A stretch of DNA of 64,000 nucleotides from a bacterium (GTDB taxonomy: Bacteria > Bacteroidota > Ignavibacteria > Kapaibacteriales > UBA2268): the NCBI GenBank assembly GCA_030431515.1, contig JAUIIX010000003.1, positions 1 through 64,000 on the forward strand. The letters run 5' to 3'. The stretch's first letter is position 1; the number at the start of each line of letters is the position of its first letter. Positions 1-64,000 of the stretch are shown here, piece after piece. Both the position numbers and the translations under genes were made by a program. The notes under the pieces are model-generated. The model did not search any database. It saw only the letters and a list, made by a program, of their open reading frames with translations, and was not told the origin of the DNA.

Positions 1-69
1 CATTCAGAGCGAAGCGTGGAATCCATAAAAAATTCCACGTCATTCTGAGGCGCAGCCGAAGAATCTCCA
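1..69. repeat. Dispersed GTCATTC-type repeats (two copies)
   Basis: Two units of the family that recurs throughout the window. The first begins at the window edge (CATTCAGAGCGAAGCG..GGAATCC); the second is CGTCATTCTGAGGCGCAGCCGAAGAATCTCC at 39-69. The rest of the stretch to 230 is AT-rich with no gene. Part of it (about 89-150) resembles 7750-7810, so it is itself repetitive. Confidence 0.75.
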
Positions 70-230
70 AGAAATTACCATCGTAATTCTGAACCCAGTT
101 CTTAGAAACGCAAAAAAACACCATTTTTACTGCAAAAACTGTAAAAATAAGAAAACACAAAATACAAATAGTTAAAAAATTAGAAAATTACTTTTTATCG
201 GTTGACTTTTGTAATGCGATAAAGGAAATC

Positions 231-255
231 CAAAAAAAAGGAGACCGAAGTCTCC
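231..255 (-). terminator. Rho-independent terminator of the der-purH-glgP cluster
   Basis: Read on the minus strand this is GGAGAC-TTCG-GTCTCC followed by a run of seven T. The six-pair stem with a UUCG tetraloop lies just past the glgP stop codon. Confidence 0.9.
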
Positions 256-277
256 TATTTTATAATTTAATTTTGAG

Positions 278-2821
278 TTATGCCCATTTGATAAGATGGG
301 TTTCGCCAAAGTGTTTTATATAATTACTTGACGGAACAACTCTAAAGCTTAATGCAAACATACCTGAAATATGTGGAGTTATGAATGCCTCGTAACTTGC
401 TATTTTATTGTTAAACTCGACTAAATTCATTTCTAAGATTCTACCTTCTGATATATAGCCGAAAGCATCTTTTTTGCCATAATATACTTCTAAACTTATA
501 TCTTCGTAATTCAACTCTGCTAAATATACTTTAGCTTTTACATAAATTGTTTCATTGTTGTCAAAGTTGTTATTACTAATAAATGTATCATATATACTTA
601 TGTCATCCCAATTACTTTTTACTTTTTCTTTCCAAGCGAGTACATTTTTAGCAATATTTCCATTTTCGATTGTCATTTCAAGGAATCTGAAGTAAGCCGG
701 TAAGTAGTAATTACTTGTATATTCCATAACCATTCTTTCTGTTGAGAAATAAGGAGCAATTGTAGAAATTGCATTTTTCATTTTACCAACCCATTCTGTA
801 GGAATCCCTTTTTTGTTTCTGTTGTAAAACATTGGAATTACTTCATATTCAAGAAGGTCATAAAGTTCATTTGCTTCGATAATTTTCTGTTCGTTTTTGT
901 CTTCGTATTCTTCACCATTACCAATTGCAAATCCATTTTCTTCGTTGAACCCTTCGTCCCACCAACCATCAAGGATAGAAAGATTTAAACCGCCATTTAG
1001 AGCAGCTTTCATTCCAGATGTTCCAGAAGCTTCGAGAGGTCTTATCGGGTTGTTAAGCCATACATCACAACCTTTTACGAGCAATCTACCACTAACCATA
1101 TCATAATCTTCAAGGAAAACAATATTTTGTTCTAAATTATGTTCTTTGATTTTTTGAATGATTTCCATTATCGTCTCTTTCCCAGCAACATCGTGTGGGT
1201 GAGCTTTTCCGGCTATTAAAATTTGAATTGGTTTTTCTGAATTTTTAATTAGTTTTTTAAGTCTATCCATATCAGTAAATATCAATGAAGAACGCTTATA
1301 AGTAGCAAATCTTCTTGCAAAGCCGATAGTTAGAGCATCATCACTTAAATAATTTTTAATACCTCTTAATTGCTGATTAGTTAAGTAACCAGTTTCAGAT
1401 TTAATCAGATGTTCTCTCGAAAAATCAACTAATCTTTGTCTTCTTTTGTTTTTAACTTCCCAAATCTTTGAGTCTGGAATAGCATTGATTTTCTCCCAAG
1501 TCTTTGGGTCATCAACATCTTTTTCCCAATTTGGATTCAAATTTGCATCAAATAAATTTTTAAATTCACTTGCTAACCAAGTATGAGTATGAATACCGTT
1601 AGTAAGTCCTTGAATTGGAACTTCATTAACAGGATAATTCTTCCATAAATCTTTCCACATATCACGAGAAACTTCGCCGTGAAGTTTACTTACACCATTA
1701 GCATAGGCAGTGAAATTTAAACCCAAAATTGTCATTGAAAACTTATCATTAAAATCACCATTTGTAATTCCATAATGATATAAATCATTGAATTCTATAC
1801 CAAGTTCTTTAGTGTATTCAGTTAAATACATTTCAAATCTACTTCTTTCAAATGTCTCATTACCAGCTGGAACAGGAGTGTGAGTAGTGAAAACAGAAGA
1901 TGCTTTTGTAATTTCTTTTGCCGCTTCAAACGAAAGGTTAAATTTATTCATATAATTTTTTGTTCTTTCAAGTAAAGCAAGAGCCGCATGACCTTCATTA
2001 ATATGAAATACTGTTGGCTCTACACCTAAAGCAGTTAGAGCTTTTACTCCACCAATACCAAGTATTATTTCTTGTTGTATTCTTGTTTCTCTATCACCAC
2101 CATAAAGTCGATTTGTGATTAATCTATATTCAGGGATAGTATTCTTTTCAATATTTGTATCTAATAGATAAAGTTGAACTTTACCAACATTTAACTTCCA
2201 AATTCGAGCATAAACAATAGATTTAGGAAATTGAAAATGAACATGAATTTCATTTCCGTTCTCATCTTTTTGTAATTCAAGTGCTAATGAATAAAAGTCA
2301 TTATATTTATAAGCTTCATTTTGCCAACCATTGTATGCCAATCTTTGTCTAAAGTATCCTTCTTGGTAAAGCAAACCAATTGCGATAAGTGGAATACCTA
2401 AGTCAGATGCAGATTTTAAGTGGTCACCAGAAAGCACACCAAGTCCACCTGAATAATTAGGAAAACTTTCATTTATACCAAACTCTGGAGAGAAATAACA
2501 AACTGAAGTTTTAGCATCTCCATCTGTTTCGTCAAACCATTTATTTTCAGACATATAAGTATCAAAACTAATTGAAACTAATTCTAATTTTTTTAAAAAT
2601 ACAGGGTCAGAATCAAGTTCATTTATTCTTGCCACAGATAATTTATTTAAAAGTTCCACAGGATTGTGGTTAGCTTCAATGAATAAATCTCTATCTATAT
2701 AATGGAATAATTCTTTTGCATCAGAATTCCAACTCCACCAATAATTTTGAGAAATTTTCTCTAAATATTCTAAATTCTTTGGTAGTTTAGTTTTGATATT
2801 AAATTCAAAAATGGGTTTCAT
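278..2821 (-). CDS. glgP: Alpha-glucan (glycogen/maltodextrin) phosphorylase, GT35
   Basis: PLP-dependent phosphorylase that releases glucose-1-phosphate from storage glucan in the cytoplasm. The 847-residue protein has the N-terminal DUF3417-like region of the short GT35 subfamily (FEFNIKTKLPKNLEYLEKIS), the glycine-rich YSGGLGVLSGDHLK segment near residue 125, and the PLP-binding motif EASGTSGMKAALNGG near residue 592. Its length fits the TIGR02094-type phosphorylases rather than the longer E. coli MalP form. It is the last gene of a leftward cluster, 32 bp after purH, and is followed by a strong terminator. The family assignment is firm; the preferred glucan chain length cannot be read from sequence. 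Confidence 0.95.
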   Translation of the reverse strand: MKPIFEFNIKTKLPKNLEYLEKISQNYWWSWNSDAKELFHYIDRDLFIEANHNPVELLNKLSVARINELDSDPVFLKKLELVSISFDTYMSENKWFDETDGDAKTSVCYFSPEFGINESFPNYSGGLGVLSGDHLKSASDLGIPLIAIGLLYQEGYFRQRLAYNGWQNEAYKYNDFYSLALELQKDENGNEIHVHFQFPKSIVYARIWKLNVGKVQLYLLDTNIEKNTIPEYRLITNRLYGGDRETRIQQEIILGIGGVKALTALGVEPTVFHINEGHAALALLERTKNYMNKFNLSFEAAKEITKASSVFTTHTPVPAGNETFERSRFEMYLTEYTKELGIEFNDLYHYGITNGDFNDKFSMTILGLNFTAYANGVSKLHGEVSRDMWKDLWKNYPVNEVPIQGLTNGIHTHTWLASEFKNLFDANLNPNWEKDVDDPKTWEKINAIPDSKIWEVKNKRRQRLVDFSREHLIKSETGYLTNQQLRGIKNYLSDDALTIGFARRFATYKRSSLIFTDMDRLKKLIKNSEKPIQILIAGKAHPHDVAGKETIMEIIQKIKEHNLEQNIVFLEDYDMVSGRLLVKGCDVWLNNPIRPLEASGTSGMKAALNGGLNLSILDGWWDEGFNEENGFAIGNGEEYEDKNEQKIIEANELYDLLEYEVIPMFYNRNKKGIPTEWVGKMKNAISTIAPYFSTERMVMEYTSNYYLPAYFRFLEMTIENGNIAKNVLAWKEKVKSNWDDISIYDTFISNNNFDNNETIYVKAKVYLAELNYEDISLEVYYGKKDAFGYISEGRILEMNLVEFNNKIASYEAFITPHISGMFALSFRVVPSSNYIKHFGETHLIKWA

Positions 2822-2853
2822 ATTCTCTTACTTTATTTATTTCTTAATTTTTT

Positions 2854-4395
2854 TTAATGTTTAAAATGTCTTGAACCAGTAAAGACCATTGCAATATTAT
2901 GTTTGTCAGCGGCTTCAATCACTTCATTATCTCTTATTGAACCACCCGGTTGAATTACAGCAGTAGAACCAGCATCGGCAGCCATTTCTAATCCATCTGC
3001 AAATGGGAAAAAAGCATCAGATGCTAATACAGAACCTTTTAAATCTAATCCCATTTGTTTTGCTTTTTCTCGAGCAATTCGTGCTGAATCGACTCGGCTC
3101 ATTTGCCCTGCACCAACTCCAAGAGTTCTATCTTTAGCACAATATACTATTGCATTTGATTTCACGTGTTTAGCAACTTTCCATGCGAACATTAATGATT
3201 TGTATTCATCTTCAGTTGTTTCACGTTTAGTAACTGTTTTTACATCACTTGGATTGAATAATTCTTTGTCGTAATCTTGAACTAAAAAGCCACCAGAAAC
3301 AGATTTAACTTCTACTTGGAGTGAATTTTTTAATTTTTCTAAATCAACAATAACTAATCTTCTATCTTTTTTAGTTTTAAGTAATTCTAAAGCATCTTCG
3401 TCATAACTTGGAGCAATAATTACTTCTGAGAAAATTTTATGAATTTCTTCAGCAGTTTCTAAATTAACATTTTGGTTAAAGCAGAAAATTCCACCAAAAG
3501 GAGAAACATTATCAGTAGCAAATGCTTTTAAATATGCTTCTTTTAAATTATCGCCAATCCCAACACCACTTGGGTTCGTATGTTTGATAATTGCACAAGC
3601 ATTTTCACCTTCAAATTCAAGAATTAATTTTGCAGAAGCATCGATATCAACTATGTTATTATATGATAAATCTTTACCGTGAAACTTTTTGAATATTTTA
3701 TAAAAATCTCCGTAAACAGCCGCATTTTGAACAGGATTTTCACCATATCTTAAGTCTTCTAATTTTCTTGCACCTATATTTAAAAACGCAGTGTCTAATT
3801 CTAATTTTTGTTTAAAGTAATTTGCAATCATACTATCATAGAAACTTGTAAGCGAAAACGCTTGCATAGATAATTTTACTCTAAAATCATAAGTAGTTTG
3901 GAAATCGTTATCTTTCAATATACTCATCAATTCATCATATTGAGCAGGTGAAGTTACAACTGTTGTATGCTTATAATTTTTAGCAGATGCACGAAGCATA
4001 GCAGGTCCACCAATATCAATATTTTCAATCATATCTGCGTGGTCTGCACCAGAATTTAATACTTCTTCAAAAGGATATAAATTTAAAACTACTAAATCTA
4101 TTTTTGATATTTGATGTTCGTCAAGTTGTGATTGATGGTCAGCTAAGTCAAGATTTGCAAGTAATCCAGCGTGAATATTAGGGTGAAGTGTTTTAACTCT
4201 ACCATCTAAAATTTCAGGAAATTTAGTAATTTCAGAAACTTTTTTAACTGGGATATTATTTTCTTGTAATGTCTTGTAAGTACCACCAGTTGAGATAATT
4301 TCTACATTATTTTCAGCAAGAAATTTAGCAAGTTCTACTATATTAGTTTTATCTGAAACTGAAATTAGTGCTTTTTTAATTTTATTTAAATTCAT
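2854..4395 (-). CDS. purH: Bifunctional AICAR transformylase / IMP cyclohydrolase
   Basis: Performs the last two steps of de novo IMP synthesis: formylation of AICAR with 10-formyl-THF, then ring closure. The N-terminal MGS-like cyclohydrolase domain (about 1-200) contains the phosphate-binding STGGTYKTLQ and DGRVKTLHP segments. The C-terminal transformylase domain carries the catalytic KHTNPSG motif near residue 268. The 513-residue length is normal for the family. An AAAGG ribosome-binding site lies about 7 nt before the start, and only 11 bp separate it from der upstream, so co-transcription is likely. folD, which supplies the one-carbon donor, is elsewhere in the window. Confidence 0.97.
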   Translation of the reverse strand: MNLNKIKKALISVSDKTNIVELAKFLAENNVEIISTGGTYKTLQENNIPVKKVSEITKFPEILDGRVKTLHPNIHAGLLANLDLADHQSQLDEHQISKIDLVVLNLYPFEEVLNSGADHADMIENIDIGGPAMLRASAKNYKHTTVVTSPAQYDELMSILKDNDFQTTYDFRVKLSMQAFSLTSFYDSMIANYFKQKLELDTAFLNIGARKLEDLRYGENPVQNAAVYGDFYKIFKKFHGKDLSYNNIVDIDASAKLILEFEGENACAIIKHTNPSGVGIGDNLKEAYLKAFATDNVSPFGGIFCFNQNVNLETAEEIHKIFSEVIIAPSYDEDALELLKTKKDRRLVIVDLEKLKNSLQVEVKSVSGGFLVQDYDKELFNPSDVKTVTKRETTEDEYKSLMFAWKVAKHVKSNAIVYCAKDRTLGVGAGQMSRVDSARIAREKAKQMGLDLKGSVLASDAFFPFADGLEMAADAGSTAVIQPGGSIRDNEVIEAADKHNIAMVFTGSRHFKH

Positions 4396-4406
4396 TATTA
4401 AAACCT

Positions 4407-5708
4407 TTAATTTTTCTTTCTAAAAACAAGTGATATTGGAGTTCCTTCAAATGGGAAGAACTCTCTAATTTTTCTTTCAATAAACTTTTTATATTCTGTT
4501 TTCAAATATTGAGGATGATTCAAAAATAATGCAAAAACAGGTGGCTCTGTGCTTACCTGAGTTACATAATTAATTCTCATATCATAACCTCTTGAAGAAG
4601 GAGGAGGAGTTGCCTCAAAAACCGGCATCAAGTATTCATTTAATTTGTGAGTAGTGATTCTATGATTACGAGTTTCGTGAACTTCAATAGCTTTTTCAAT
4701 TACTTTAAAAACTCTTTGTTTAGTTTCAGCAGATGTAAATAAAATAGGCATATATGGAAAAGTTCTCATTTCATCGTGAATGATTTTTCTGATTTTATCA
4801 GCAGTTTTCACTTCTTTTTCAATCAAATCCCATTTATTAATAACTAAAATTATTCCTTTTCTTGCTTCTTCAACTTGATTGATTATTTTCTTATCTTGGT
4901 CTTCCAACCCACGCTCTGCATCAAGCATAATAACTGCTACATCACACCTTTCTATAGCTCTTCCAGTTCTAACTGCTGACCACATTTCAATATTTTCAGA
5001 GATTGCAGTTCTACGTCTTAGCCCTGCAGTATCAATTAGCATTAACTCTTTACCTTGATATTTCAATATTGAGTCAATTGAATCTCTTGTAGTTCCCGGA
5101 ACATTAGTTACAATCATTCTTTCGTAACCAAGCAAAGCATTAGTTATACTTGATTTTCCAACATTTGGTCTTCCTACAAAAGCGATTTTTAATCCTTCGT
5201 ATTCTGGTTTTTCTTTATCAGTTAAATTTTCAACTAAATGGTCAAGGAAATCTCCTGTACTTCTACCATTTACAGCAGAAATTGGAAATGGGTCGCCCAA
5301 ACCTAATTTATAAAACTCATAAGAATTATTATCTAAAATTTCATTATCACATTTATTTACTACCAAAGTTATTGGTTTTTTAGTAGTTCTAAGCACGATA
5401 GCAATTTCTTCATCATAACGAGTTATACCAGTATTTCCATCAACCACAAATAAAATAGAATTTGCTTCTTCGATTGCAAGAACTGCTTGTTCACGAATTG
5501 CTTTTTCCATCATATCTTCAGTACCAGGAATAAATCCACCAGTATCGATTAACTCAAATTTCTTTCCATTCCAGTCACCTTTGCCGTACAATCTATCTCT
5601 TGTTACACCTGGAGTATCTTCAACTATGGCTTCTCTACTACCAATTATCCTATTAAATAGGGTGGATTTACCAACGTTGGGTCTTCCTACTATTGCAACT
5701 AAATTCAT
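4407..5708 (-). CDS. der: Ribosome-assembly GTPase Der (EngA)
   Basis: Tandem-domain GTPase needed for 50S ribosome maturation. Two complete G domains are visible. The first has GRPNVGKSTLFN near residue 8, the DTPG and DTGG segments and NKCD near 120. The second has GRPNVGKSSITN near 180, DTAG and NKWD near 295. A KH-like C-terminal domain follows. The 433-residue length is typical. It is the first gene of the leftward der-purH-glgP cluster. A TAnnTTTG-like -10 (TATTTTTG on the minus strand, 5766-5773) lies 58 bp upstream, in the divergent region shared with coaBC. Confidence 0.97.
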   Translation of the reverse strand: MNLVAIVGRPNVGKSTLFNRIIGSREAIVEDTPGVTRDRLYGKGDWNGKKFELIDTGGFIPGTEDMMEKAIREQAVLAIEEANSILFVVDGNTGITRYDEEIAIVLRTTKKPITLVVNKCDNEILDNNSYEFYKLGLGDPFPISAVNGRSTGDFLDHLVENLTDKEKPEYEGLKIAFVGRPNVGKSSITNALLGYERMIVTNVPGTTRDSIDSILKYQGKELMLIDTAGLRRRTAISENIEMWSAVRTGRAIERCDVAVIMLDAERGLEDQDKKIINQVEEARKGIILVINKWDLIEKEVKTADKIRKIIHDEMRTFPYMPILFTSAETKQRVFKVIEKAIEVHETRNHRITTHKLNEYLMPVFEATPPPSSRGYDMRINYVTQVSTEPPVFALFLNHPQYLKTEYKKFIERKIREFFPFEGTPISLVFRKKN

Positions 5709-5776
5709 TTTAAATTTCTTAATCTATTGTAAAAATATTAAATTTGAATTATAATTTTAAAAATTCAAAAATAATA

Positions 5777-7108
5777 ATGGCAAAATTACAAAATAAAAAT
5801 ATCATTTTAGGAATTTGTGCTTCAATTTCAGCGTATAAAAGTCCAAATTTAGTAAGATGTTTAAAAAAAGATGATTATGACGTTCAATGTGTTATCACAA
5901 ATTCGGCTAAAGAGTTCGTTGCTGAAGCCGCTTTATCGAATGTTTCTAAGAATAAAGTTATAAGTGATTTGTTTGATAAAGATTATTCGGCCGATGGTGC
6001 TTGGCATATAGAACTTGCTCATAAAGTTGAAGCTTGTTTGATTGCTCCTTGTTCTGCTACTACTCTTGGGAAACTTGCTAATGGAATTTGCGATAATGCT
6101 CTTACTACTTTAGTTGTTGCATTACCGAAATATGTTCCTGTTATTATTGCTCCTGCTATGGATTACACTATGTGGGAACACCCGGCAGTTCAGAATAATA
6201 TTAAAATTTTAAAAAGTTTTGGCTATCATATAATTGAGCCAGAACACGGAGAATTATCATCTGGATTAGTTGGTAAAGGACGCTTGCCAGAAGAAAATAA
6301 AATAGTAGAAGAAGTAAATAGAATATTGTTAAAATCTCCTAGTCAAAAGACTAATAAAAAAGATGATGAAATTGAAATCAAGCACTTGAATAATAAATTG
6401 AGTGATGAAATAAATGTTGAATCGGACTTAGCAAATCTAAAACGTGAAAATAGTATTTTGCGAGGAAAGAAATGTTTGATAACTCTTGGCTCAACGATTG
6501 AAAAAATAGATGATGTTCGGTTTATTTCCAATCATTCTTCTGGGAAAATGGGTTTAGCTCTTGCAGAAGAAGCAATTAGTAGAGGAATTGATTTAACAAT
6601 AGTTTATGGCTCTCACTCTGTTGAATTACCAATTGAAGCAAAATTAATTAAAGTGCAAAGTGCTGATGAAATGTACTCTGCTGTTATGAATAATAAAGAT
6701 TATCAAGATTTATTTATAATGACTGCTGCAGTTGCGGATTATAAAGTTGAGAACGCTATTGATGGTAAAATCAAAAAAGACGAAAATTCAAATGAATTAA
6801 TTCTTAATTTAGTTCAAAATAAAGATATTCTCAAAAGTATAGGGCAGAATAAATCTCAAAATCAATATGTAGTAGGTTTTGCATTAGAAAGTGAGAATGG
6901 AGAAAGTAATGCAAAAAATAAATTACTAAGTAAAAATGCAGATATGATTGTTTTAAATAATATAAATTCTGATAATCAAGTGTTTAATAATGACTTCAAT
7001 AAAATCTCTATTATCACTTCAAAATATGAAAAAGATTTCCCTAAAATGAGCAAAAAAGCTTGTGCCATCGCCATTTTTGATGAAATTGAGAAGGGAGTGA
7101 AGCGATAA
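5777..7108 (+). CDS. coaBC: Phosphopantothenoylcysteine decarboxylase / phosphopantothenate-cysteine ligase
   Basis: Bifunctional enzyme of coenzyme A synthesis. The N-terminal flavoprotein decarboxylase domain has the WHIELA histidine motif near residue 75 and PAMDYTMW near 125. The canonical motif there is PxMNxxMW, so Asn is replaced by Asp, a change I recall from Bacteroidota homologues. The C-terminal ligase domain has FISNHSSGKMG. A Lys/Asn-rich linker of about 45 residues (about 190-235) makes it longer than usual. I chose the ATG giving MAKLQNKN: an in-frame upstream start at 5744 would overlap a TAnnTTTG -10 element (TAAATTTG, 5739-5746) and add an unconserved leader. Confidence 0.93.
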   Translation: MAKLQNKNIILGICASISAYKSPNLVRCLKKDDYDVQCVITNSAKEFVAEAALSNVSKNKVISDLFDKDYSADGAWHIELAHKVEACLIAPCSATTLGKLANGICDNALTTLVVALPKYVPVIIAPAMDYTMWEHPAVQNNIKILKSFGYHIIEPEHGELSSGLVGKGRLPEENKIVEEVNRILLKSPSQKTNKKDDEIEIKHLNNKLSDEINVESDLANLKRENSILRGKKCLITLGSTIEKIDDVRFISNHSSGKMGLALAEEAISRGIDLTIVYGSHSVELPIEAKLIKVQSADEMYSAVMNNKDYQDLFIMTAAVADYKVENAIDGKIKKDENSNELILNLVQNKDILKSIGQNKSQNQYVVGFALESENGESNAKNKLLSKNADMIVLNNINSDNQVFNNDFNKISIITSKYEKDFPKMSKKACAIAIFDEIEKGVKR

Positions 7109-7261
7109 ATCTAATTTTTAAATAAGAAACTTTATAAAATATTCCATCCCCCGTCATTCAGAGCGAAACGAAAAATTGTAATATGACTATGGGTGGGTTT
7201 CAGCCCAGCTATTTAAATCTATTAAAAATAATGGATTTAGCCAAAATAACAAGTATATTTC

Positions 7262-7443
7262 GTCATTCTGAACGAAGCGAAGAATCCACTGCCTGCTTTC
7301 CCTGTCATTCTAAAAATAGAGAACGTCATTCTGAACGAAGTGAAGAATCTCCCAAGCATTAACTACGTCTATCATAGCATTTTACAAGCCCAAAACCCTC
7401 TCGAATACTCCTTACGCCGTCTTCTCTTTGTCATTCAGAGCGG
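7262..7443 (+). repeat. Composite direct repeat, copy 1 (about 184 bp)
   Basis: A block of GTCATTC units with the spacers CCACTGCCTGCTTTCC and CTACGTCTATCATAGCATTT recurs at 7921-8104 with roughly 90 percent identity by eye. A partial third copy of the first 90 bp lies at 7430-7520. The order of units and spacers is conserved, so the whole block was duplicated. Confidence 0.8.
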
Positions 7444-7920
7444 AGCGAAGAATCCACTGCCTGCTTTCCTATCCTTTCTGAAAATAGAGAAAGTCATTCT
7501 GAATCAAGTGAAGAATCTCTCTTTCTAAAAGATAAAATACATCTTTCTGATTCGTAACCGATGAATCACATAGAAATCACAAACCACGAATTTTTAAAAA
7601 TAAATTACAAATATATTAAAATAAAATACTTTATGTAAAATATTAATATATTAATTTTGCCATGTCTTTCTGAGCGAAGTAAAGAATCAATCTTCTTTTT
7701 ATATTCAATGGGGGGAGCTGTTGGAACGACTGAGGGTGATTTACCGACTTGTTAATTAAACCCAGTTCTTTGAAAAAACAAAAAAACACAGATTTTACTG
7801 CAAATACTGCAAGATTCGTATAAAGCAATAAATACTAATAATTTACAAAGGGTAATTTTGCTAAAAATAGTAAAATAAAAAAAAAATCACTGCAAAAAAC
7901 TGCAAATACTGCAATTTCTA

Positions 7921-8104
7921 GTCATTCAGAGCGGAGCGAAGAATCCACTGCCTGCTTTCCCTGTCATTCTGAAAATAGAGAAAGTCATTCTGAACCAAGT
8001 GAAGAATCTCCCAAGCATTTTCTACGTCTATCATAGCATTTTACAAGCCCAAAACCCTCTGTAAGAACATTTCCGCCGTCTTCACTTTGTCATTCAGAGC
8101 GGAG
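7921..8104 (+). repeat. Composite direct repeat, copy 2 (about 184 bp)
   Basis: Second copy of the block at 7262-7443. It starts with GTCATTCAGAGCGGAGCG and ends with the same CATTCAGAGCGGAGCG unit that closes copy 1. Confidence 0.8.
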
Positions 8105-8205
8105 CGTGGAATCCAACTTTCTTCATCTGTGAAATCTGCGTAATCAATAAAATTTGTGATTCTGAATTCCCCACAAATCGAAGATTTGAATTAAATTTTT
8201 ATTAA

Positions 8206-8460
8206 GATCCGGAAAATAATTTAATTGGATTAGAAGTTCTTTTTGCTTCGGAGTATTTTAAAGAAGAACAATTGAAAGAATGGAAAGTTTAAGAACTGAA
8301 TCTTTTTAATTTTGCAGAATTGATTTTGGTGAATAGTTATAAAGAATTAATATCTTATTTGAATGGAGATAGAAGCTGGCTCAAAGACTGGAATCTCAAT
8401 ATATTAAATATTTATTTTTTATATTCGTCTTGTATTAAAAATGGAAATTTATGGAATTAA
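8206..8460 (+). pseudogene. Possible gene remnant, interrupted by one in-frame stop
   Basis: One frame stays protein-like on both sides of a TAA at 8290: DPENNLIGLEVLFASEYFKE.. before it, and ELNLFNFAELILVNSYKELI.. with a SWLKDWNLNILNIYF segment after it, ending at a stop at 8458. There is no start codon, and a stop lies directly upstream. The composition looks coding, unlike the flanking repeats. I do not recognise the family. It is probably a decayed fragment, but it could be chance. Confidence 0.3.
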
Positions 8461-8585
8461 ATGAAAAATTTATTTTATTATCATTAAAATCATTTTTATC
8501 AATATTATTATGTTTTTTATTCTCACCCATCACTATTTCCATCAATTTTATAATTTCATACAAAAATAAAAAGAATTCTTTATAA
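8451..8585 (+). CDS. Possible 44-residue membrane peptide
   Basis: An ATG opens a 44-codon frame encoding one hydrophobic stretch (FLSILLCFLFSPITISINFI) with a Lys-rich tail. No convincing ribosome-binding site precedes it, and its start overlaps the preceding gene remnant. It could be a real small membrane protein or a chance AT-rich frame. Confidence 0.15.
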   Translation: MELNEKFILLSLKSFLSILLCFLFSPITISINFIISYKNKKNSL

Positions 8586-9065
8586 TTACAAATATAATAT
8601 GCAGTTGTTGAAAAATGTTAATAAAATGTCGTTTACGACGGCGTCTTTTCTTGATTCGTGTAAGTAACTATTGTTGTTGGGGTTTCTGGGGGATTTAGTA
8701 TTAAGCTTCCGAAGGTTCAGAACATTCGGAAGCTTTCAAAAGTGTGTTTAGAATAGATTCTTCGGCTACGTCTCAGAATGACATTCTATTTTATTGAAAG
8801 TTGGATTCCACGCCTCACTCTGAATGATGTTGGGGAAAGGTTCAAAAACAAGTTCAGGATGATAAGTCATTTGGACTTCGCTCAATGACCTAGATAATTG
8901 ATTATACAATTTCTTCTACTTTGCTAAATTTTATAGATTTGAAAGAGCTATTTTTGCAGATTTTCTTAAAATTATTATTTTATTTTAAACTCTGTATTTA
9001 TCTGTTATATCTAAAATGTGTGAAATTTATTACACACTTTTTGCAATATATCGAAAAATAATTCT
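8586..9065. other. Non-coding stretch with a hairpin and inverted repeat copies
   Basis: No gene seen. A perfect 11-bp hairpin (AAGCTTCCGAA, 8703-8713, pairing with 8725-8735) has no T run. Two GTCATTC-family units lie in inverted orientation at about 8758-8787 and 8803-8830. The last 100 bp are AT-rich and hold the recJ promoter. Confidence 0.7.
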
Positions 9066-9073
9066 TATATTTG
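9041..9073 (+). promoter_or_regulatory. Bacteroidota-type promoter for recJ-folD-rluD
   Basis: A TTG at 9041-9043 and TATATTTG at 9066-9073 fit the TTG-N(about 20)-TAnnTTTG pattern known for the Bacteroidota housekeeping sigma factor. The spacing is 22 bp, and the -10 lies 33 bp before the recJ start. Confidence 0.6.
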
Positions 9074-9106
9074 TGCAAAATATAATTAATAAGGTAAATT
9101 TTTATT

Positions 9107-10807
9107 TTGAACTATCGTTGGAAATTCGATGAAAAGTGCAAAAGCGAAACTATACAGAATCTATCAAATGAACTAAAAATATCAGAAACCCTTGCTAAAG
9201 TGCTTTGTAAAAGAGGCATTGAAACTAAAAAAGACGCTGAAAAGTTTTTTCAACCTCTTCTTGAAGATTTACATAAACCGGAACTTATGCTTAATATGGA
9301 TAAGGCGGTTTCGAGAATACTTCAAGCCAAAGAGAAAAATGAAAGTGTTTGGGTGCATGGTGATTATGATGTAGATGGAACTACTTCTACTTCTTTGATA
9401 GTTATGTTTCTAAAGGAGTTAGGTATTCAAGTCGAATATTTTATTCCTGATAGATTTATAGATGGCTTTGGACTTTCAATTAAGTCAGTTGACCTGGCTT
9501 TACAACACAGATGTAAGCTACTTATTTCTGTGGACGTTGGTATTACTGCTATTAAGCCATTAGAACATGCGACTAAAAAAGGCATGGATACTATTATTTG
9601 TGATCACCACCAACCTGGTGATTATCTTCCTGAAGTTTATGCTTTGTTAGATCCCGTTCAAGATGATTGTCTTTATCCCTTCAAATCGCTTGCTGCTTGC
9701 GGTGTTGTTTATAAATTAGTTCAAGCTGTTTGTAATCGTTTAGAAAAACCAGAAAAAGCCCATAAATATTTGGATTTTGTGGCATTAGCTTCGGCTGCTG
9801 ATATGGTTCCTCTTCTTGATGAAAATAGAGTTTTAGTTCATTATGGACTTAAATTACTTAATGAAAAAACAAGACCTGGCTTTAAAGGATTAATTCATTG
9901 CACTAAGTTAGAACCTGGAAGTATTACTGCCATTAATTCTGTTTATGCTTTAGCTCCTATTATCAATGCAGCTGGTAGAATGGGTGCTGCTATGCGATCT
10001 GTGGAAATGATGATTCATGAAGATGAAATTGCGGCTTTTCAAATAGCTCAACAGTTGGAAGATGAGAATAGAAAACGAAGAGTTTTTGATGCTCAAACTT
10101 TTGAAGAAGCTATCCCTATGGCAGAAGAAGAAATTAAAAAAGGTAGTAAGGTTTTAGTTCTTCATAAGTCTGATTGGCACGTTGGAGTTATAGGAATCGT
10201 TGCTTCTCGATTAGTAGATAAGTTTAACTTACCTACTTTTTTACTGACTTCAATAGACGGTATGGGTAAGGGCTCAGCAAGGTCTGCTAATGATTTTGAT
10301 GTTTATTCAGCATTGAAAAAAGCTTCGCATTTGTTAGATGAATATGGTGGACATACTCACGCTGCAGGAATGACTATTTTGGAAAAAGATATTCCAACAA
10401 TGAGAAAGATTATAAATGAAATTGCTGAAAATCAAATTTCAAATGAAATGCTTATCCCTGATTTGAATATTGATGCTGAGTTGAAATTAAATGATTTGTC
10501 ACCTAAATTTTTAAAGACTTTAGCCAAATTTGCTCCTCATGGTTATGCTAATCCTAAACCAATGTTTATCTCGAGAGGTGTTACTTCGGCTAATGGAGTT
10601 AAAATTATCGGGCAAAATAATTTAAAATTTAGAGCTTTTCAAAATAATTTTGTAATTGATGCAATTGCTTATGGGCTGGCTGATAGAGTTAAAATTATCA
10701 ATTCAGGTAAACCTTTTGATTTGGTTTATAATTTAGAAATAAATTCTCATTATTTAAACAACTATCCTCAATTATACATTAAAGATATTAAATATTCGGA
10801 AAATTGA
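9107..10807 (+). CDS. recJ: Single-stranded-DNA-specific 5'-3' exonuclease RecJ
   Basis: Degrades single-stranded DNA 5' to 3' in recombination and mismatch repair. The DHH-phosphoesterase core is clear: HGDYDVDGTTST near residue 85 and the CDHHQPGD motif near 165. The C-terminal DHHA1 segment contains EYGGHTHAAGMTI near 425. The 566-residue length is normal. It starts with TTG. The first in-frame ATG is 62 codons later, and the leader NYRWK matches the usual RecJ N-terminus, so the TTG is preferred. It begins an operon with folD and a pseudouridine synthase. Confidence 0.95.
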   Translation: MNYRWKFDEKCKSETIQNLSNELKISETLAKVLCKRGIETKKDAEKFFQPLLEDLHKPELMLNMDKAVSRILQAKEKNESVWVHGDYDVDGTTSTSLIVMFLKELGIQVEYFIPDRFIDGFGLSIKSVDLALQHRCKLLISVDVGITAIKPLEHATKKGMDTIICDHHQPGDYLPEVYALLDPVQDDCLYPFKSLAACGVVYKLVQAVCNRLEKPEKAHKYLDFVALASAADMVPLLDENRVLVHYGLKLLNEKTRPGFKGLIHCTKLEPGSITAINSVYALAPIINAAGRMGAAMRSVEMMIHEDEIAAFQIAQQLEDENRKRRVFDAQTFEEAIPMAEEEIKKGSKVLVLHKSDWHVGVIGIVASRLVDKFNLPTFLLTSIDGMGKGSARSANDFDVYSALKKASHLLDEYGGHTHAAGMTILEKDIPTMRKIINEIAENQISNEMLIPDLNIDAELKLNDLSPKFLKTLAKFAPHGYANPKPMFISRGVTSANGVKIIGQNNLKFRAFQNNFVIDAIAYGLADRVKIINSGKPFDLVYNLEINSHYLNNYPQLYIKDIKYSEN

Positions 10808-10809
10808 AA

Positions 10810-11694
10810 ATGACTTTGATTATTGATGGTAAAAAACTATCCAATGATATAAAAAATGAATTACTTGAAAAAACTACAGAACTAATTGAGACAACAGGAG
10901 TTGTCCCTGGTCTTGTGGTTTTGCAGCTTGGCGAAGACCCTGCATCATCTGTTTATGTTAATAGTAAGCAAAAGACTTGTAAAGAGTTAGGGTATCATTC
11001 TATTGTTCATCGTATTCCAGCTGAAAGCTCTGAAGAAGAAGTGCTTAGCTTAGTTGAAAAGTGGAATAATGATTCAACTATTCATGGTATTTTAGTTCAA
11101 TTGCCTTTACCTAAACATATTGATGAACAAAAGGTAATCACAACAATTGATCCTAATAAAGATGTAGATGGCTTTCATCCTCACAATGTTGGAAAATTAG
11201 TGATTGGATTAAAAGGTCCAATTCCTTGTACTCCTTATGGTATTGTAGAGATGTTAAAGCGATATAATATCGAAACTTCTGGTAAGCATACAGTTGTAGT
11301 TGGTAGGAGTAATATTGTTGGAAAACCAATTGCAAATATAATGTATCAAAAGAAAGAATATGCTAATTCGATTGTAACAATCTGCCATTCTGCTTCTAAA
11401 AATATTTCAGAATTTACAAAACAAGCAGATATTCTTATAGTTGCAGTTGGAGTTCCTAATTTAATTAAAAAAGAAGATATTAAAGAAGGTGTAGTAATAA
11501 TTGATGTTGGTATCAATAGAATAGATGCTGATAATGAAAAAGGATATAAAATAGTTGGTGATGTGGACTATGATGATGTCTTTGAAAAATGCTCGGCAAT
11601 AACTCCAGTTCCTGGTGGAGTTGGTAGAATGACAATAGCAATGTTAATGCAAAATACTTATAATTCGGCGTATGAAGCAAGTAAAACCATTTAA
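10810..11694 (+). CDS. folD: Bifunctional methylene-THF dehydrogenase / cyclohydrolase
   Basis: Interconverts 5,10-methylene-THF and 10-formyl-THF through methenyl-THF in the cytoplasm. Visible are YVNSKQKTCKELG with the catalytic lysine near residue 55, QLPLPKH, the NADP-binding VVGRSNIVGKP near 160, and PVPGGVGRMT near 270 (most homologues have GGVGPMT). A TTG two codons earlier is possible, but the ATG is preferred. The gene begins 2 bp after the recJ stop, so translation is probably coupled. Confidence 0.95.
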   Translation: MTLIIDGKKLSNDIKNELLEKTTELIETTGVVPGLVVLQLGEDPASSVYVNSKQKTCKELGYHSIVHRIPAESSEEEVLSLVEKWNNDSTIHGILVQLPLPKHIDEQKVITTIDPNKDVDGFHPHNVGKLVIGLKGPIPCTPYGIVEMLKRYNIETSGKHTVVVGRSNIVGKPIANIMYQKKEYANSIVTICHSASKNISEFTKQADILIVAVGVPNLIKKEDIKEGVVIIDVGINRIDADNEKGYKIVGDVDYDDVFEKCSAITPVPGGVGRMTIAMLMQNTYNSAYEASKTI

Positions 11695-12397
11695 GAAAAT
11701 TTATGAAGATGATTATTTTTTAATAATCAATAAAGCACCTTCAGTTTTAACAATTCCTGATAGATGGAATGATAAGTTACCCTCAATTTATGGAATTTTA
11801 AAAGAAGAGTATGGCAATATATTTATTTGTCATAGGATAGATAGAGATACTTCTGGTATTATGGTTTTTGCAAAAGATGCAGAAACTCATAAATATTTTA
11901 ATACATTATTTGAAAATCACGAAATAGAAAAAATTTACCATGCAATAGTGGAAGGTCAATTTGGTGAAGATGCAATTGAAATTGATATTCCAATAGCGGC
12001 TGATCCAGCTATAAAAGGAAAAAGCATCCCTTCAGCCCGTGGAAAAGCAAGTTTAACAAAAGTAAAATTAATCAAGAATTTTAGAAATTCAAGTTTAGTA
12101 AAATGTTTATTAATCACAGGAAGACACCATCAAATTAGAGTTCACCTGGCTGCAATAGGTCAACCTCTTTTAGTGGATAATATATATGGAAATAGAACAG
12201 AATTCTTAGTTTCTTCTATTAAAAGAAGATATAACTTAAAGAAGAATACTGTAGAAAAACCAATGATGATAAGAAATACCCTACATGCATATTCTATGAA
12301 ATTCATCCATCCTCAAACAAAAGAAGAAGTTGAATTTACCGCAGAATATCCTAAAGATTTTGCTGCTACAGTTCAAGTTTTAGAAAAAAACTCTTAA
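11672..12397 (+). CDS. RluA-family RNA pseudouridine synthase
   Basis: Converts specific uridines in rRNA or tRNA to pseudouridine. The catalytic motif HRIDRDTSGIMVFAK (family HRLDxxTSG, Asp nucleophile) lies near residue 55. GRHHQIRVHLAAIGQPL near 150 matches the substrate-binding GRxHQIRVHL element. The 241 residues contain only the catalytic domain, with no S4 RNA-binding domain. The 23-bp overlap with the folD end indicates translational coupling. Whether the target is the RluA, RluC/D or TruC site cannot be read here. Confidence 0.88.
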   Translation: MKQVKPFKKIYEDDYFLIINKAPSVLTIPDRWNDKLPSIYGILKEEYGNIFICHRIDRDTSGIMVFAKDAETHKYFNTLFENHEIEKIYHAIVEGQFGEDAIEIDIPIAADPAIKGKSIPSARGKASLTKVKLIKNFRNSSLVKCLLITGRHHQIRVHLAAIGQPLLVDNIYGNRTEFLVSSIKRRYNLKKNTVEKPMMIRNTLHAYSMKFIHPQTKEEVEFTAEYPKDFAATVQVLEKNS

Positions 12398-12413
12398 AAA
12401 AAAATTAAAAATA

Positions 12414-12457
12414 AAAACTACATTCCATGTGAATCCATTATTGCACTATGTAGTTTT
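12414..12457 (+). terminator. Hairpin after the recJ-folD-rluD operon
   Basis: A perfect 10-bp inverted repeat, AAAACTACAT (12414-12423) and ATGTAGTTTT (12448-12457), encloses a 24-nt loop. It lies 17 nt past the operon's last stop. The T run is short, so termination efficiency is uncertain. Confidence 0.5.
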
Positions 12458-12514
12458 ATACGATATATTAATTAGATTTTCCTCCATGTTGCAATCCTTT
12501 GCAGTCTAATTATA

Positions 12515-12691
12515 TCAATTGCTTATAGACATTTTTATTTCTTTAAATAGAAGGTCAATTTCATTGAACTTGTTAGATGAATCTATCCACAAAAGTTCAT
12601 CCTCTATTTGTATATCAAATCCACCAAAATCATAAGCATATTTGCTATTTTCTTGCATTTTTGGCAATTCTTCATTTACTATAGCTTCCAT
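12515..12691 (-). CDS. Small protein of unknown function (58 residues)
   Basis: An acidic 58-residue frame, MEAIVNEELPKMQENSKYAY.. with a DFGGFDIQIEDELLWID segment. A GGAAT ribosome-binding site overlaps the stop region of the preceding gene 20 bp away. I do not recognise a family. It is the third gene of a leftward operon of small proteins behind a sigma-28-like promoter, so a role in late flagellar assembly or in regulation is possible but inferred only from that promoter. Confidence 0.55.
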   Translation of the reverse strand: MEAIVNEELPKMQENSKYAYDFGGFDIQIEDELLWIDSSNKFNEIDLLFKEIKMSISN

Positions 12692-12710
12692 ACTAAGTTA
12701 TTCCTTTTTT

Positions 12711-13121
12711 TTAATAAATAATATTATCAATAATTTGTTTCTTATTGCTTTTAATTTGCTCGTTTTTAATATCATACAAAGAGAATACATCATATTTAAA
12801 CTTATTATTTTTTAATTTCTTAGGTGAATCTTCCTGATTTTCTAATTTCATTTTTTCTAAAGATTGCTTGGCATTGTTATTTAATTCGCTATTTTTGCTT
12901 CTTGCTTTAGCGATTGCCAATTCTTTTAATAAATTAGTATAATTACTTCTTTCCTGGTTTAGTTTAGCAGTGTATTCATCTTGTCCTTTTTCCTCTGGTG
13001 TAAATGATGCAATACCAACTTTAATATCTCGGATTACAATCTTCGATTGATTGATTTTCCTGAGTATTTCCTTCTCAGATAGTTTGTAATTATTCTTATA
13101 TGTATTCCCTTTTATTAGCAT
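12711..13121 (-). CDS. Small Lys-rich helical protein of unknown function (136 residues)
   Basis: A charged, Lys/Asn-rich protein predicted by eye to be mostly helical (SEKEILRKINQSKIVIRDIK, then NQERSNYTNLLKELAIAKAR). It has no signal peptide or membrane segment. Its ATG overlaps the stop of the upstream gene by one base (TAATG), a sign of coupled translation. No family recognised. The size and helical character would fit a FliT/FlgN/FliJ-like chaperone, but no signature supports one. Confidence 0.65.
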   Translation of the reverse strand: MLIKGNTYKNNYKLSEKEILRKINQSKIVIRDIKVGIASFTPEEKGQDEYTAKLNQERSNYTNLLKELAIAKARSKNSELNNNAKQSLEKMKLENQEDSPKKLKNNKFKYDVFSLYDIKNEQIKSNKKQIIDNIIY

Positions 13122-13384
13122 TAGGAAGCCAATTTACGATCTACTCTTTTTCTAAAATCTTTAATTTTGTACAAAATTTCTAAAGCAAGTTCACTTTCTT
13201 CAACTATTCTTTCTTCAAATTTTCTTTTTAATTTGTCATTATTCTTAATAGTTGACATTGCATCTTTCAGCTTTACAATTGTACTTTTAGCTTTTGAAAG
13301 TCTATTTTCTAAAGCATTGATCCTATCGATATCAATTTCTCTCATATTTGTCTCGAAATTGTAATCATTATTTAAGTTTAACAT
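13121..13384 (-). CDS. Small coiled-coil protein of unknown function (87 residues)
   Basis: A helical, charged protein (IDRINALENRLSKAKSTIVK..) with heptad-like hydrophobic spacing and no Cys, signal peptide or membrane segment. An ATG four codons upstream (13396) would make GGAGG part of the coding sequence. The second ATG has that GGAGG exactly 5 nt upstream, so I chose it. It is the first gene of a three-gene operon behind a sigma-28-like promoter at 13437-13463, which suggests expression with late flagellar genes. Confidence 0.65.
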   Translation of the reverse strand: MLNLNNDYNFETNMREIDIDRINALENRLSKAKSTIVKLKDAMSTIKNNDKLKRKFEERIVEESELALEILYKIKDFRKRVDRKLAS

Positions 13385-13436
13385 TTTATCCTCCATGAAT
13401 ACTGTTAATTTGTAAAATTTCCCTCTCTACTAACAA

Positions 13437-13463
13437 TTATCGGAGCAAATCAAAAAAAGTTAA
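13437..13463 (-). promoter_or_regulatory. Sigma-28 (FliA)-like promoter
   Basis: On the minus strand the sequence reads TTAA-N15-TCCGATAA. It matches the flagellar sigma-28 consensus TAAA-N15-GCCGATAA at 3 of 4 and 7 of 8 positions with exact spacing. The predicted transcript start is near 13430, about 45 nt before the first gene. Confidence 0.6.
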
Positions 13464-13779
13464 TAGGTAAATTTACTTAAAATGCGATAAATTCCTTGTT
13501 TTAGCTAGTAATACCTACATTTTTTCCTTGACAAAAAATGAATAAATCTTAATAATATATTGTAAACTATTTAATTATCTAAAGATTTTAATATTGAAAG
13601 AAGAAAATATATCTAAAAGTTTCTGATTCTAATTAAATCTATTATATAAAAAGTAATTATAAGAGCTTAATCAAATATAATATATATGTTTATTTAATTT
13701 ATGAAAAAATATTTATTATTTAAAAAATATTTGTATTTTGCATTTGTAAAAAAGAAAATTTAAAAATTAAGGAATAAAA
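13464..13779. other. AT-rich intergenic stretch before terC
   Basis: No gene or clear structured RNA seen. In particular, nothing resembles the GC-rich yybP-ykoY manganese riboswitch that often precedes terC-type genes. Confidence 0.6.
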
Positions 13780-14769
13780 ATGGAAATGATGTATTGGGGT
13801 GGTTTTATCATACTCATAATATTTCTCTTGTACTTAGACTTAGGTGTTATTAATAAAAAAGACCATGAGGTTAAAACCAAAGAAGCATTAATATGGACTT
13901 TCTTCTGGGTTTTTCTTTCTTTATTGTTTACTGTTTTTGTTTACTATGCTTACGAATTAGATTGGCTAACAACACACTTATCTGCCTCCCAAGTTGCAGA
14001 GGGTATGACCCAGATGTCTGGATATGAAGCCAGTTTGAAATATTTAACAGGTTATATTATCGAGAAATCTTTATCATTAGATAATATATTTGTTATTGCT
14101 ATGATATTCTCTTATTTTAAAGTTCCTATTATTTATCAACATGAAATTCTAACATGGGGTATTTTAGGTGCAATTGTATTTCGTGGAATAATGATCATAA
14201 TTGGTTCAACATTAATAGCTGAATTTGATTGGGTTACTTATTTCTTTGGAGCATTATTACTGTTTTCTGCTGTTAAAATGATGACAACAGGAGAAGATGA
14301 AGAATACTCTCCAACTAAAAATCCTTTTATAAAGATTGCTAAGAAAATGTTCCCAGTTACTGACATAGTAGATGGTAGTTTTTTCAAGAAAATAGATGGA
14401 GTAAAACATATTACACCATTATTCGTTGTATTATTGGTGATTGAAACAACTGATGTAATGTTCGCAGTTGACTCAATTCCAGCGATATTTTCAGTAACTA
14501 CTGATTCATTCATAGTATTTACGTCAAATATATTTGCAATACTTGGACTTAGATCATTATACTTTGTACTTGCTGCAATGATGAATAAATTTAAGTATAT
14601 CAAAATGAGTTTAGTATTTATACTTGCTTTCGTTGGTGTTAAGATGCTATTAATTCACCATTATCACTTTGAAACTTGGGTTTCATTATCAGTGATTATA
14701 GGATTGCTTTTAATAGGTGTACTATCATCAATATATGCTAATTTCAGAAAGAAAAATGAATATTTATAA
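13780..14769 (+). CDS. TerC/Alx-family integral membrane protein
   Basis: A 329-residue membrane protein with seven to nine hydrophobic segments. The family signatures are LYLDLGVINKKDHEVK near residue 18, EKSLSLDNIFVIAMIF near 95, and FAVDSIPAIFSVTTD near 230. The conserved acidic residues sit inside membrane segments, as in proteins linked to Mn2+ export and metalation of exported proteins. It has its own AAGGA ribosome-binding site and a strong terminator, so it is a single-gene unit. The exact ion is not readable from sequence. Confidence 0.9.
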   Translation: MEMMYWGGFIILIIFLLYLDLGVINKKDHEVKTKEALIWTFFWVFLSLLFTVFVYYAYELDWLTTHLSASQVAEGMTQMSGYEASLKYLTGYIIEKSLSLDNIFVIAMIFSYFKVPIIYQHEILTWGILGAIVFRGIMIIIGSTLIAEFDWVTYFFGALLLFSAVKMMTTGEDEEYSPTKNPFIKIAKKMFPVTDIVDGSFFKKIDGVKHITPLFVVLLVIETTDVMFAVDSIPAIFSVTTDSFIVFTSNIFAILGLRSLYFVLAAMMNKFKYIKMSLVFILAFVGVKMLLIHHYHFETWVSLSVIIGLLLIGVLSSIYANFRKKNEYL

Positions 14770-14796
14770 GAAATAGTGCCTTTATCTAATTTTAAT

Positions 14797-14841
14797 GATT
14801 AACTATATGATTTTATTATCAATATAGTTAATCTTTTTTTT
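14797..14841 (+). terminator. Rho-independent terminator after terC
   Basis: A 12-bp stem, GATTAACTATAT (14797-14808) with ATATAGTTAATC (14822-14833), is followed by a run of T to 14841. Confidence 0.9.
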
Positions 14842-14865
14842 TGTATCAATAATAAAGCAAAAAAC

Positions 14866-15945
14866 GTGGAAGAAAAACTAAAAGAATTAATCGCTAAATA
14901 TGAAGAAAATCTTGCAAAATTAGCAAGCCCAGAGATAATGACTGATCAAAGAAAAATCACTGAAATCAGTCGTGAACAAAAGCGTTTAAGTCCGATTATT
15001 GAAGTAGGTCATAAGTATTTAAAGCATTCTGAAAATTATGAAAATAACAAAATATTAATGCGAGATAAAACTTTAGATAGTGATTTTAGAGAACTAGCTG
15101 AAGAAGAAAATAAAGAAATTGAGATTATTCTTCCAGAATTAGAAGAAGAACTTAAATTATTACTAATTCCTAAAGATCCAAATGACCAAAAAGATTGTAT
15201 TTTCGAGCTAAGAGCAGGAACTGGGGGAGATGAAGCAGGGATATTCTGTGGTGATTTATTCAGAATGTATGCACGTTGGGCAGATGCAAAAGGACATAAA
15301 TTAGAAGTAATAACAATGAATGAAGCCGAAAAAGGTGGATTTAAAGAAATTGTTTTCTCACTTTCTGGTGATGAAATTTATGGTAAAACAAAGTTTGAGT
15401 CTGGAGTTCATAGAGTACAAAGAGTACCTGAAACTGAAACAAATGGAAGAGTACATACATCAGCTGCTACGGTTGCTGTTTTGCCAGAAGCAGAAGATGT
15501 TGATATTGATATTAGAGATGAAGACTTAAGAATAGACATATTTAGAGCAGGTGGTAAAGGTGGACAAAACGTAAATAAAGTAGAAACTGCAGTTAGATTA
15601 GTCCATATACCCTCAGGAATCGTCGTGTCATGCCAAGAAGAACGTTCACAACTAAAGAATAGACAAAAAGCCATGAAGGTACTTAGAACACGTTTATATG
15701 ATATGGAATTGGAAAAGCAAGTAGGAGATATATCATCACAAAGAAAAAACATGGTCAAGTCGGGTGACAGGTCAGAGAAAATTAGAACATACAACTACCC
15801 TCAAAATAGATTTACAGATCATAGATTAGAAGGTGAATTCAAAAACTCACCACTAAAAGAAATAATGGATGGTAATTTAGACTCAGTAATCGAAAGTTTA
15901 CAAATAGCCGAAAGAACAGAATTGCTAAAACAAGGAACAGTGTAA
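14866..15945 (+). CDS. prfA: Peptide chain release factor 1
   Basis: Releases nascent chains at UAA and UAG. The catalytic GGQ lies in [14 protein letters not shown] near residue 230. The codon-recognition tripeptide is PET within [12 protein letters not shown] (PxT type, hence RF1, not the SPF of RF2). The 359-residue length is standard. The start is GTG, and the N-terminus [14 protein letters not shown] aligns with other RF1 starts. It begins 24 bp after the terC terminator's T run. Confidence 0.96.
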
Positions 15946-15963
15946 TAAATTAAAATAAATAAT

Positions 15964-15992
15964 AGGGTTGAAAATAAAATTCAATCCTTTTT
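15964..15992 (+). terminator. Rho-independent terminator after prfA
   Basis: AGGGTTGAA and TTCAATCCT pair around a 7-nt AT loop (one G-U pair), followed by a T run. It lies 18 nt past the prfA stop. Confidence 0.75.
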
Positions 15993-16592
15993 ATACCTAA
16001 TCATTAGCAAAACAAAGTATCCTTTAGAAATCACCAACCACGTATTTTTAAAAATAAATTACAAATATTTTAAAATAAAAAACTTGATAAAAAAAATTAT
16101 TTTATTAATTTTGCCTTCGTCATTCTGAACTTGTTTCAGAATCTTTTTCTTGTCATTCAGAGCGAAGCGTGGAATCCATTTCTTAAAATCTCAATGAATT
16201 TGTAGAGCCATCGATTTATCGCGGCTTCCCTAAAACTTCGGAGAAGTTTAATGTTAATAGCTAATATAAACCTATAGTATATCACAACTTCGGAGAAGTT
16301 GAACCCTATTCTTTTAAAAATGGAAATAGCTGCTTTTGCTGCAAAAAACTGCAAAAACTCTACGTCATTCTGAGACGCAGCCGAAGAATCTCCCAAAAAT
16401 GACATTAGTCTTCTGAAATAATAGAAAATTGCGTCTTTAGATGCAAAATGTTTGTAAACCACAAAACAAAATTAACAAAAAATCTCCGTAAGTGCGAAAT
16501 AAAAAATCAAATAGAAACTCCTTTCAACATAAAAAAAATATAAATTTACTTCATCAATATGACATCAAACTCTAAATAAAAATAAATTTTGT
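15993..16592. repeat. Repeat-rich intergenic region
   Basis: No gene supported. It holds an AT-rich dispersed repeat (16026-16087) and GTCATTC-type units near 16118, 16153 and 16362. Two identical 15-bp palindromes, AACTTCGGAGAAGTT, lie at 16234-16248 and 16286-16300. A GTAATACTGCAAAAACTGCAAAAA-like low-complexity stretch, also seen near 7.8 kb, lies at about 16330. Apparent ORFs here are built from these repeats. Confidence 0.75.
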
Positions 16593-16600
16593 TAATTTTG
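16593..16600 (+). promoter_or_regulatory. TAnnTTTG-type -10 element for the GT32 gene
   Basis: TAATTTTG lies 30 bp before the chosen start at 16631. It sits inside the longer in-frame extension, so that extension is unlikely to be translated. Confidence 0.5.
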
Positions 16601-16630
16601 TCTTTTCTAATATTGAAAAGAATATATAAT

Positions 16631-17320
16631 ATGATACCAAAAATAATACATCAAACTTGGAAAACAAAGGAAACACCTGCTAAATGGTTACCTTTTGTAG
16701 ATATAGTAAAAAAATTAAATCCCGATTGGGAATATAGATTGTGGAGTGATGAAGATAATGATGAGTTTGTTAAAAAAGAATATCCTGATTTTTATGACAC
16801 ATTTAACGGTTTTTCTCGTGGAATAATGAGAGCCGATGTAATTCGTTATTTGATAATGTATAAGATAGGTGGAGTATATCTTGACTTAGATTACGAAATG
16901 CTACAACCTTTTGATTTTGGTGATACAAAAATAGTATTACCAATGAATAGAAGCAAAAGTTATGGAGATAGTGCAGACGAGTTAGGGAATTGTATTTTTG
17001 CATCAGAACCAGGACATCAATTTTGGGCAGATGTAATTGAAGATTTAAAAAATAATCCACCGATTGTAACTGATTACTCACAAATAGTAGCAGCAACAGG
17101 ACCAAGATTACTAACTAAAATTTACAAACAAAATACCTATACAGACATTGATACTCCAGAACGCTTAGTTTACCATCCTCCATCTCCAAATAATAAACGA
17201 GATATAAAGAAAATCAAGAATAATGGAGTGTCGCTTGGAATACATCACCCTTGGGGTAGCTGGAAAGAAAGAATGACAGCGACTTATTTTAAGAATAAAA
17301 TCAGAAAGATTTTTAAATAA
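16631..17320 (+). CDS. GT32-family glycosyltransferase (OCH1/capsular type)
   Basis: The N-terminus MIPKIIHQTWKTKETP is the hallmark of GT32 enzymes. RADVIRYLIMYKIGGVYLD with the DxD motif LDLDYE near residue 94 forms the nucleotide-sugar and metal site. The 229 residues have no membrane segment, so it probably works at the cytoplasmic face in surface glycan synthesis. I chose the ATG at MIPK because a -10 element lies within the longer frame. No other polysaccharide genes adjoin it, so donor and acceptor are unknown. Confidence 0.88.
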   Translation: MIPKIIHQTWKTKETPAKWLPFVDIVKKLNPDWEYRLWSDEDNDEFVKKEYPDFYDTFNGFSRGIMRADVIRYLIMYKIGGVYLDLDYEMLQPFDFGDTKIVLPMNRSKSYGDSADELGNCIFASEPGHQFWADVIEDLKNNPPIVTDYSQIVAATGPRLLTKIYKQNTYTDIDTPERLVYHPPSPNNKRDIKKIKNNGVSLGIHHPWGSWKERMTATYFKNKIRKIFK

Positions 17321-17354
17321 TTAAAAAATATTTTTTATTTATAAATTTATTCCT

Positions 17355-17362
17355 TAATTTTG
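17355..17362 (+). promoter_or_regulatory. TAnnTTTG-type -10 element for rpsO
   Basis: TAATTTTG lies 33 bp upstream of the rpsO ATG and rules out the longer in-frame start at 17360. No clear TTG -33 element was found. Confidence 0.5.
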
Positions 17363-17395
17363 TGTTTTATAAATGTTTCGATTCGTAGGAAAAAG

Positions 17396-17662
17396 ATGTT
17401 AAATAGTGAAATAAAATCAGAATTAGTATCAAAATTTGGAGCTAACGCTACTGATACTGGAAAATCTGAAGTTCAAATTGCAATTTTTACTGAGAGAATT
17501 AAAGAACTTACAGCTCACGTGAATATCCACAAAAAAGATAATCACACTCGTAGGGGCTTAATTACTTTAGTTGCAAAAAGAAGAAAACTATTAGATTATC
17601 TTGCAACTAATGATATTGCAAGATATAGAAAAATTATTGCTGACTTAGGTCTGCGTAAGTAA
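17396..17662 (+). CDS. rpsO: 30S ribosomal protein S15
   Basis: Primary 16S rRNA-binding protein of the small subunit. The 88 residues match the family's usual length, with TGKSEVQIAIFTERIKELT, the HKKDNHTRRGL core and KRRKLLDYL. The ATG has an AGGA ribosome-binding site 5-8 nt upstream. It stands next to pnp, the classic arrangement, with a hairpin terminator or processing site between them. Confidence 0.97.
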   Translation: MLNSEIKSELVSKFGANATDTGKSEVQIAIFTERIKELTAHVNIHKKDNHTRRGLITLVAKRRKLLDYLATNDIARYRKIIADLGLRK

Positions 17663-17683
17663 TTTTTTCTTTAAATCTTTGTT

Positions 17684-17726
17684 AAGTCATTACATGACGT
17701 GATGCGTCGTTAATGGCTTTTTTTTT
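17684..17726 (+). terminator. Hairpin with T run between rpsO and pnp
   Basis: AAGTCATTA and TTAATGGCTT pair with an inner GACG/CGTC stem, followed by nine T. It probably terminates or attenuates rpsO transcripts before pnp. In other bacteria a structure at this place is an RNase processing site. Confidence 0.75.
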
Positions 17727-17753
17727 AAATTTATTTTATTTTCGGAAATTAGA

Positions 17754-20003
17754 ATGTATAAAGCTTCAATAGACTTTAATGGGCAGGAATTCTCATTAGA
17801 AGCGGGTAAATACGCAAAATTTGCAAATGGATGTGTTATGGCTCGCTGTGGCGATACTATGATTCTTGTTACAGTTGTAGCAAGTAGTCAAGATAAAGAA
17901 GGTATCGACTTCTTACCATTAACAATTGAATATAGAGAAAAATTATCTGCTGCTGGTAAAATACCTGGCGGATTCTTAAAAAGAGAAGGAAGACCTTCTG
18001 AAAAAGAAACTTTAGTGGCTAGATTAATTGATAGACCTTGTCGTCCGATGTTCCCTAAATCTTGGCACAGAGATACACAAGTTATTTGTCAAGTCTTTTC
18101 GGCTGACCCGAATGTTGACCCAGAAAATATTGTTTGTGTTGGTGTTTCTGCTGCTTTAATGATTTCTGATATTCCTTTTAATGGACCTGTTTCAGAAGTT
18201 AAAGTTGGTAGATTAAACGGCGAGTATATCGCTAATCCTACTGAAGAACAATTAAAAGAATGTGACCTTAATATGATGATTGCTGGTAGCGATACATCTA
18301 TTAACATGGTTGAAGGTGAAAGTGAAGAGATTTCTGAAAAAGAATTCATCGATACTATTCTATTCGGACACGAGAGAATTAAAGAATTAAATGAATTACA
18401 AAGAAAATTACAAAAATTAGTTAGCAAAGATAAAATCGAAGTTGTAGAAGATTCAATCCCAGAAGAATTTATCGAAGTTATTAATAATGAAATCAAAGAC
18501 GATTTAAAAGAATATGTTTACTCAGTTACTACTAAAGACGAAAGAAATGCTAAAAGATCAGAATTAAAAGAAAGATCTTTGAACGTTGCTAACGAAAAAT
18601 TTGGTGAAAACGAAGAGTACGAAGGCAAAATTGAATTTTTAGCTGGACAAGTATTCGGAAAATTAGAGAAACATCAAATGAGAATGATGATTCTTGAAGA
18701 TAAGAAAAGATTAGATGGTAGAGGTTTGGAAGATATTAGACCAATTGCTACTGAGGTTGGTTTATTACCAAGAGTCCACGGTTCTGCTTTATTTACTCGT
18801 GGAGAAACTCAATCTTTAACATCTGTAACTTTAGGTACTGGCTCCGACGAACAAATGATAGACGGACTAATGCCTACTTACACTCAAAACTTCTATCTAC
18901 ATTATAACTTCCCTCCATTCAGTGTTGGGGAGACTGGTAGATTTGGAATGACATCAAGAAGAGAAATTGGACACGGAAACTTAGCACAACGTGCTTTGAA
19001 AATGATGTTACCTTCTCCTGAAGAATTTAAATATACGGTTAGAGTTTTATCTGACATACTAGAATCAAATGGTTCGTCTTCAATGGCTACTGTTTGTGCA
19101 GGTTCTATGGCATTAATGTCAGCTGGTGTTCCTATGAAAAAACCAGTTGCAGGTATTGCTATGGGCTTGATTAAAGAAGAAGATAACTATGCTATACTAA
19201 GCGACATCCTTGGTGATGAAGATTTCTTAGGAGATATGGACTTTAAAGTAGCAGGAACTGTTGACGGTATTACTGCTTGTCAGATGGACATCAAAATCGA
19301 AGGACTATCTGTTGAGCAAATGACTAATGCACTTCAACAAGCAAAAGCTGGAAGACTTCATATTCTTGGCAAAATGGCTGAAACTATTAGCGAAGTTAAC
19401 ACAGAAATGTCTCCTTACGCTCCGAGATTATTCTCTATCAAAGTGAAAGAAGATGAAATCGGAATGGTAATAGGACCTGGTGGTTCTAATATCCGTGAAA
19501 TAGTAGCTCAATCTGGTGCTCAAATTAATATTGAAGAAGATGGAACTGTAATAATTGCTGCAACTACTCAAGAATCTGCTGATATTGCTATTGCTATGAT
19601 TCAGAAAACAGTTCAGAAACCAGAAGCTGGCGTTGTTTACAATGGAACTGTGAAAGAAGTAAGAGAGGGCTTAGGTGCTTTAATCGAGATTTTACCTAAA
19701 CAAGTTGGACTTTTACACATTTCTCAAATTGCTTGGGAAAAAACTGAAAACGTTGGTGATCATTTCAAAAGAGGTGACAAAGTTGAAGTTTTACTTGAGG
19801 AAATTGGTAGAGATGGAAAATATAGATTGTCAAGACGTGCTTTACTTCCTAAACCTGAAGGTTATGTAGAAAGACCACCAAGACCTCCGAGAGAGAATAA
19901 CGATAGACGTGATGACAGAAGAGGTGGCGGACGTGACGAAAGAAGAGGTAGAGATGATAGACGTGGCGACAGACGTGATAGCAAACCTGAATCTAATGAT
20001 TAA
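17754..20003 (+). CDS. pnp: Polyribonucleotide nucleotidyltransferase (PNPase)
   Basis: Phosphorolytic 3'-5' exoribonuclease of the degradosome. It has two RNase PH domains (about 1-215 and 315-540), separated by a helical domain, with FSVGETGRFGMTSRREIGHG in the second. These are followed by a KH domain (IGPGGSNIREI near 575) and an S1 domain (about 620-690). The end is unusual: about 45 residues rich in Arg, Asp and Gly with repeated RRDDRRG-like blocks, suggesting a disordered RNA-binding tail. It ends at a strong terminator. Confidence 0.97.
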   Translation: MYKASIDFNGQEFSLEAGKYAKFANGCVMARCGDTMILVTVVASSQDKEGIDFLPLTIEYREKLSAAGKIPGGFLKREGRPSEKETLVARLIDRPCRPMFPKSWHRDTQVICQVFSADPNVDPENIVCVGVSAALMISDIPFNGPVSEVKVGRLNGEYIANPTEEQLKECDLNMMIAGSDTSINMVEGESEEISEKEFIDTILFGHERIKELNELQRKLQKLVSKDKIEVVEDSIPEEFIEVINNEIKDDLKEYVYSVTTKDERNAKRSELKERSLNVANEKFGENEEYEGKIEFLAGQVFGKLEKHQMRMMILEDKKRLDGRGLEDIRPIATEVGLLPRVHGSALFTRGETQSLTSVTLGTGSDEQMIDGLMPTYTQNFYLHYNFPPFSVGETGRFGMTSRREIGHGNLAQRALKMMLPSPEEFKYTVRVLSDILESNGSSSMATVCAGSMALMSAGVPMKKPVAGIAMGLIKEEDNYAILSDILGDEDFLGDMDFKVAGTVDGITACQMDIKIEGLSVEQMTNALQQAKAGRLHILGKMAETISEVNTEMSPYAPRLFSIKVKEDEIGMVIGPGGSNIREIVAQSGAQINIEEDGTVIIAATTQESADIAIAMIQKTVQKPEAGVVYNGTVKEVREGLGALIEILPKQVGLLHISQIAWEKTENVGDHFKRGDKVEVLLEEIGRDGKYRLSRRALLPKPEGYVERPPRPPRENNDRRDDRRGGGRDERRGRDDRRGDRRDSKPESND

Positions 20004-20010
20004 TTACTAA

Positions 20011-20035
20011 AAGGAGCTTCGGCTCCTTTTTTTTT
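20011..20035 (+). terminator. Rho-independent terminator after pnp
   Basis: AAGGAGC-TTCG-GCTCCTT followed by T to position 20035. It has a UUCG tetraloop like the glgP terminator. Confidence 0.95.
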
Positions 20036-20441
20036 GCATTTCTGAGTAAATACTACATATCTTCAAAAAAATAAACCTCGTATCTTCAAAAACAGATTAC
20101 AAATAAATTAAAATAAAGAACTTGATAAATACCAAGCTCCTCTATAAATTTGTATATTTTCACTAAACACAACACGAACCAAAAAAACTGGACACTTTTT
20201 TAATCATTATTTTCTTCAAATCCTCCAATTCGGATAGGATTTATGTGGGCTTATATTATTTATTAAATAAACTTAAAACACCCTAAAAAGCAAATACGAC
20301 AAAATAATGTAAATAATCAAATCATATTTATAATTATTTTGCAATATAAATAAAACAAAATTCAAAAAACTATATAATAATATAGTTAGTTTTATTGAAA
20401 ATAATTTTAAATTGCATTTAATATAATTGAATTTTGGAAAA
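20036..20441. other. AT-rich intergenic stretch with one dispersed repeat
   Basis: No gene seen. It carries a copy of the AT-rich repeat (20075-20128: CTCGTATCTTCAAAAA.. AAATTAAAATAAAGAACTTG) that also occurs at 7572-7630 and 16026-16087. The phrase AACTGGACACTTTTT (about 20189) resembles some insertion-sequence ends, but no partner end or transposase was found. Confidence 0.55.
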
Positions 20442-21344
20442 ATGATGTCAAAAGAATTAATATTATCACAAAGTATAGTTGAAGAAAAAATTATATACAT
20501 CCGAGGAAATTATGTAATGTTGGATAGTGTGTTGGCTGAATTATATCATACAGAAACAAAGTATATTAATAGAGCAACTAATAGGAATCCAGATAGATTC
20601 CCTCAAAATTTTATGTTTCAATTAACAAATGAAGAATGGGAAAAGTTGAAGTTCCAATCTGGCACATCAAAAAAACATGGTGGTAGAAGAACATTGCCTT
20701 ATGTATTTACAGAACAGGGTGTTGCAATGCTTTCTTCTGTTTTGCAGACACCCGTTGCAGTTAAAGTTAGTATTCAAATTATTAATGCTTTTGTAGAAAT
20801 GAGGAAATTAATTGCTAGCAATTATGGACTGTTACAAAGAATGGAATATGTAGAAAAGAAACAAATTGATTATGACAATAAATTTGAAAAAATTTTTAAA
20901 ACAATAGAAAATAAAGAATTAATTCCAAATCAAGGTATATTTTTCGAAGGTCAAGTTTTCGATGCTTATGAATTTATTTCTAAAATTATTCGCTCTGCAA
21001 AAATATCTATAAAGTTAATTGATAATTTTGTAGATGAAAAAACTCTAACTCATTTATCTAAAAAGAGAAAAAATATATCTGTAACTATCTTAACTAAAAA
21101 TATAGATAGTAAACTAAAATTGGATTTAGAAAAAGTTAATAAACAATATGGTGGTTTTGAAATTAAATTTTTTTCAAAAAGCCATGATAGGTTTATAATT
21201 ATTGACGATATAGAAATCTTACATTTAGGTGCATCTCTTAAAGATTTAGGTAATAAATGGTTTGCATTTTCAAAGTTAGATATCAAATCAGTTGAAAGTT
21301 TATTGAATTCTATAAAACAAAAATCAAAAAACTACATAAAATAG
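20442..21344 (+). CDS. ORF6N-domain protein with a PLD-like C-terminal domain
   Basis: The N-terminal ORF6N domain (about 1-115) is a DNA-binding module best known from phage antirepressor-like proteins (YIRGNYVMLDSVLAELYH, the NPDRFPQNFMFQLT segment, VFTEQGVAMLSSVL). A helical linker follows. The C-terminal domain (about 165-295) resembles the phospholipase-D/nuclease fold: SAKISIKLIDNFVDEKTLTH, then SHDRFIIIDD and HLGASLKDLG. The single HD motif replaces a full HKD. I chose the ATG at 20442 over a TTG at 20427 because GGA lies just upstream. It precedes mcrB by 74 bp on the same strand and may belong to the same defence locus. Confidence 0.8.
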   Translation: MMSKELILSQSIVEEKIIYIRGNYVMLDSVLAELYHTETKYINRATNRNPDRFPQNFMFQLTNEEWEKLKFQSGTSKKHGGRRTLPYVFTEQGVAMLSSVLQTPVAVKVSIQIINAFVEMRKLIASNYGLLQRMEYVEKKQIDYDNKFEKIFKTIENKELIPNQGIFFEGQVFDAYEFISKIIRSAKISIKLIDNFVDEKTLTHLSKKRKNISVTILTKNIDSKLKLDLEKVNKQYGGFEIKFFSKSHDRFIIIDDIEILHLGASLKDLGNKWFAFSKLDIKSVESLLNSIKQKSKNYIK

Positions 21345-21418
21345 TAGCGAGGATTTATAATAATTTACTTTAAATTGCAGAAAATAAAAAAACAAAATAG
21401 TAATTAAGGGGTTAAAAT

Positions 21419-24040
21419 ATGAGTTTTACATGGATAAAAGTACATGAAGCTATAGTTGAATATTTAAAAGATAAACAAAATAGTCAATTAGAATTAATAA
21501 ATATCCTGAATGAATCTGGTGTTGATGTTAATACAGATGTTGATGAGAATGAAAATGAAGTAAATTTAACAGAAATAGACCCATTTTCATTTTTTGCTCA
21601 AATCTATAAAAACAAAAAAAGAAGAGAAGCAATTCTTAATAATTTAGCTAATAAATTGAATATTGGTTTAACTGCATCAGATACTAATGGATTACCTCAT
21701 TTTTCAGATAGAAGAAAAGATTGTAGCGTACTTCTATTTCCTTTTAAAAAAGATAGGACAAATGAAATTGAAGAGTTATGGACCGCATTTGGTAAATTTA
21801 TAAATAAGAATGTGGATAAGAATGAAAAAGTAAAGATATTTGAAGAATTAATATCTAAATATGAAATCGGATGGTTTAAATTAACTACTTGTTTGTACTA
21901 TATTTTACCAAACGAATTTGTTCCTTTAGACTCTAATACTTTAAAATATCTTAAAAGTAATAATCTTATGGAAAAGCGAATCACTAATTCATTAGATTAT
22001 TTTAATTTGATAGATAAGCTTAAAAAACAAGAGATAAAATTATATAAAATACCTTATTTGGCAATTAGTAACATTATAATTAATGAAACAAATTATTTTT
22101 CAAAACGACTTTCTGATTATAATCAAGAAGATTTAGATAATTATTTTAGTTTTTTGAAAGGAATAATAACTCATTTTAAAATAAACAAAAATGATAAAAG
22201 AATTTATTTAAACTATTATGACAAAAACGAAAAAATCACAAGGTTGATCTTTGTTATTGGACAAAGATATTGCTGGATTCTTGATAAAAAATTGAATTAT
22301 GGAGCTATTTCTAAAAATAGATTTGGTGACTCAGTTGAAGATTTCGAAATAACAAATGATAAACTTAAAACTCCTGTATATTTAAATTATTATAAAGATT
22401 ATAATAAAACTATTCAAAACAAAACTCCAATTTTTGAAGCGTTAGAAAATGAATTAAAATCTACAACAAAATCTAGTCATAGAAAATACCATAAACAAGA
22501 TTTAGAAGATTATATATTTGATGTTATTTTTAATAAAGAATTTAATAGGATAGAACAAAATAAAATGGAAGAAAACAATAGCATTAATGCATTTAACTGC
22601 CCTGACTTCTCAAAAAATCAAATCCTATACGGACCTCCTGGTACTGGGAAAACATATAATACTGTTAGGTTAGCAGTTCAAATTCTTGATTGTTTGAAGG
22701 ATTTACCAGATTATAATGCTGATACAATCAACAAATATAATCAATATAAAAAAGAAGGTAGATTATCTTTTATTACTTTTCATCAGAATTTCTCTTATGA
22801 AGATTTTATTCAGGGCTTAAGACCTAATTTGAATAATGATTCTATGAGTTTTAAAAACAAAGATGGTATATTTTTAAAAATGTGTGTTAATGCAAAATTT
22901 GAATATTATTTAGAATCAAAGAAAAAAGAAAACACAAATCCTGTTAAAGATGAAAATGAAATTTATATAAAATTTATTCAGAGTTTGAAAATCGGAGATA
23001 TTTTTAAATCTTCAACAAATTCTGAAATAGAATTAATAAAAATAAATGAAAATAATAATTTAGTATTTAAACATGTTAATGGTTCAAGAGAATATATAAT
23101 TTCTCCTCAAAGGTTATTAAAACTATTCAAAAGATACCCGAACATAGATGAAATTAAAAGTATTCATACAGAGATAATTGAAACAATAGGGGGAATAAAC
23201 ACAACGATTGCATGGATTGCCTTAAATGAATTTATAAAATTTTACAATAAATATGAAATTGAAATTGGTGATGAAGAAGAAGTTGATAATGATATAAAAT
23301 ATCCATACGAGATAAAAAAAGAAATTATTAGAACAGTAAACAATGATGAATTGAATGTTGAAAATACATACAAAATAAAACCCTACGTCATCATCATAGA
23401 CGAAATAAACAGAGCAAATATATCTCGTGTATTTGGTGAGTTGATTACTTTAATCGAAGAAGATAAACGATGGAATGGTGACCCTGAGAAAGTTAATTGG
23501 CAAGTTACTTTACCAAGTGGTGACCCATTTGTTATTCCAGATAATCTTTATATTATAGGAACTATGAATACTGCTGATAAATCTATTGCCTTGCTTGATG
23601 TTGCTCTGCGAAGAAGGTTTACTTTTAAGGCGATGTATCCTTTATATGAGATAGATGGTGTTAAATACTTGTATTCTGATTATCTCAAAAAATTGAATAG
23701 TTTAATAGTAGAAAAACTTGGTGCTGGAAGAGGACATGATTTGCAGATTGGTCATTCTTATTTTATGGAAATTAGTAATAATCAAGAATTTATTGATTCT
23801 ATGAATAATAAAGTAATTCCGCTTCTTATGGAATATTTGATGAATGATTTAGTAGAAGTTATTAAATTAGTTAATACTTCTCTAAAAGGTGAACAATATT
23901 GTTTAAAAACTTCTGAAAATAAAAAATTAAATGATACTAAATTATATGATAATATAAAAGAATTAGATTATATCTACCCATTAGAAATAGTATTGTGTAA
24001 TACTCTTAGCATTTCAAATGATGAAAGTGAGGAAAAATAA
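21419..24040 (+). CDS. mcrB: McrB-like AAA+ GTPase of a type IV restriction system
   Basis: Motor and recognition subunit that, with McrC, cuts modified DNA. The N-terminal ~390 residues are unlike E. coli McrB and probably set target recognition. The AAA+ core has GPPGTGKT at 405-412, Walker B IIIDEINRANISRVFGE with Asp 661, and TMNTADKSIALLDVALRRRF from 715. The MNxxD signature is specific for McrB GTPases. About 150 residues separate Walker A from Walker B beyond the usual distance, so there is an insertion (about 490-640). An AGGGG ribosome-binding site precedes the ATG. mcrC follows after 16 bp. Confidence 0.92.
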   Translation: MSFTWIKVHEAIVEYLKDKQNSQLELINILNESGVDVNTDVDENENEVNLTEIDPFSFFAQIYKNKKRREAILNNLANKLNIGLTASDTNGLPHFSDRRKDCSVLLFPFKKDRTNEIEELWTAFGKFINKNVDKNEKVKIFEELISKYEIGWFKLTTCLYYILPNEFVPLDSNTLKYLKSNNLMEKRITNSLDYFNLIDKLKKQEIKLYKIPYLAISNIIINETNYFSKRLSDYNQEDLDNYFSFLKGIITHFKINKNDKRIYLNYYDKNEKITRLIFVIGQRYCWILDKKLNYGAISKNRFGDSVEDFEITNDKLKTPVYLNYYKDYNKTIQNKTPIFEALENELKSTTKSSHRKYHKQDLEDYIFDVIFNKEFNRIEQNKMEENNSINAFNCPDFSKNQILYGPPGTGKTYNTVRLAVQILDCLKDLPDYNADTINKYNQYKKEGRLSFITFHQNFSYEDFIQGLRPNLNNDSMSFKNKDGIFLKMCVNAKFEYYLESKKKENTNPVKDENEIYIKFIQSLKIGDIFKSSTNSEIELIKINENNNLVFKHVNGSREYIISPQRLLKLFKRYPNIDEIKSIHTEIIETIGGINTTIAWIALNEFIKFYNKYEIEIGDEEEVDNDIKYPYEIKKEIIRTVNNDELNVENTYKIKPYVIIIDEINRANISRVFGELITLIEEDKRWNGDPEKVNWQVTLPSGDPFVIPDNLYIIGTMNTADKSIALLDVALRRRFTFKAMYPLYEIDGVKYLYSDYLKKLNSLIVEKLGAGRGHDLQIGHSYFMEISNNQEFIDSMNNKVIPLLMEYLMNDLVEVIKLVNTSLKGEQYCLKTSENKKLNDTKLYDNIKELDYIYPLEIVLCNTLSISNDESEEK

Positions 24041-24056
24041 TTAAAAATAATTAAAA

Positions 24057-25466
24057 ATGAAAGATAAGGTTTCAAAATCAACAGATATAAACGAAATAAA
24101 TTTATCTGAATATCAAACTACTGATAAGTTAAAAAATGATAATTATAATAATTACATTAATGATTTAGAAATATTCCTTGATGATATTTGGAAGAGAAGG
24201 GATAAGAATGATTCATTTTATACGAATAATGATGAGCCAGATACGAGTTCTCAAAGGATTTTATCTTTATTAAGACATAATAAAATCAAACAAAATAATT
24301 ATGTTGGGGTTATTAATTTTCAAGGTAAAACTTTTAATTTATTACCAAAGATTTTTAAAGATGATGTAAGTAATTTAAATGATTCTACGGAAGATGGAAA
24401 AATATTAGAAAATATAAATTTGAACATTTTGTGGTGGCTGACATATACTACAAAAATTAAATTCCCTAAGAATATTACGAGCATAAGTAAGTTTGAAAAG
24501 CATTCTTTTTTGGAAGTAATGATTTGGTTATTTGCTATATATACAAAAGAAACTTTGACTAATAATTTATATCAAAATTATGTAGATATAGAAAGTGAAA
24601 CAACTTACGTGAAAGGTCAGTTCATGTTTAACGAGTATATAAATAACTACCTTGCACGTGCGAAATGGGATAAAGTATATTGCCGCTACGATTCTTTTGA
24701 GTTGGATAATAATTTCAATAGAATAATAAAGCATGTGTCGATATTGTTGATGAATTTCACTGAAAACAACGAAACAAAACGCTATTTACAGGATATAATT
24801 TTTATTCTAAGCGAAGTTCAAGATGTGCGATGTACTGTAGAAGATTGTAATAAAGTACGGATAAATCATTTTCAGAATGAATTTGAAACGATATTAGAGT
24901 ATTGCAAGTTATTTTTATCTAATTCAATATCAGTTAATTACAGAAATAAGTTAGAATTATTTGCTTTTTTAATTCCAATGGAAAAACTATTTGAAGATTT
25001 TGTATTTGGCTTTATTAAAAAGGAATTGAAAGATAATTTAAAAATAAAATCCCAAGTGTCTGGAAAAAATTTAACTGAGGAAAATGGTTATTTATTAAAA
25101 CCAGATTTAAAAATAACTTATGAGGGTATAGATTATTTAGCAGATACCAAATATAAGATAATAAATTATGAGAATAAAAAGTTAAGCCAATCAGATTTGT
25201 ATCAGATGGTAGCGTATGCGATTCGATATGAGTGTGAGAATATAATTTTATTTTATCCTGAAACAGATGAAGAAATTGAAAGCAAACATTTAAAAATTGT
25301 TGATGAGTTTTCTAATAAGACAATTAATATATTTCCTCATTGTTTGCCTATAAAGTTTGATTTAGAAGTGGAATTTAAAGATAATATCGAAAAGTTAAAA
25401 TGTAAGTTAAAGAAGCAGATTAATAATATATTTGAAAAGTTTGGTGAAGAAAAACAGAAGAAATAA
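24057..25466 (+). CDS. mcrC: McrC-like nuclease subunit of a type IV restriction system
   Basis: Partner of McrB that supplies the endonuclease. The N-terminal part (about 1-250) carries the McrC-family region, including SFLEVMIWLFAIYTKETLTN and YVKGQF. The C-terminal PD-(D/E)xK nuclease core is KPDLKI (Asp 350), then LADTKYK (Asp 363, Lys 365), with a YQMVAYAIRYECENIILFYP helix-strand pair after it. The 469-residue length is somewhat above E. coli McrC. The gene ends within 3 bp of a bidirectional terminator shared with mscL. Confidence 0.9.
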   Translation: MKDKVSKSTDINEINLSEYQTTDKLKNDNYNNYINDLEIFLDDIWKRRDKNDSFYTNNDEPDTSSQRILSLLRHNKIKQNNYVGVINFQGKTFNLLPKIFKDDVSNLNDSTEDGKILENINLNILWWLTYTTKIKFPKNITSISKFEKHSFLEVMIWLFAIYTKETLTNNLYQNYVDIESETTYVKGQFMFNEYINNYLARAKWDKVYCRYDSFELDNNFNRIIKHVSILLMNFTENNETKRYLQDIIFILSEVQDVRCTVEDCNKVRINHFQNEFETILEYCKLFLSNSISVNYRNKLELFAFLIPMEKLFEDFVFGFIKKELKDNLKIKSQVSGKNLTEENGYLLKPDLKITYEGIDYLADTKYKIINYENKKLSQSDLYQMVAYAIRYECENIILFYPETDEEIESKHLKIVDEFSNKTINIFPHCLPIKFDLEVEFKDNIEKLKCKLKKQINNIFEKFGEEKQKK

Positions 25467-25468
25467 AA

Positions 25469-25492
25469 AAAGAACTTCCGAGGAAGTTCTTT
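25469..25492. terminator. Bidirectional terminator between mcrC and mscL
   Basis: A perfect 10-bp stem, AAAGAACTTC-CGAG-GAAGTTCTTT, lies between convergent genes. A and T runs flank the two sides. Confidence 0.85.
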
Positions 25493-25496
25493 ATGA

Positions 25497-25931
25497 TTAT
25501 TTTTTTAATAAATCTCTGATTTCTGTAAGTAGCAACTCTTCTTTTGTTGGTTCAGGAGGAGCTGCTTCTTCCACTACTTCTTCTTCTTTTTTCTCCATTC
25601 TAGCTTTGAAGTTGTTATATGATTTTATAACTAAAAAGACAGTAAAAGCTACAAAGACAAATGTTATGATATTGTTGATAAACATCCCATAAGATATTGC
25701 TACTTCTGCAATTGCATCGCCAGTACCAGCTACTGACTCAGGTTGAGCATCTTTTACTACTAATTTTAATTGTTTGAAATCTACTCCACCAAGTAGCATT
25801 CCAATTGGTGGCATTATTATATCATTTACTAATGATTTTACAATTGCTCCAAAATAAGTTGCCATTATTAAACCGACAGCCATTTCTAATACGTTGCCTT
25901 TACTTATAAAGGTCTTAAATTCTTGAAACAT
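25497..25931 (-). CDS. mscL: Large-conductance mechanosensitive channel
   Basis: Pentameric inner-membrane channel that opens under hypo-osmotic stress. The N-terminal FKTFISKGNVLEMAVGLIMA and the first pore helix are characteristic. The second helix is MFINNIITFVFVAFTVFLVI. A cytoplasmic Glu-rich segment and the helix TKEELLLTEIRDLLKK end the protein. The 144-residue length is usual. It is a single-gene unit convergent with mcrC. Confidence 0.95.
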   Translation of the reverse strand: MFQEFKTFISKGNVLEMAVGLIMATYFGAIVKSLVNDIIMPPIGMLLGGVDFKQLKLVVKDAQPESVAGTGDAIAEVAISYGMFINNIITFVFVAFTVFLVIKSYNNFKARMEKKEEEVVEEAAPPEPTKEELLLTEIRDLLKK

Positions 25932-26122
25932 AAATTTCCCTTTTTTTTAATATAATTTTCTAAAATTAATAAATTTATTTTAAAAATATAAATTATTTTA
26001 TCCAATTTATTAATTTTTTTAAATAAAAATTACTCAAATTAATATTTTCCAATTAAAATAATTTGAATAAGTAATAGTTATTGCTTACTTTTGAATATTC
26101 TATTATTTAAAGAAGGTATAAT

Positions 26123-26416
26123 ATGAGTAATTTAAAAATTCTTTTAAAGATATCATTTAATTTTTTTCTATTGTTCTTTGCTGGGTTTGTATTCGCATTC
26201 ATAATTTTTAAATATCTATATCAACTTTTTGATATAACTTTTCCACTTAGTTATGGTATTTTAGAACAAAGTTTTTTTGTTGCTTTAATTATGACTGTTT
26301 ATTATGCTGTTTTCCTATTCCGTAAATTAAATTCTAATGATATTACTAATAATGGAAAAAGTAAAGTATATAAAATTAAATTAGGTAAAGATAAAGAAGA
26401 AGTTCTATCTCTTTAA
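26123..26416 (+). CDS. Small membrane protein of unknown function (97 residues)
   Basis: Two hydrophobic helices (about 10-33 and 48-66) are followed by a basic cytoplasmic tail of about 30 residues rich in Lys. An AAGAAGG ribosome-binding site stands 7 nt before the ATG. I do not recognise a family. It is a lone gene between divergent mscL and convergent asnS; nothing nearby suggests its job. Confidence 0.6.
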   Translation: MSNLKILLKISFNFFLLFFAGFVFAFIIFKYLYQLFDITFPLSYGILEQSFFVALIMTVYYAVFLFRKLNSNDITNNGKSKVYKIKLGKDKEEVLSL

Positions 26417-26629
26417 AATTAGTTTTAAAGGGTTCTCATTTTCAAGAAAATGGAAATCAAATCAAAGTATTTCAAACGCAAGGGATTTCTTACTCCAATA
26501 ATTTATTATTCATCGATGTTCAAAATGATGAGTTGTTAGTAAGTTCAAGTACAATTCTTCTTCATTTGTGAAACTAAACACTGAACAAACTAACCTTGAT
26601 TTAATAAATGCTCTTGCAAAATAAGTATA

Positions 26630-26660
26630 AAAAAAGGGGCTAATTAAAGCCCCTATTAAA
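26630..26660 (-). terminator. Rho-independent terminator after asnS
   Basis: On the minus strand AGGGGCT-loop-AGCCCCT is followed by a run of T. The GC-rich seven-pair stem stands just beyond the asnS stop. Confidence 0.85.
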
Positions 26661-26667
26661 AATTCTA

Positions 26668-28014
26668 CTAAGGAATAATTCTGTGAATCATTCTTGGAAA
26701 TGGAATACATTCTCTAATGTGTTTAGCACCTGTAATCCATTTTACAGTTCTTTCTAATCCCATACCAAATCCAGAGTGAGGAACTGAACCATATTTTCTA
26801 AGGTCAAGATACCATTGAAAATCATCCATATCAAGTTCTTCGTGCTTAATTCTTGCTTCCAATAATTCGATATCATCTTCTCTCTGAGAGCCACCGATTA
26901 ACTCACCTGCTTTTTCAGGTCCAAGCATATCCATAGCTTTCACAACTTTATTATTTTCTGGGTCACGTTTCATATAAAATGCTTTAATATCAGCAGGATA
27001 GTCATATATAAAACATGGTTGGTCAAATTGCTCCATTAATGCTTCTTCTTGAGGAGCACCAAAATCTTCACCCCAAGGGAAAGGTCTGATTTCAACATCT
27101 TCTCCATCTATTTTTTTAATTAATGGTATATCATTATCATTTAACCATTTTACTGCTTCTGTATAACTTAATCTTGGGAAATTACCAGTTATTTTTTCTA
27201 GTTTAGTAATATCTCTTTCAAGAGTTTCAAGGTCTTTCTGGCAATTATCTAAAACATATTTAACAATATAAACTGTTAAATCTTCTGCTAATTGCATATT
27301 ATCTTCCAAATCGAAGAATGCCATCTCTGGCTCAACCATCCAAAATTCAGTTAAGTGCTTTCTTGTTTTAGATTTCTCTGCTCTAAAAGCAGGTCCAAAA
27401 GTGTAAACTCTACCCAATGACATTGCAGTTGCTTCTGCATATAATTGACCTGATTGAGATAAAAATGCTTTACCTAAATCAAAATATTCAGTTTCAAATA
27501 AAGTTGAAGTTCCTTCGCAAGCATTTGGAGTAAACATAGGCGAATCCATTAACTTAAAGCCAGAGTTATCAAAGAAATCTCTAATAGCTTTTTGGATAGC
27601 AGCTCTTACTCTCATAATTGCGTGTTGACGTGAAGAACGCAACCATAAATGTCTGTGTTCTATCAAGAAACTATCACCATGCTCTTTTGGAGTAATAGGG
27701 TAATCCTTAGAAATTTGATATATTTCTATATTGCTTGTATCTAACTCGTAACCACCTGGAGCTTTTTCATTAGCAACTACTTTACCTTTTACTTTGATTG
27801 AAGATTCTTGAGTAAGTGATTTTGCTTCTTCAAACATTTCATCGCTTAGATTTCCTTTGATAACAACACATTGTGCAGTACCAGTACCATCACGAAGTAA
27901 AATAAATTGTAACTTACCTTTTCCTCTTTTGTTGTAAACCCAGCCATTTAGTTCAACTTCTTGATCTATGTGCTTGGCTAAGTCTTCAACATATACTTTA
28001 TCTTTATATGACAT
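26668..28014 (-). CDS. asnS: Asparaginyl-tRNA synthetase
   Basis: Class II synthetase charging tRNA-Asn. An N-terminal OB-fold anticodon-binding domain (about 1-105, with VELNGWVYNKRGKGKLQFI) precedes the catalytic domain with motif 2 (FGPAFRAEKSKTRKHLTEFW) and motif 3 (GFGMGLERTVKWITG). The following HIRECIPFPRMIHR and EFWMVEPEMAFFD favour Asn over Asp specificity. The 448-residue length fits. It is transcribed alone. Confidence 0.93.
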   Translation of the reverse strand: MSYKDKVYVEDLAKHIDQEVELNGWVYNKRGKGKLQFILLRDGTGTAQCVVIKGNLSDEMFEEAKSLTQESSIKVKGKVVANEKAPGGYELDTSNIEIYQISKDYPITPKEHGDSFLIEHRHLWLRSSRQHAIMRVRAAIQKAIRDFFDNSGFKLMDSPMFTPNACEGTSTLFETEYFDLGKAFLSQSGQLYAEATAMSLGRVYTFGPAFRAEKSKTRKHLTEFWMVEPEMAFFDLEDNMQLAEDLTVYIVKYVLDNCQKDLETLERDITKLEKITGNFPRLSYTEAVKWLNDNDIPLIKKIDGEDVEIRPFPWGEDFGAPQEEALMEQFDQPCFIYDYPADIKAFYMKRDPENNKVVKAMDMLGPEKAGELIGGSQREDDIELLEARIKHEELDMDDFQWYLDLRKYGSVPHSGFGMGLERTVKWITGAKHIRECIPFPRMIHRIIP

Positions 28015-28151
28015 GCTTATTTTCCATTTTTAATAATTATTTTTACAAAATTAAGAAATTAATCTTTGAAAGTTAAATTATAGTTGAAAATCTATTTTAG
28101 ATATATAATTTTTAATTAATAGTAATACGAAAAATAAAAGGAGAGGTTGAA

Positions 28152-28961
28152 TTGTCCGACCAAAAGTTTGTTCCTAAGTTTAATGTTAATGATTATATCG
28201 GAAATAGGAGAATTTCTTATATACCAGAATATCAGGATTTTAATCAAAAAGACTATTCTGCTTATGGAAGAACTTTATGGGAAAATAACACTAAACCAGA
28301 GCGAACTTCGTTCTTATCCAAAGAAAAGGATGATGAATCGCAACTCGGGGATTTTGGGGTTCGGAAATACGACGACCTAACGGGCAGGTTCACTGCGATT
28401 GACCCGCTATGGGAAAAGTTTTATGGCTGGTCGCCGTATATGTATTCGGCGAATAATCCTGTGAATGCGGTTGATTTGGATGGTCGGGTAGTTTTCAATG
28501 CGGCTAATCCATTAGGTGCAACACAAATTAATCAAGCATTTGATGAGCTTATAAAATCACCTACAGGTTTTAGATTATTAAATGATGCATTCGACTCTAA
28601 ATTTGCAATAGTTTTTTTAATGGTTGAACAAGAAGAATTTGATAATAAAGTTGGTGTAGATAATGCAAACACAGAATATATAACTAAAATTGGAGGAGAT
28701 TCAAATGATCCGAAAGATGCTCTTCTTAAAGTAAATATAAATAAAACAACATGGGAAAATAAAACTGTTACCGAACGAGCAGAAACTATAGGACATGAAT
28801 TAGAACATGTAAGACAATTTTTAGATTCTGATAACAAAAATAACTTTAAAGGTTCAAATCAAGAATCGTATGAAAAATATAGAGATGATCCTCTTGAATA
28901 TCAAGGTTTTGATTGTCAATATCAAATTCGTAAAGAAATAAAAGATTGGAAAGAAAAATGA
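28152..28961 (+). CDS. Orphan RHS-tip protein with an HExxH toxin-like C-terminus
   Basis: A short RHS protein that keeps only the last RHS segment. Residues about 12-40 resemble the YxDxLGNxR..YYPFG block, and about 60-112 form the RHS core (LGDFGVRKYDDLTGRFTAID, then YMYSANNPVNAVDLDG). The C-terminal ~155 residues are the variable toxin position and carry a metallopeptidase-like ETIGHELEHV motif (His 215, Glu 216, His 219). There is no signal peptide. It starts at TTG with GGAGAGG 7 nt upstream, so it is translated as a separate short gene. Full RHS proteins are far longer, so it is an orphan tip. The 3' end overlaps the next gene by ATGA. Confidence 0.75.
   Translation: MSDQKFVPKFNVNDYIGNRRISYIPEYQDFNQKDYSAYGRTLWENNTKPERTSFLSKEKDDESQLGDFGVRKYDDLTGRFTAIDPLWEKFYGWSPYMYSANNPVNAVDLDGRVVFNAANPLGATQINQAFDELIKSPTGFRLLNDAFDSKFAIVFLMVEQEEFDNKVGVDNANTEYITKIGGDSNDPKDALLKVNINKTTWENKTVTERAETIGHELEHVRQFLDSDNKNNFKGSNQESYEKYRDDPLEYQGFDCQYQIRKEIKDWKEK
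28317..28450 (+). repeat. RHS-core repeat, copy A (intact, inside the orphan RHS gene)
   Basis: This 134-bp block encodes SKEKDDESQLGDFGVRKYDD through PYMYSA. It recurs at 30486-30619 with five mismatches and in part at 31306-31424. It is visibly richer in G and C than the flanking DNA. Confidence 0.9.
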
Positions 28962-29662
28962 ATTTAATGATATTTCTTGTATTATTGTTGATAAATAATT
29001 TTAATATTTATTCAGATGAATTCGAACTTTCAGATGAAGAACTTGAAATAGTTTATAAAAAAGTTTCTTCAGTACTTATGTATCAATATTACTTAGACCA
29101 TAGTTTAGATGATGGGTTTATTTATATTAAATCAAAAAAAAATAAAGATGTTTATATAGATTATTTTAAAAATATAAATTCATGTCTTGAAAATGTAACA
29201 ATAAATGAATATTATGAAACAACAAAAATTCATAGTTTTAATAATAATTTTATAATCTACAATATTTTACCAAAATATGGATCGCAGAAAATTGTAGGAT
29301 TTATAGATAATTCAATAAGATTTATAATAGATAGAAATGGACGGATATATTTTTTAAAAGGTAGTAAAAAGAATAATAGCATATTTGATTCTTATGAGGA
29401 CATTAAACATATTTTAAAAAGTGAAAATTTGATTTTAAATGCTTATTACTATTTACTTTTAAATACAAATGTTAATATATTATTAGAATTAGATAAAGCT
29501 AAAATATTTAAAAAGAATGAAATTGAATTAAGTAAACATATTGTTGATAATAATTATGAAGAAAAAACATCAAAAATAAAATTTCAGTTAGAAGATATTT
29601 ATATATACGTTTATTTAAAAGATGGAAAATTTAGTCACGTAATAAATAGCAATACTAAATAA
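28958..29662 (+). CDS. Putative secreted immunity protein for the RHS toxin
   Basis: A 234-residue protein with a Sec signal peptide (MNLMIFLVLLLINNFNIYS) and no further membrane segment, so probably periplasmic. Its ATG overlaps the RHS gene's stop (ATGA), the usual arrangement for a toxin and its immunity gene. No family recognised; it is rich in Asn, Tyr, Ile and Lys and very AT-rich. Immunity function is inferred only from position, coupling and size. If correct, the export signal suggests that the toxin acts outside the cytoplasm. Confidence 0.55.
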   Translation: MNLMIFLVLLLINNFNIYSDEFELSDEELEIVYKKVSSVLMYQYYLDHSLDDGFIYIKSKKNKDVYIDYFKNINSCLENVTINEYYETTKIHSFNNNFIIYNILPKYGSQKIVGFIDNSIRFIIDRNGRIYFLKGSKKNNSIFDSYEDIKHILKSENLILNAYYYLLLNTNVNILLELDKAKIFKKNEIELSKHIVDNNYEEKTSKIKFQLEDIYIYVYLKDGKFSHVINSNTK

Positions 29663-29797
29663 TTATTTAGTTTTTAAAATCAATCAAAAATAAAATTTAT
29701 CTATACTTCATTAATTTTAACATCGAAGTTTCAACACTAAAAACCTCACTTTGTATTATATATAATAGATTGACATAAATTATAAATTTTGTTATAG

Positions 29798-29838
29798 CCC
29801 CTACTCCACAAAATTAACTTTGATTGTTGTTGATTTTT
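29798..29838 (+). repeat. Flanking repeat, copy 1 (CCCCTACTCCACAAAATTAA..)
   Basis: CCCCTACTCCACAAAATTAA is followed by CTTTGATTGTTGTTGATTTTT. It recurs at 31975-32013 with about one change. The copies bracket the three toxin-antitoxin-like modules. Confidence 0.75.
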
Positions 29839-29841
29839 TAT

Positions 29842-29880
29842 GACAACGACACTAAACCAGAACGACTTTCATTCCAAGAT
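29842..29880 (+). pseudogene. RHS fragment, copy B (degraded)
   Basis: In one frame this reads YDNDTKPERLSFQDSVLYRG, matching LWENNTKPERTSFLS just upstream of the RHS core of the orphan RHS gene. It has no start, and the frame ends within 100 bp. It stands before the DUF4160/DUF2442 pair, as copies C and D stand before theirs. Confidence 0.55.
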
Positions 29881-29961
29881 AGTGTTTTGTATAGAGGATA
29901 TAATTATACTAAATTTAAACTACAATCGTTAATAATTAAAATTCATTAAATATTTGTTTTA

Positions 29962-30228
29962 ATGCCAACAATATCAATGTTTCAAGGTATAATTATTAGG
30001 ATGTATTATGGTCCAAAAGAGCATAATCCACCTCATTTACATTCTTATTATCAAGAATTTGAAGCAACTTATGATATTAATAATGCAGAATTTATAGACG
30101 GTGATATGCCAAGTGCAAAGAATAAATTAATTTTAGCTTGGATAATACTCCATAAAGATGAATTAATTGCAAATTGGGATTTATGTCAGAATGGTGAAAT
30201 TCCGTTTAAAATTGAAGGACTTAAATAA
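29962..30228 (+). CDS. DUF4160-family protein (toxin-like partner)
   Basis: An 88-residue protein with the family's signature GPKEHNPPHLHSYYQEFEA (histidine cluster near residue 20) and the C-terminal AWIILHKDELIANWDLCQNG. The family is almost always encoded beside a DUF2442 gene, as here, and the pair is regarded as toxin-antitoxin-like although the activity is poorly defined. Its stop overlaps the next start by one base. It follows an RHS remnant, as part of the module array. Confidence 0.8.
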   Translation: MPTISMFQGIIIRMYYGPKEHNPPHLHSYYQEFEATYDINNAEFIDGDMPSAKNKLILAWIILHKDELIANWDLCQNGEIPFKIEGLK

Positions 30229-30482
30229 TGTTAATAAGAGTAAAAAATGTTAATGCACTTGATAACTATGAATTAGAAATTGAGTTTACTAATGATGAGA
30301 TTAAAATATTTGATATGAAACCATATCTTAATTTACCTATTTTTCAAGATTTAAAAGACCCAAAAATTTTTGCTAAAGTAAGAGTTGCTTTTAATACAGT
30401 TCAATGGGAAAATGGTGCAGACTTTGACCCAGATTCACTTTACTCTTTATCCAAGGAATTAGTTAAAGAAACATTAGAATAA
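30228..30482 (+). CDS. DUF2442-family protein (antitoxin-like partner)
   Basis: An 84-residue protein with the DUF2442 pattern: an N-terminal strand (LIRVKNVNALDNYELEIEF), FDMKPYL in the middle, and FNTVQWENGADFDPDSLY. Its start overlaps the DUF4160 stop (TAATG), so translation is coupled. The pairing with DUF4160 is common across bacteria. It ends 3 bp before RHS-core copy C. Confidence 0.8.
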   Translation: MLIRVKNVNALDNYELEIEFTNDEIKIFDMKPYLNLPIFQDLKDPKIFAKVRVAFNTVQWENGADFDPDSLYSLSKELVKETLE

Positions 30483-30485
30483 AAT

Positions 30486-30619
30486 TCCAAAGAAAAGGAT
30501 GATGAATCGCAACTCGGGGATTTTGGGGTAAGAAAATACGACGACCTAACGGGTAGGTTCACTGCGATTGACCCGCTATGGGAGAAGTTTTATGGCTGGT
30601 CGCCGTATATGTATTCGGC
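30486..30619 (+). repeat. RHS-core repeat, copy C (fragment without a gene)
   Basis: This matches copy A over 134 bp with five mismatches by eye, and keeps the reading frame SKEKDDESQLGDFGVRKYDD..MYSA before running out into AKHLKY and a stop. It has no start codon or ribosome-binding site of its own. It stands between the DUF4160/DUF2442 module and the PIN module. Confidence 0.9.
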
Positions 30620-30676
30620 AAAACACTTAAAATATTAAAATAAATAATTCGTTTATAATCTAAAAATCTAAATATT

Positions 30677-30880
30677 ATGGAATATACAAACTTACAAAAA
30701 GAGTTGCTAGATATTTTCAGGTATGAATTACCTGAAGAACAGCTTATTGATATTAAAAATATTGTTCAATCTTATTTATTAAATAATATTGATAATTCAG
30801 TTGATAAATTTATAGATTCTAATAAATTATCAGAGACGGACATAAATAATTGGTTGAATGAAGACTTCAAATTAAAATAA
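30677..30880 (+). CDS. Putative antitoxin of a PIN-domain module
   Basis: An acidic 67-residue protein (ELLDIFRYELPEEQLIDIKN..) with no recognised DNA-binding motif. It is placed directly before a PIN-family gene and shares one base with it (TAATG), as antitoxins of this COG1569-type family commonly do. The C-terminus NWLNEDFKLK is the likely toxin-binding part by analogy. The antitoxin role is inferred from context. Confidence 0.65.
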   Translation: MEYTNLQKELLDIFRYELPEEQLIDIKNIVQSYLLNNIDNSVDKFIDSNKLSETDINNWLNEDFKLK

Positions 30881-31293
30881 TGAAAGTAGTATTAGATACC
30901 AATATATTACTTGTAAGTGTTCCTAAAATATCTAAGTATAGACTTATATTTGATAAAATAATAAATGAAGATATTGATATTGTAGTTTCAAATGAAATTT
31001 TCACAGAATATTTAGAAGTTTTCTCATTAAAATTTAATTCACAAATAGCTAATAACATATTATCGTATTTGAATATAAAAGATAATGTATTTAAATCACA
31101 TATTCACTATAAATATGACTTAATTAGTCGAGACCCTGATGACAATAAATTTATAGATGCTTATTTAAATTCCAATTGTGATTATTTAGTAACTAACGAT
31201 AAGCATTTCAATTTTATTAAAAATCTCGAACATCCAAACATTAACATTTTGAATATTGATGAATTTATAAAAGTCTTAAGTAAAATAGACTAA
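30880..31293 (+). CDS. PIN-domain ribonuclease-like toxin
   Basis: A 137-residue PIN protein of the 'putative toxin, PIN family' type. MKVVLDTNILL supplies the first catalytic Asp (residue 6), SNEIFTEYLEV the Glu, SRDPDDNKFIDAY the next acidic cluster, and YLVTNDKHF the last Asp. These four acidic positions form the metal-dependent RNase site of the family. It is coupled to the upstream antitoxin-like gene and followed after 12 bp by RHS-core copy D. Confidence 0.82.
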   Translation: MKVVLDTNILLVSVPKISKYRLIFDKIINEDIDIVVSNEIFTEYLEVFSLKFNSQIANNILSYLNIKDNVFKSHIHYKYDLISRDPDDNKFIDAYLNSNCDYLVTNDKHFNFIKNLEHPNINILNIDEFIKVLSKID

Positions 31294-31305
31294 TCCAATT
31301 AATCT

Positions 31306-31424
31306 TTCGTTCTTATCCAAAGAAAAGGATGCTGAATCGCAACTCGGGGATTTTGGGGTAAGAAAGTACGACGACCTAACAGGTAGGTTCACTGCGATTG
31401 ACCCGCTATGGGAAAAGTTTTATG
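31306..31424 (+). repeat. RHS-core repeat, copy D (fragment without a gene)
   Basis: This 119-bp block matches copies A and C from TTCGTTCTTATCCAAAG through GGAAAAGTTTTATG. It then diverges at a different point from copy C. After both C and D the sequence TAAAATATTAAA follows within about 20 bp. The frame is open but lacks a start. Confidence 0.88.
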
Positions 31425-31469
31425 AATTTCAACTAAAATATTAAATAATATATTTCGACTATATTAAGA

Positions 31470-31766
31470 ATGAAAATAAAATTTGAATGGGACTTTTTTA
31501 AGGAAAATGCTAATATTTCAAAACATAAAATTGATTTTGAAAGAGCATCATCTGTATTCAAAGATCCAAATTCATTAACAATATTTGACAATAAACATAG
31601 TGATTCTGAAGATAGATGGATTACTATCGGACAAGATAATTCTAGTAATTTAATTGTAGTAGTGCATTTTGACAAGTATTTAAGTAATAATGAACTAATC
31701 ATAAGAATTATATCAGCAAGAAAGGCAACAAAAAATGAACAATCAGCTTATAGAAAAAGAATATGA
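31470..31766 (+). CDS. brnT: BrnT-family toxin
   Basis: A 98-residue protein with the BrnT pattern FEWDFFKENANISKHKIDFE, then FKDPNS, DRWITIGQD, LIVVVHFD and IRIISARKATKNEQSAY. BrnT proteins are RelE-like-fold ribonucleases that inhibit translation and are neutralised by an antitoxin encoded downstream. The next gene begins 32 bp before this one ends. It is the third module in the RHS-repeat array. Confidence 0.85.
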   Translation: MKIKFEWDFFKENANISKHKIDFERASSVFKDPNSLTIFDNKHSDSEDRWITIGQDNSSNLIVVVHFDKYLSNNELIIRIISARKATKNEQSAYRKRI

Positions 31767-31935
31767 TTTTAAAGATGGCGAAAAAGGAAAGTATTATATA
31801 AAAGATAATACTTATGAATATGCTATTTATGTAAGTGAAGAAAATTACCATAAATTAAAATTATTGGCTAAAAAAGAGAACAAAGATATTCAAAAAATAA
31901 CTAACACTTTAATTGAAAATATTAGTATTCAATAG
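31735..31935 (+). CDS. Antitoxin of the BrnT module
   Basis: A 66-residue protein: an N-terminal YDFKDGEKGKYY toxin-binding-like segment, then a short ribbon-helix-helix-like region (YAIYVSEENYHKLKLLAKKE..TLIENISIQ) expected to dimerise and bind the operon promoter. It overlaps brnT by 32 bp. It is shorter than classical BrnA and its sequence is only loosely similar, so I leave the symbol open. Confidence 0.7.
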   Translation: MNNQLIEKEYDFKDGEKGKYYIKDNTYEYAIYVSEENYHKLKLLAKKENKDIQKITNTLIENISIQ

Positions 31936-32199
31936 TTGAGTATTTTTTTATTTTTTTGAAGATATTTATCTCTCCCCCTACTCCACAAAATTAACTTTGA
32001 TTTTGTTGATTTTTCTGTTACTATTTCCCCCAGCCACTCCCAAAAGAACAATATTACTCATTGATTAAAAATAACCAAAATAGTTGAACAATTATTCCGC
32101 TAAATTCTCTCTAAAAATAAAATAAAATAATTATTAGTCTATATTAATCATAGATATATATGTGCTATTGTATTTTAGGAAAGTGAATAAAAACACTTG
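31936..32199. other. Non-coding boundary between the module array and the flagellar operon
   Basis: No gene seen. It contains the second copy of the flanking repeat (31975-32013), then AT-rich sequence up to the sigma-54 promoter at 32200. Confidence 0.65.
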
Positions 32200-32214
32200 T
32201 GGCACAACACTTGT
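32200..32214 (+). promoter_or_regulatory. Sigma-54 promoter of the flgF-flgG-flgA operon
   Basis: TGGCAC-N5-TTGT matches the sigma-54 -24/-12 consensus TGGCAC-N5-TTGC at all positions but the last. The predicted start is near 32225, and a GAGG ribosome-binding site follows at 32237. The same variant stands before flgH. Confidence 0.8.
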
Positions 32215-32246
32215 AAGTATTGTGTCAATCGAAATAGAGGTTAATT

Positions 32247-32519
32247 ATGGACAAGAAAGTTATTCAAGGAAGAAGAATAGAAGATTTATACAGAAATAAT
32301 TCTGAAGGATTTTCTGAAAGCTCAATTTCAAATTGGATTATAAAACGTGCTATTGATATGGATATTCCTATTCATAGGGATAAAGAGTTGATAACTAAAT
32401 TAGCAAGAATGGAACTAACAAGAAGTACTCCAGAAGATTACTATCCTGCTATTGCTGAGGTGGTTTCTTATATCCGCCGAATTAATAATAATTTTAATTT
32501 GGGAGATGTCAATGCTTAA
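32247..32519 (+). CDS. FlhB C-terminal-domain-like protein (FlhX/YlqH type)
   Basis: A 90-residue protein matching only the cytoplasmic C-terminal domain of the flagellar export switch FlhB: AIDMDIPIHRDKELITKLAR followed by TPEDYYPAIAEVVSYIRRIN. It lacks the membrane domain and shows no NPTH autocleavage motif. Similar stand-alone proteins (FlhX in Campylobacter, YlqH in Bacillus) are known and can replace part of FlhB. It is the first gene of the operon, and its end overlaps flgF by 8 bp. Confidence 0.82.
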   Translation: MDKKVIQGRRIEDLYRNNSEGFSESSISNWIIKRAIDMDIPIHRDKELITKLARMELTRSTPEDYYPAIAEVVSYIRRINNNFNLGDVNA

Positions 32520-33294
32520 AGAGTTTTATACAGCTGCCGCTGGGATGATGACTCAGCAAACTCGATTAGAGGTTGCTGCTAACAATATGTCAAATGCTTC
32601 TACTTCTGGTTTTAGAAGACAAGAAGTTTTTGTAAGAAATTTAATTGATGCTCGATCTAACTTCAATAATGTAAAAGGTGATTTGGAACAAAATGATATT
32701 CCAATTGGATCTTATACTGATTTTGAATTAGGAGCTATCCAACAAACAGACAACCCGATGGATGTTGCAATGCTAGATAAAGAAAACTTCTTTATGCTTC
32801 AGGACGAAGAAGGCAAGCAATTTCTAACGAAGTCTGGAAGATTTATGATTGACAAGGAAGGTACAGTTCGTGCCATGGATGGCAAATTTTTACTTGGTCA
32901 AAATGGTATTATTAATCTATCGGCAGAGAAATTCTCAAAACCTCAAATTTCTGAAAGTGCGAAAGATTTGAATCTGAAGATTACTAAGAATGGTGAGATA
33001 TTTTTGAATGAATTTCCAATTGACACACTTTTAGTGGCTAAGCCAGACGATCCACAAACTTTGCAAAGAGTATCTGGGTCAAGTTTCATTCCAACTAACA
33101 TCACAGAACTAAGATACTTGAATCCTGAAGAGATAAGTGTTCAACAAGGATTTATGGAAAGTTCAAATGTGAATGTTGTAAATGAGATGGTGGAAATGAT
33201 AGAATTACAAAGACATTTTGAAGCAGGACAGAAAGTAATAACTACAAATGATAGTACTCTTGATGGTGCTATTAGATTAGGAAGATTTGTTTAG
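32512..33294 (+). CDS. flgF: Flagellar basal-body rod protein FlgF
   Basis: Proximal/distal rod subunit exported by the flagellar type III system. The N-terminal rod signature AANNMSNASTSGFRRQEV and the C-terminal FMESSNVNVVNEMVEMIELQ, paired with RHFEAGQKVI, are both present. Compared with the next gene it is the more divergent of the pair, which fits FlgF beside a canonical FlgG. I chose the start MLKEFYTAAAGM with GGGAG upstream; a longer frame would add 20 residues absent from rod proteins. An alternative ATG lies two codons before. Confidence 0.85.
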   Translation: MLKEFYTAAAGMMTQQTRLEVAANNMSNASTSGFRRQEVFVRNLIDARSNFNNVKGDLEQNDIPIGSYTDFELGAIQQTDNPMDVAMLDKENFFMLQDEEGKQFLTKSGRFMIDKEGTVRAMDGKFLLGQNGIINLSAEKFSKPQISESAKDLNLKITKNGEIFLNEFPIDTLLVAKPDDPQTLQRVSGSSFIPTNITELRYLNPEEISVQQGFMESSNVNVVNEMVEMIELQRHFEAGQKVITTNDSTLDGAIRLGRFV

Positions 33295-33361
33295 AATTTC
33301 GCTTTTTAGCTAAGGGCTATCCATAGAATAAGGATATCCGAAAAATACAAGGAAGTACATA

Positions 33362-34150
33362 ATGGATAAAACACTAAGAACCGCTGCCACTGGCTTAACA
33401 GGGCAACAAAGATATGTAGAGATTATCTCCAATAATCTTGCAAACGTGAATACCACAGGATTTAAAAAGCAAAGGCCAGAATTTCAAGATTTGCTTTACG
33501 AAACACTTAGACCAGCAGGAGCTGTCGCTAGGGTTGGAGTAGAGCCATTGAATGAAGTTCAAATTGGGTCTGGTACTCAGTTAGTTTCTACAACAAGGAT
33601 GCTCGGACAAGGTGATATTCAGCAAACTAATAGACCGCTTGATATGGCGATTAGTGGTGAAGGTTATTTTATGGTAAGGAAACCAGATAACGAATTAGCT
33701 TATACTAGAGATGGATCTTTCAAAATTGATAGAAATGGAACTATTGTTAATAGTCAAGGTTACCCTTTGGAGCCAGGATTTCAAGTTCCAGATAATACTT
33801 TAGAAATGATTGTAAGTGCAGAAGGTGTGATAAGTGTTCTACTTGAAGGACAAACAGAGCATACACCAATAGGACAAGTTGAATTAGCTCGATTTATTAA
33901 CCCAGCAGGATTGAAAGCAGTAGGTGATAATTTATTTAATGCAACTCCAGCATCTGGACAAGCTATTTTCGAATCACCAGGTAATAATAATACAGGTGTT
34001 ATTTTACAAAATCAACTTGAAGCATCAAATGTAGATGTAGTTGAAGAAATGGTGAATATGATAACTGCTCAAAGAGCTTATGAGTTAAATTCTAAATCAG
34101 TAAGAACTGCTGAAAGTATATTAGAAACTGCTGTAAATCTGAAGAGATAA
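33362..34150 (+). CDS. flgG: Flagellar distal rod protein FlgG
   Basis: Distal rod subunit. It has the canonical signature ISNNLANVNTTGFKKQRPEF near residue 22, a central domain with GEGYFMVRKPDNELAYTRDG, and the C-terminal heptad motif EASNVDVVEEMVNMITAQRA with YELNSKSV. The 262-residue length is exactly typical. An AAGGA ribosome-binding site lies in the 67-bp gap after flgF. flgA begins 1 bp after its stop. Confidence 0.95.
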   Translation: MDKTLRTAATGLTGQQRYVEIISNNLANVNTTGFKKQRPEFQDLLYETLRPAGAVARVGVEPLNEVQIGSGTQLVSTTRMLGQGDIQQTNRPLDMAISGEGYFMVRKPDNELAYTRDGSFKIDRNGTIVNSQGYPLEPGFQVPDNTLEMIVSAEGVISVLLEGQTEHTPIGQVELARFINPAGLKAVGDNLFNATPASGQAIFESPGNNNTGVILQNQLEASNVDVVEEMVNMITAQRAYELNSKSVRTAESILETAVNLKR

Positions 34151-34151
34151 A

Positions 34152-34829
34152 ATGAATAAAATTATTTTAATATTAATTTTCGCTTTTGCAATTAATTTTA
34201 CTTATGGGAAATCAAGTTTCTCGGCTGATAGAATAGAGAATTCTTGTAAGGATTTTTTGACTTCTAAATTAAAAAATGAAATAAAAATTGAATTTTTGAA
34301 TAAAGTGGTCGATATTGAATTAGAGGAAGATGGTTTAGAAGCGTACTTTGAATTAAAAGGACCTGAAATTGGAATATCAACTTTAAATATTTATTTTTTT
34401 AAAGGTGATAAAGATCTTAGAAAAATAGGAATTCCAATAAAAATTTATCAAAGTCAAAAAGTTCCAGTTGCTAAAAGTAATTTAAAACTTGGTGATGAAG
34501 TTAACGAATCTAATGTTAGATTTGAAAATAAAATGGTAGATTTTTATGTTCAATTTGATGAGCAATTTTTTATTGGTTCACTTACAAAAAGAGCATTTCA
34601 ACCAGGTGATATTTTAAATCAAGAGTATTTAGAATTTCCTCCAGTAATTAAAAAAGGTGATGTAATTAAGGTGAATGTTCAAACATCATCTGTGATGATT
34701 ACTACAACTGGAAAAGCATTGGCCGATGCAAAAATAGGCGACTATATCAATGTACAAAGAGATGGTGCAAAAAAAATAATTAATGGAGTAGCACTGCCTG
34801 ATGGTACGATTTTAGTATCAAAATATTAA
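34152..34829 (+). CDS. flgA: Flagellar P-ring assembly chaperone FlgA
   Basis: Periplasmic chaperone for FlgI polymerisation. A Sec signal peptide (MNKIILILIFAFAINFTYG) precedes a weakly conserved N-terminal region. The C-terminal SAF domain (about 100-225) has VPVAKSNLKLGDEVNESNVR, then AFQPGDILNQEYL and the closing KIGDYINVQRDGAKKIINGV. It follows flgG by 1 bp. The substrate genes flgH and flgI lie 5.8 kb away in the second operon. Confidence 0.9.
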   Translation: MNKIILILIFAFAINFTYGKSSFSADRIENSCKDFLTSKLKNEIKIEFLNKVVDIELEEDGLEAYFELKGPEIGISTLNIYFFKGDKDLRKIGIPIKIYQSQKVPVAKSNLKLGDEVNESNVRFENKMVDFYVQFDEQFFIGSLTKRAFQPGDILNQEYLEFPPVIKKGDVIKVNVQTSSVMITTTGKALADAKIGDYINVQRDGAKKIINGVALPDGTILVSKY

Positions 34830-34837
34830 ATTAAATA

Positions 34838-34984
34838 ATGAAAAAGTGGAAAAAATTAACTATATTTTTATTTGCTGATAAAGACGAAAAAACAGAATTA
34901 AGAGCACAAAGAATAATTGAAAAATGGGAAGAAAAAGATACCCAAGAGAAAAATAAAAATTGGGATATAAAAGTGATATTATAA
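34838..34984 (+). CDS. Small protein of unknown function after flgA (48 residues)
   Basis: A charged 48-residue frame, MKKWKKLTIFLFADKDEKTE.. ending NWDIKVIL, starts 8 bp after the flgA stop and ends at the first operon hairpin. Its position inside the operon and the terminator right at its stop argue that it is real. No family recognised. There is no strong ribosome-binding site, so reinitiation after flgA would be needed. Confidence 0.45.
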   Translation: MKKWKKLTIFLFADKDEKTELRAQRIIEKWEEKDTQEKNKNWDIKVIL

Positions 34985-35045
34985 GGAAATAAGTTATTTC
35001 CTTTTCTGCGTTTTAGCTTTATTATTTAGTAATAAAGCTTTTTTT
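34983..35045 (+). terminator. Double terminator of the flgFGA operon
   Basis: Two hairpins in tandem. The first is AAGGAAAT-AAGTT-ATTTCCTT followed by TT (34983-35003). The second is a perfect 10-bp stem, AGCTTTATTA-TTTAG-TAATAAAGCT, at 35015-35039 with a T run to 35045. Confidence 0.9.
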
Positions 35046-35068
35046 GGTTTGGGGTAAATTGTAGCATG

Positions 35069-35425
35069 TCATTCAGAGCGAAGCCAAAGAATCTCATAAA
35101 ATTTAGGAGTATTCGTAGGAAACGGTTTGAAAACCACAACCCTTTATTTCGCAACAAAATATATCCATTTCTTTTTGAATAGCCACCAGCTTTAGCTGGT
35201 GGGCTTGAAAACACATTAAAAAATGGCTTTAGCCAAATAAACAAATCTATCTATTTTCTATAAAACTCTCAGTCATTCAGGCGAATTTATAAATCCATTT
35301 CTTTTTGAATAGCCACCTGCTTTAGCTGGTGGGCTTGAAAACACATTAAAAAATGGCTTTAGCCAAACAAATAAATCTATCTATTTTCTATAAAACTACC
35401 CCGTCATACTGAGCGAAGCGAAGTA
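35069..35425. repeat. REP-like direct repeats and GTCATTC units
   Basis: Two 105-bp direct copies lie exactly 130 bp apart (35161-35265 and 35291-35395). Each contains the hairpins CCACCAGC-TTTA-GCTGGTGG (left arm mutated in copy 2) and TGGC-TTTA-GCCA. GTCATTC-type units lie near 35069, 35271 and 35402. A related degenerate copy is near 7.2 kb. Such hairpins resemble REP elements mobilised by RAYT transposases, but no transposase is present here. Confidence 0.8.
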
Positions 35426-35486
35426 TCTTGTTATCATTATAATCGCTTTCGTACCGAACGCAAATTTACGAACCCAAGATATAAAT

Positions 35487-35921
35487 TTACAAATAATCCC
35501 TATTCTCATAGACTATTTCATATTTAATTCCTTCGTCATCTTTGAAGAAAACAGCGTAATAGTTTTCTCCGTGTTGAGGGAATAATCGAGGACCATCAAC
35601 GATGTTTGCATTTATTTCTTTTAACCTTTCTGCAATTTCATCAACTTCATCTTTTGAGTTTGCTGCAAAAGCAAGGTGATGAACTGCACCTGGTTTCCTG
35701 CGGTGAATCACATCATTTTTGAATTGCTCTCTTGGAGAGTTAAATCCAATAGTCAAATTTTTATGTGCATATTCAATTACATCAAATTCATTTGCAGGAA
35801 CTCTACCTTTAGATTTTTTAGATAAATCAAAGCCAAGTATAGGCATTAGTTTATCATAAAACTTTTCAGCTATATCTAAATCTTTCACAGTAATTTGTAA
35901 GTGGTCAATTCTTGGTGTCAT
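35487..35921 (-). CDS. VOC (glyoxalase/dioxygenase-like) family protein
   Basis: A 144-residue single-unit vicinal-oxygen-chelate protein. It has paired beta-alpha-beta-beta-beta modules with metal-ligand-like residues at IDHLQITVKDLDIAEKFYD (His 7), HHLAFAANSKDEVD, and the terminal KYEIVYENRDYL. An upstream TTG would add six residues; the ATG at MTPRIDHLQI fits other members better. It could be a lactoylglutathione lyase-like, epimerase or dioxygenase enzyme; the sequence does not decide. No neighbour suggests the substrate. Confidence 0.75.
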   Translation of the reverse strand: MTPRIDHLQITVKDLDIAEKFYDKLMPILGFDLSKKSKGRVPANEFDVIEYAHKNLTIGFNSPREQFKNDVIHRRKPGAVHHLAFAANSKDEVDEIAERLKEINANIVDGPRLFPQHGENYYAVFFKDDEGIKYEIVYENRDYL

Positions 35922-36083
35922 TTTATTAAATAATTTCAAAAATTCAAAATATTATTTTATAAAATTATAAAAAAATTATTAAATTACAAAATAATCTAGA
36001 AAAGCATAATTCCTTTTAGTATAGAATATTTAATTGTTTTATTTTTAAAAATATTATTGGAAATAAATTAAAAGCAAAAAAGT

Positions 36084-36101
36084 AAGGAGCCGAAGCTCCT
36101 T
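36084..36101 (-). terminator. Terminator after the LRR lipoprotein genes
   Basis: On the minus strand AAGGAGC-TTCG-GCTCCTT is followed by ACTTTTTT. It is the same stem and UUCG loop as the pnp terminator. Confidence 0.8.
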
Positions 36102-36155
36102 TAATTACTTACTTATAGACTTTGCTTTTGAAGTGATTAAAAGTTAAGCAAATTA

Positions 36156-37157
36156 CTACCAATCTATTTGTGTATGTGGTAGCCAAGATTTAATTTTAGC
36201 TCTCTCTGTTTCTGAAATCTGATTATCTCTTAACTTAAGAATTTCAAGCGTATTTTTAAGATTTTTAATTGATTCAGGTAGACTAGTTAATTTATTCCCT
36301 CGTAGATCAAGCACTTTTAATTTATATAGCTGTTCAAAGCTCTCAGGTAGGTTAGATATTCTATTATCAATGATTTCAAACCTCTCTAAATTAATCAAAT
36401 TACCAAAGTTTTCAGGTAAACTAGATATTTTATTATAAGAAAGAATAAGATATTTTAAATTATTCAGATTACCAAAGCTTTCCGGTAGGCTAGATAAGTT
36501 GTTATTAACAAGATCAATGCTATTTAAATTAATCAAATTACCAAAGCTTTCAGGAAGGCTCTCTAATTTGTTGTCACTAAGACTAAGCAATTCCAAATTA
36601 TTCATATTTCCGAAGGAATTAGGTAAACTAGACAGTTTGTTACCAAAAAGAAGAAGATCTCTTAAATTATTCAGATTACCTATTTTTTCAGGCAAACTAG
36701 TTAATTGGTTATTAAAAACAGAAAGTGTTTCTAAATTAATCAGTTTAACTATGCTTTCTGGTAGGTCAGTTAAATTATTTGCGGCAAGATGAAGACTTTT
36801 TAATTTAGATAGATTATCAAAGACGTTTGGCAAGCTAGTAAATAGATTATCATTAAGTACTAGCTCTTCTAAATTAATCAGCTTACCTATGCCTTCCGGC
36901 AAGCTAGTTAAATCATTACTTTTTAGAAGAAGAAATTCTAAATTATCTAGATTCTCAATACAACTTGGGATTTCAGATAAACCTTTTTCAGCTAAATTTA
37001 CAGTAAGACGATTTTCAACTAAGGGCAGATTATTATTGTCATAAGTTTTACCAACAATTTCACAATTTGAATTACCAGATACATTTTCATCTTCATTTTT
37101 ACAAGAGTTTATTGCAATGAGCAATAGTGAGATTAATACAATTTTAAAGTTTTTCAT
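36156..37157 (-). CDS. Leucine-rich-repeat lipoprotein (333 residues)
   Basis: A lipoprotein signal peptide with lipobox LIAINSC (Cys 19) is followed by a short linker and eleven 23-residue leucine-rich repeats (about 55-310) of the LxxLPxSFGNLxNLxxLxLxxN type. It closes with a cap-like ERAKIKSWLPHTQIDW. Such proteins usually sit at the cell surface and bind protein or glycan partners. It is a paralogue of the next gene upstream: the signal peptide, the GKTYDNNNLP segment and the C-terminal cap are nearly the same. Probably expressed separately from, or together with, its paralogue 45 bp away. Confidence 0.85.
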   Translation of the reverse strand: MKNFKIVLISLLLIAINSCKNEDENVSGNSNCEIVGKTYDNNNLPLVENRLTVNLAEKGLSEIPSCIENLDNLEFLLLKSNDLTSLPEGIGKLINLEELVLNDNLFTSLPNVFDNLSKLKSLHLAANNLTDLPESIVKLINLETLSVFNNQLTSLPEKIGNLNNLRDLLLFGNKLSSLPNSFGNMNNLELLSLSDNKLESLPESFGNLINLNSIDLVNNNLSSLPESFGNLNNLKYLILSYNKISSLPENFGNLINLERFEIIDNRISNLPESFEQLYKLKVLDLRGNKLTSLPESIKNLKNTLEILKLRDNQISETERAKIKSWLPHTQIDW

Positions 37158-37202
37158 AATATTTGAATTTATGTGAAAAATTTATATAACTAGTTTAACT
37201 AA

Positions 37203-39617
37203 TTACTCCCAATCTATATTCGTATTTGGTAGCCAAGATTCAATTTTAGCTCTTTCAGCTTCTGGAATCGGGTTACCCCTTAAATCTAGTGATTTAAGCA
37301 CATTTTTTAGATTTTTAATTGATTCTGGCAGGCTTGTTAATTGGTTATTACGAAAACTAAGTTCTTTTAAATTATTTAGACTACCGAAACTTTCTGGCAG
37401 CTTAGTTAATTGATTTCCATCAAGATTAAGATTTACTATACTATTCAGATTAGCGAAGCTTTCGGGTAGCTTAGTTAATTGGTTTTCGCTAAGAAAAAGC
37501 TGTTTTAAATTATTCAGATTGCTGAAGTTTTCCGGCAGACTAGTTAATTGGTTTCTAGAAAGAGTAAGCCTTTCTAAATTATTCAGATTGCCAAAGCTCT
37601 CCGGCAGGCTTTTTAACTCATTACTATAAACATCAAGAAATTTTAAATTAATCAGATTACCAAAGCTTTCTGGCAGATTAGTTAATTGGTTTTCGTTAAG
37701 ATAAAGATGTTTTAAATTATTCAGATTACCAATACTTTCAAGTAGACTAGTTAATTGGTTTTCGTTAAGATTAAGTACTTCTAAATTTTTAAGATTGCCG
37801 AAGCTTTCTGGCAGATTAGTTAATTGGTTTTCGTTAAGATAAAGATGTTTTAAATTATTCAGATTGCCGAAACTTTCTGATAAACTAGTTAAATAATTAC
37901 TATGTATACTCAGCTCTTCTAAATTATTTAGATTATGGAAGTTTTCTGGCAAGGTAGTAAGTCCGTTCTGAGAAAGAGAAAGATGTTTTAAATTATTAAG
38001 ATTGCCGAAGCTTTCTGGCAGGGTATCTAATGCGTTAGCATTAAGCCGTAGCTCTTCTAAGTTATTAAGATTGCCAAAGCTTTCTGGTAAGCTTTTTAAT
38101 TGATTCCAAGTAATATTAATCACTTCTAACTTATTTAGGTTTTCGATACAACTTGGTATTTTAGTTAATCCACCATAATCTGGTATATATAGAGTAAAAC
38201 GATCATCTTTTATAGGCAGATTATTGTTATCATAGGTTTTACCATTAATTTCGCAAGTCCAGTCATTTTCTTTATATATAACTTGAGTTGATATACCTGC
38301 TCTATCTATTTGAATTGTTCCTTCTTCTGGTATGTCGTTTGGAACCATAAATTCAATCAAATTATTTTGCCAAGTAATTGTATTTATCTCATCATCATTT
38401 AAAAGCAATTTATATCCTTGTTTTTTATCTATGCCAAAATAATTCCCTTTAATTTTAGCTACTTTACCCATCATAATATATAATGTATCGTTTGAAATAA
38501 TAGGAGGCATAACGTTATCTAAACTCACATCAATATTGATTTCACCAATATCATTTAATTGACTTCCAGATGTCGTGAAATCAATTGTGTTAGAACCATA
38601 GATATCAAATTGTGCCTCAATTACTACATCTAAATTTTCTAATGTGAACATTTCAAATGTACCATCTTCAAGTGATTTAGTAGAAAGTTCAAAAGCTCTA
38701 TTTTTAGCAGTTTGAACTAAATTAGCTCCTTCAATTGGATTCCCTAAATTATCTACAACTTTACCTATGATTTTTGCTCTTAACTCAATTGGTATATCCC
38801 AATTCCAAGGAGTAAAATGATTAACAGTTGCAGTATAGATACCATTTGCATAGCTTCCAGACCCTTCTTCAATCCATTGACCTTTTTTAAAATCATAGTA
38901 CCACATAGGAATGGTAGATGGTGAATTGTTAGGAGCTTTGATTTGTATTTTAGCTTTTACTCCATCAGCTAATTGAACAGGTTCTCCCTTTTCATCTATA
39001 ATATCTACATCAATAAATCCAAAAGACTCTATCGCTGTTTCAGAGCCATCTTCTCTTGTGCCTCTAAATTCACCTGGGAAAGCACCAATAAAATAATCTT
39101 CGCTAATTAGAAATGGAGTAACTGAAACTGTTACCTCACCTTTAACAATTTCTCCATCTGAATAAACAAATCCACCTGGCTCTATCTCAACAGAAAAATC
39201 ATCTCCTTCAATTTTACCACCTTCGTCTGTTAATTTAGCAGTTTTTTCAATATTGAATAATGTTGCATCAACTCTATTTGGTAGTTCTTCGCTAACATTA
39301 ATTAACTTTTGAGTTCTGGCGTATCCATCTTTTTCAAACCAAATTCTTTTTTTCAAACCCTTAGAAACTTGGGTTAGCTCAAACTTTCCTTCTCCATTAG
39401 TAATGCTGATATGCTCACCAAAATAAACACGAACATCACTAAGTGGGTTGCCAGCTTTATCTTTAGCAAATCCTACTACTCTTCCTTGACCATAGTCTTC
39501 TTTTATGGTTTCTGGAGTATATTTACGATTATTGTCAATTAAGACATCATCTTCATTTTTACAAGAGTTTATTGCAATGAGCAATAGGGAGATTAATACA
39601 ATTTTAATTATTTTCAT
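37203..39617 (-). CDS. Large leucine-rich-repeat lipoprotein with carboxypeptidase-regulatory-like domains
   Basis: Lipobox LIAINSC (Cys 19). The domains in order are: a carboxypeptidase-regulatory-like beta domain (about 48-115, VVGFAKDKAGNPLSDVRVYF); a ZU5/CILP-like region (about 125-275); a second regulatory-like domain (about 282-365); an IPT/TIG-like strand region (about 370-450); then thirteen 23-residue leucine-rich repeats (about 475-775) and a C-terminal cap. It is surface-exposed by inference and may bind a partner. Repeats 5-6 and 7-8 contain a 65-bp identical DNA stretch (37663-37727 and 37801-37865), evidence of recent expansion. It is a paralogue of the downstream 333-residue gene. 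Confidence 0.85.
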   Translation of the reverse strand: MKIIKIVLISLLLIAINSCKNEDDVLIDNNRKYTPETIKEDYGQGRVVGFAKDKAGNPLSDVRVYFGEHISITNGEGKFELTQVSKGLKKRIWFEKDGYARTQKLINVSEELPNRVDATLFNIEKTAKLTDEGGKIEGDDFSVEIEPGGFVYSDGEIVKGEVTVSVTPFLISEDYFIGAFPGEFRGTREDGSETAIESFGFIDVDIIDEKGEPVQLADGVKAKIQIKAPNNSPSTIPMWYYDFKKGQWIEEGSGSYANGIYTATVNHFTPWNWDIPIELRAKIIGKVVDNLGNPIEGANLVQTAKNRAFELSTKSLEDGTFEMFTLENLDVVIEAQFDIYGSNTIDFTTSGSQLNDIGEINIDVSLDNVMPPIISNDTLYIMMGKVAKIKGNYFGIDKKQGYKLLLNDDEINTITWQNNLIEFMVPNDIPEEGTIQIDRAGISTQVIYKENDWTCEINGKTYDNNNLPIKDDRFTLYIPDYGGLTKIPSCIENLNKLEVINITWNQLKSLPESFGNLNNLEELRLNANALDTLPESFGNLNNLKHLSLSQNGLTTLPENFHNLNNLEELSIHSNYLTSLSESFGNLNNLKHLYLNENQLTNLPESFGNLKNLEVLNLNENQLTSLLESIGNLNNLKHLYLNENQLTNLPESFGNLINLKFLDVYSNELKSLPESFGNLNNLERLTLSRNQLTSLPENFSNLNNLKQLFLSENQLTKLPESFANLNSIVNLNLDGNQLTKLPESFGSLNNLKELSFRNNQLTSLPESIKNLKNVLKSLDLRGNPIPEAERAKIESWLPNTNIDWE

Positions 39618-39649
39618 AAGATTTAGAATTTATGTGAAAAAATTTATAC

Positions 39650-40490
39650 TTCCAGTTAAACAAATAAACTAATAATGTTGTACAAAATATAGTCTTACAC
39701 TAGAATAAAAGCAATTTACGAAATAATTTCAATTATAACAAAACATAAAAATGTCTTTTTGTTCAAATCTGGGTTTTGTGGGGGTTGGGATGGGATTCGT
39801 TTTGCTATTAATATTGAACTCCGCTGGATTTTTTTTTAAGTGGAGACGAATTTGAAGTGAACGCAAATTTGCGTTCACTACGGATGATAAGATGAATTTA
39901 TTTCTTTCTTTAATATGATAGAAATTTTACACTATTTGCAGTAAAAAAGTGTTTTTATTAATTTTATACCAAAATAAAATTCAAATAAAACAAAAATAGT
40001 ATATTAAGTGGTGTCGAAATGAACTTAATCCGTCGGCTACTTTCAAGCTACTTTTTGTTAAAAATCACTAATTTTTTTTAACCCTATTTTTTTTCTCCCT
40101 TGTATTGCATTGATACACAAACTATTTACAAGAAAAGTGCAAAAAGCAAAAAATAAAAAATTTAGTAATTTTTGCAAATATCTAAGTATTGAACGCAAAT
40201 TTGCATTCACTACACAAATATTTTGGATTCCACGCTTCGCTCTGAATGACGTGTATTTTTTTAGAAATTTCTCGACTCCGCTCGAAATGACATCACATCG
40301 TTTAATTCATTTTTTATTCCCCAAATACCACTTCAACCACAATATCATCCATTGGTTACTTTTAAGCAGAATAACTTTGAAGTATAATGTTCAATTTATG
40401 TATATAAAATATTTTTAATATCAATTAAGCTATTGAATAATATAAAATAATAATCCATACTCTAATTAATAAAAGTAGAAAATAAACTTT
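39650..40490. repeat. Gene-poor region with palindromes and inverted GTCATTC units
   Basis: No credible gene in about 840 bp. A perfect 24-bp palindrome (AGTGAACGCAAA plus its reverse complement) lies at 39856-39879, with an imperfect second copy at 40189-40213 and a trace near 35455. GTCATTC-family units in reverse orientation lie at about 40224-40250 and 40269-40292. The ORF spanning 40110-40418 runs through these repeats. Confidence 0.75.
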
Positions 40491-40491
40491 C

Positions 40492-40506
40492 TGGCACATC
40501 GCTTGT
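40492..40506 (+). promoter_or_regulatory. Sigma-54 promoter of the flgH-flgL operon
   Basis: TGGCAC-N5-TTGT, the same variant as before the flgF operon. The predicted start is near 40518, about 67 nt before flgH. Confidence 0.8.
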
Positions 40507-40584
40507 CATATATATATTAAGTATAAAAAAGGTTAATATTAAACAATATTTAATCTTATTATTTATTAAAATGCTTAAAATATT

Positions 40585-41157
40585 ATGAAATTAATTTTAA
40601 TACTTATTATCTTATCTTTTGGATTTACAGAGTTAGATGCTCAGTTTATTCAAAATAGTTCGCAATCACTTTTTTCTGATGTGAAAGCATTTAAAGAAGG
40701 TGATGCCTTAACTGTATTGATTACCGAAGATGTTCAAGCTAATGGTAATTCTTCTATGGATAATGGCAGGTCAACTGATGTTGGTTTTTCTGCTAATATG
40801 GGTTTGAATGCACTTGGTTCTTTGAATGGTAGTGCTGGTGCTGGACACGATAATGATTTCAAATCAAGTGGAAATACTTCGAGAAATGAAAGAATTAGAA
40901 CTCAATTATCTGTTAGAGTTACTGGTGTAGAACCAAATGGAAATTTGGAAATAGAAGGTACACGTACAACTAAAATAAATGGCGAAACTCAAACTATTGT
41001 AATTAAAGGTGTTGTTAGATTAGTAGATATACTACCTAATAATTCAATTTATTCTTATAGTATTTTGGATTTAACATTGTTGATAGATGGAGATGGTCAA
41101 ATATCTGAAATTCACGAACCTGGTTTAATTACTAAATTTATAAGATTTTTATTCTAA
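40585..41157 (+). CDS. flgH: Flagellar L-ring protein FlgH, without a lipidation cysteine
   Basis: Outer-membrane ring subunit. FlgH features are SLFSDVKAFKEGDALTVLIT near residue 30, a Gly/Asn/Ser-rich middle, RIRTQLSVRVTGVEPNGNLE, and the end VRLVDILPNNSIYSYSILDL. Most FlgH proteins are lipoproteins with a lipobox Cys. Here the signal peptide ends ..GFTELDAQ, a type I site, and the protein has no Cys at all. No strong ribosome-binding site precedes the ATG. The flgI start overlaps the stop by one base. Confidence 0.9.
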   Translation: MKLILILIILSFGFTELDAQFIQNSSQSLFSDVKAFKEGDALTVLITEDVQANGNSSMDNGRSTDVGFSANMGLNALGSLNGSAGAGHDNDFKSSGNTSRNERIRTQLSVRVTGVEPNGNLEIEGTRTTKINGETQTIVIKGVVRLVDILPNNSIYSYSILDLTLLIDGDGQISEIHEPGLITKFIRFLF

Positions 41158-42266
41158 TGAAAAAACTAAATTCAATATTAATAATTGCTTTATTTGTTGT
41201 ATTCACATCAAATATTTTCGCCATTAGAATTAAAGATATTTCTAATGTAGAAGGTGTTAGTGGAGTTCAAGTTATTGGTTATGGTATCGTAGTTGGTTTA
41301 AATCAAACTGGTGATAATCAATTAACTGAATACACAAATCAATCTGTAATAAATATGTTAAAACGATTTGGATTGACTACAACAAGAAAAAATAATAGAA
41401 TGAGAAATGTTGCTGCTGTTATGGTAACTGCAACTATACCAACGTTTTCTAAAATTGGTCAAAAAATAGATGTAACTGTTTCTTCAATGGGTGATGCGAC
41501 ATCGCTTCAAGGTGGAACTTTGTTACTAACTCCACTTGCTACAAGCAAAGGTGAGATAATTGGAAATGCTCAAGGACCATTAACTGTTGGTGGATATGAT
41601 TATAGAACATTAGGTAGTCAAGTAAGTAAAAACTTTGTTACTTCTGGTAGAGTTCCTAATGGATTAATATTAAATCAATCTATTGAAAGTCAAATTACTG
41701 ATGGGCAAACAATTAGAATTTCACTAAGAGAATCAGATTTTACAACTGTTACTCGTTTATCAAATCAGATTAACAGTATTGCTGCAGTTAGAGGTAATGT
41801 AAATGCTTTAGATGCTTCAACTGTAGAAATTCAATTACCTGCTGGATTAACTACTGGAAATCAAATGGCACTAATTTCTCAGATAGAGAATTTAGATGTA
41901 ACTGTTGATCCACAAGCAAGAGTTGTAATTAATGAAAGAACAGGAACAATAGTAATTGGTGGAAATGTAAATATTTTACCAGCGGTAATTTCACATGGTG
42001 GCTTGGAAATAAATATACAGAGACAAGTAGTTGTGCCTCAGCCAGCTCCGTTCACTATATTACCTCCAAGAATAGCCGAGACTGCCTCGATTGATGCAAA
42101 AGAGGAAATTATACCTGCAGCTCCATTAGAAGTGGGGCAGGGTACCACTGTTGATGATATGGCTAATGCTTTGAATCTTCTTGAAGTAAAACCAAGAGAT
42201 TTAATTGCAATATTTCAAGCTTTGAAAGAAGCAGGTGTTTTACAAGGTGAATTAATAATTCAATAG
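41157..42266 (+). CDS. flgI: Flagellar P-ring protein FlgI
   Basis: Periplasmic ring subunit around the rod. A Sec signal peptide (about 1-22) is followed by the nearly invariant start IRIKDISNVEGVSGVQVIGY, then GLNQTGDN, the VSSMGDATSLQGGTLLLTPL block and ARVVINERTGTIVIGGNV near 260. The C-terminal LLEVKPRDLIAIFQALKEAG is typical. The 369-residue length is normal. It is translationally coupled to flgH (TAATG) and followed by flgJ after 10 bp. Confidence 0.97.
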   Translation: MKKLNSILIIALFVVFTSNIFAIRIKDISNVEGVSGVQVIGYGIVVGLNQTGDNQLTEYTNQSVINMLKRFGLTTTRKNNRMRNVAAVMVTATIPTFSKIGQKIDVTVSSMGDATSLQGGTLLLTPLATSKGEIIGNAQGPLTVGGYDYRTLGSQVSKNFVTSGRVPNGLILNQSIESQITDGQTIRISLRESDFTTVTRLSNQINSIAAVRGNVNALDASTVEIQLPAGLTTGNQMALISQIENLDVTVDPQARVVINERTGTIVIGGNVNILPAVISHGGLEINIQRQVVVPQPAPFTILPPRIAETASIDAKEEIIPAAPLEVGQGTTVDDMANALNLLEVKPRDLIAIFQALKEAGVLQGELIIQ

Positions 42267-42276
42267 GATAATTGAT

Positions 42277-43161
42277 ATGTCATTTGATATGATGAATATA
42301 GACACTAAATCACAAGCTAACGATTCGATGAATAATGCAAGAATGGCAAGATTTGCTAAACTTGCAGGTGAAGGGAAAATTGTTGGTAAGAGAGAAATGC
42401 CTATGGCTGAAAAAGCACAAATGGCTGAAGCTGCTCGTGGGTTTGAAGCAATGTTCTTAAATATGTTAATGAAAGAAATGAAGTCTTCTGTTAAATCTTT
42501 AGAAGGTGATAAAGAGAATCTAACAACTTTTGGAGCAGAAACTCTGGAGGGCTATAATGATATGGCTTTTGCTGATGAGATGTCTAAAGTTGGAAAGGGA
42601 ATGGGAATCGCAGAGTTAATATTTAAACAATTAACTGGTGGCGATGAATTAAATTCTATTACTAAATTTGATTCAACTGCTTTTGACCCTCAAGGATCAT
42701 TAAAATTAGATATGAATAATATTAATTCAGAGAAAATCAATCAGAATTATAATTCTAAAGTAAGTGAAAGATTGTCTCAATATAATGACTTGATAAATAA
42801 TGCTGCAAGTAGTAATGGATTGAATCCAAGTATTATAAAAGCAGTTATTGCTGCTGAAAGTGCAGGTAAGGAAAATGCTGTTTCTTCGGCAGGTGCGAAG
42901 GGTTTAATGCAGATTATGGACGGTACTGCCAAAGAGCTTGGCATAGAAAATGTATTTAATCCTATAGAGAATATACAAGGTGGAAGTAAATACTTGAAAA
43001 ATATGATTGATAAGTTCGGAAATATTGATGAAGGGCTTGCTGCTTACAATGCAGGGGCGGCTAATATTGATAAGTATGGTGGAATACCGCCATTTCCAGA
43101 GACACAATCTTATGTTAAAAAAGTAAAAAAGTATATTCAAATGTTTGAAACTTCGGAATAA
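42277..43161 (+). CDS. flgJ: FlgJ-type rod-binding protein fused to a lytic transglycosylase
   Basis: The N-terminal rod-binding domain (about 40-130) has AEAARGFEAMFLNMLMKEMK and MAFADEMSKVGKGMGIAELI. The C-terminal domain (about 165-290) is an SLT-family lytic transglycosylase: catalytic Glu 194 in AAESAGKENAVSSAGAKGL, then GLMQIM, and EGLAAYNAGAANIDKYGG. The gamma-proteobacterial FlgJ instead carries a glucosaminidase, so the wall-cutting domain has been replaced. Its job is to scaffold rod assembly and open peptidoglycan for the rod. Confidence 0.92.
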   Translation: MSFDMMNIDTKSQANDSMNNARMARFAKLAGEGKIVGKREMPMAEKAQMAEAARGFEAMFLNMLMKEMKSSVKSLEGDKENLTTFGAETLEGYNDMAFADEMSKVGKGMGIAELIFKQLTGGDELNSITKFDSTAFDPQGSLKLDMNNINSEKINQNYNSKVSERLSQYNDLINNAASSNGLNPSIIKAVIAAESAGKENAVSSAGAKGLMQIMDGTAKELGIENVFNPIENIQGGSKYLKNMIDKFGNIDEGLAAYNAGAANIDKYGGIPPFPETQSYVKKVKKYIQMFETSE

Positions 43162-43172
43162 TGAGGTAAAAA

Positions 43173-43610
43173 ATGATTAAGCAATTTTTAGATATTTTAG
43201 AAAGAGAAGAAATAATACTAAGTCAATTAGTGTTAGTTACTGAGTATCAAAATAGAGCTTTGATTGAATATAAAACTTCAAATGTTCCTGATATTATTAG
43301 TAAACAAGATTTACTTTTAAGTCAATTATCAAAAATTGAAAATGAAAGAATAAATCTATTTATGAATATATTTAAAATAACAAGAAGCGAAGCAGTTAAT
43401 TTAAAACTATCTATGATTGAAAATAAATTAAAAGGTGACAATGCTTTAGCTGTTAAGCATTTAAGAACGACAATTGCTAAATTAAATAATAAATTAATTC
43501 AATTGAATAATGAAAATAAAATATTAGCAAATAGAGGAAAACAAAGTATTAATAATATTATAAGAACATTAAATCAAAATAATAATGCTGTATTTAATGT
43601 AAAAATTTAA
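43173..43610 (+). CDS. flgN: FlgN-like chaperone for hook-associated proteins
   Basis: A 145-residue helical protein with the FlgN pattern: an N-terminal LDILEREEIILSQLVLVTEY, a middle KQDLLLSQLSKIENERINLF, and a helical, Asn/Lys-rich C-terminal half. FlgN binds the C-termini of FlgK and FlgL before export, and both lie just downstream. The family's sequence conservation is low, so the call relies on the helical pattern and on position. An AGGT ribosome-binding site lies 6 nt upstream. Confidence 0.75.
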   Translation: MIKQFLDILEREEIILSQLVLVTEYQNRALIEYKTSNVPDIISKQDLLLSQLSKIENERINLFMNIFKITRSEAVNLKLSMIENKLKGDNALAVKHLRTTIAKLNNKLIQLNNENKILANRGKQSINNIIRTLNQNNNAVFNVKI

Positions 43611-43628
43611 GTAATGGACTATGCTGAA

Positions 43629-43678
43629 CTGCAAGGACGCAGCTCAAATTCCAGTCGGGGTAAATTTCTACCCCGACT
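43629..43678 (+). promoter_or_regulatory. Two hairpins in the leader between flgN and the next gene
   Basis: A small CTGC-AAGGAC-GCAG hairpin (43629-43642) shows GGA in its loop, as CsrA-binding sites do. A perfect 10-bp GC-rich stem, AGTCGGGGTA-AATTTC-TACCCCGACT, follows at 43653-43678. There is no T run, so it is not a standard terminator. It may be an RNA processing, stability or regulatory element; function is inferred. Confidence 0.5.
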
Positions 43679-43699
43679 ACTTAATAAAAAGGGTTTATT

Positions 43700-44026
43700 A
43701 TGGAAAACAATAGTTTAGATATCATCGCTAATGAATTAGCAAAAGAAATCATCCAATATTCAGTGCATTTACCTGATGATGATATTCTTCAAATCAAGAA
43801 AAAACTAAATGTCTATGCACGCTTAGTTCCTTCTTCAATTAGAACATTCACACAAAAGAAAACTAGAATTGAAAAAATGAAATCTTTAATCGAAGCAAGT
43901 TCTAACTTGTCAGATTGCAAAGAATTTTTGGATATTTCTAATAGACTTAGATATGGAAATGTAGATTTAATTAAAGAAAAAATTGATTCTTTAGACTCGC
44001 ATCTTTCTAAAAATGTATTCTTTTAA
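43700..44026 (+). CDS. Flagellar-operon protein of unknown function (108 residues)
   Basis: A helical, slightly basic protein (IIANELAKEIIQYSVHLPDD.., TFTQKKTRIEKMKSLIEASS). It has no signal peptide or membrane segment and its single Cys is not in a motif. I do not recognise a family. It sits between flgN and flgK, the place where flgM often lies, but it lacks a clear FlgM anti-sigma signature. AGGG lies 7 nt before the ATG. A role as an export chaperone or regulator is possible and is inferred only from position. Confidence 0.65.
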   Translation: MENNSLDIIANELAKEIIQYSVHLPDDDILQIKKKLNVYARLVPSSIRTFTQKKTRIEKMKSLIEASSNLSDCKEFLDISNRLRYGNVDLIKEKIDSLDSHLSKNVFF

Positions 44027-44047
44027 AGAAATTAAATAAAGCACTAA

Positions 44048-45487
44048 ATGTCATTTAATTCATTAGAAATAGGTAGAAAAGCATTACTTGCCCAGAGAAT
44101 GGGCTTGGATATCACCAGTAATAACATTGCTAATGTTAATACTGAAGGTTATTCTCGTCGTGATGCACAATTTGCTGAATCTTCTGATGCGATATATCAC
44201 AATGGTAATTTTATGGGCACAGGTGTGCTTATGAGTAAATTAAGAACATTTAGAGAAGATTTTTTTGATAGGGAAGTGAGGAATACTTTAGCACGAAAAA
44301 GTGGCTTGGAACAAGATGATAAAATACTTGAAAGAGTAGAAACAATTTTAGCAGAACCAACTGCTGAAAACCTAAATAATTCAGTTACTGATTTTTTTAA
44401 AGCATTTGATGAATTAGCTTTAAAACCAGAGAGTGTTGGGTTAAGAGAAAATGTCTTAGAAGTTGCAAATACTTTTATTGATAAATTTAATTATATCTCT
44501 CGCCAATTAACAGATGCAAGAACTGAAGTAGGGAAAGAAATTTATGCAATGACTGAAAAATCAAATAGAATTATATCAGAAATTGCGAATATAAATCAAT
44601 CATTTAGTGCTAATCAATCAATGGCTTATGAACAATCTCAAACAATGATTGATAAAAGAGAAATGTTATTAGAAGAACTTTCGGAGATTGCTAACTTAAC
44701 TGTTACAGATGGTAATGATGGTCAGATAAATGTATTTATTAATGGAATAAATGTAGTTACCAGACATATCCCAAGTACTTTGCAAGTAGCCGAATCAGTG
44801 TCTGCACAAGGTGAAGTAACTTATAAAGTTAATAAAATTGATAAAAAAGGGAATGCTCTAAATTCAATTAATCCTTCAAGTGGAAAATTAGCTGCTTCAT
44901 TACAACATTTTAATGTAACGTTAGATGGTAGAGAGTCTTCAAACCAATTTTCTGCATTCAAAAGATTAAATGATTTTGCTACAGCAATTGTATCAAATGT
45001 TAATAGCATTACTGAGCAAGGATATGGCTTAGACGATATAGATGCAGAAGCACCTGGAAGAAAATTCTTTGAAATTGGAGATGAAACAAGTTCTTCTTTT
45101 TCAATTAAATTATCAGTTGACTTAATGAATAACCCTAAGAATATTCCACTAAGTTCTGCAGTTAATGAGCCAGGTAACTCAGATATAGCAAGACAAATTG
45201 CACGACTTGCTGATAAAAAAGATTTTATAGGTAATGAAGCTTATCATGAATATTATTCTTCTTTTATTGGTAAAGTTGGCTCTATGCGTCAAGATACAAT
45301 CCGATTATTTGATAATGTTAGTGTGATTTCTGAGCAATTAGAAAATCAAAGAGAATCAATCATTGGTGTAAACTTAGACGAAGAAGCTGTTAATCTGGTA
45401 AAATACCAACAAGCATTTCAAGCTGCTTCGAGAATTGTAAACACTACAAATGAATTACTTACAACAATTGTAAATTTAGGGAGATAA
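44048..45487 (+). CDS. flgK: Flagellar hook-associated protein 1 (hook-filament junction)
   Basis: First junction protein between hook and filament. The N-terminal ALLAQRMGLDITSNNIANVN with TEGYSRRDAQF, and the C-terminal GVNLDEEAVNLVKYQQAFQA with ASRIVNTTNELLTTIVNLGR, are diagnostic. The 479-residue length is within the normal range, with a short variable middle. flgL starts 3 bp after its stop. Confidence 0.95.
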   Translation: MSFNSLEIGRKALLAQRMGLDITSNNIANVNTEGYSRRDAQFAESSDAIYHNGNFMGTGVLMSKLRTFREDFFDREVRNTLARKSGLEQDDKILERVETILAEPTAENLNNSVTDFFKAFDELALKPESVGLRENVLEVANTFIDKFNYISRQLTDARTEVGKEIYAMTEKSNRIISEIANINQSFSANQSMAYEQSQTMIDKREMLLEELSEIANLTVTDGNDGQINVFINGINVVTRHIPSTLQVAESVSAQGEVTYKVNKIDKKGNALNSINPSSGKLAASLQHFNVTLDGRESSNQFSAFKRLNDFATAIVSNVNSITEQGYGLDDIDAEAPGRKFFEIGDETSSSFSIKLSVDLMNNPKNIPLSSAVNEPGNSDIARQIARLADKKDFIGNEAYHEYYSSFIGKVGSMRQDTIRLFDNVSVISEQLENQRESIIGVNLDEEAVNLVKYQQAFQAASRIVNTTNELLTTIVNLGR

Positions 45488-45490
45488 TAA

Positions 45491-46480
45491 ATGAGAGTAA
45501 GTAGTAATTCACAATATGTTGGTTTCACTCAAACTGTTAATAGAATTCAACTCGAACGAGATAAAGCTCAAACAAGAGTAAGTACTGGTAAAGATATTAT
45601 TAACTTATCTGATAACCCCGAAAAAGTTATTGATATTAAATTATTTGATAAGAAAATCACTCAAAATGAAAACTATATGCAAGTTCTTGATTTAACTTCA
45701 AATGAGTTGTATGCAGTTGATGATTCACTTAGAAGAATTAGCGATATTGTTCAAATTATTAGAGAAGAAGCTTTGGACTCTACTAATGAACAAGCAGAAG
45801 CATTGCAAATAATGGGTGATAATTTTAAAGGATTATTAGATGATTTAGTAAGAGAAGCAAATACTGATTTTAATGGTCATTTTATTTATGCAGGTACTAA
45901 AACAACTCCTAACTCAATACAGAAAGATAATCCTAATATGGATGCGAATCCATTTCAAATAATTCAAGGAGACAAAACTACAGATAATCCTTCTGGTTTA
46001 AAAGTAGTTTTCAAAGGAAATACTAATGATAGAATTATTAATAAAGACCAAAAAAATACTCAAGTAATTAATCAAAAAGCTGATGAAATATTTGGTCCAA
46101 ATATGGAACTTTTTGATTATGTTATAGATATGCACAATGTTTTATCATTTCAAAATGATGGTACACCAAGAGGAGACTACGATCACTTTAATGAAAATGA
46201 TATGAAAGAAATAGATAGAGTGCAAAAAGGACTTGCTGTTTTTTATGATGATATTAATAGAATTGCTGCCAGAAATGGTACTTATATTAATAGAATTCAA
46301 GGTCTTAGAGACCAATTGACTGATGAAACTTTGAGATTAAAAGATTACCGTTCGGTACAAGAAGACACAGATATTGCTGATGCAATTGTTAACCTAACTC
46401 GCCAAGAAAATGCTTTAAATTATGCACTTCAAGTAGGTGCAAGAATTAATCAAGTGTCACTATTTGATTTTTTAAGGTAA
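45491..46480 (+). CDS. flgL: Flagellar hook-associated protein 3 (FlgL)
   Basis: Second junction protein, in the flagellin superfamily. The N-terminal helices (MRVSSNSQYVGFTQTVNRIQ, then TGKDIINLSDNPEK) and the C-terminal helix (DIADAIVNLTRQENALNYAL, then ARINQVSLFDFL) would form the coiled-coil core D0/D1 domain. The 329-residue length is typical. It is the last gene of the operon, meeting the convergent rmuC 10 bp later. No terminator hairpin is visible. Confidence 0.95.
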   Translation: MRVSSNSQYVGFTQTVNRIQLERDKAQTRVSTGKDIINLSDNPEKVIDIKLFDKKITQNENYMQVLDLTSNELYAVDDSLRRISDIVQIIREEALDSTNEQAEALQIMGDNFKGLLDDLVREANTDFNGHFIYAGTKTTPNSIQKDNPNMDANPFQIIQGDKTTDNPSGLKVVFKGNTNDRIINKDQKNTQVINQKADEIFGPNMELFDYVIDMHNVLSFQNDGTPRGDYDHFNENDMKEIDRVQKGLAVFYDDINRIAARNGTYINRIQGLRDQLTDETLRLKDYRSVQEDTDIADAIVNLTRQENALNYALQVGARINQVSLFDFLR

Positions 46481-46490
46481 GGGTTTAAGT

Positions 46491-47957
46491 TTACTCATTC
46501 TCTTCTTCTAGTAAATCATTATTATTTATAAATTCTTCAGGGATTTCTTTTTTAGGAGATACTCCTAAGTCTATTAATTTCTCTGCTTGAGAAATCAAAT
46601 TACCTCTCCCTTTTGTTAATTTATTAAATGCATTATTATATGAATCTTGAGTTTTATTAATATGCTTATCTATATCTTTAAAATCTTCTACAAATGATAC
46701 AAATTTATCGTAAAGTTTTTTACCCCTATCTGCTATATCAAGTGCATTTTTATTTTGTGTATCTCGTTTCCATAATTCAGAAATTAACTTTAATGTAGTT
46801 ATTAAATTTGTTGGGCTAATTAAAAGTATTTTCTTTTGGTAAGCGTAATTCCACAAATCACTATCTTGTTGGATTGCTAGTAAATAAGCTGGTTCAATCG
46901 GAACAAATAATAATATAAAATCTAATGAATCTTTCTTCTCAAAATAATTCTTGCTATGTAAATTATCAATATGATTTTTAAGTGAAGTCAAATGTTCATT
47001 TAAGGCAATTTTTTGCACATCACTTGTTTCTGCATTTACATATTTTTCATAAGCAACTAATGATACTTTTGAATCTATTATAACTTCTCTATTATCAGGA
47101 AATTTTACAACAACATCTGGTAATTTTGTGTTCCCTTCACTATCTTTATACGCATCTTGTAGAAAATATTGTTGCCCTTTTGTTAATCCAGAATTATCTA
47201 AAATTGTATCGAGTATCATCTCACCCCAGTTACCTTGTTTTTTAACATCTGCTTTTAAAGCATTTGTCAAATTCTTAGCTTCTTGACTAACTTGGTTTGT
47301 TAATCGAAATAATTCTTTAACTGTTTTATCAAGGGAAAATCGTTCTTTAGATTCTTTGTCATAAGTTTCTTCCACTTTTTTCTGAAGTGCTTTTAAATTA
47401 GTATCAAGTGGCTCAAGAATTTGCTTAATATTTTCTTGGTTTGACTTAGTAAATTTATCAGATTTCTCATCAAGTATTTTATTAGCAAGGGATTGAAATT
47501 CTGCTAAATTATTTTTATACATCTTCTCAATTTCTTCTTTTTGAGTATCTAATTTTTCAAAAAGAGTATTGTTTTCGGCAGTTAATTTTGCGTGTTCAGA
47601 CTTCAAATCATTCAGAATATTAGTGAGTTTTATTTTTTCATTTTCTTCGATATTTATTTTTTCTAAATATTCTTGATTACGGATTTTCAAGTCTTCATTT
47701 TGACTTTTAACTTGTGTAAGTGAATTAGATAATTCATTTTTCATATTATCTAATTCATTAACTTTTTCATTTAATTTAGTATTTTCATCTTTAATATATT
47801 TTAGTGTAATTAAATCTTCTTTATGTTGATTTACCTTCTCTTCTAATTCAATAAATTGAGAAAGTTTAATATATTTAGTCTTAATAAAAATAAAAAATAA
47901 TAGAATAACAACTACAAACCCTAATATAATAAACAGATAAGAACTATATTCATTCAT
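46491..47957 (-). CDS. rmuC: DNA recombination protein RmuC
   Basis: An N-terminal membrane helix (about 6-24) is followed by a long coiled coil (about 28-175, with NEKVNELDNMKNELSNSLTQ) and the RmuC domain (about 190-440) with QGNWGEMILDTILDNSGLTK, then PDVVVKFPDNREVIIDSKVS. In Enterobacteria RmuC limits DNA inversions at short inverted repeats and resembles a nuclease; the chemistry is not settled. The abundance of inverted repeats in this window makes its presence notable, although it is widespread. Confidence 0.92.
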   Translation of the reverse strand: MNEYSSYLFIILGFVVVILLFFIFIKTKYIKLSQFIELEEKVNQHKEDLITLKYIKDENTKLNEKVNELDNMKNELSNSLTQVKSQNEDLKIRNQEYLEKINIEENEKIKLTNILNDLKSEHAKLTAENNTLFEKLDTQKEEIEKMYKNNLAEFQSLANKILDEKSDKFTKSNQENIKQILEPLDTNLKALQKKVEETYDKESKERFSLDKTVKELFRLTNQVSQEAKNLTNALKADVKKQGNWGEMILDTILDNSGLTKGQQYFLQDAYKDSEGNTKLPDVVVKFPDNREVIIDSKVSLVAYEKYVNAETSDVQKIALNEHLTSLKNHIDNLHSKNYFEKKDSLDFILLFVPIEPAYLLAIQQDSDLWNYAYQKKILLISPTNLITTLKLISELWKRDTQNKNALDIADRGKKLYDKFVSFVEDFKDIDKHINKTQDSYNNAFNKLTKGRGNLISQAEKLIDLGVSPKKEIPEEFINNNDLLEEENE

Positions 47958-48053
47958 TTAAAATTCTCCAAATTAATTATTACAAAATTAATTAATTTTT
48001 GCTTACTAACTCACGACATTTAGTGTCGAGAAATTACAGTCGATGAATTTAAT

Positions 48054-50951
48054 TTATTTCACTATAAACTTTTTACTGAACGGTTTATTATCAACTTCAC
48101 AAGTAAATAAATAAGTACCAGATATTAATTGAGAAATATCTATCGTAAATACATTTTGACCAATTCCTTTTAATAATTCATTACCTTTCAAATCTAAAAT
48201 TCTATATTCTTTTATTAAAAAATTAGAATTATCATCAATTAATTTAATTAATATTTTATCTTCAGCGGGGTTAGGAAAAATTTCAAAAACTGAATTGTTC
48301 TCGTCAACACTCAACTGCGGTGCAACATATTTAGCAATAATTGAAGTCGATTTTGATAATAATTCATCATCGCTTGAGTTAGTTTTAAATATTATTTTTC
48401 TTATAAATGTACCTGACTCCTCTGAAATAAAGTTTAAATAGTTTAGTTCTACTTTTTTATTACCGTTTGAAGGTTCAATGGTAAAAGTTTTCGAAAAATT
48501 ACCTTCATTATCTAATTTTAAGTCATGACTAAATTCAAATGGTGCCAATCCGATAATTTCATTATTTTCATTTCTTACATTTTCAAGATCAATTCCGTAT
48601 ATATTTAATGGGAATGTAGCGTTTCGATTCTTTGTTGTGTTATAATTCTGAATATAATAGTCTATTTTTGACCCTTGGTTTGTATTCACTTTTGTAGAAA
48701 TTTTTACTTCATCTAATTCCCAATTACTGATTTTCATAAAGGATTCTCCTCCTTGACCTTTTAAAATAAATTCATATATTCCACATTCAAATTCAAAAAC
48801 TAAAGTATCACAATCATATTGACCGTCATCATGAATCTCAGCATCTAAATATTCATGCTTAGGAATATAAACTATATCTGCATTCAATGTATCATTTGGT
48901 AAAAAAGTATAAATTGAATCTCCTTTATATTCAAAGCCAATTTCCCCATTTTTTAAATAGATCTTATTTATTGTTGTAGTGTTACTTGTTAAATTAATAA
49001 AGTTGTGGTTAATTATATTTTTTGTTCTAACTTTAACTAACCCAAAATCGAAATCTGTTATTTCAAGATTAGTCGCATTGTAATAAATAGTAGTATCAAT
49101 AACATTTTCATAAGTAGCATCTGTAATTTGTAATCTAATAAAAGCATCTTGTTTTGGATCATCAATTTCAAATTTAATATTTAACTCATTATCTGCTGGA
49201 ATTCCATACCACATATTATCTTCTGATTTATCGATTTCAAGTTCATAGTCAATACCATAGTTTTTAATATTTTCACTTTCAACAATAAAAGGAACTTCAT
49301 TAATACCAAGGTCTATTTGACAGGTAGAGCAGTCAGCAAATTTAGTGCTATCAATAATTTTTATTTTAAATGAAGAGCAATTCTGATTAATTTCTACAAT
49401 TGGTTTTAATGTGTCTAATTGTTTACTGTTGTTAATTTTACTCCCAACATTTGTTCCAAATGAACTTAAAAAAGTAGTTAAATAGTATGTTGCAGTAAAT
49501 GGAATTTTGCTATAAATTTCATTATTTTCTTTTGAAACTGGAAAATGAATCCATCTCATTTTATTGTTAAACTTAGAGTCAATATATTTTATTTTTTGAT
49601 GTTTAAATTCAGGATATTTTTCAATTAATTTTTCCCCATTTACCTCAATTGAATTTAATAACTCATCTTCATTCAAGCTAGTCAAACTATCTTCATAAAA
49701 GATTAAATTTACTTCATTTTTTATTCCATCATCTAAAGTTTGACCATTATCTAAAATAGGTACACTAAATACGGAAGAATTTGTAAATTGAGATGTTGGT
49801 GATAGGGCAATTAAAAATGGGTCAAAGTCATACTCATTATCATCCCATTTGGCTGAATAAGAATATTGATATACTTGAACTGGTTTTGTGGCATTAAAAT
49901 ATGCAATACCTCTTATTGATTCATTTTCATGAGGCATAGAGGCAGAGATTTTAGAATATTCATCGAAATCACCTTTCTTTTTTAAACTTCCTTCCCAAGT
50001 ATTGATTAATTCAAAAGTATTCTTGTCATACCATTTTACATTAAAATAAGTATTATCTTCTGTTGCTACTATCCTAAAGAAATCACCTTTATTTGTCTCT
50101 CTGTTTATTTCTAAAGATATAAATTCTTTCCCAGCAGAATGAATAGGGAAAAGCATTTCGGACAAATGATCTCTACCATTATTAACTATATATGAAGGAA
50201 TCATTACCCTTTCAGAAGTGGAAATCACAGCGATATTTTTATCACCTGTAATTATACTACCTGTTAAATCAAAAGTTCCTCTTGTTTCACCATCACCTTG
50301 AACCATATATATTTCACCTTTATTCAAGGTAACAGATATTTCATCACCAATTTCATATCCTGACTTAGTTTTCTCAATATTATTTTTTCTTCCATTAAGT
50401 AAGATACTTACAGAAGTATTATCAAAATAAGCCATTACTAAAAAACCAGACTTCCATTTTTTTTCAGCATTAAAATCATAATATGAACAATTTATGTATT
50501 CATTACCCCATTTTTCAACAGGAATAACAGTATATCCTTCAGAAGTTACTGGTTTAGAATTTACAACAGAAACATTGATTGGATTCTCTGATTCAATAAT
50601 CAAACTATTTTTTGAAACTTCACCTTCAATTCTATTTTCAATATCAATCATTAAATCTTCTAGAACATTAATTTGATGAAAACCTTTTGTTAAATTATAT
50701 ATTTGTTTAAAATCATTTGGACCTGTAATTTGAATTTGAGTTTCTTCTAAAGTTGATATATTTATTCCTAATAAAGTTTTTTTAGTCTCTGAATAATTTT
50801 CTAATTCATTAGGTGGAAAAGCGATAACAAAAACTTTACCTAAATTATTATTTCTATACATTTTATTTTTAAAAAATACTTCCTGCGAAAATAAGCTGCT
50901 TGAAAATACGAAAATTATTAATGTTAAGTTGATTAAAATTATCTTTTTCAT
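48054..50951 (-). CDS. Large secreted surface protein with a T9SS sorting domain
   Basis: A Sec signal peptide (MKKIILINLTLIIFVFSSSLFS) precedes about 450 residues that resemble the IgGFc-binding-protein N-terminal domain (AVISTSERVMIPSYIV, then HSAGKEFISLEIN). Several beta-rich Ig-like regions follow. The last ~75 residues are a type IX secretion C-terminal domain (FEIFPNPAEDKILIKLIDDN.. ending SGTYLFTCEVDNKPFSKKFI). It is therefore exported across the outer membrane and anchored or released. I chose the third Met as the start because it begins the signal peptide. The binding partner is unknown. Confidence 0.82.
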   Translation of the reverse strand: MKKIILINLTLIIFVFSSSLFSQEVFFKNKMYRNNNLGKVFVIAFPPNELENYSETKKTLLGINISTLEETQIQITGPNDFKQIYNLTKGFHQINVLEDLMIDIENRIEGEVSKNSLIIESENPINVSVVNSKPVTSEGYTVIPVEKWGNEYINCSYYDFNAEKKWKSGFLVMAYFDNTSVSILLNGRKNNIEKTKSGYEIGDEISVTLNKGEIYMVQGDGETRGTFDLTGSIITGDKNIAVISTSERVMIPSYIVNNGRDHLSEMLFPIHSAGKEFISLEINRETNKGDFFRIVATEDNTYFNVKWYDKNTFELINTWEGSLKKKGDFDEYSKISASMPHENESIRGIAYFNATKPVQVYQYSYSAKWDDNEYDFDPFLIALSPTSQFTNSSVFSVPILDNGQTLDDGIKNEVNLIFYEDSLTSLNEDELLNSIEVNGEKLIEKYPEFKHQKIKYIDSKFNNKMRWIHFPVSKENNEIYSKIPFTATYYLTTFLSSFGTNVGSKINNSKQLDTLKPIVEINQNCSSFKIKIIDSTKFADCSTCQIDLGINEVPFIVESENIKNYGIDYELEIDKSEDNMWYGIPADNELNIKFEIDDPKQDAFIRLQITDATYENVIDTTIYYNATNLEITDFDFGLVKVRTKNIINHNFINLTSNTTTINKIYLKNGEIGFEYKGDSIYTFLPNDTLNADIVYIPKHEYLDAEIHDDGQYDCDTLVFEFECGIYEFILKGQGGESFMKISNWELDEVKISTKVNTNQGSKIDYYIQNYNTTKNRNATFPLNIYGIDLENVRNENNEIIGLAPFEFSHDLKLDNEGNFSKTFTIEPSNGNKKVELNYLNFISEESGTFIRKIIFKTNSSDDELLSKSTSIIAKYVAPQLSVDENNSVFEIFPNPAEDKILIKLIDDNSNFLIKEYRILDLKGNELLKGIGQNVFTIDISQLISGTYLFTCEVDNKPFSKKFIVK

Positions 50952-51012
50952 ATAAATATCCATTTTTTGTTTTATTATTAAATGCAATTTAATTAAAAAT
51001 ATTTAACATAAA

Positions 51013-51040
51013 AAAAGGTTGACAAATTTGCCAACCTTTT
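51013..51040 (-). terminator. Terminator after lipA
   Basis: AAAAGGTTG and CAACCTTTT pair around a 10-nt loop and end in a T run on both strands. It lies between lipA and the upstream part of the T9SS protein gene. Confidence 0.8.
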
Positions 51041-51065
51041 TTATTAAAATAATTTATATTATTCT

Positions 51066-52037
51066 TTATTTTTTATATCCTTCCACATGTCTTTCAGCAT
51101 GGTAAGATGACCTTACTAATGGACCAGATTCAATATATGGAATACCCATTTTCTCGCCAATTTCTCTGTATTGTTCAAATGTATCTGGGTGAACGAATCT
51201 ATCAACAGGTGCGTGTTGAACTGTCGGCTGTAAATACTGCCCAATTGTGAATACATCTAATTTGATTTTTACTAAGTCTTCCATCATTTCATATATCTCA
51301 TCATCTGTTTCGCCAATTCCAACCATTATTCCAGCTTTTGTTCTCATACCTTTTTCTTTAGAATATTCTAATAAGTCTAAAGTTCTTTGGTATTTAGCTT
51401 GTGGTCTAATTCTTTTGTATAAACGAGGAACAGTTTCAATATTATGATTAAGTATATCAGGATGAGCAACAATAACTCTATCAAGACATTCTCTATCACC
51501 TTTAAAATCTGGAATTAATACTTCAATTGAAGTATTTGGATTTAATTCTCTAACTTTTAATATTGTTTGAGCCCAAAGTTCAGAACCTTGGTCAGGAAGT
51601 TCATCTCTATTAACTGATGTAATTACTGCGTGTACCAAGTCCATTTTTTGTACCGAACGTGCTACATCAAGCGGCTCGTGAATGTTAACAGTTCCAGGTC
51701 TTCCAGTTTTGATTGCGCAAAATGAACATGAACGAGTACAAGTATCACCAAGAATCATAAATGTAGCAGTACCAGACCCCCAACATTCTCCAATATTCGG
51801 ACAACGAGCTTCTTCGCAAACAGTATGTAAAGATTTAGCACGCATCATTTTTTTAATATCAGCAAATTTTTCACCACCTGGAGCTTTTACTTTTAACCAT
51901 TCAGGTCTTCTACCCACAGTAGTCGAGCCAGTTGGATTATTTCTATTTATCACAGGGATATTGAATTTGCCGTTGCTGTTTTCAATAGTTAAGTTATTAC
52001 TATCTTTTACTTTTTGAGAAACTTGCATATTATTCAT
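51066..52037 (-). CDS. lipA: Lipoyl synthase
   Basis: Radical-SAM enzyme that inserts two sulfurs into protein-bound octanoate, used by 2-oxoacid dehydrogenases and glycine cleavage. Both clusters are visible: the auxiliary one in CEEARCPNIGECW (about residue 78-90) and the radical-SAM CxxxCxxC in GDTCTRSCSFCAIKTG (about 105-112). The end SSYHAERH provides the conserved RSSYHA serine ligand. A ~45-residue N-terminal extension is unlike E. coli. It is separated by 20 bp from the sigma-factor gene upstream, so they may be co-transcribed. Confidence 0.96.
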   Translation of the reverse strand: MNNMQVSQKVKDSNNLTIENSNGKFNIPVINRNNPTGSTTVGRRPEWLKVKAPGGEKFADIKKMMRAKSLHTVCEEARCPNIGECWGSGTATFMILGDTCTRSCSFCAIKTGRPGTVNIHEPLDVARSVQKMDLVHAVITSVNRDELPDQGSELWAQTILKVRELNPNTSIEVLIPDFKGDRECLDRVIVAHPDILNHNIETVPRLYKRIRPQAKYQRTLDLLEYSKEKGMRTKAGIMVGIGETDDEIYEMMEDLVKIKLDVFTIGQYLQPTVQHAPVDRFVHPDTFEQYREIGEKMGIPYIESGPLVRSSYHAERHVEGYKK

Positions 52038-52057
52038 TGATTACTTTCTTTTAATTA

Positions 52058-52918
52058 TTAACCTAAGTAAGTTCTTAGTGATTTTGACCTCGACGCGTGT
52101 CTTAGTCTTCTAATTGCTTTTTCTTTTATTTGTCTAACTCTTTCTCTTGTTAAGTTGAACTTTTCGCCAATCTCTTCGAGAGTTAGAGCATTTCCATCTA
52201 AGCCAAAATATAAATTAATAACGTCGGCTTCTCTTTGAGAAAGTGAGGTAAGTACTTGTTTTACTTCTAATCTTAAAGATTCTTGAATTAACTCAGTGTC
52301 AGGCGGTGGTTGTTGGTCATTAGGCAATACGTCTAATAATCTATTATCTTCACCTTGCACAAAAGGAGCATCTACAGATAAGTGACGCCCTGAAATTTTA
52401 ATAGTTTCAGCAATTTCTGCTACTGTCATACCTAACTCATCGGCAAGTTCTGCTGCAGTAGGTTCTCTTTCAAACTCTTGTTCTAATTGACTGAATTTTT
52501 TTCCAATTTTATTTAACGCACCAACTCTATTCAATGGCAATCTAACAATACGAGATTGCTCTGCTAATGCCTGAAGAATAGATTGACGTATCCACCAAAC
52601 AGCATAAGAAATAAATTTGAACCCTCTTGTTTCGTCAAATCTTTTAGCTGCTTTGATTAAGCCGAGATTTCCTTCGTTAATTAAATCGCCAAGAGATAGA
52701 CCTTGATTTTGGTATTGTTTTGCTACTGAAACTACGAATCTTAAGTTTGCTTTTACTAATCTTTCAAGGGCTCTAACTCCACGTCTTCCACCTTGTTTAA
52801 TAAGAATTGCTAATTCAATTTCGTCATCTGCAGTAAGTAATTCTACCTTTCCTATTTCTTGGAGATATTTATCTAAGGATTGACTTTCTCTATTGGTGTA
52901 TTGTTTAGTAATTCTCAT
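52058..52918 (-). CDS. rpoD: Housekeeping RNA polymerase sigma factor (RpoD/SigA)
   Basis: A primary sigma-70 factor of 286 residues without region 1.1, the usual short form in Bacteroidota and Chlorobi. Region 1.2 is [20 protein letters not shown]. Region 2 has [20 protein letters not shown] and the [20 protein letters not shown] motif. Region 3 has [11 protein letters not shown]. Region 4.2 is [25 protein letters not shown] precedes the ATG. It is the likely reader of the TAnnTTTG -10 elements seen in this window. Confidence 0.96.
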
Positions 52919-52988
52919 TAAAGACCTTCAAAATGATAAAATATCAAAAAATGTATTGACGTTGCTTATTAATATTTATTGAAATAAT

Positions 52989-54620
52989 TTATTGCTTAGA
53001 ATCCTTATTTTCTTGACCTTTTAAAATCAAGTCATAATTACTCTTTTTAAGAAGAGATGCACTTCTAATTAGTATGGAATCTTTTTCCTTATACATATCA
53101 ATTAGTTGTGTAGAATTAAAATATCTTCTTTTAATTTCATAATCCAATAATAAAGTAATTTCTTCTTTATTTTTTAAAAATAAATTTTTATTACTTTCAT
53201 TAATTTTTTCGTTTAATTCATCAAGTTCTTTTTCTATTGACTCTAAAATATCTTCATTAGCAGCCACTTCATACATTCCATCTAAATACTTTGATGTTCT
53301 GCTTTGATTTAACAATGATTTGTCAATCAAATATTTTTTGAATTGGAATAAGATAGTAGAATCAACTTGAAATTCTTGTTTAATTTCTTTATTTACCAGG
53401 TATTCAGTTGCAAAATCAAAAATAGAATTTGTATTATAAATCCTACGAGTATAGTCATTATATTTATGCTCAAGTATTGTAGTATCTGGCGTAATACCTT
53501 TGTTTTCTAATACTTTTCTACCAGATTTAGTATAAAATATATTAGTATCTAATTTATTACCTTTTTTATGTTTGTCATATTCAATCCTTTGAATACATCT
53601 ACCCGAAGGAGTATAATATTTAGCAGTAGTTATTTTTAAATTTGAATTATATGGTAAATCCATAACAGTTTGTACAAGTCCTTTACCAAAACTCTGAACC
53701 CCTGTTACTATAGCTCTATCATAATCTTGCAGACAGCCAGCAACAATTTCCGAAGCACTTGCACTATTCTCATTAATAATAACACATAGGGGAGTAGTCA
53801 AATCAATAGGTTCACTATAAGACTTATAAGTGTAATTTCTAATATTACTTTTGCCTTTTGTGCTTAGCATAACAGAGCCCTTCGGCAAAAACATCTCACA
53901 AATATCTAAAGAGGCTTCTAATAGTCCACCAGGATTATCACGTAAGTCAATCACTAATCCATCAAGAGTATTATTATTTACTAAATCAAAATATGCTTTT
54001 CTGAACTGATTAGCAGAATTTCTCGAAAATCTTTCAAGTTTGATATAGCCAATATTATTATCAAGCATACCAGTGTAAGAAATATTACTAACTTCTACAT
54101 TGTGTCTTTTTAATTTTAAAGATAAAGTATCTTTTAATCTAATGACCTCAACATCTGCTAATGAATTAGAATTACCTTGAGTAAATTGTTTTAATTCATC
54201 AGTTGATAGATTTTCAACATTATTTCCATCAATTTTATAAAGGACATCGCCAATTCTTAACCCACCATCGAATGCAATAAAATCATCGCTAATTCCAGTA
54301 ACAGTTATTTTTCCATCAATTGGTCTTATGTTAATACCAAAACCAACATAATGCCCGAAAGTGATTAACTCAATATCTTCCTTATCATCTTCAGGATAGT
54401 AACTGGTATATGGATCTAATTCATCAAGCATACCATTTATAGCAGCTTCGAATAGTTCATCGCTGTCAATTTCATTTACATAATTCTTGTTAACTTCTTT
54501 CAAAATAGCACCAAATATTTCAAAACCTTTATTGACTTTAAAATATTCTAAATCATTAAATGAAATTAATGCTACTGAAACAATTAAAATTGATGATATT
54601 AATACTATTTTGTTTTTCAT
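52989..54620 (-). CDS. C-terminal processing protease (S41 family, CtpA-like)
   Basis: An exported serine protease anchored by an N-terminal membrane helix (about 5-22). A PDZ domain (about 85-165, with GGLRIGDVLYKIDGNNVENL) precedes the S41 catalytic domain: GLVIDLRDNPGGLLEASLDI near 225, nucleophile in ENSASASEIVAG near 285, and the catalytic Lys in GVQSFGKGLVQ near 310. A C-terminal helical extension (about 400-540) is longer than in E. coli Prc-like enzymes of this size. It probably trims or degrades periplasmic proteins. Confidence 0.92.
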   Translation of the reverse strand: MKNKIVLISSILIVSVALISFNDLEYFKVNKGFEIFGAILKEVNKNYVNEIDSDELFEAAINGMLDELDPYTSYYPEDDKEDIELITFGHYVGFGINIRPIDGKITVTGISDDFIAFDGGLRIGDVLYKIDGNNVENLSTDELKQFTQGNSNSLADVEVIRLKDTLSLKLKRHNVEVSNISYTGMLDNNIGYIKLERFSRNSANQFRKAYFDLVNNNTLDGLVIDLRDNPGGLLEASLDICEMFLPKGSVMLSTKGKSNIRNYTYKSYSEPIDLTTPLCVIINENSASASEIVAGCLQDYDRAIVTGVQSFGKGLVQTVMDLPYNSNLKITTAKYYTPSGRCIQRIEYDKHKKGNKLDTNIFYTKSGRKVLENKGITPDTTILEHKYNDYTRRIYNTNSIFDFATEYLVNKEIKQEFQVDSTILFQFKKYLIDKSLLNQSRTSKYLDGMYEVAANEDILESIEKELDELNEKINESNKNLFLKNKEEITLLLDYEIKRRYFNSTQLIDMYKEKDSILIRSASLLKKSNYDLILKGQENKDSKQ

Positions 54621-54691
54621 ACTGATGTATAAACGATTATATATTACTTTTCGTGAATAAATATTTAAAATTTATAAGGACTACGTGATGA

Positions 54692-55852
54692 TTAAGGAAA
54701 AAGTTTTAAAATTTTATCTGTTTGAGATTCATAACTGTAATCTTTTGAAACCAATTTGCATTGTTCAATCATTGGTTTTCTATTTTCTAAATCTCTCATT
54801 GCCTCTATTTTAGAAATTATATCGTTAACTCTTAAATCTTTGTCAACTAATAAACCAACTTTTTCTTTATCAATTATTTTTCTCATCTGTGGCAAATCGG
54901 TCGCTATAGTAGGTATTCCAGCCATAATATATTCAAATAATTTATTGGGAAGTGCATATTCGTAAGAAATAGAAACCGGCTCGAATAAACATAGACCAAC
55001 ATCCGCTGACGAAGTAATTTCTAATAATCTGGCATAAGGAACTCTGCCCGTGAAAGTTACTTTCTTTTGTAAATAATTTTCCATCACATATTTAGCAAGG
55101 TCTTGATAGTATTCACCACCACCTACAATAAATAAATGAACATTCTCCATTTTAGAAACTGCATTTATAGCAAGTTTCAATCCCCTACCTTTTAAAATCA
55201 TACCTTGATAAATCAAAATTAGTGTTTCATCTGGTAATTTTGATTTCAGTCGAAGTAAATTAGTACTATTTGGAGTTTGGAAAGGTGGTAAATTTAAAAT
55301 TTCAATAAATGGTGCAGAACTTTTAAAGTAAGGAATTAAATACTCAGTATCCATTTTCCCAGATGTAATAATTTTATCAGCACTATTAACATATATTTTT
55401 TCAATTTTAGAAATTACAGCTTGTTTTAAAGACTGACCAGAAAGTGGTCCTAATTGAGAATAAACTTCTCTCGAATCATAAAACATTTTAGAATAAGCAC
55501 CAACAAAACGCATTGCTTTTTTCATATCGGCTGCAACTGGAAGTGAATATAAATCACAAGCATAATAATACTTTGAATTTATTTCGCCTTTTAGCTTGTT
55601 AGTATCTAATTTAAACTTAGACCACCTAACTGAAACTTTAGAATGTTTTGATTTTTCAATCGGAAAAAAGGTAATATTAAACGCTTTATAATTTCTTTTT
55701 TCTTCTTCTGTTCCAAAAGCAATGAGGGCAACATTTTTGCCTTTTTTAGCAGTTAATTTTGCTATATTTATAGTTCTTGCATCAACAAGTGGCTCATTGA
55801 ATGCTATAAAACAAATATCAAAATTATAAGTATTTATTATACTTTTACTCAT
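54692..55852 (-). CDS. Glycosyltransferase family 4 protein
   Basis: A GT-B-fold enzyme of 386 residues. The C-terminal half has LILIYQGMILKGRGLKLAIN, HLFIVGGGEYYQDL, and the sugar-nucleotide-binding EPVSISYEYALPNKLFEYIM with AGIPTIATDLPQMR (the family EX7E-like motif). The N-terminal half has AKLTAKKGKNVALIAFG. It probably works on a surface polysaccharide or glycolipid in the cytoplasm. The substrate is not readable, and no glycan cluster adjoins. Confidence 0.87.
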   Translation of the reverse strand: MSKSIINTYNFDICFIAFNEPLVDARTINIAKLTAKKGKNVALIAFGTEEEKRNYKAFNITFFPIEKSKHSKVSVRWSKFKLDTNKLKGEINSKYYYACDLYSLPVAADMKKAMRFVGAYSKMFYDSREVYSQLGPLSGQSLKQAVISKIEKIYVNSADKIITSGKMDTEYLIPYFKSSAPFIEILNLPPFQTPNSTNLLRLKSKLPDETLILIYQGMILKGRGLKLAINAVSKMENVHLFIVGGGEYYQDLAKYVMENYLQKKVTFTGRVPYARLLEITSSADVGLCLFEPVSISYEYALPNKLFEYIMAGIPTIATDLPQMRKIIDKEKVGLLVDKDLRVNDIISKIEAMRDLENRKPMIEQCKLVSKDYSYESQTDKILKLFP

Positions 55853-55939
55853 TTGTGAAATTTTTTATTATTTTTGTCTTTATACAAATAGCAAATTAAC
55901 AAAAATTATTTCAAAATAACTACACCATAGGATATTGTA

Positions 55940-57982
55940 ATGGAATTTGGACTAAAAAATATTATATTCATATTAGTTTTCGGAGCAGGTGGAGCTTTCT
56001 TCACTGTAAATGTATGGAGATTAATAAATTATTTAAAATTAGCAAATAGCGAAAATAGAATTGACAATATCGGTCAACGAATTAAAAATACTTTAATAGT
56101 TGCCATTGGTCAGAAGAAAATATTAAGGGATAAAAAAGCTGGTCCAATCCACGCTGGGATTTTCTGGGGATTCCTAATTCTTTTATTTTCAGCATTAAAT
56201 TCTATATTTTCAGGATTTGGGATTGATGGTGTTTTTGGATATTTAGGACCAATTTTTTCTGTAATTACAATTTTGACTGATTTATTTATCACATTGATTG
56301 TTGTTGCAGTTGTAATGGCATTGATTAGAAGATTAGTAGTTAAAGTACCACGTCTGCATAGAGAAGGGCATAGCCAAGGCGAAGCATCAATGATATTAAT
56401 GATTATATTCTTTATCGTTACTTCACTAATGTTTGAAAATGCAGCTGCTATTGTAATGGAACACGACACAGCATGGGCTGTAAGACCTTTAGGTTCAGCA
56501 TTATCAGGGCTAATATCACCAGATTTTGCTCCAACTCTTTATGAAATTTGTTGGTGGATTCATATTGTGTTAATTATAGTATTTATGAATTTTTTACCTT
56601 ACTCAAAGCACTTGCATGTTTTAACTTCTGTTCCTAATGTATTTTTCTCAAATTTAACACCTACTAACTTCTTGAAACCAATAGATTTTGAAGATGAAAG
56701 TATCGAACAATATGGTGCTGCCGATTTTGAAGATTTTTCTTGGAAAACTATACACGATTCATATACTTGTACAGAATGTGGTAGATGTTCAAGTGTTTGT
56801 CCTGCATATCAGACAGGAAAAGCATTAGACCCACGTGAAATAATGATTCAAATTAGAAATCGAACAATGGATAAAGCTCCTATTGCTTTAAAAATGAAGT
56901 ACGAAGATAATCTTGCTGCAAAAGAAAATAGAGAGGCAGATTATAAATTAACTGAAGAAGAACAAGCAATATTAGATAAAAAATTAATTGGAGATTATGT
57001 AAATCCAGAAGCACTATGGCAATGTACTACTTGTTCTGCTTGTATGGAAGAATGTCCAGTTAATATCGAACATGTACCTGCTATTCTTGATATGAGAAGA
57101 AATTTAGTTTTAATGGAAGCAGATTTTCCTGCTGAACTTGGTACTCCTTTCACCAATATTGAAAACAATGGAGCACCTTGGGCATTCCCTATGGATGCAA
57201 GAGCTGATTGGGCTAAAGGTACTGGAGTTGAAGAAGTAGCTGACAAACCAGACTTTGATGTATTATTCTGGGTAGGTTGTGCTGGTTCTTTTGATGATAG
57301 AGCTAAAAATGTAACTACTTCATTTGCAAAACTAATGCAGTTAGCTGGAGTCAATTTTGCAATTCTTGGAAAAGAAGAAAACTGTACAGGCGACCCAGCA
57401 CGTAGAGCAGGAAACGAATATTTAGCTGATATGTATGTTAAAATGAATATAGAAACAATGAGTAACTATAATGTTAAAACTATAGTTGCTACTTGTCCTC
57501 ACTGTTTCAATACTCTTAAAAATGAATATCCAGCACTTGGTGGAAACTACGAAGTAATTCACCATACAGAATATTTACAAATGTTACTTGATAAGGGCAA
57601 ATTAAAAACAAATGATAGCACAAAAGAAGAATTATCAATTGCAATGCACGACTCTTGTTATGTTGGAAGACTAAATAATATTTACGATGAACCTCGTAAT
57701 ACTTTATTAAAAGTACCAGGAATGAATTTATTAGAGCCAAAACGAAACAAAGATAAAGGATTCTGTTGCGGAGCAGGTGGAGCTCAAATGTTCATGGAAG
57801 AAGATAAAGGAAAAAGAGTAAACATCGAAAGAACAGAAGAGTTATTAGCAACTGGTGCAAAAACAATAGCACTAAACTGCCCATTCTGTATGACAATGAT
57901 AAATGACGGAGTTAAAACTTTAGAATCAGACGTACAAGTGAAAGACATCTCTGAGATATTATTAGAGAATATAGAGAGTTAA
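55940..57982 (+). CDS. Membrane-anchored Fe-S oxidoreductase (HdrD/GlcF-like, CCG domains)
   Basis: A 680-residue protein with five to six N-terminal membrane helices (about 5-235) of the NarI/cytochrome-b-like type containing His residues that could bind haem. A ferredoxin-like region with two [4Fe-4S] motifs follows (CTECGRCSSVCP, Cys 277, and CTTCSACMEECP, Cys 362), then two cysteine-rich CCG domains ending in GFCCGAGGAQMF. It resembles the EMO/heterodisulfide-reductase-related subunits that pass electrons from ETF or another soluble donor to menaquinone. No etfAB is in the window, so the donor is unknown. Confidence 0.85.
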   Translation: MEFGLKNIIFILVFGAGGAFFTVNVWRLINYLKLANSENRIDNIGQRIKNTLIVAIGQKKILRDKKAGPIHAGIFWGFLILLFSALNSIFSGFGIDGVFGYLGPIFSVITILTDLFITLIVVAVVMALIRRLVVKVPRLHREGHSQGEASMILMIIFFIVTSLMFENAAAIVMEHDTAWAVRPLGSALSGLISPDFAPTLYEICWWIHIVLIIVFMNFLPYSKHLHVLTSVPNVFFSNLTPTNFLKPIDFEDESIEQYGAADFEDFSWKTIHDSYTCTECGRCSSVCPAYQTGKALDPREIMIQIRNRTMDKAPIALKMKYEDNLAAKENREADYKLTEEEQAILDKKLIGDYVNPEALWQCTTCSACMEECPVNIEHVPAILDMRRNLVLMEADFPAELGTPFTNIENNGAPWAFPMDARADWAKGTGVEEVADKPDFDVLFWVGCAGSFDDRAKNVTTSFAKLMQLAGVNFAILGKEENCTGDPARRAGNEYLADMYVKMNIETMSNYNVKTIVATCPHCFNTLKNEYPALGGNYEVIHHTEYLQMLLDKGKLKTNDSTKEELSIAMHDSCYVGRLNNIYDEPRNTLLKVPGMNLLEPKRNKDKGFCCGAGGAQMFMEEDKGKRVNIERTEELLATGAKTIALNCPFCMTMINDGVKTLESDVQVKDISEILLENIES

Positions 57983-57999
57983 TTTTAAAAGGAAATTTT

Positions 58000-58428
58000 A
58001 TGTTCAAAAAATCAATTATTGCATTACTATTATTTCTATCCTTTTTCCTCATAGCAATGATAAATATTAGTTTACTTCAAGATAGAACTATAAACTATGA
58101 AGTATTAGAAAAAGATATTTTGTCATTTATGTTTTACGTTGGAATGAGTCTAATGCCACTATTAATTTACTTTATGGCAGGAGATAAGATTAAATCTAAA
58201 TCAAAACTAATAGATAGTAAATTATTTTCTTTACAGATTGTATTAGCTTTTTTGATTCCAATTTTATTCTATTACAATATATATTTTAATATGAATAAAG
58301 TAACAGATCTAATTTATGCTATTTCTACTTTTACCTATAGTATAAATTTTATGGTGCTTTATGCAAAAGTGTTTTATTACAAAAATGATTCCAATGAAAT
58401 TGTTACAAACTTAACAAATAGCAATTAA
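58000..58428 (+). CDS. Membrane protein of unknown function (142 residues)
   Basis: Four hydrophobic segments (about 5-25, 44-63, 82-99 and 108-128) separated by short charged loops. AAGGA stands 7-11 nt before the ATG. It begins 17 bp after the Fe-S oxidoreductase stop, so it is probably in that operon, and a strong terminator follows. No family recognised. Confidence 0.65.
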   Translation: MFKKSIIALLLFLSFFLIAMINISLLQDRTINYEVLEKDILSFMFYVGMSLMPLLIYFMAGDKIKSKSKLIDSKLFSLQIVLAFLIPILFYYNIYFNMNKVTDLIYAISTFTYSINFMVLYAKVFYYKNDSNEIVTNLTNSN

Positions 58429-58458
58429 TTAAGAATATTGATATATTTATGTGATTGT

Positions 58459-58490
58459 AAGGAATGGTTTTCTTAACCATTCCTTTTTTT
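58459..58490 (+). terminator. Rho-independent terminator
   Basis: AAGGAATGGTT-TTCTT-AACCATTCCTT followed by T to 58490. It ends the oxidoreductase transcript. Confidence 0.92.
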
Positions 58491-58499
58491 TATTAATTT

Positions 58500-58855
58500 A
58501 CAAGGTCATTCTAAGCAACTTGTATTGAGCGAAAACGAAAAAAACATGGAATCCAGACTATTCCATGAGTCTTAAAGTATCTATCATCACAACTGAGGTG
58601 CCTCCCACAGTCATATTAGGCGAAACTTGAAATGAAAGGGTATAGTTTACACGCTTCGCTCTGAATGACAGGAAGAAAAGATTCTGAAACGAGTTAAGAA
58701 TGTTAAATGTGAAATTGATATAAAAATAGTTTAAATTAAGTTTTTATTTAATTTTTTAAATGAAAAAGTGGAACATTTTTTGATAATGTATTGTAGGGTG
58801 GAGTAGGTAAAAATGAAAATAAAAGAGTTATTTTATTATAATTGTTCTTAAAAAT
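58500..58855. repeat. Intergenic stretch with degenerate GTCATTC units
   Basis: No gene. A degraded forward unit lies near 58504 and a reverse unit (CACGCTTCGCTCTGAATGAC) near 58650; the rest is AT-rich and shows no other structure. Confidence 0.6.
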
Positions 58856-58856
58856 A

Positions 58857-58889
58857 AAAAACCCTTGCAATTAAATTACAAGGGTTTTT
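58857..58889. terminator. Bidirectional terminator beside the tRNA gene
   Basis: AAAACCCTTG and CAAGGGTTTT pair around an AT loop, with A and T runs on both sides. It lies 14 bp past the tRNA 3' end on the minus strand. Confidence 0.85.
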
Positions 58890-58902
58890 ATTAATTTCGA
58901 TG

Positions 58903-58986
58903 TACACGGAGCGGGACTTGAACCCGCACGAGATAAATCTCACAGGATTTTAAGTCCTGTGCGTCTACCAATTCCGCCATCCGTGC
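58903..58986 (-). tRNA. tRNA-Leu (anticodon UAA)
   Basis: An 84-nt class II tRNA. The acceptor stem GCACGGA pairs with TCCGTGT (one G-U). The D-loop is TTGGTAGA. The anticodon stem CAGGA/TCCTG holds the loop CTTAAAA with anticodon TAA. A long variable arm (GAGATTTATCTC) and GGTTCAAGTCC in the T arm complete it. CCA is not encoded. It reads UUA, which should be the dominant leucine codon in so AT-rich a genome. Confidence 0.95.
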
Positions 58987-59046
58987 AAAAGAACATTTAC
59001 AAAATTAAAAACTTTTTTATAATTTACAAAATAAATTTAACAAAAA

Positions 59047-60099
59047 ATGAAAATAAATAATTTAGCTGCTATTAAGAACATTCTTTTATTCTTCCTTTTT
59101 ATCACAATTTTTGTGATAATGGCGGAGCTGTCGGCTATCTTAATTCCTTTTGTTTTGGCTACCTTACTTGCTATTTCATTCCAACCTTTAATCATATTAT
59201 TGAAGAACAAAAACTTCCCTGATTGGATAATAGTTCCTATTGTAGCGTTGATATCTTTTTTAGCAATTTATGGAATTTACTCAATTGTTACGAGTATGTA
59301 TTTCGATATTTTGCAAAATCGAGAATTTCTTTTGCGGAAATTAAGTGAAAGAATTTTGGATTTGACTACTTTTATTAATGAAATCACAAGTGACTCTTAT
59401 AATATCAAATATTCTATTGATGAATTTTTAGCAATATTTAATCAAGATTTGTTTTCTAAGTATGGAAGTATTTTAGCAAATCTATTAGGTTCTTTTACAG
59501 GATCTTTTTCTTTATTTTTGATTTTTTACATATTGATTTTAGTTGGTATTACTAATTATAAAAGATATTTGAATTTTGTAGCTGGTGAAGTTGAAAAAAA
59601 CACTTTACTTTCTAACTTTGAAACTGTTCAAAGAGCAATCTATTCTTATATAATAATAAAGATACTAATTAGTTTTTTAACAGGTATGATTGTTTTTATT
59701 ACTTGTCTAATTTTTCAGATTAATTTTGCTTTGTTTTGGGGCTTTTTGATATTTATATTGAACTTTATTCCATCGCTCGGCTCGATTGTTGGTTCAATTC
59801 CTCCGATACTGATGTGCTTTATCCAATATGATTCATTCAATGTTACATTGTTGTTTTTTGTAATCATTGCAACTTTACAATTTATGATGGGTAATTTTAT
59901 TGAACCAAGAATTTTAGGTAGCAGATTACAATTAAATACGCTTTCAGTCGTTTTTGGATTAGTTTTCTGGGGTTATTTGTGGGGAATACCTGGAATGTTA
60001 GTGGCTGTTCCACTCTTAGTCCTTATGAAATTGATATTTGAACAATTTCCATCGACTCGAATTTTAGCAAGAGTTATGGGAACTTCAAAATTATTATGA
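59047..60099 (+). CDS. AI-2E/PerM-family permease
   Basis: A 350-residue membrane protein with about seven to eight helices. Family marks are ELSAILIPFVLATLLAISFQ near residue 25, then FALFWGFLIFILNFIPSLGS with IVGSIPPIL near 220-245, and the C-terminal NFIEPRILGSRLQLNTLSVV with FGLVFWGYLWGIPGMLVAVP. The name covers proteins with varied or unknown substrates, so AI-2 export should not be assumed. The start follows an AT-rich leader without a strong ribosome-binding site. Confidence 0.88.
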   Translation: MKINNLAAIKNILLFFLFITIFVIMAELSAILIPFVLATLLAISFQPLIILLKNKNFPDWIIVPIVALISFLAIYGIYSIVTSMYFDILQNREFLLRKLSERILDLTTFINEITSDSYNIKYSIDEFLAIFNQDLFSKYGSILANLLGSFTGSFSLFLIFYILILVGITNYKRYLNFVAGEVEKNTLLSNFETVQRAIYSYIIIKILISFLTGMIVFITCLIFQINFALFWGFLIFILNFIPSLGSIVGSIPPILMCFIQYDSFNVTLLFFVIIATLQFMMGNFIEPRILGSRLQLNTLSVVFGLVFWGYLWGIPGMLVAVPLLVLMKLIFEQFPSTRILARVMGTSKLL

Positions 60100-60131
60100 T
60101 TTTTATTTTTTAATTTAATTTAAGGTTTAAT

Positions 60132-60773
60132 ATGAAGTTTTTTCTTCTAACTGTAGTAGTTTTTTTAATTGCTTTTAATTTAAAATCAAAGGATTTTAGA
60201 GTTACTCAGATACCAAATGGTGTTAAGTATGGTTGTCAAAATTGTCATGCTAGCCCTTATGGTGGTGATATGTTGACTGCTTTTGGAGCTCAAGTACTTT
60301 CAAAAGGAATGTCAGGTGGTAATGTTGTATGGGCAAATTTATATAATTTAGATGCTGATGAGGATGGTTTTACTAATGGTGAAGAACTTTTAGATCCTGA
60401 TGGAATGTGGAGAATTGGAGATGCTAACCCTGGTCAATTAAGTGATGTAACTGAAATATGGAATAAAGAGTCATTTCCTTTATCTGTGATTTGGTCATAT
60501 TTTATATCTGAACCGAATGTATCGCCTAACCCGAGTGTTTCAAATGTAAATATAAATTTTGATATTAAAGTTGGAACTTATATTAGCACTAATGTTGTTG
60601 ATATGAATGGTAATGTTGTTAAAAACTTAGATGATAATTTTTATTCAGATGGTAATGTTAAATTATCTTGGAATGGAAAAAATGAATATGGTATGCCAGT
60701 TCCAAAAGGTGCTTACTTAGTAAATATCAATACTGGTGGTCATATTAAAACTGTGAAAGTGATTAAGAACTAA
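60132..60773 (+). CDS. Secreted CXXCH/EF-hand protein with a FlgD-like C-terminal sorting domain
   Basis: After a signal peptide (about 1-19), a short domain has IPNGVKYGCQNCHASPYGGD (CXXCH at about 34-38) and resembles the temptin Cys-Cys domain; the CXXCH could instead bind one c-type haem. LDADEDGFTNGEELLDPDG is an EF-hand/dockerin-like calcium loop. The last ~75 residues (KLSWNGKNEYGMPVPKGAYL..) are an FlgD-Ig-like fold used as a T9SS-type sorting domain in this group. It is a 213-residue exported protein with no known partner nearby. Confidence 0.78.
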   Translation: MKFFLLTVVVFLIAFNLKSKDFRVTQIPNGVKYGCQNCHASPYGGDMLTAFGAQVLSKGMSGGNVVWANLYNLDADEDGFTNGEELLDPDGMWRIGDANPGQLSDVTEIWNKESFPLSVIWSYFISEPNVSPNPSVSNVNINFDIKVGTYISTNVVDMNGNVVKNLDDNFYSDGNVKLSWNGKNEYGMPVPKGAYLVNINTGGHIKTVKVIKN

Positions 60774-60808
60774 GTTTTAATTGAATTTAATATAATGATT
60801 TGAAAATA

Positions 60809-60834
60809 AAAATGACTCAGCGATGAGTCATTTT
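60809..60834. terminator. Bidirectional terminator
   Basis: AAAATGACTCA-GCGA-TGAGTCATTTT lies between convergent genes, with T runs in both directions. Confidence 0.9.
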
Positions 60835-60862
60835 TACGTTTATATTAATAGAAGTGATAATT

Positions 60863-61888
60863 TTATTTAAACAACTCGTTTAAATCATCTCTATTGTTTC
60901 TTTTCAGACCAAGTTGAATATATGCTTTGTCGGTTGCTTGTCTTCCACGTGAAGTACGTTGAATGAATCCTTGTCTTATTAAAAATGGCTCATACACTTC
61001 TTCTATTGTGTCAGATTCTTCACCAACAGCTACCGCAATAGTGTTTACTCCGACAGGTCCACCAGCAAATTTTTCGATGATTGTTTCAAGTATTCTTTTA
61101 TCCATATCGTCAAGACCAAATTTGTCAACGTCGAGTGCTTCTAAAGTTTCTTCGGCTATTCTTTTATCTAAAAGTCCTTTGTTTTTTACTTCAGCGAAAT
61201 CTCTTGCTCGTCGTAATAATCTATTAGCAATTCTTGGAGTGCCTCGTGAACGAGATGCAAGTTCTTCTGCACCTGCTTCTTCAATTTTGATGTTTAATAA
61301 GTTTGCTGAGCGTAGAATAACTTTAATTAAATCTTCATCGTTGTAATAATCTAATCTGTTGATAACTCCAAAACGAGAGCGTAGGGGAGCAGTAAGTAAA
61401 CCAGCACGAGTTGTAGCACCAATTAAGGTAAATTTTGGAATTGATATTTGTAATGTACGAGCAGATGGGCCGCTATCAATCATTATATCAAGTTTGTAAT
61501 CTTCCATAGCAGAATATAAATACTCTTCGACAATCGATGATAATCTGTGAATTTCATCTATAAAAAGGATGTCGCCTTCTTCTAAATCTGTAAGCAAGCC
61601 AGCCAAATCACCAGGTTTTTCTAAAACTGGACCTGAAGTGGTTTTGATATTTGTACCCATTTCTGTTGCAATTATATAGCTAAGAGTTGTTTTACCTAAG
61701 CCGGGCGGTCCTGTTAGTAAGACGTGGTCTAATGCTTCTGACCTATTTTTTGCAGCAGAAATAAATACTTTAAGGTTTTCGACGATTTTGGGTTGTCCCA
61801 CAAATTCATCAAAAACGGATGGTCTTAAGTTTAATTCAAGATCATCTTTTTTATCTACTTCATCTATTATATTTCTGAAATCACTCAT
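60863..61888 (-). CDS. ruvB: Holliday junction branch-migration helicase RuvB
   Basis: Hexameric AAA+ motor that drives branch migration with RuvA. Walker [20 protein letters not shown] is near residue 55, Walker [13 protein letters not shown] near 105, sensor 1 [20 protein letters not shown], and the C-terminal winged-helix ends [16 protein letters not shown]. The length from this start is 341, the usual one. A longer in-frame start (61996) would lie inside the upstream cation transporter; the MSDFRN start overlaps that gene's stop by 8 bp. Confidence 0.96.
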
Positions 61889-62864
61889 TGTTATCTTTTT
61901 TAAATAAATGAACAGGACATTTTCTAATACCGTGCATAATACAATCTTTAGGGCATGGAACTGCATAAATTCTTGAAATAGCAGTAGGATATACACTTTG
62001 AATTTGCTTCTGCATTTTTTTCTCTATTGCATATTTTTCATCCATTGTGTAATCATACGGTAAGATAATATCTAATTCAACAAATATATCTTTCCCTGAT
62101 TGACGAGTATGAACTGATTTGAATTCACACATTTCGTTTACATTTTCAGCTACTACAGCAATTATTTCAAATTGAATATCATCAGGTAAGGTTTTGTCTA
62201 ATAATTGGTTAAGAGCTTCTTTAGAACCTTTGAGTGGAACTCTAAGTGCTAATGCTGTTAAACCTATTGCTGTTAGCGAATCAATTTGTTTTGCAAGTTG
62301 ATTATAATCAACTGCAATTAAAATTACTCCAAGAAGTAAATTTGCTAAAACACCTAATTCAATAAAACTATCCATTTTCCAAATTTCTGCATCAAATTTC
62401 AAGATAGGCATTCTAAATCTTTTTGAACTTGAAAGTTGATATTTGTACATACCATACATAACAAAGAAAGTAAGGAATGAATAAAATGAAAGTAATGAGT
62501 AATTTCCACTTGTAGATTCTATATTTGCATAAGTTTGAATTAATTCCCAAAAGGCAAATCCTAATACTCCTAATAAAAGTATAGCACTTAGTAGTAAAGT
62601 GAGGGACTCGTATTTTCCGTAACCATAATTAAAGACATAATCGGGAGTTCGTACAGAATGATTGACTGCTATCATTAGTAGTATCGAGTTTACTACATCA
62701 ATTAATGCAATAAAACCATTAATTTGAACTGCAAGTGAAGATTCTAAATAACCTAAAACTATACCAGCAGATGCTAATATTATACCTACTAATAAGGATA
62801 AACGAGTTGACATTAAAGGTGAACTCGTATCAAATAGATTTTTAAATTTTTTGGCTAAAGTCAA
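61881..62864 (-). CDS. Cation diffusion facilitator-family transporter with an altered metal site
   Basis: Six membrane helices (about 20-205) and a cytoplasmic C-terminal ferredoxin-like domain (about 235-300) place it in the CDF family. The transport site is unusual. The helix 2 motif (normally DxxxD) is [12 protein letters not shown], with only one Asp. The helix 5 motif (normally HxxxD) is WKMD, with Trp for His. A Cys/His-rich tail ([16 protein letters not shown]) may bind metal. Overlapping ruvB means joint translation. It may move another ion or have a degraded function. Confidence 0.8.
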
Positions 62865-62919
62865 TTTTTTATCTTTTAGAATTAGAGAAATTATTTCACA
62901 AAATTATGAAATTTAACAA

Positions 62920-64000
62920 TTAATTATTGATTATTACGAAACTAAATGTACTACCTTTTCCAAATACGCTTTTTACTTCTATCTCTGAATTTTGTTTTAA
63001 TGCAAGTTCTTTGCATAATTTTAACCCAAGCCCTGTTCCTTTTTCTTTATTAGTACCTAATGTGGTAATTTTTTTTTCAATTTTAAATAAATCTAGAATT
63101 GTATCTTCTTTTATACCTACACCAAAATCAGTGATGTTTATCTTGATTTTATTATTAACTAAAGTTGAATCAATAATAATTTTTTGTTGAACATTTGAGA
63201 ATTTTATTGCGTTTACTAATAAATTTCTAATTATAGTATCAAAAATAAATGGATCACAAATCACTTTAAGATTTTTATCAATATCAACAATTACTTCAAT
63301 TTCCTTGTTTTTTGTAATTGTACTAAATAGCTTGACAATATTTAAAACTTTGTCATAAACTGGAAATTCAGTTTTATTGATTTTAAAATCACCCGTTTGT
63401 GATTTTGACCAAATCAGAAGATTTCCTAATAAATCGTTTAAACTTTGAGCAGCACTGTTTAAACTATTTATTAATTCCAATAATTTATTAAAAGTCAAAT
63501 CACCTGATTTATCCTTAATTAAACTGGTTAAAGTTAAAAAACCTGTTAAAGGATTTCTCAAATCATGAGAAATAATGGAAAAAAAGGTATTCTTTTGATT
63601 AATTTGATTTACTAATTCAATTTCTTTATTTTTTAATTCAGTAATATCAGTATGCATTGAAATGAAGTGAGTAATATTTCCAAATTTATCTTTAATTGGT
63701 TCGATACCCCATTGATTATGAAATTCAGAGCCATCTTTTTTGTAATTAATAGCAGAACCTCTGAAGTGTCCACTTTCTTTTATATTTTGTTTTAGGCTTT
63801 GGATTGTAAAGTAATCTGTTTTTTCGCCTTGAAGCATTCTGGGCGAATTACCTATTAGCTCTTCGGCACTGTATCCAGATACTTTTTCAAATCCTTTGTT
63901 ACAATATACAATAAAAGGCCCTTTATTCTCAAAGTTTGCATCTGTAATTAATATAGGTACATCGAACTCATATAATGAATTTGCAACTGAATTAGTTACA
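62920..64000 (-). CDS. PAS-domain sensor histidine kinase (5' end outside the window)
   Basis: The frame stays open to the window edge. It carries a PAS domain (LYEFDVPILITDANFENKGP.. with GFEKVSGYSAEELIGNSPRM), a PAC segment (YKKDGSEFHNQWGIEPIKDK), a short coiled coil, the H-box FFSIISHDLRNPLTG, and an ATPase domain with NLLVNAIKFSN, DFGVGI and GTGLGLKLCKELA. The PAS resembles LOV-like sequences, but the flavin-reactive Cys of GxNCRFLQG is replaced (GNSPRMLQG), so light sensing by a Cys adduct is excluded. No response regulator is visible here. Confidence 0.88.
   Translation of the reverse strand, partial: VTNSVANSLYEFDVPILITDANFENKGPFIVYCNKGFEKVSGYSAEELIGNSPRMLQGEKTDYFTIQSLKQNIKESGHFRGSAINYKKDGSEFHNQWGIEPIKDKFGNITHFISMHTDITELKNKEIELVNQINQKNTFFSIISHDLRNPLTGFLTLTSLIKDKSGDLTFNKLLELINSLNSAAQSLNDLLGNLLIWSKSQTGDFKINKTEFPVYDKVLNIVKLFSTITKNKEIEVIVDIDKNLKVICDPFIFDTIIRNLLVNAIKFSNVQQKIIIDSTLVNNKIKINITDFGVGIKEDTILDLFKIEKKITTLGTNKEKGTGLGLKLCKELALKQNSEIEVKSVFGKGSTFSFVIINN

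Follow-up and report, generated by a model that had tools for sequence, protein, structure and literature searches.

A three-gene operon behind a conserved FliA (sigma-28)-type promoter candidate in a flagellated Kapaibacteriales genome

The late flagellar operons read with FliA (sigma-28), of the flagellin, motAB and fliDST type, are the closest described systems to the operon analysed here. It lies in the window, by which we mean the whole 64-kb stretch of DNA under study, on contig 19 of the 3.55-Mb genome (G000) of an apparently uncultured bacterium. Like those operons, it has a promoter architecture of the TAAA-N15-GCCGATAA type and sits in a flagellated genome that encodes FliA, whereas its products have no known family, are confined to one genus and are unlinked to flagellar genes. 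A second comparison is with the export chaperones FlgN, FliT and FliS, which share with the operon proteins small size, a mostly helical and predicted cytoplasmic character and a late promoter; unlike them, the operon proteins gave no sequence match, and the models of the first two gave no fold match. The third product, orf3, resembles the anti-sigma-28 factor FlgM in being short, in its C-terminal helix-like stretch and in its late-type promoter, but has no Pfam FlgM match at any reported level and lacks the DKVELSSEA-like motif that the probable FlgM of the flagellin operon carries.

Flagellar and chemotaxis genes have been reported from a Kapabacteria genome (PMC7509429), and a literature search found no paper on the FliA regulon of Kapabacteria, a flagellated Bacteroidota lineage. 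We read the locus as a class III (late) flagellar operon of genus-specific accessory, chaperone- or adaptor-like proteins with an acidic partner, and give this reading a probability of about 0.5.

Promoter and sigma-28 context

The three reading frames of 87, 136 and 58 residues described in an earlier note on this DNA were confirmed (Table 1). For orf1 we prefer the start at ATG 13384, because GGAGG lies 5 nt before it. The orf2 start overlaps the orf1 stop (TAATG), and a 19-nt gap separates orf2 from orf3. Beyond orf3, a long-stem inverted repeat stands between the convergent ends of orf3 and a pseudouridylate synthase-like gene, and is a possible two-way terminator.

Table 1. Coordinates of the operon, its control elements and related palindromes (window positions unless a locus is named)
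Feature	Position	Strand	Description
orf1	13121-13396	-	87 aa from ATG 13384; 91 aa from upstream ATG 13396
orf2	12711-13121	-	136 aa; hairpin and low-confidence tail; missing in one sister species
orf3	12515-12691	-	58 aa; acidic, with a helix-like C terminus conserved as IDxIFKEIKxS
Putative FliA (sigma-28)-type promoter, TTAA-N15-TCCGATAA	13437..13463	-	Motif match, cross-species alignment, shuffles
Palindrome copy 1, TAAGTA-AATT-TACCTA (minus strand)	13464..13479		Directly abuts -35 element
Palindrome copy 2, TAGGTA-TTAC-TAGCTA (minus strand)	13502..13517
Inverted repeat, AAACTACAT...ATGTAGTTT	12414..12457		Long stem, read in the sequence; loop too long for terminator scan
Palindrome, flagellar locus L094	near 11140		motA locus
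Palindrome, flagellar locus L095	near 4872		fliL locus
Palindrome, flagellar locus L096	near 6570		Flagellin locus

In full, the candidate promoter reads TTAA-CTTTTTTTGATTTGC-TCCGATAA and agrees with TAAA-N15-GCCGATAA at 10 of 12 positions with a spacer of exactly 15, as the earlier note had recorded; the site does lie just before the operon, at 52 nt from box end to ATG 13384 instead of the claimed 45 or so. The exact motif occurs once in the window, and 8 of 100 shuffled windows contained at least one copy, so that the motif by itself is weak evidence for a promoter. A looser FliA motif showed no enrichment genome-wide, with 29 matches, many of them inside genes, against 24 in a reversed control; with counts barely above the control, it was rejected as a stand-alone marker of flagellar genes. 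Given this lack of enrichment, our promoter call, from scanning that covered selected genome stretches, rests on conservation and context.

Conservation is evident in the two sister species analysed, whose orf1 leaders carry TAAA-N15-TACGATAA (L031/L100) and TCAA-N15-GACGATAA (L032/L101) at the same alignment position as the window's site. Both score 10/12, and the orf1 start follows at 41 and 55 nt, respectively. When leaders were shuffled with dinucleotides preserved, a qualifying site (at least 10/12, N15, within 120 nt upstream) appeared in 1.0% of window leaders and in 0.6% and 1.5% of those of the two sister species. Qualifying sites never arose jointly in all three (0/5000), a figure that is not a strict probability because the leaders have common ancestry. 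The sequence between the two boxes has diverged among the species while the boxes themselves are kept, and exact copies of the extended motif TACCTAT-N-AA-N17-CGATAA number just four in 54 genomes, three of them at the orf1 promoters and the fourth within an unrelated reading frame. This cross-species comparison makes the case for the predicted promoter convincing. The motif could be a chance match ahead of a real operon transcribed by a housekeeping or other sigma factor, and the unenriched loose motif and the 10/12 score, weaker than the 11/12 found at flagellin and motA, fit that possibility; against it stand the equal spacing and position of 10/12 sites in three species, the joint shuffles and the diverged sequence between the boxes, and we regard it as highly improbable.

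The genomic context points the same way. FliA is encoded in the window genome (G000:C16:22403-23077; E 6.1e-60, passing the TIGR02479 cut-off) and in both sister species (E 1e-60 in G002 and 8e-61 in G001), and all three genus members have flagellin genes. Sites of 11/12, with the same N15 spacing as at orf1, precede a flagellin gene in all three genomes (L093, L096, L099), which in G000 and G002 heads an operon of fliS, fliD and small genes; in G000 they also precede motA (L094; motAB) and fliL (L095). The earlier note's expectation that the motif would recur before flagellin and mot genes was thus borne out. The remaining flagellin genes of the three genomes lack the FliA motif, and a TTGGCAC-like sequence at those of G000 and G001 may mark sigma-54 promoters. 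Because the promoter is conserved, stronger sites stand at flagellin, motAB and fliL, and FliA and flagellins are encoded, sigma-28 control is likely; counting every reading other than chance, we consider it very probable that the operon is under FliA control, and we infer that FliA itself would transcribe it.

The three products and the known flagellar proteins

None of the three proteins matched a Pfam or NCBIfam model above cut-off, in agreement with the earlier note's statement that they belong to no recognised family. PHROGs, solved-structure sequences, Rfam, and plasmid and phage records likewise returned nothing usable, with no match to the operon proteins in the plasmid and phage records. 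The families appear to be undescribed so far. Read from their sequences, the proteins have no obvious signal peptide or membrane segment and look cytoplasmic.

The AlphaFold model of orf1 is an antiparallel hairpin of two helices (mean pLDDT 84, core above 90), and that of orf2 (mean pLDDT 70) combines a hairpin with a tail predicted at low confidence. Fold searches of orf1 against PDB and viral models, and of orf2 against PDB, gave nothing at E<=0.001 and only generic helical hairpins and coiled coils. When the orf1 and orf2 profiles were compared, the hairpins aligned across 63 columns with a score of 21.2 (E 0.005), against a maximum of 18.2 in 200 column shuffles; reversed profiles reached only 9.6-10.6. 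None of the other helix-rich, charged proteins from this genome that were compared with the orf1 profile scored above 14.9, whereas orf2 as a single sequence scored 16.5 there. These comparisons suggest that orf2 is probably a diverged duplicate (paralog) of orf1, a kinship that is only suggestive since E is just 0.005; the helical hairpin is a generic shape, and shared composition can produce a profile match of this kind.

In every species carrying them, orf1 (net charge +3 to +11, depending on the species) and orf2 (+10 to +13) are basic, whereas orf3 (-8 to -11) is acidic. In orf3, conservation is concentrated at the C terminus, where I-D-x-(I/L)-F-x-E-I-K reads like an amphipathic helix. 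The opposite charges are suggestive of, though no proof for, binding of orf3 to the orf1 and orf2 hairpins.

Short flagellar chaperones are fast-evolving, and within the genus orf1 identity is just 31-37%. The operon could accordingly hold duplicates of FlgN, FliT, FliS or FlgM altered beyond recognition, a reading that size, helical content and promoter class would fit. These roles, however, are covered elsewhere in the genome: flgN lies in the window (43173-43610, Pfam E 2e-11), and the flagellin operon carries FliS (E 9e-13), FlaG (E 1e-11), a FliT-like gene called by position and a probable FlgM with a sub-threshold Pfam match of 16 bits. Against the Pfam and NCBIfam models of FlgN, FliT, FliS and FlgM, the three operon proteins gave no match up to E 10; the orf1 profile found no outstanding match among the genome's helical proteins except orf2; and the FliT-, FliS- or FlgM-like folds that the earlier note had proposed looking for did not emerge from the orf1 and orf2 models. 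The products are probably not hidden versions of known flagellar proteins, and we judge the diverged-duplicate explanation unlikely. Between flgN and flgK (43700-44026), the window also encodes a four-helix protein of the 23S-rRNA-intervening-sequence type (sub-threshold PF05635, E 1.8e-5).

Distribution and membership of the late regulon

Searched as a single sequence against 60 relatives, orf1 was found only in two genomes of the same genus. One of these (G002) keeps orf1-orf2-orf3 and the other (G001) keeps orf1-orf3; in both, the operon occupies a different chromosomal place from that in the window genome, with gene order kept. It adjoins a thioredoxin-domain (DUF255/YyaL-type) gene in both sister species, and 28 other loci at such a gene showed no small-gene operon of the orf1 type. 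Profiles for orf1 and orf3, built from three sequences and run against 54 family genomes, detected the genes in 3 of the 54, all members of one genus; a fourth orf1 match was marginal (E 5.7e-4) and lay inside an 896-codon open frame. Short orf1 patterns searched against 84,980 species genomes recovered only the two known relatives. With identity of 31-37% even within the genus, remote orthologs could be missed.

Strong FliA matches (E below 1e-50) were present in 44 of the 54 family genomes and absent from 10. At least 41 other FliA-positive family genomes thus have no copy detectable with the orf1 and orf3 profiles, and so the operon genes are not general flagellar parts. The earlier note's proposal of new late flagellar parts is partly supported: the late-type promoter stands, and the products are candidate flagellar parts. 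Its suggestion that the operon would occur only in flagellated relatives agrees with flagellin and FliA in all three carriers, a comparison of little power as all three are one genus; its observation that the operon is remote from the flagellar operons holds. Neither of the two outcomes that the note would have taken as a refutation was observed.

FliA control need not imply a flagellar role, because FliA-like sites in the window genome also precede genes for secreted, non-flagellar proteins. Sites scoring 12/12, each preceded by TACGTA, stand before a gene for a fibre-like protein (G000:C19:129947-129973, L007) and one for a Kelch-like protein (G000:C22:3552-3578, L008), both perhaps non-flagellar members of the regulon. 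The operon may thus serve attachment, surface sensing or another lifestyle switch co-expressed with flagella, and its restriction to one genus and distance from flagellar genes would be consistent with this. Set against this are the cytoplasmic appearance of the products, which makes a surface function not obvious, and the candidate status of the L007 and L008 sites themselves; we hold this explanation to be less probable than a flagellar role, if still a serious one.

A role in the flagellum is plausible and, in our assessment, somewhat favoured; counting against it, no flagellar protein matched the products by homology or the orf1 and orf2 models by fold, and orf2 is absent from one sister species. 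Under the class III reading, RNA polymerase with FliA would read the operon once the hook-basal body is complete, as it would flagellin and motAB, FliA being freed after export of its anti-sigma factor. The basic helical hairpins of orf1 and its probable duplicate orf2 would then serve as small cytoplasmic chaperone- or adaptor-like proteins, which acidic orf3 would bind, as partner or client, by way of its conserved C-terminal helix. This chaperone and partner mechanism is a guess.

Translations of other parts of the window point to an ORF6N/KilA-N-like gene followed by McrB (GTPase)- and McrC-like genes of type IV restriction (20427-25466), and to a C-terminal fragment of the Rhs-core type that contains an HExxH region like that of metallopeptidases (28152-29662), after which a small gene could encode an immunity partner. 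Two adjoining lipoprotein-like genes (36156-39617) carry many leucine-rich repeats of the 'SLPESFGNLNNL' type.

A shared palindrome and a possible second layer of control

A 16-bp palindrome with the consensus TAGGTA-N4-TACCTA abuts the orf1 -35 box in all three species, exact in both sister species and with one mismatch in the window. Allowing up to one mismatch, the three genomes hold 12 sites, of which 6 fall at FliA-type promoters. Four of these belong to orf1, the motA promoter has one shortly past its -10 box, and the last precedes a flagellin gene of G002. At fliL a copy with two mismatches closely follows the -10 box, and in other genera exact copies stand before a flagellin gene (L124) and between flgB and flgC (L120). 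Across the family the palindrome is not enriched (11 exact sites, where the reversed control gave about 15), so its case rests on the positions of the sites; that it is a putative regulator-binding site common to late flagellar promoters is plausible, not established. Three species of another genus (L121-L123; G070, G071, G072) also keep an exact copy in one intergenic region, ahead of a gene for a secreted protein.

The flagellin leaders of the three genus members (L093:9280-9420, L096:6580-6720, L099:2285-2425) and that of L124, from one other genus, share GGCAGGAYGCC, a hairpin with AGGA in its loop, and, at the ribosome site, ACAYGGAGG, an arrangement like the classic CsrA site pair. Of the 54 family genomes, 47 encode CsrA, that of the window among them, and CATGGAGGAT, common to the orf1 leaders, is a possible single CsrA-like site.

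A bolder reading, in which the operon would be an undescribed late flagellar module of duplicated hairpin chaperones and an acidic partner under both FliA and a regulator binding TAGGTA-N4-TACCTA, is doubtful. As a type the operon is ordinary, a set of small genes peculiar to one lineage and placed under late flagellar control. Late flagellar regulons are nonetheless a good route to new flagellar accessory genes from the promoter alone, and the palindrome common to the promoters points to a second layer of control. Should the operon prove to be flagellar, it would show fast turnover of the flagellum's accessory layer within a genus.
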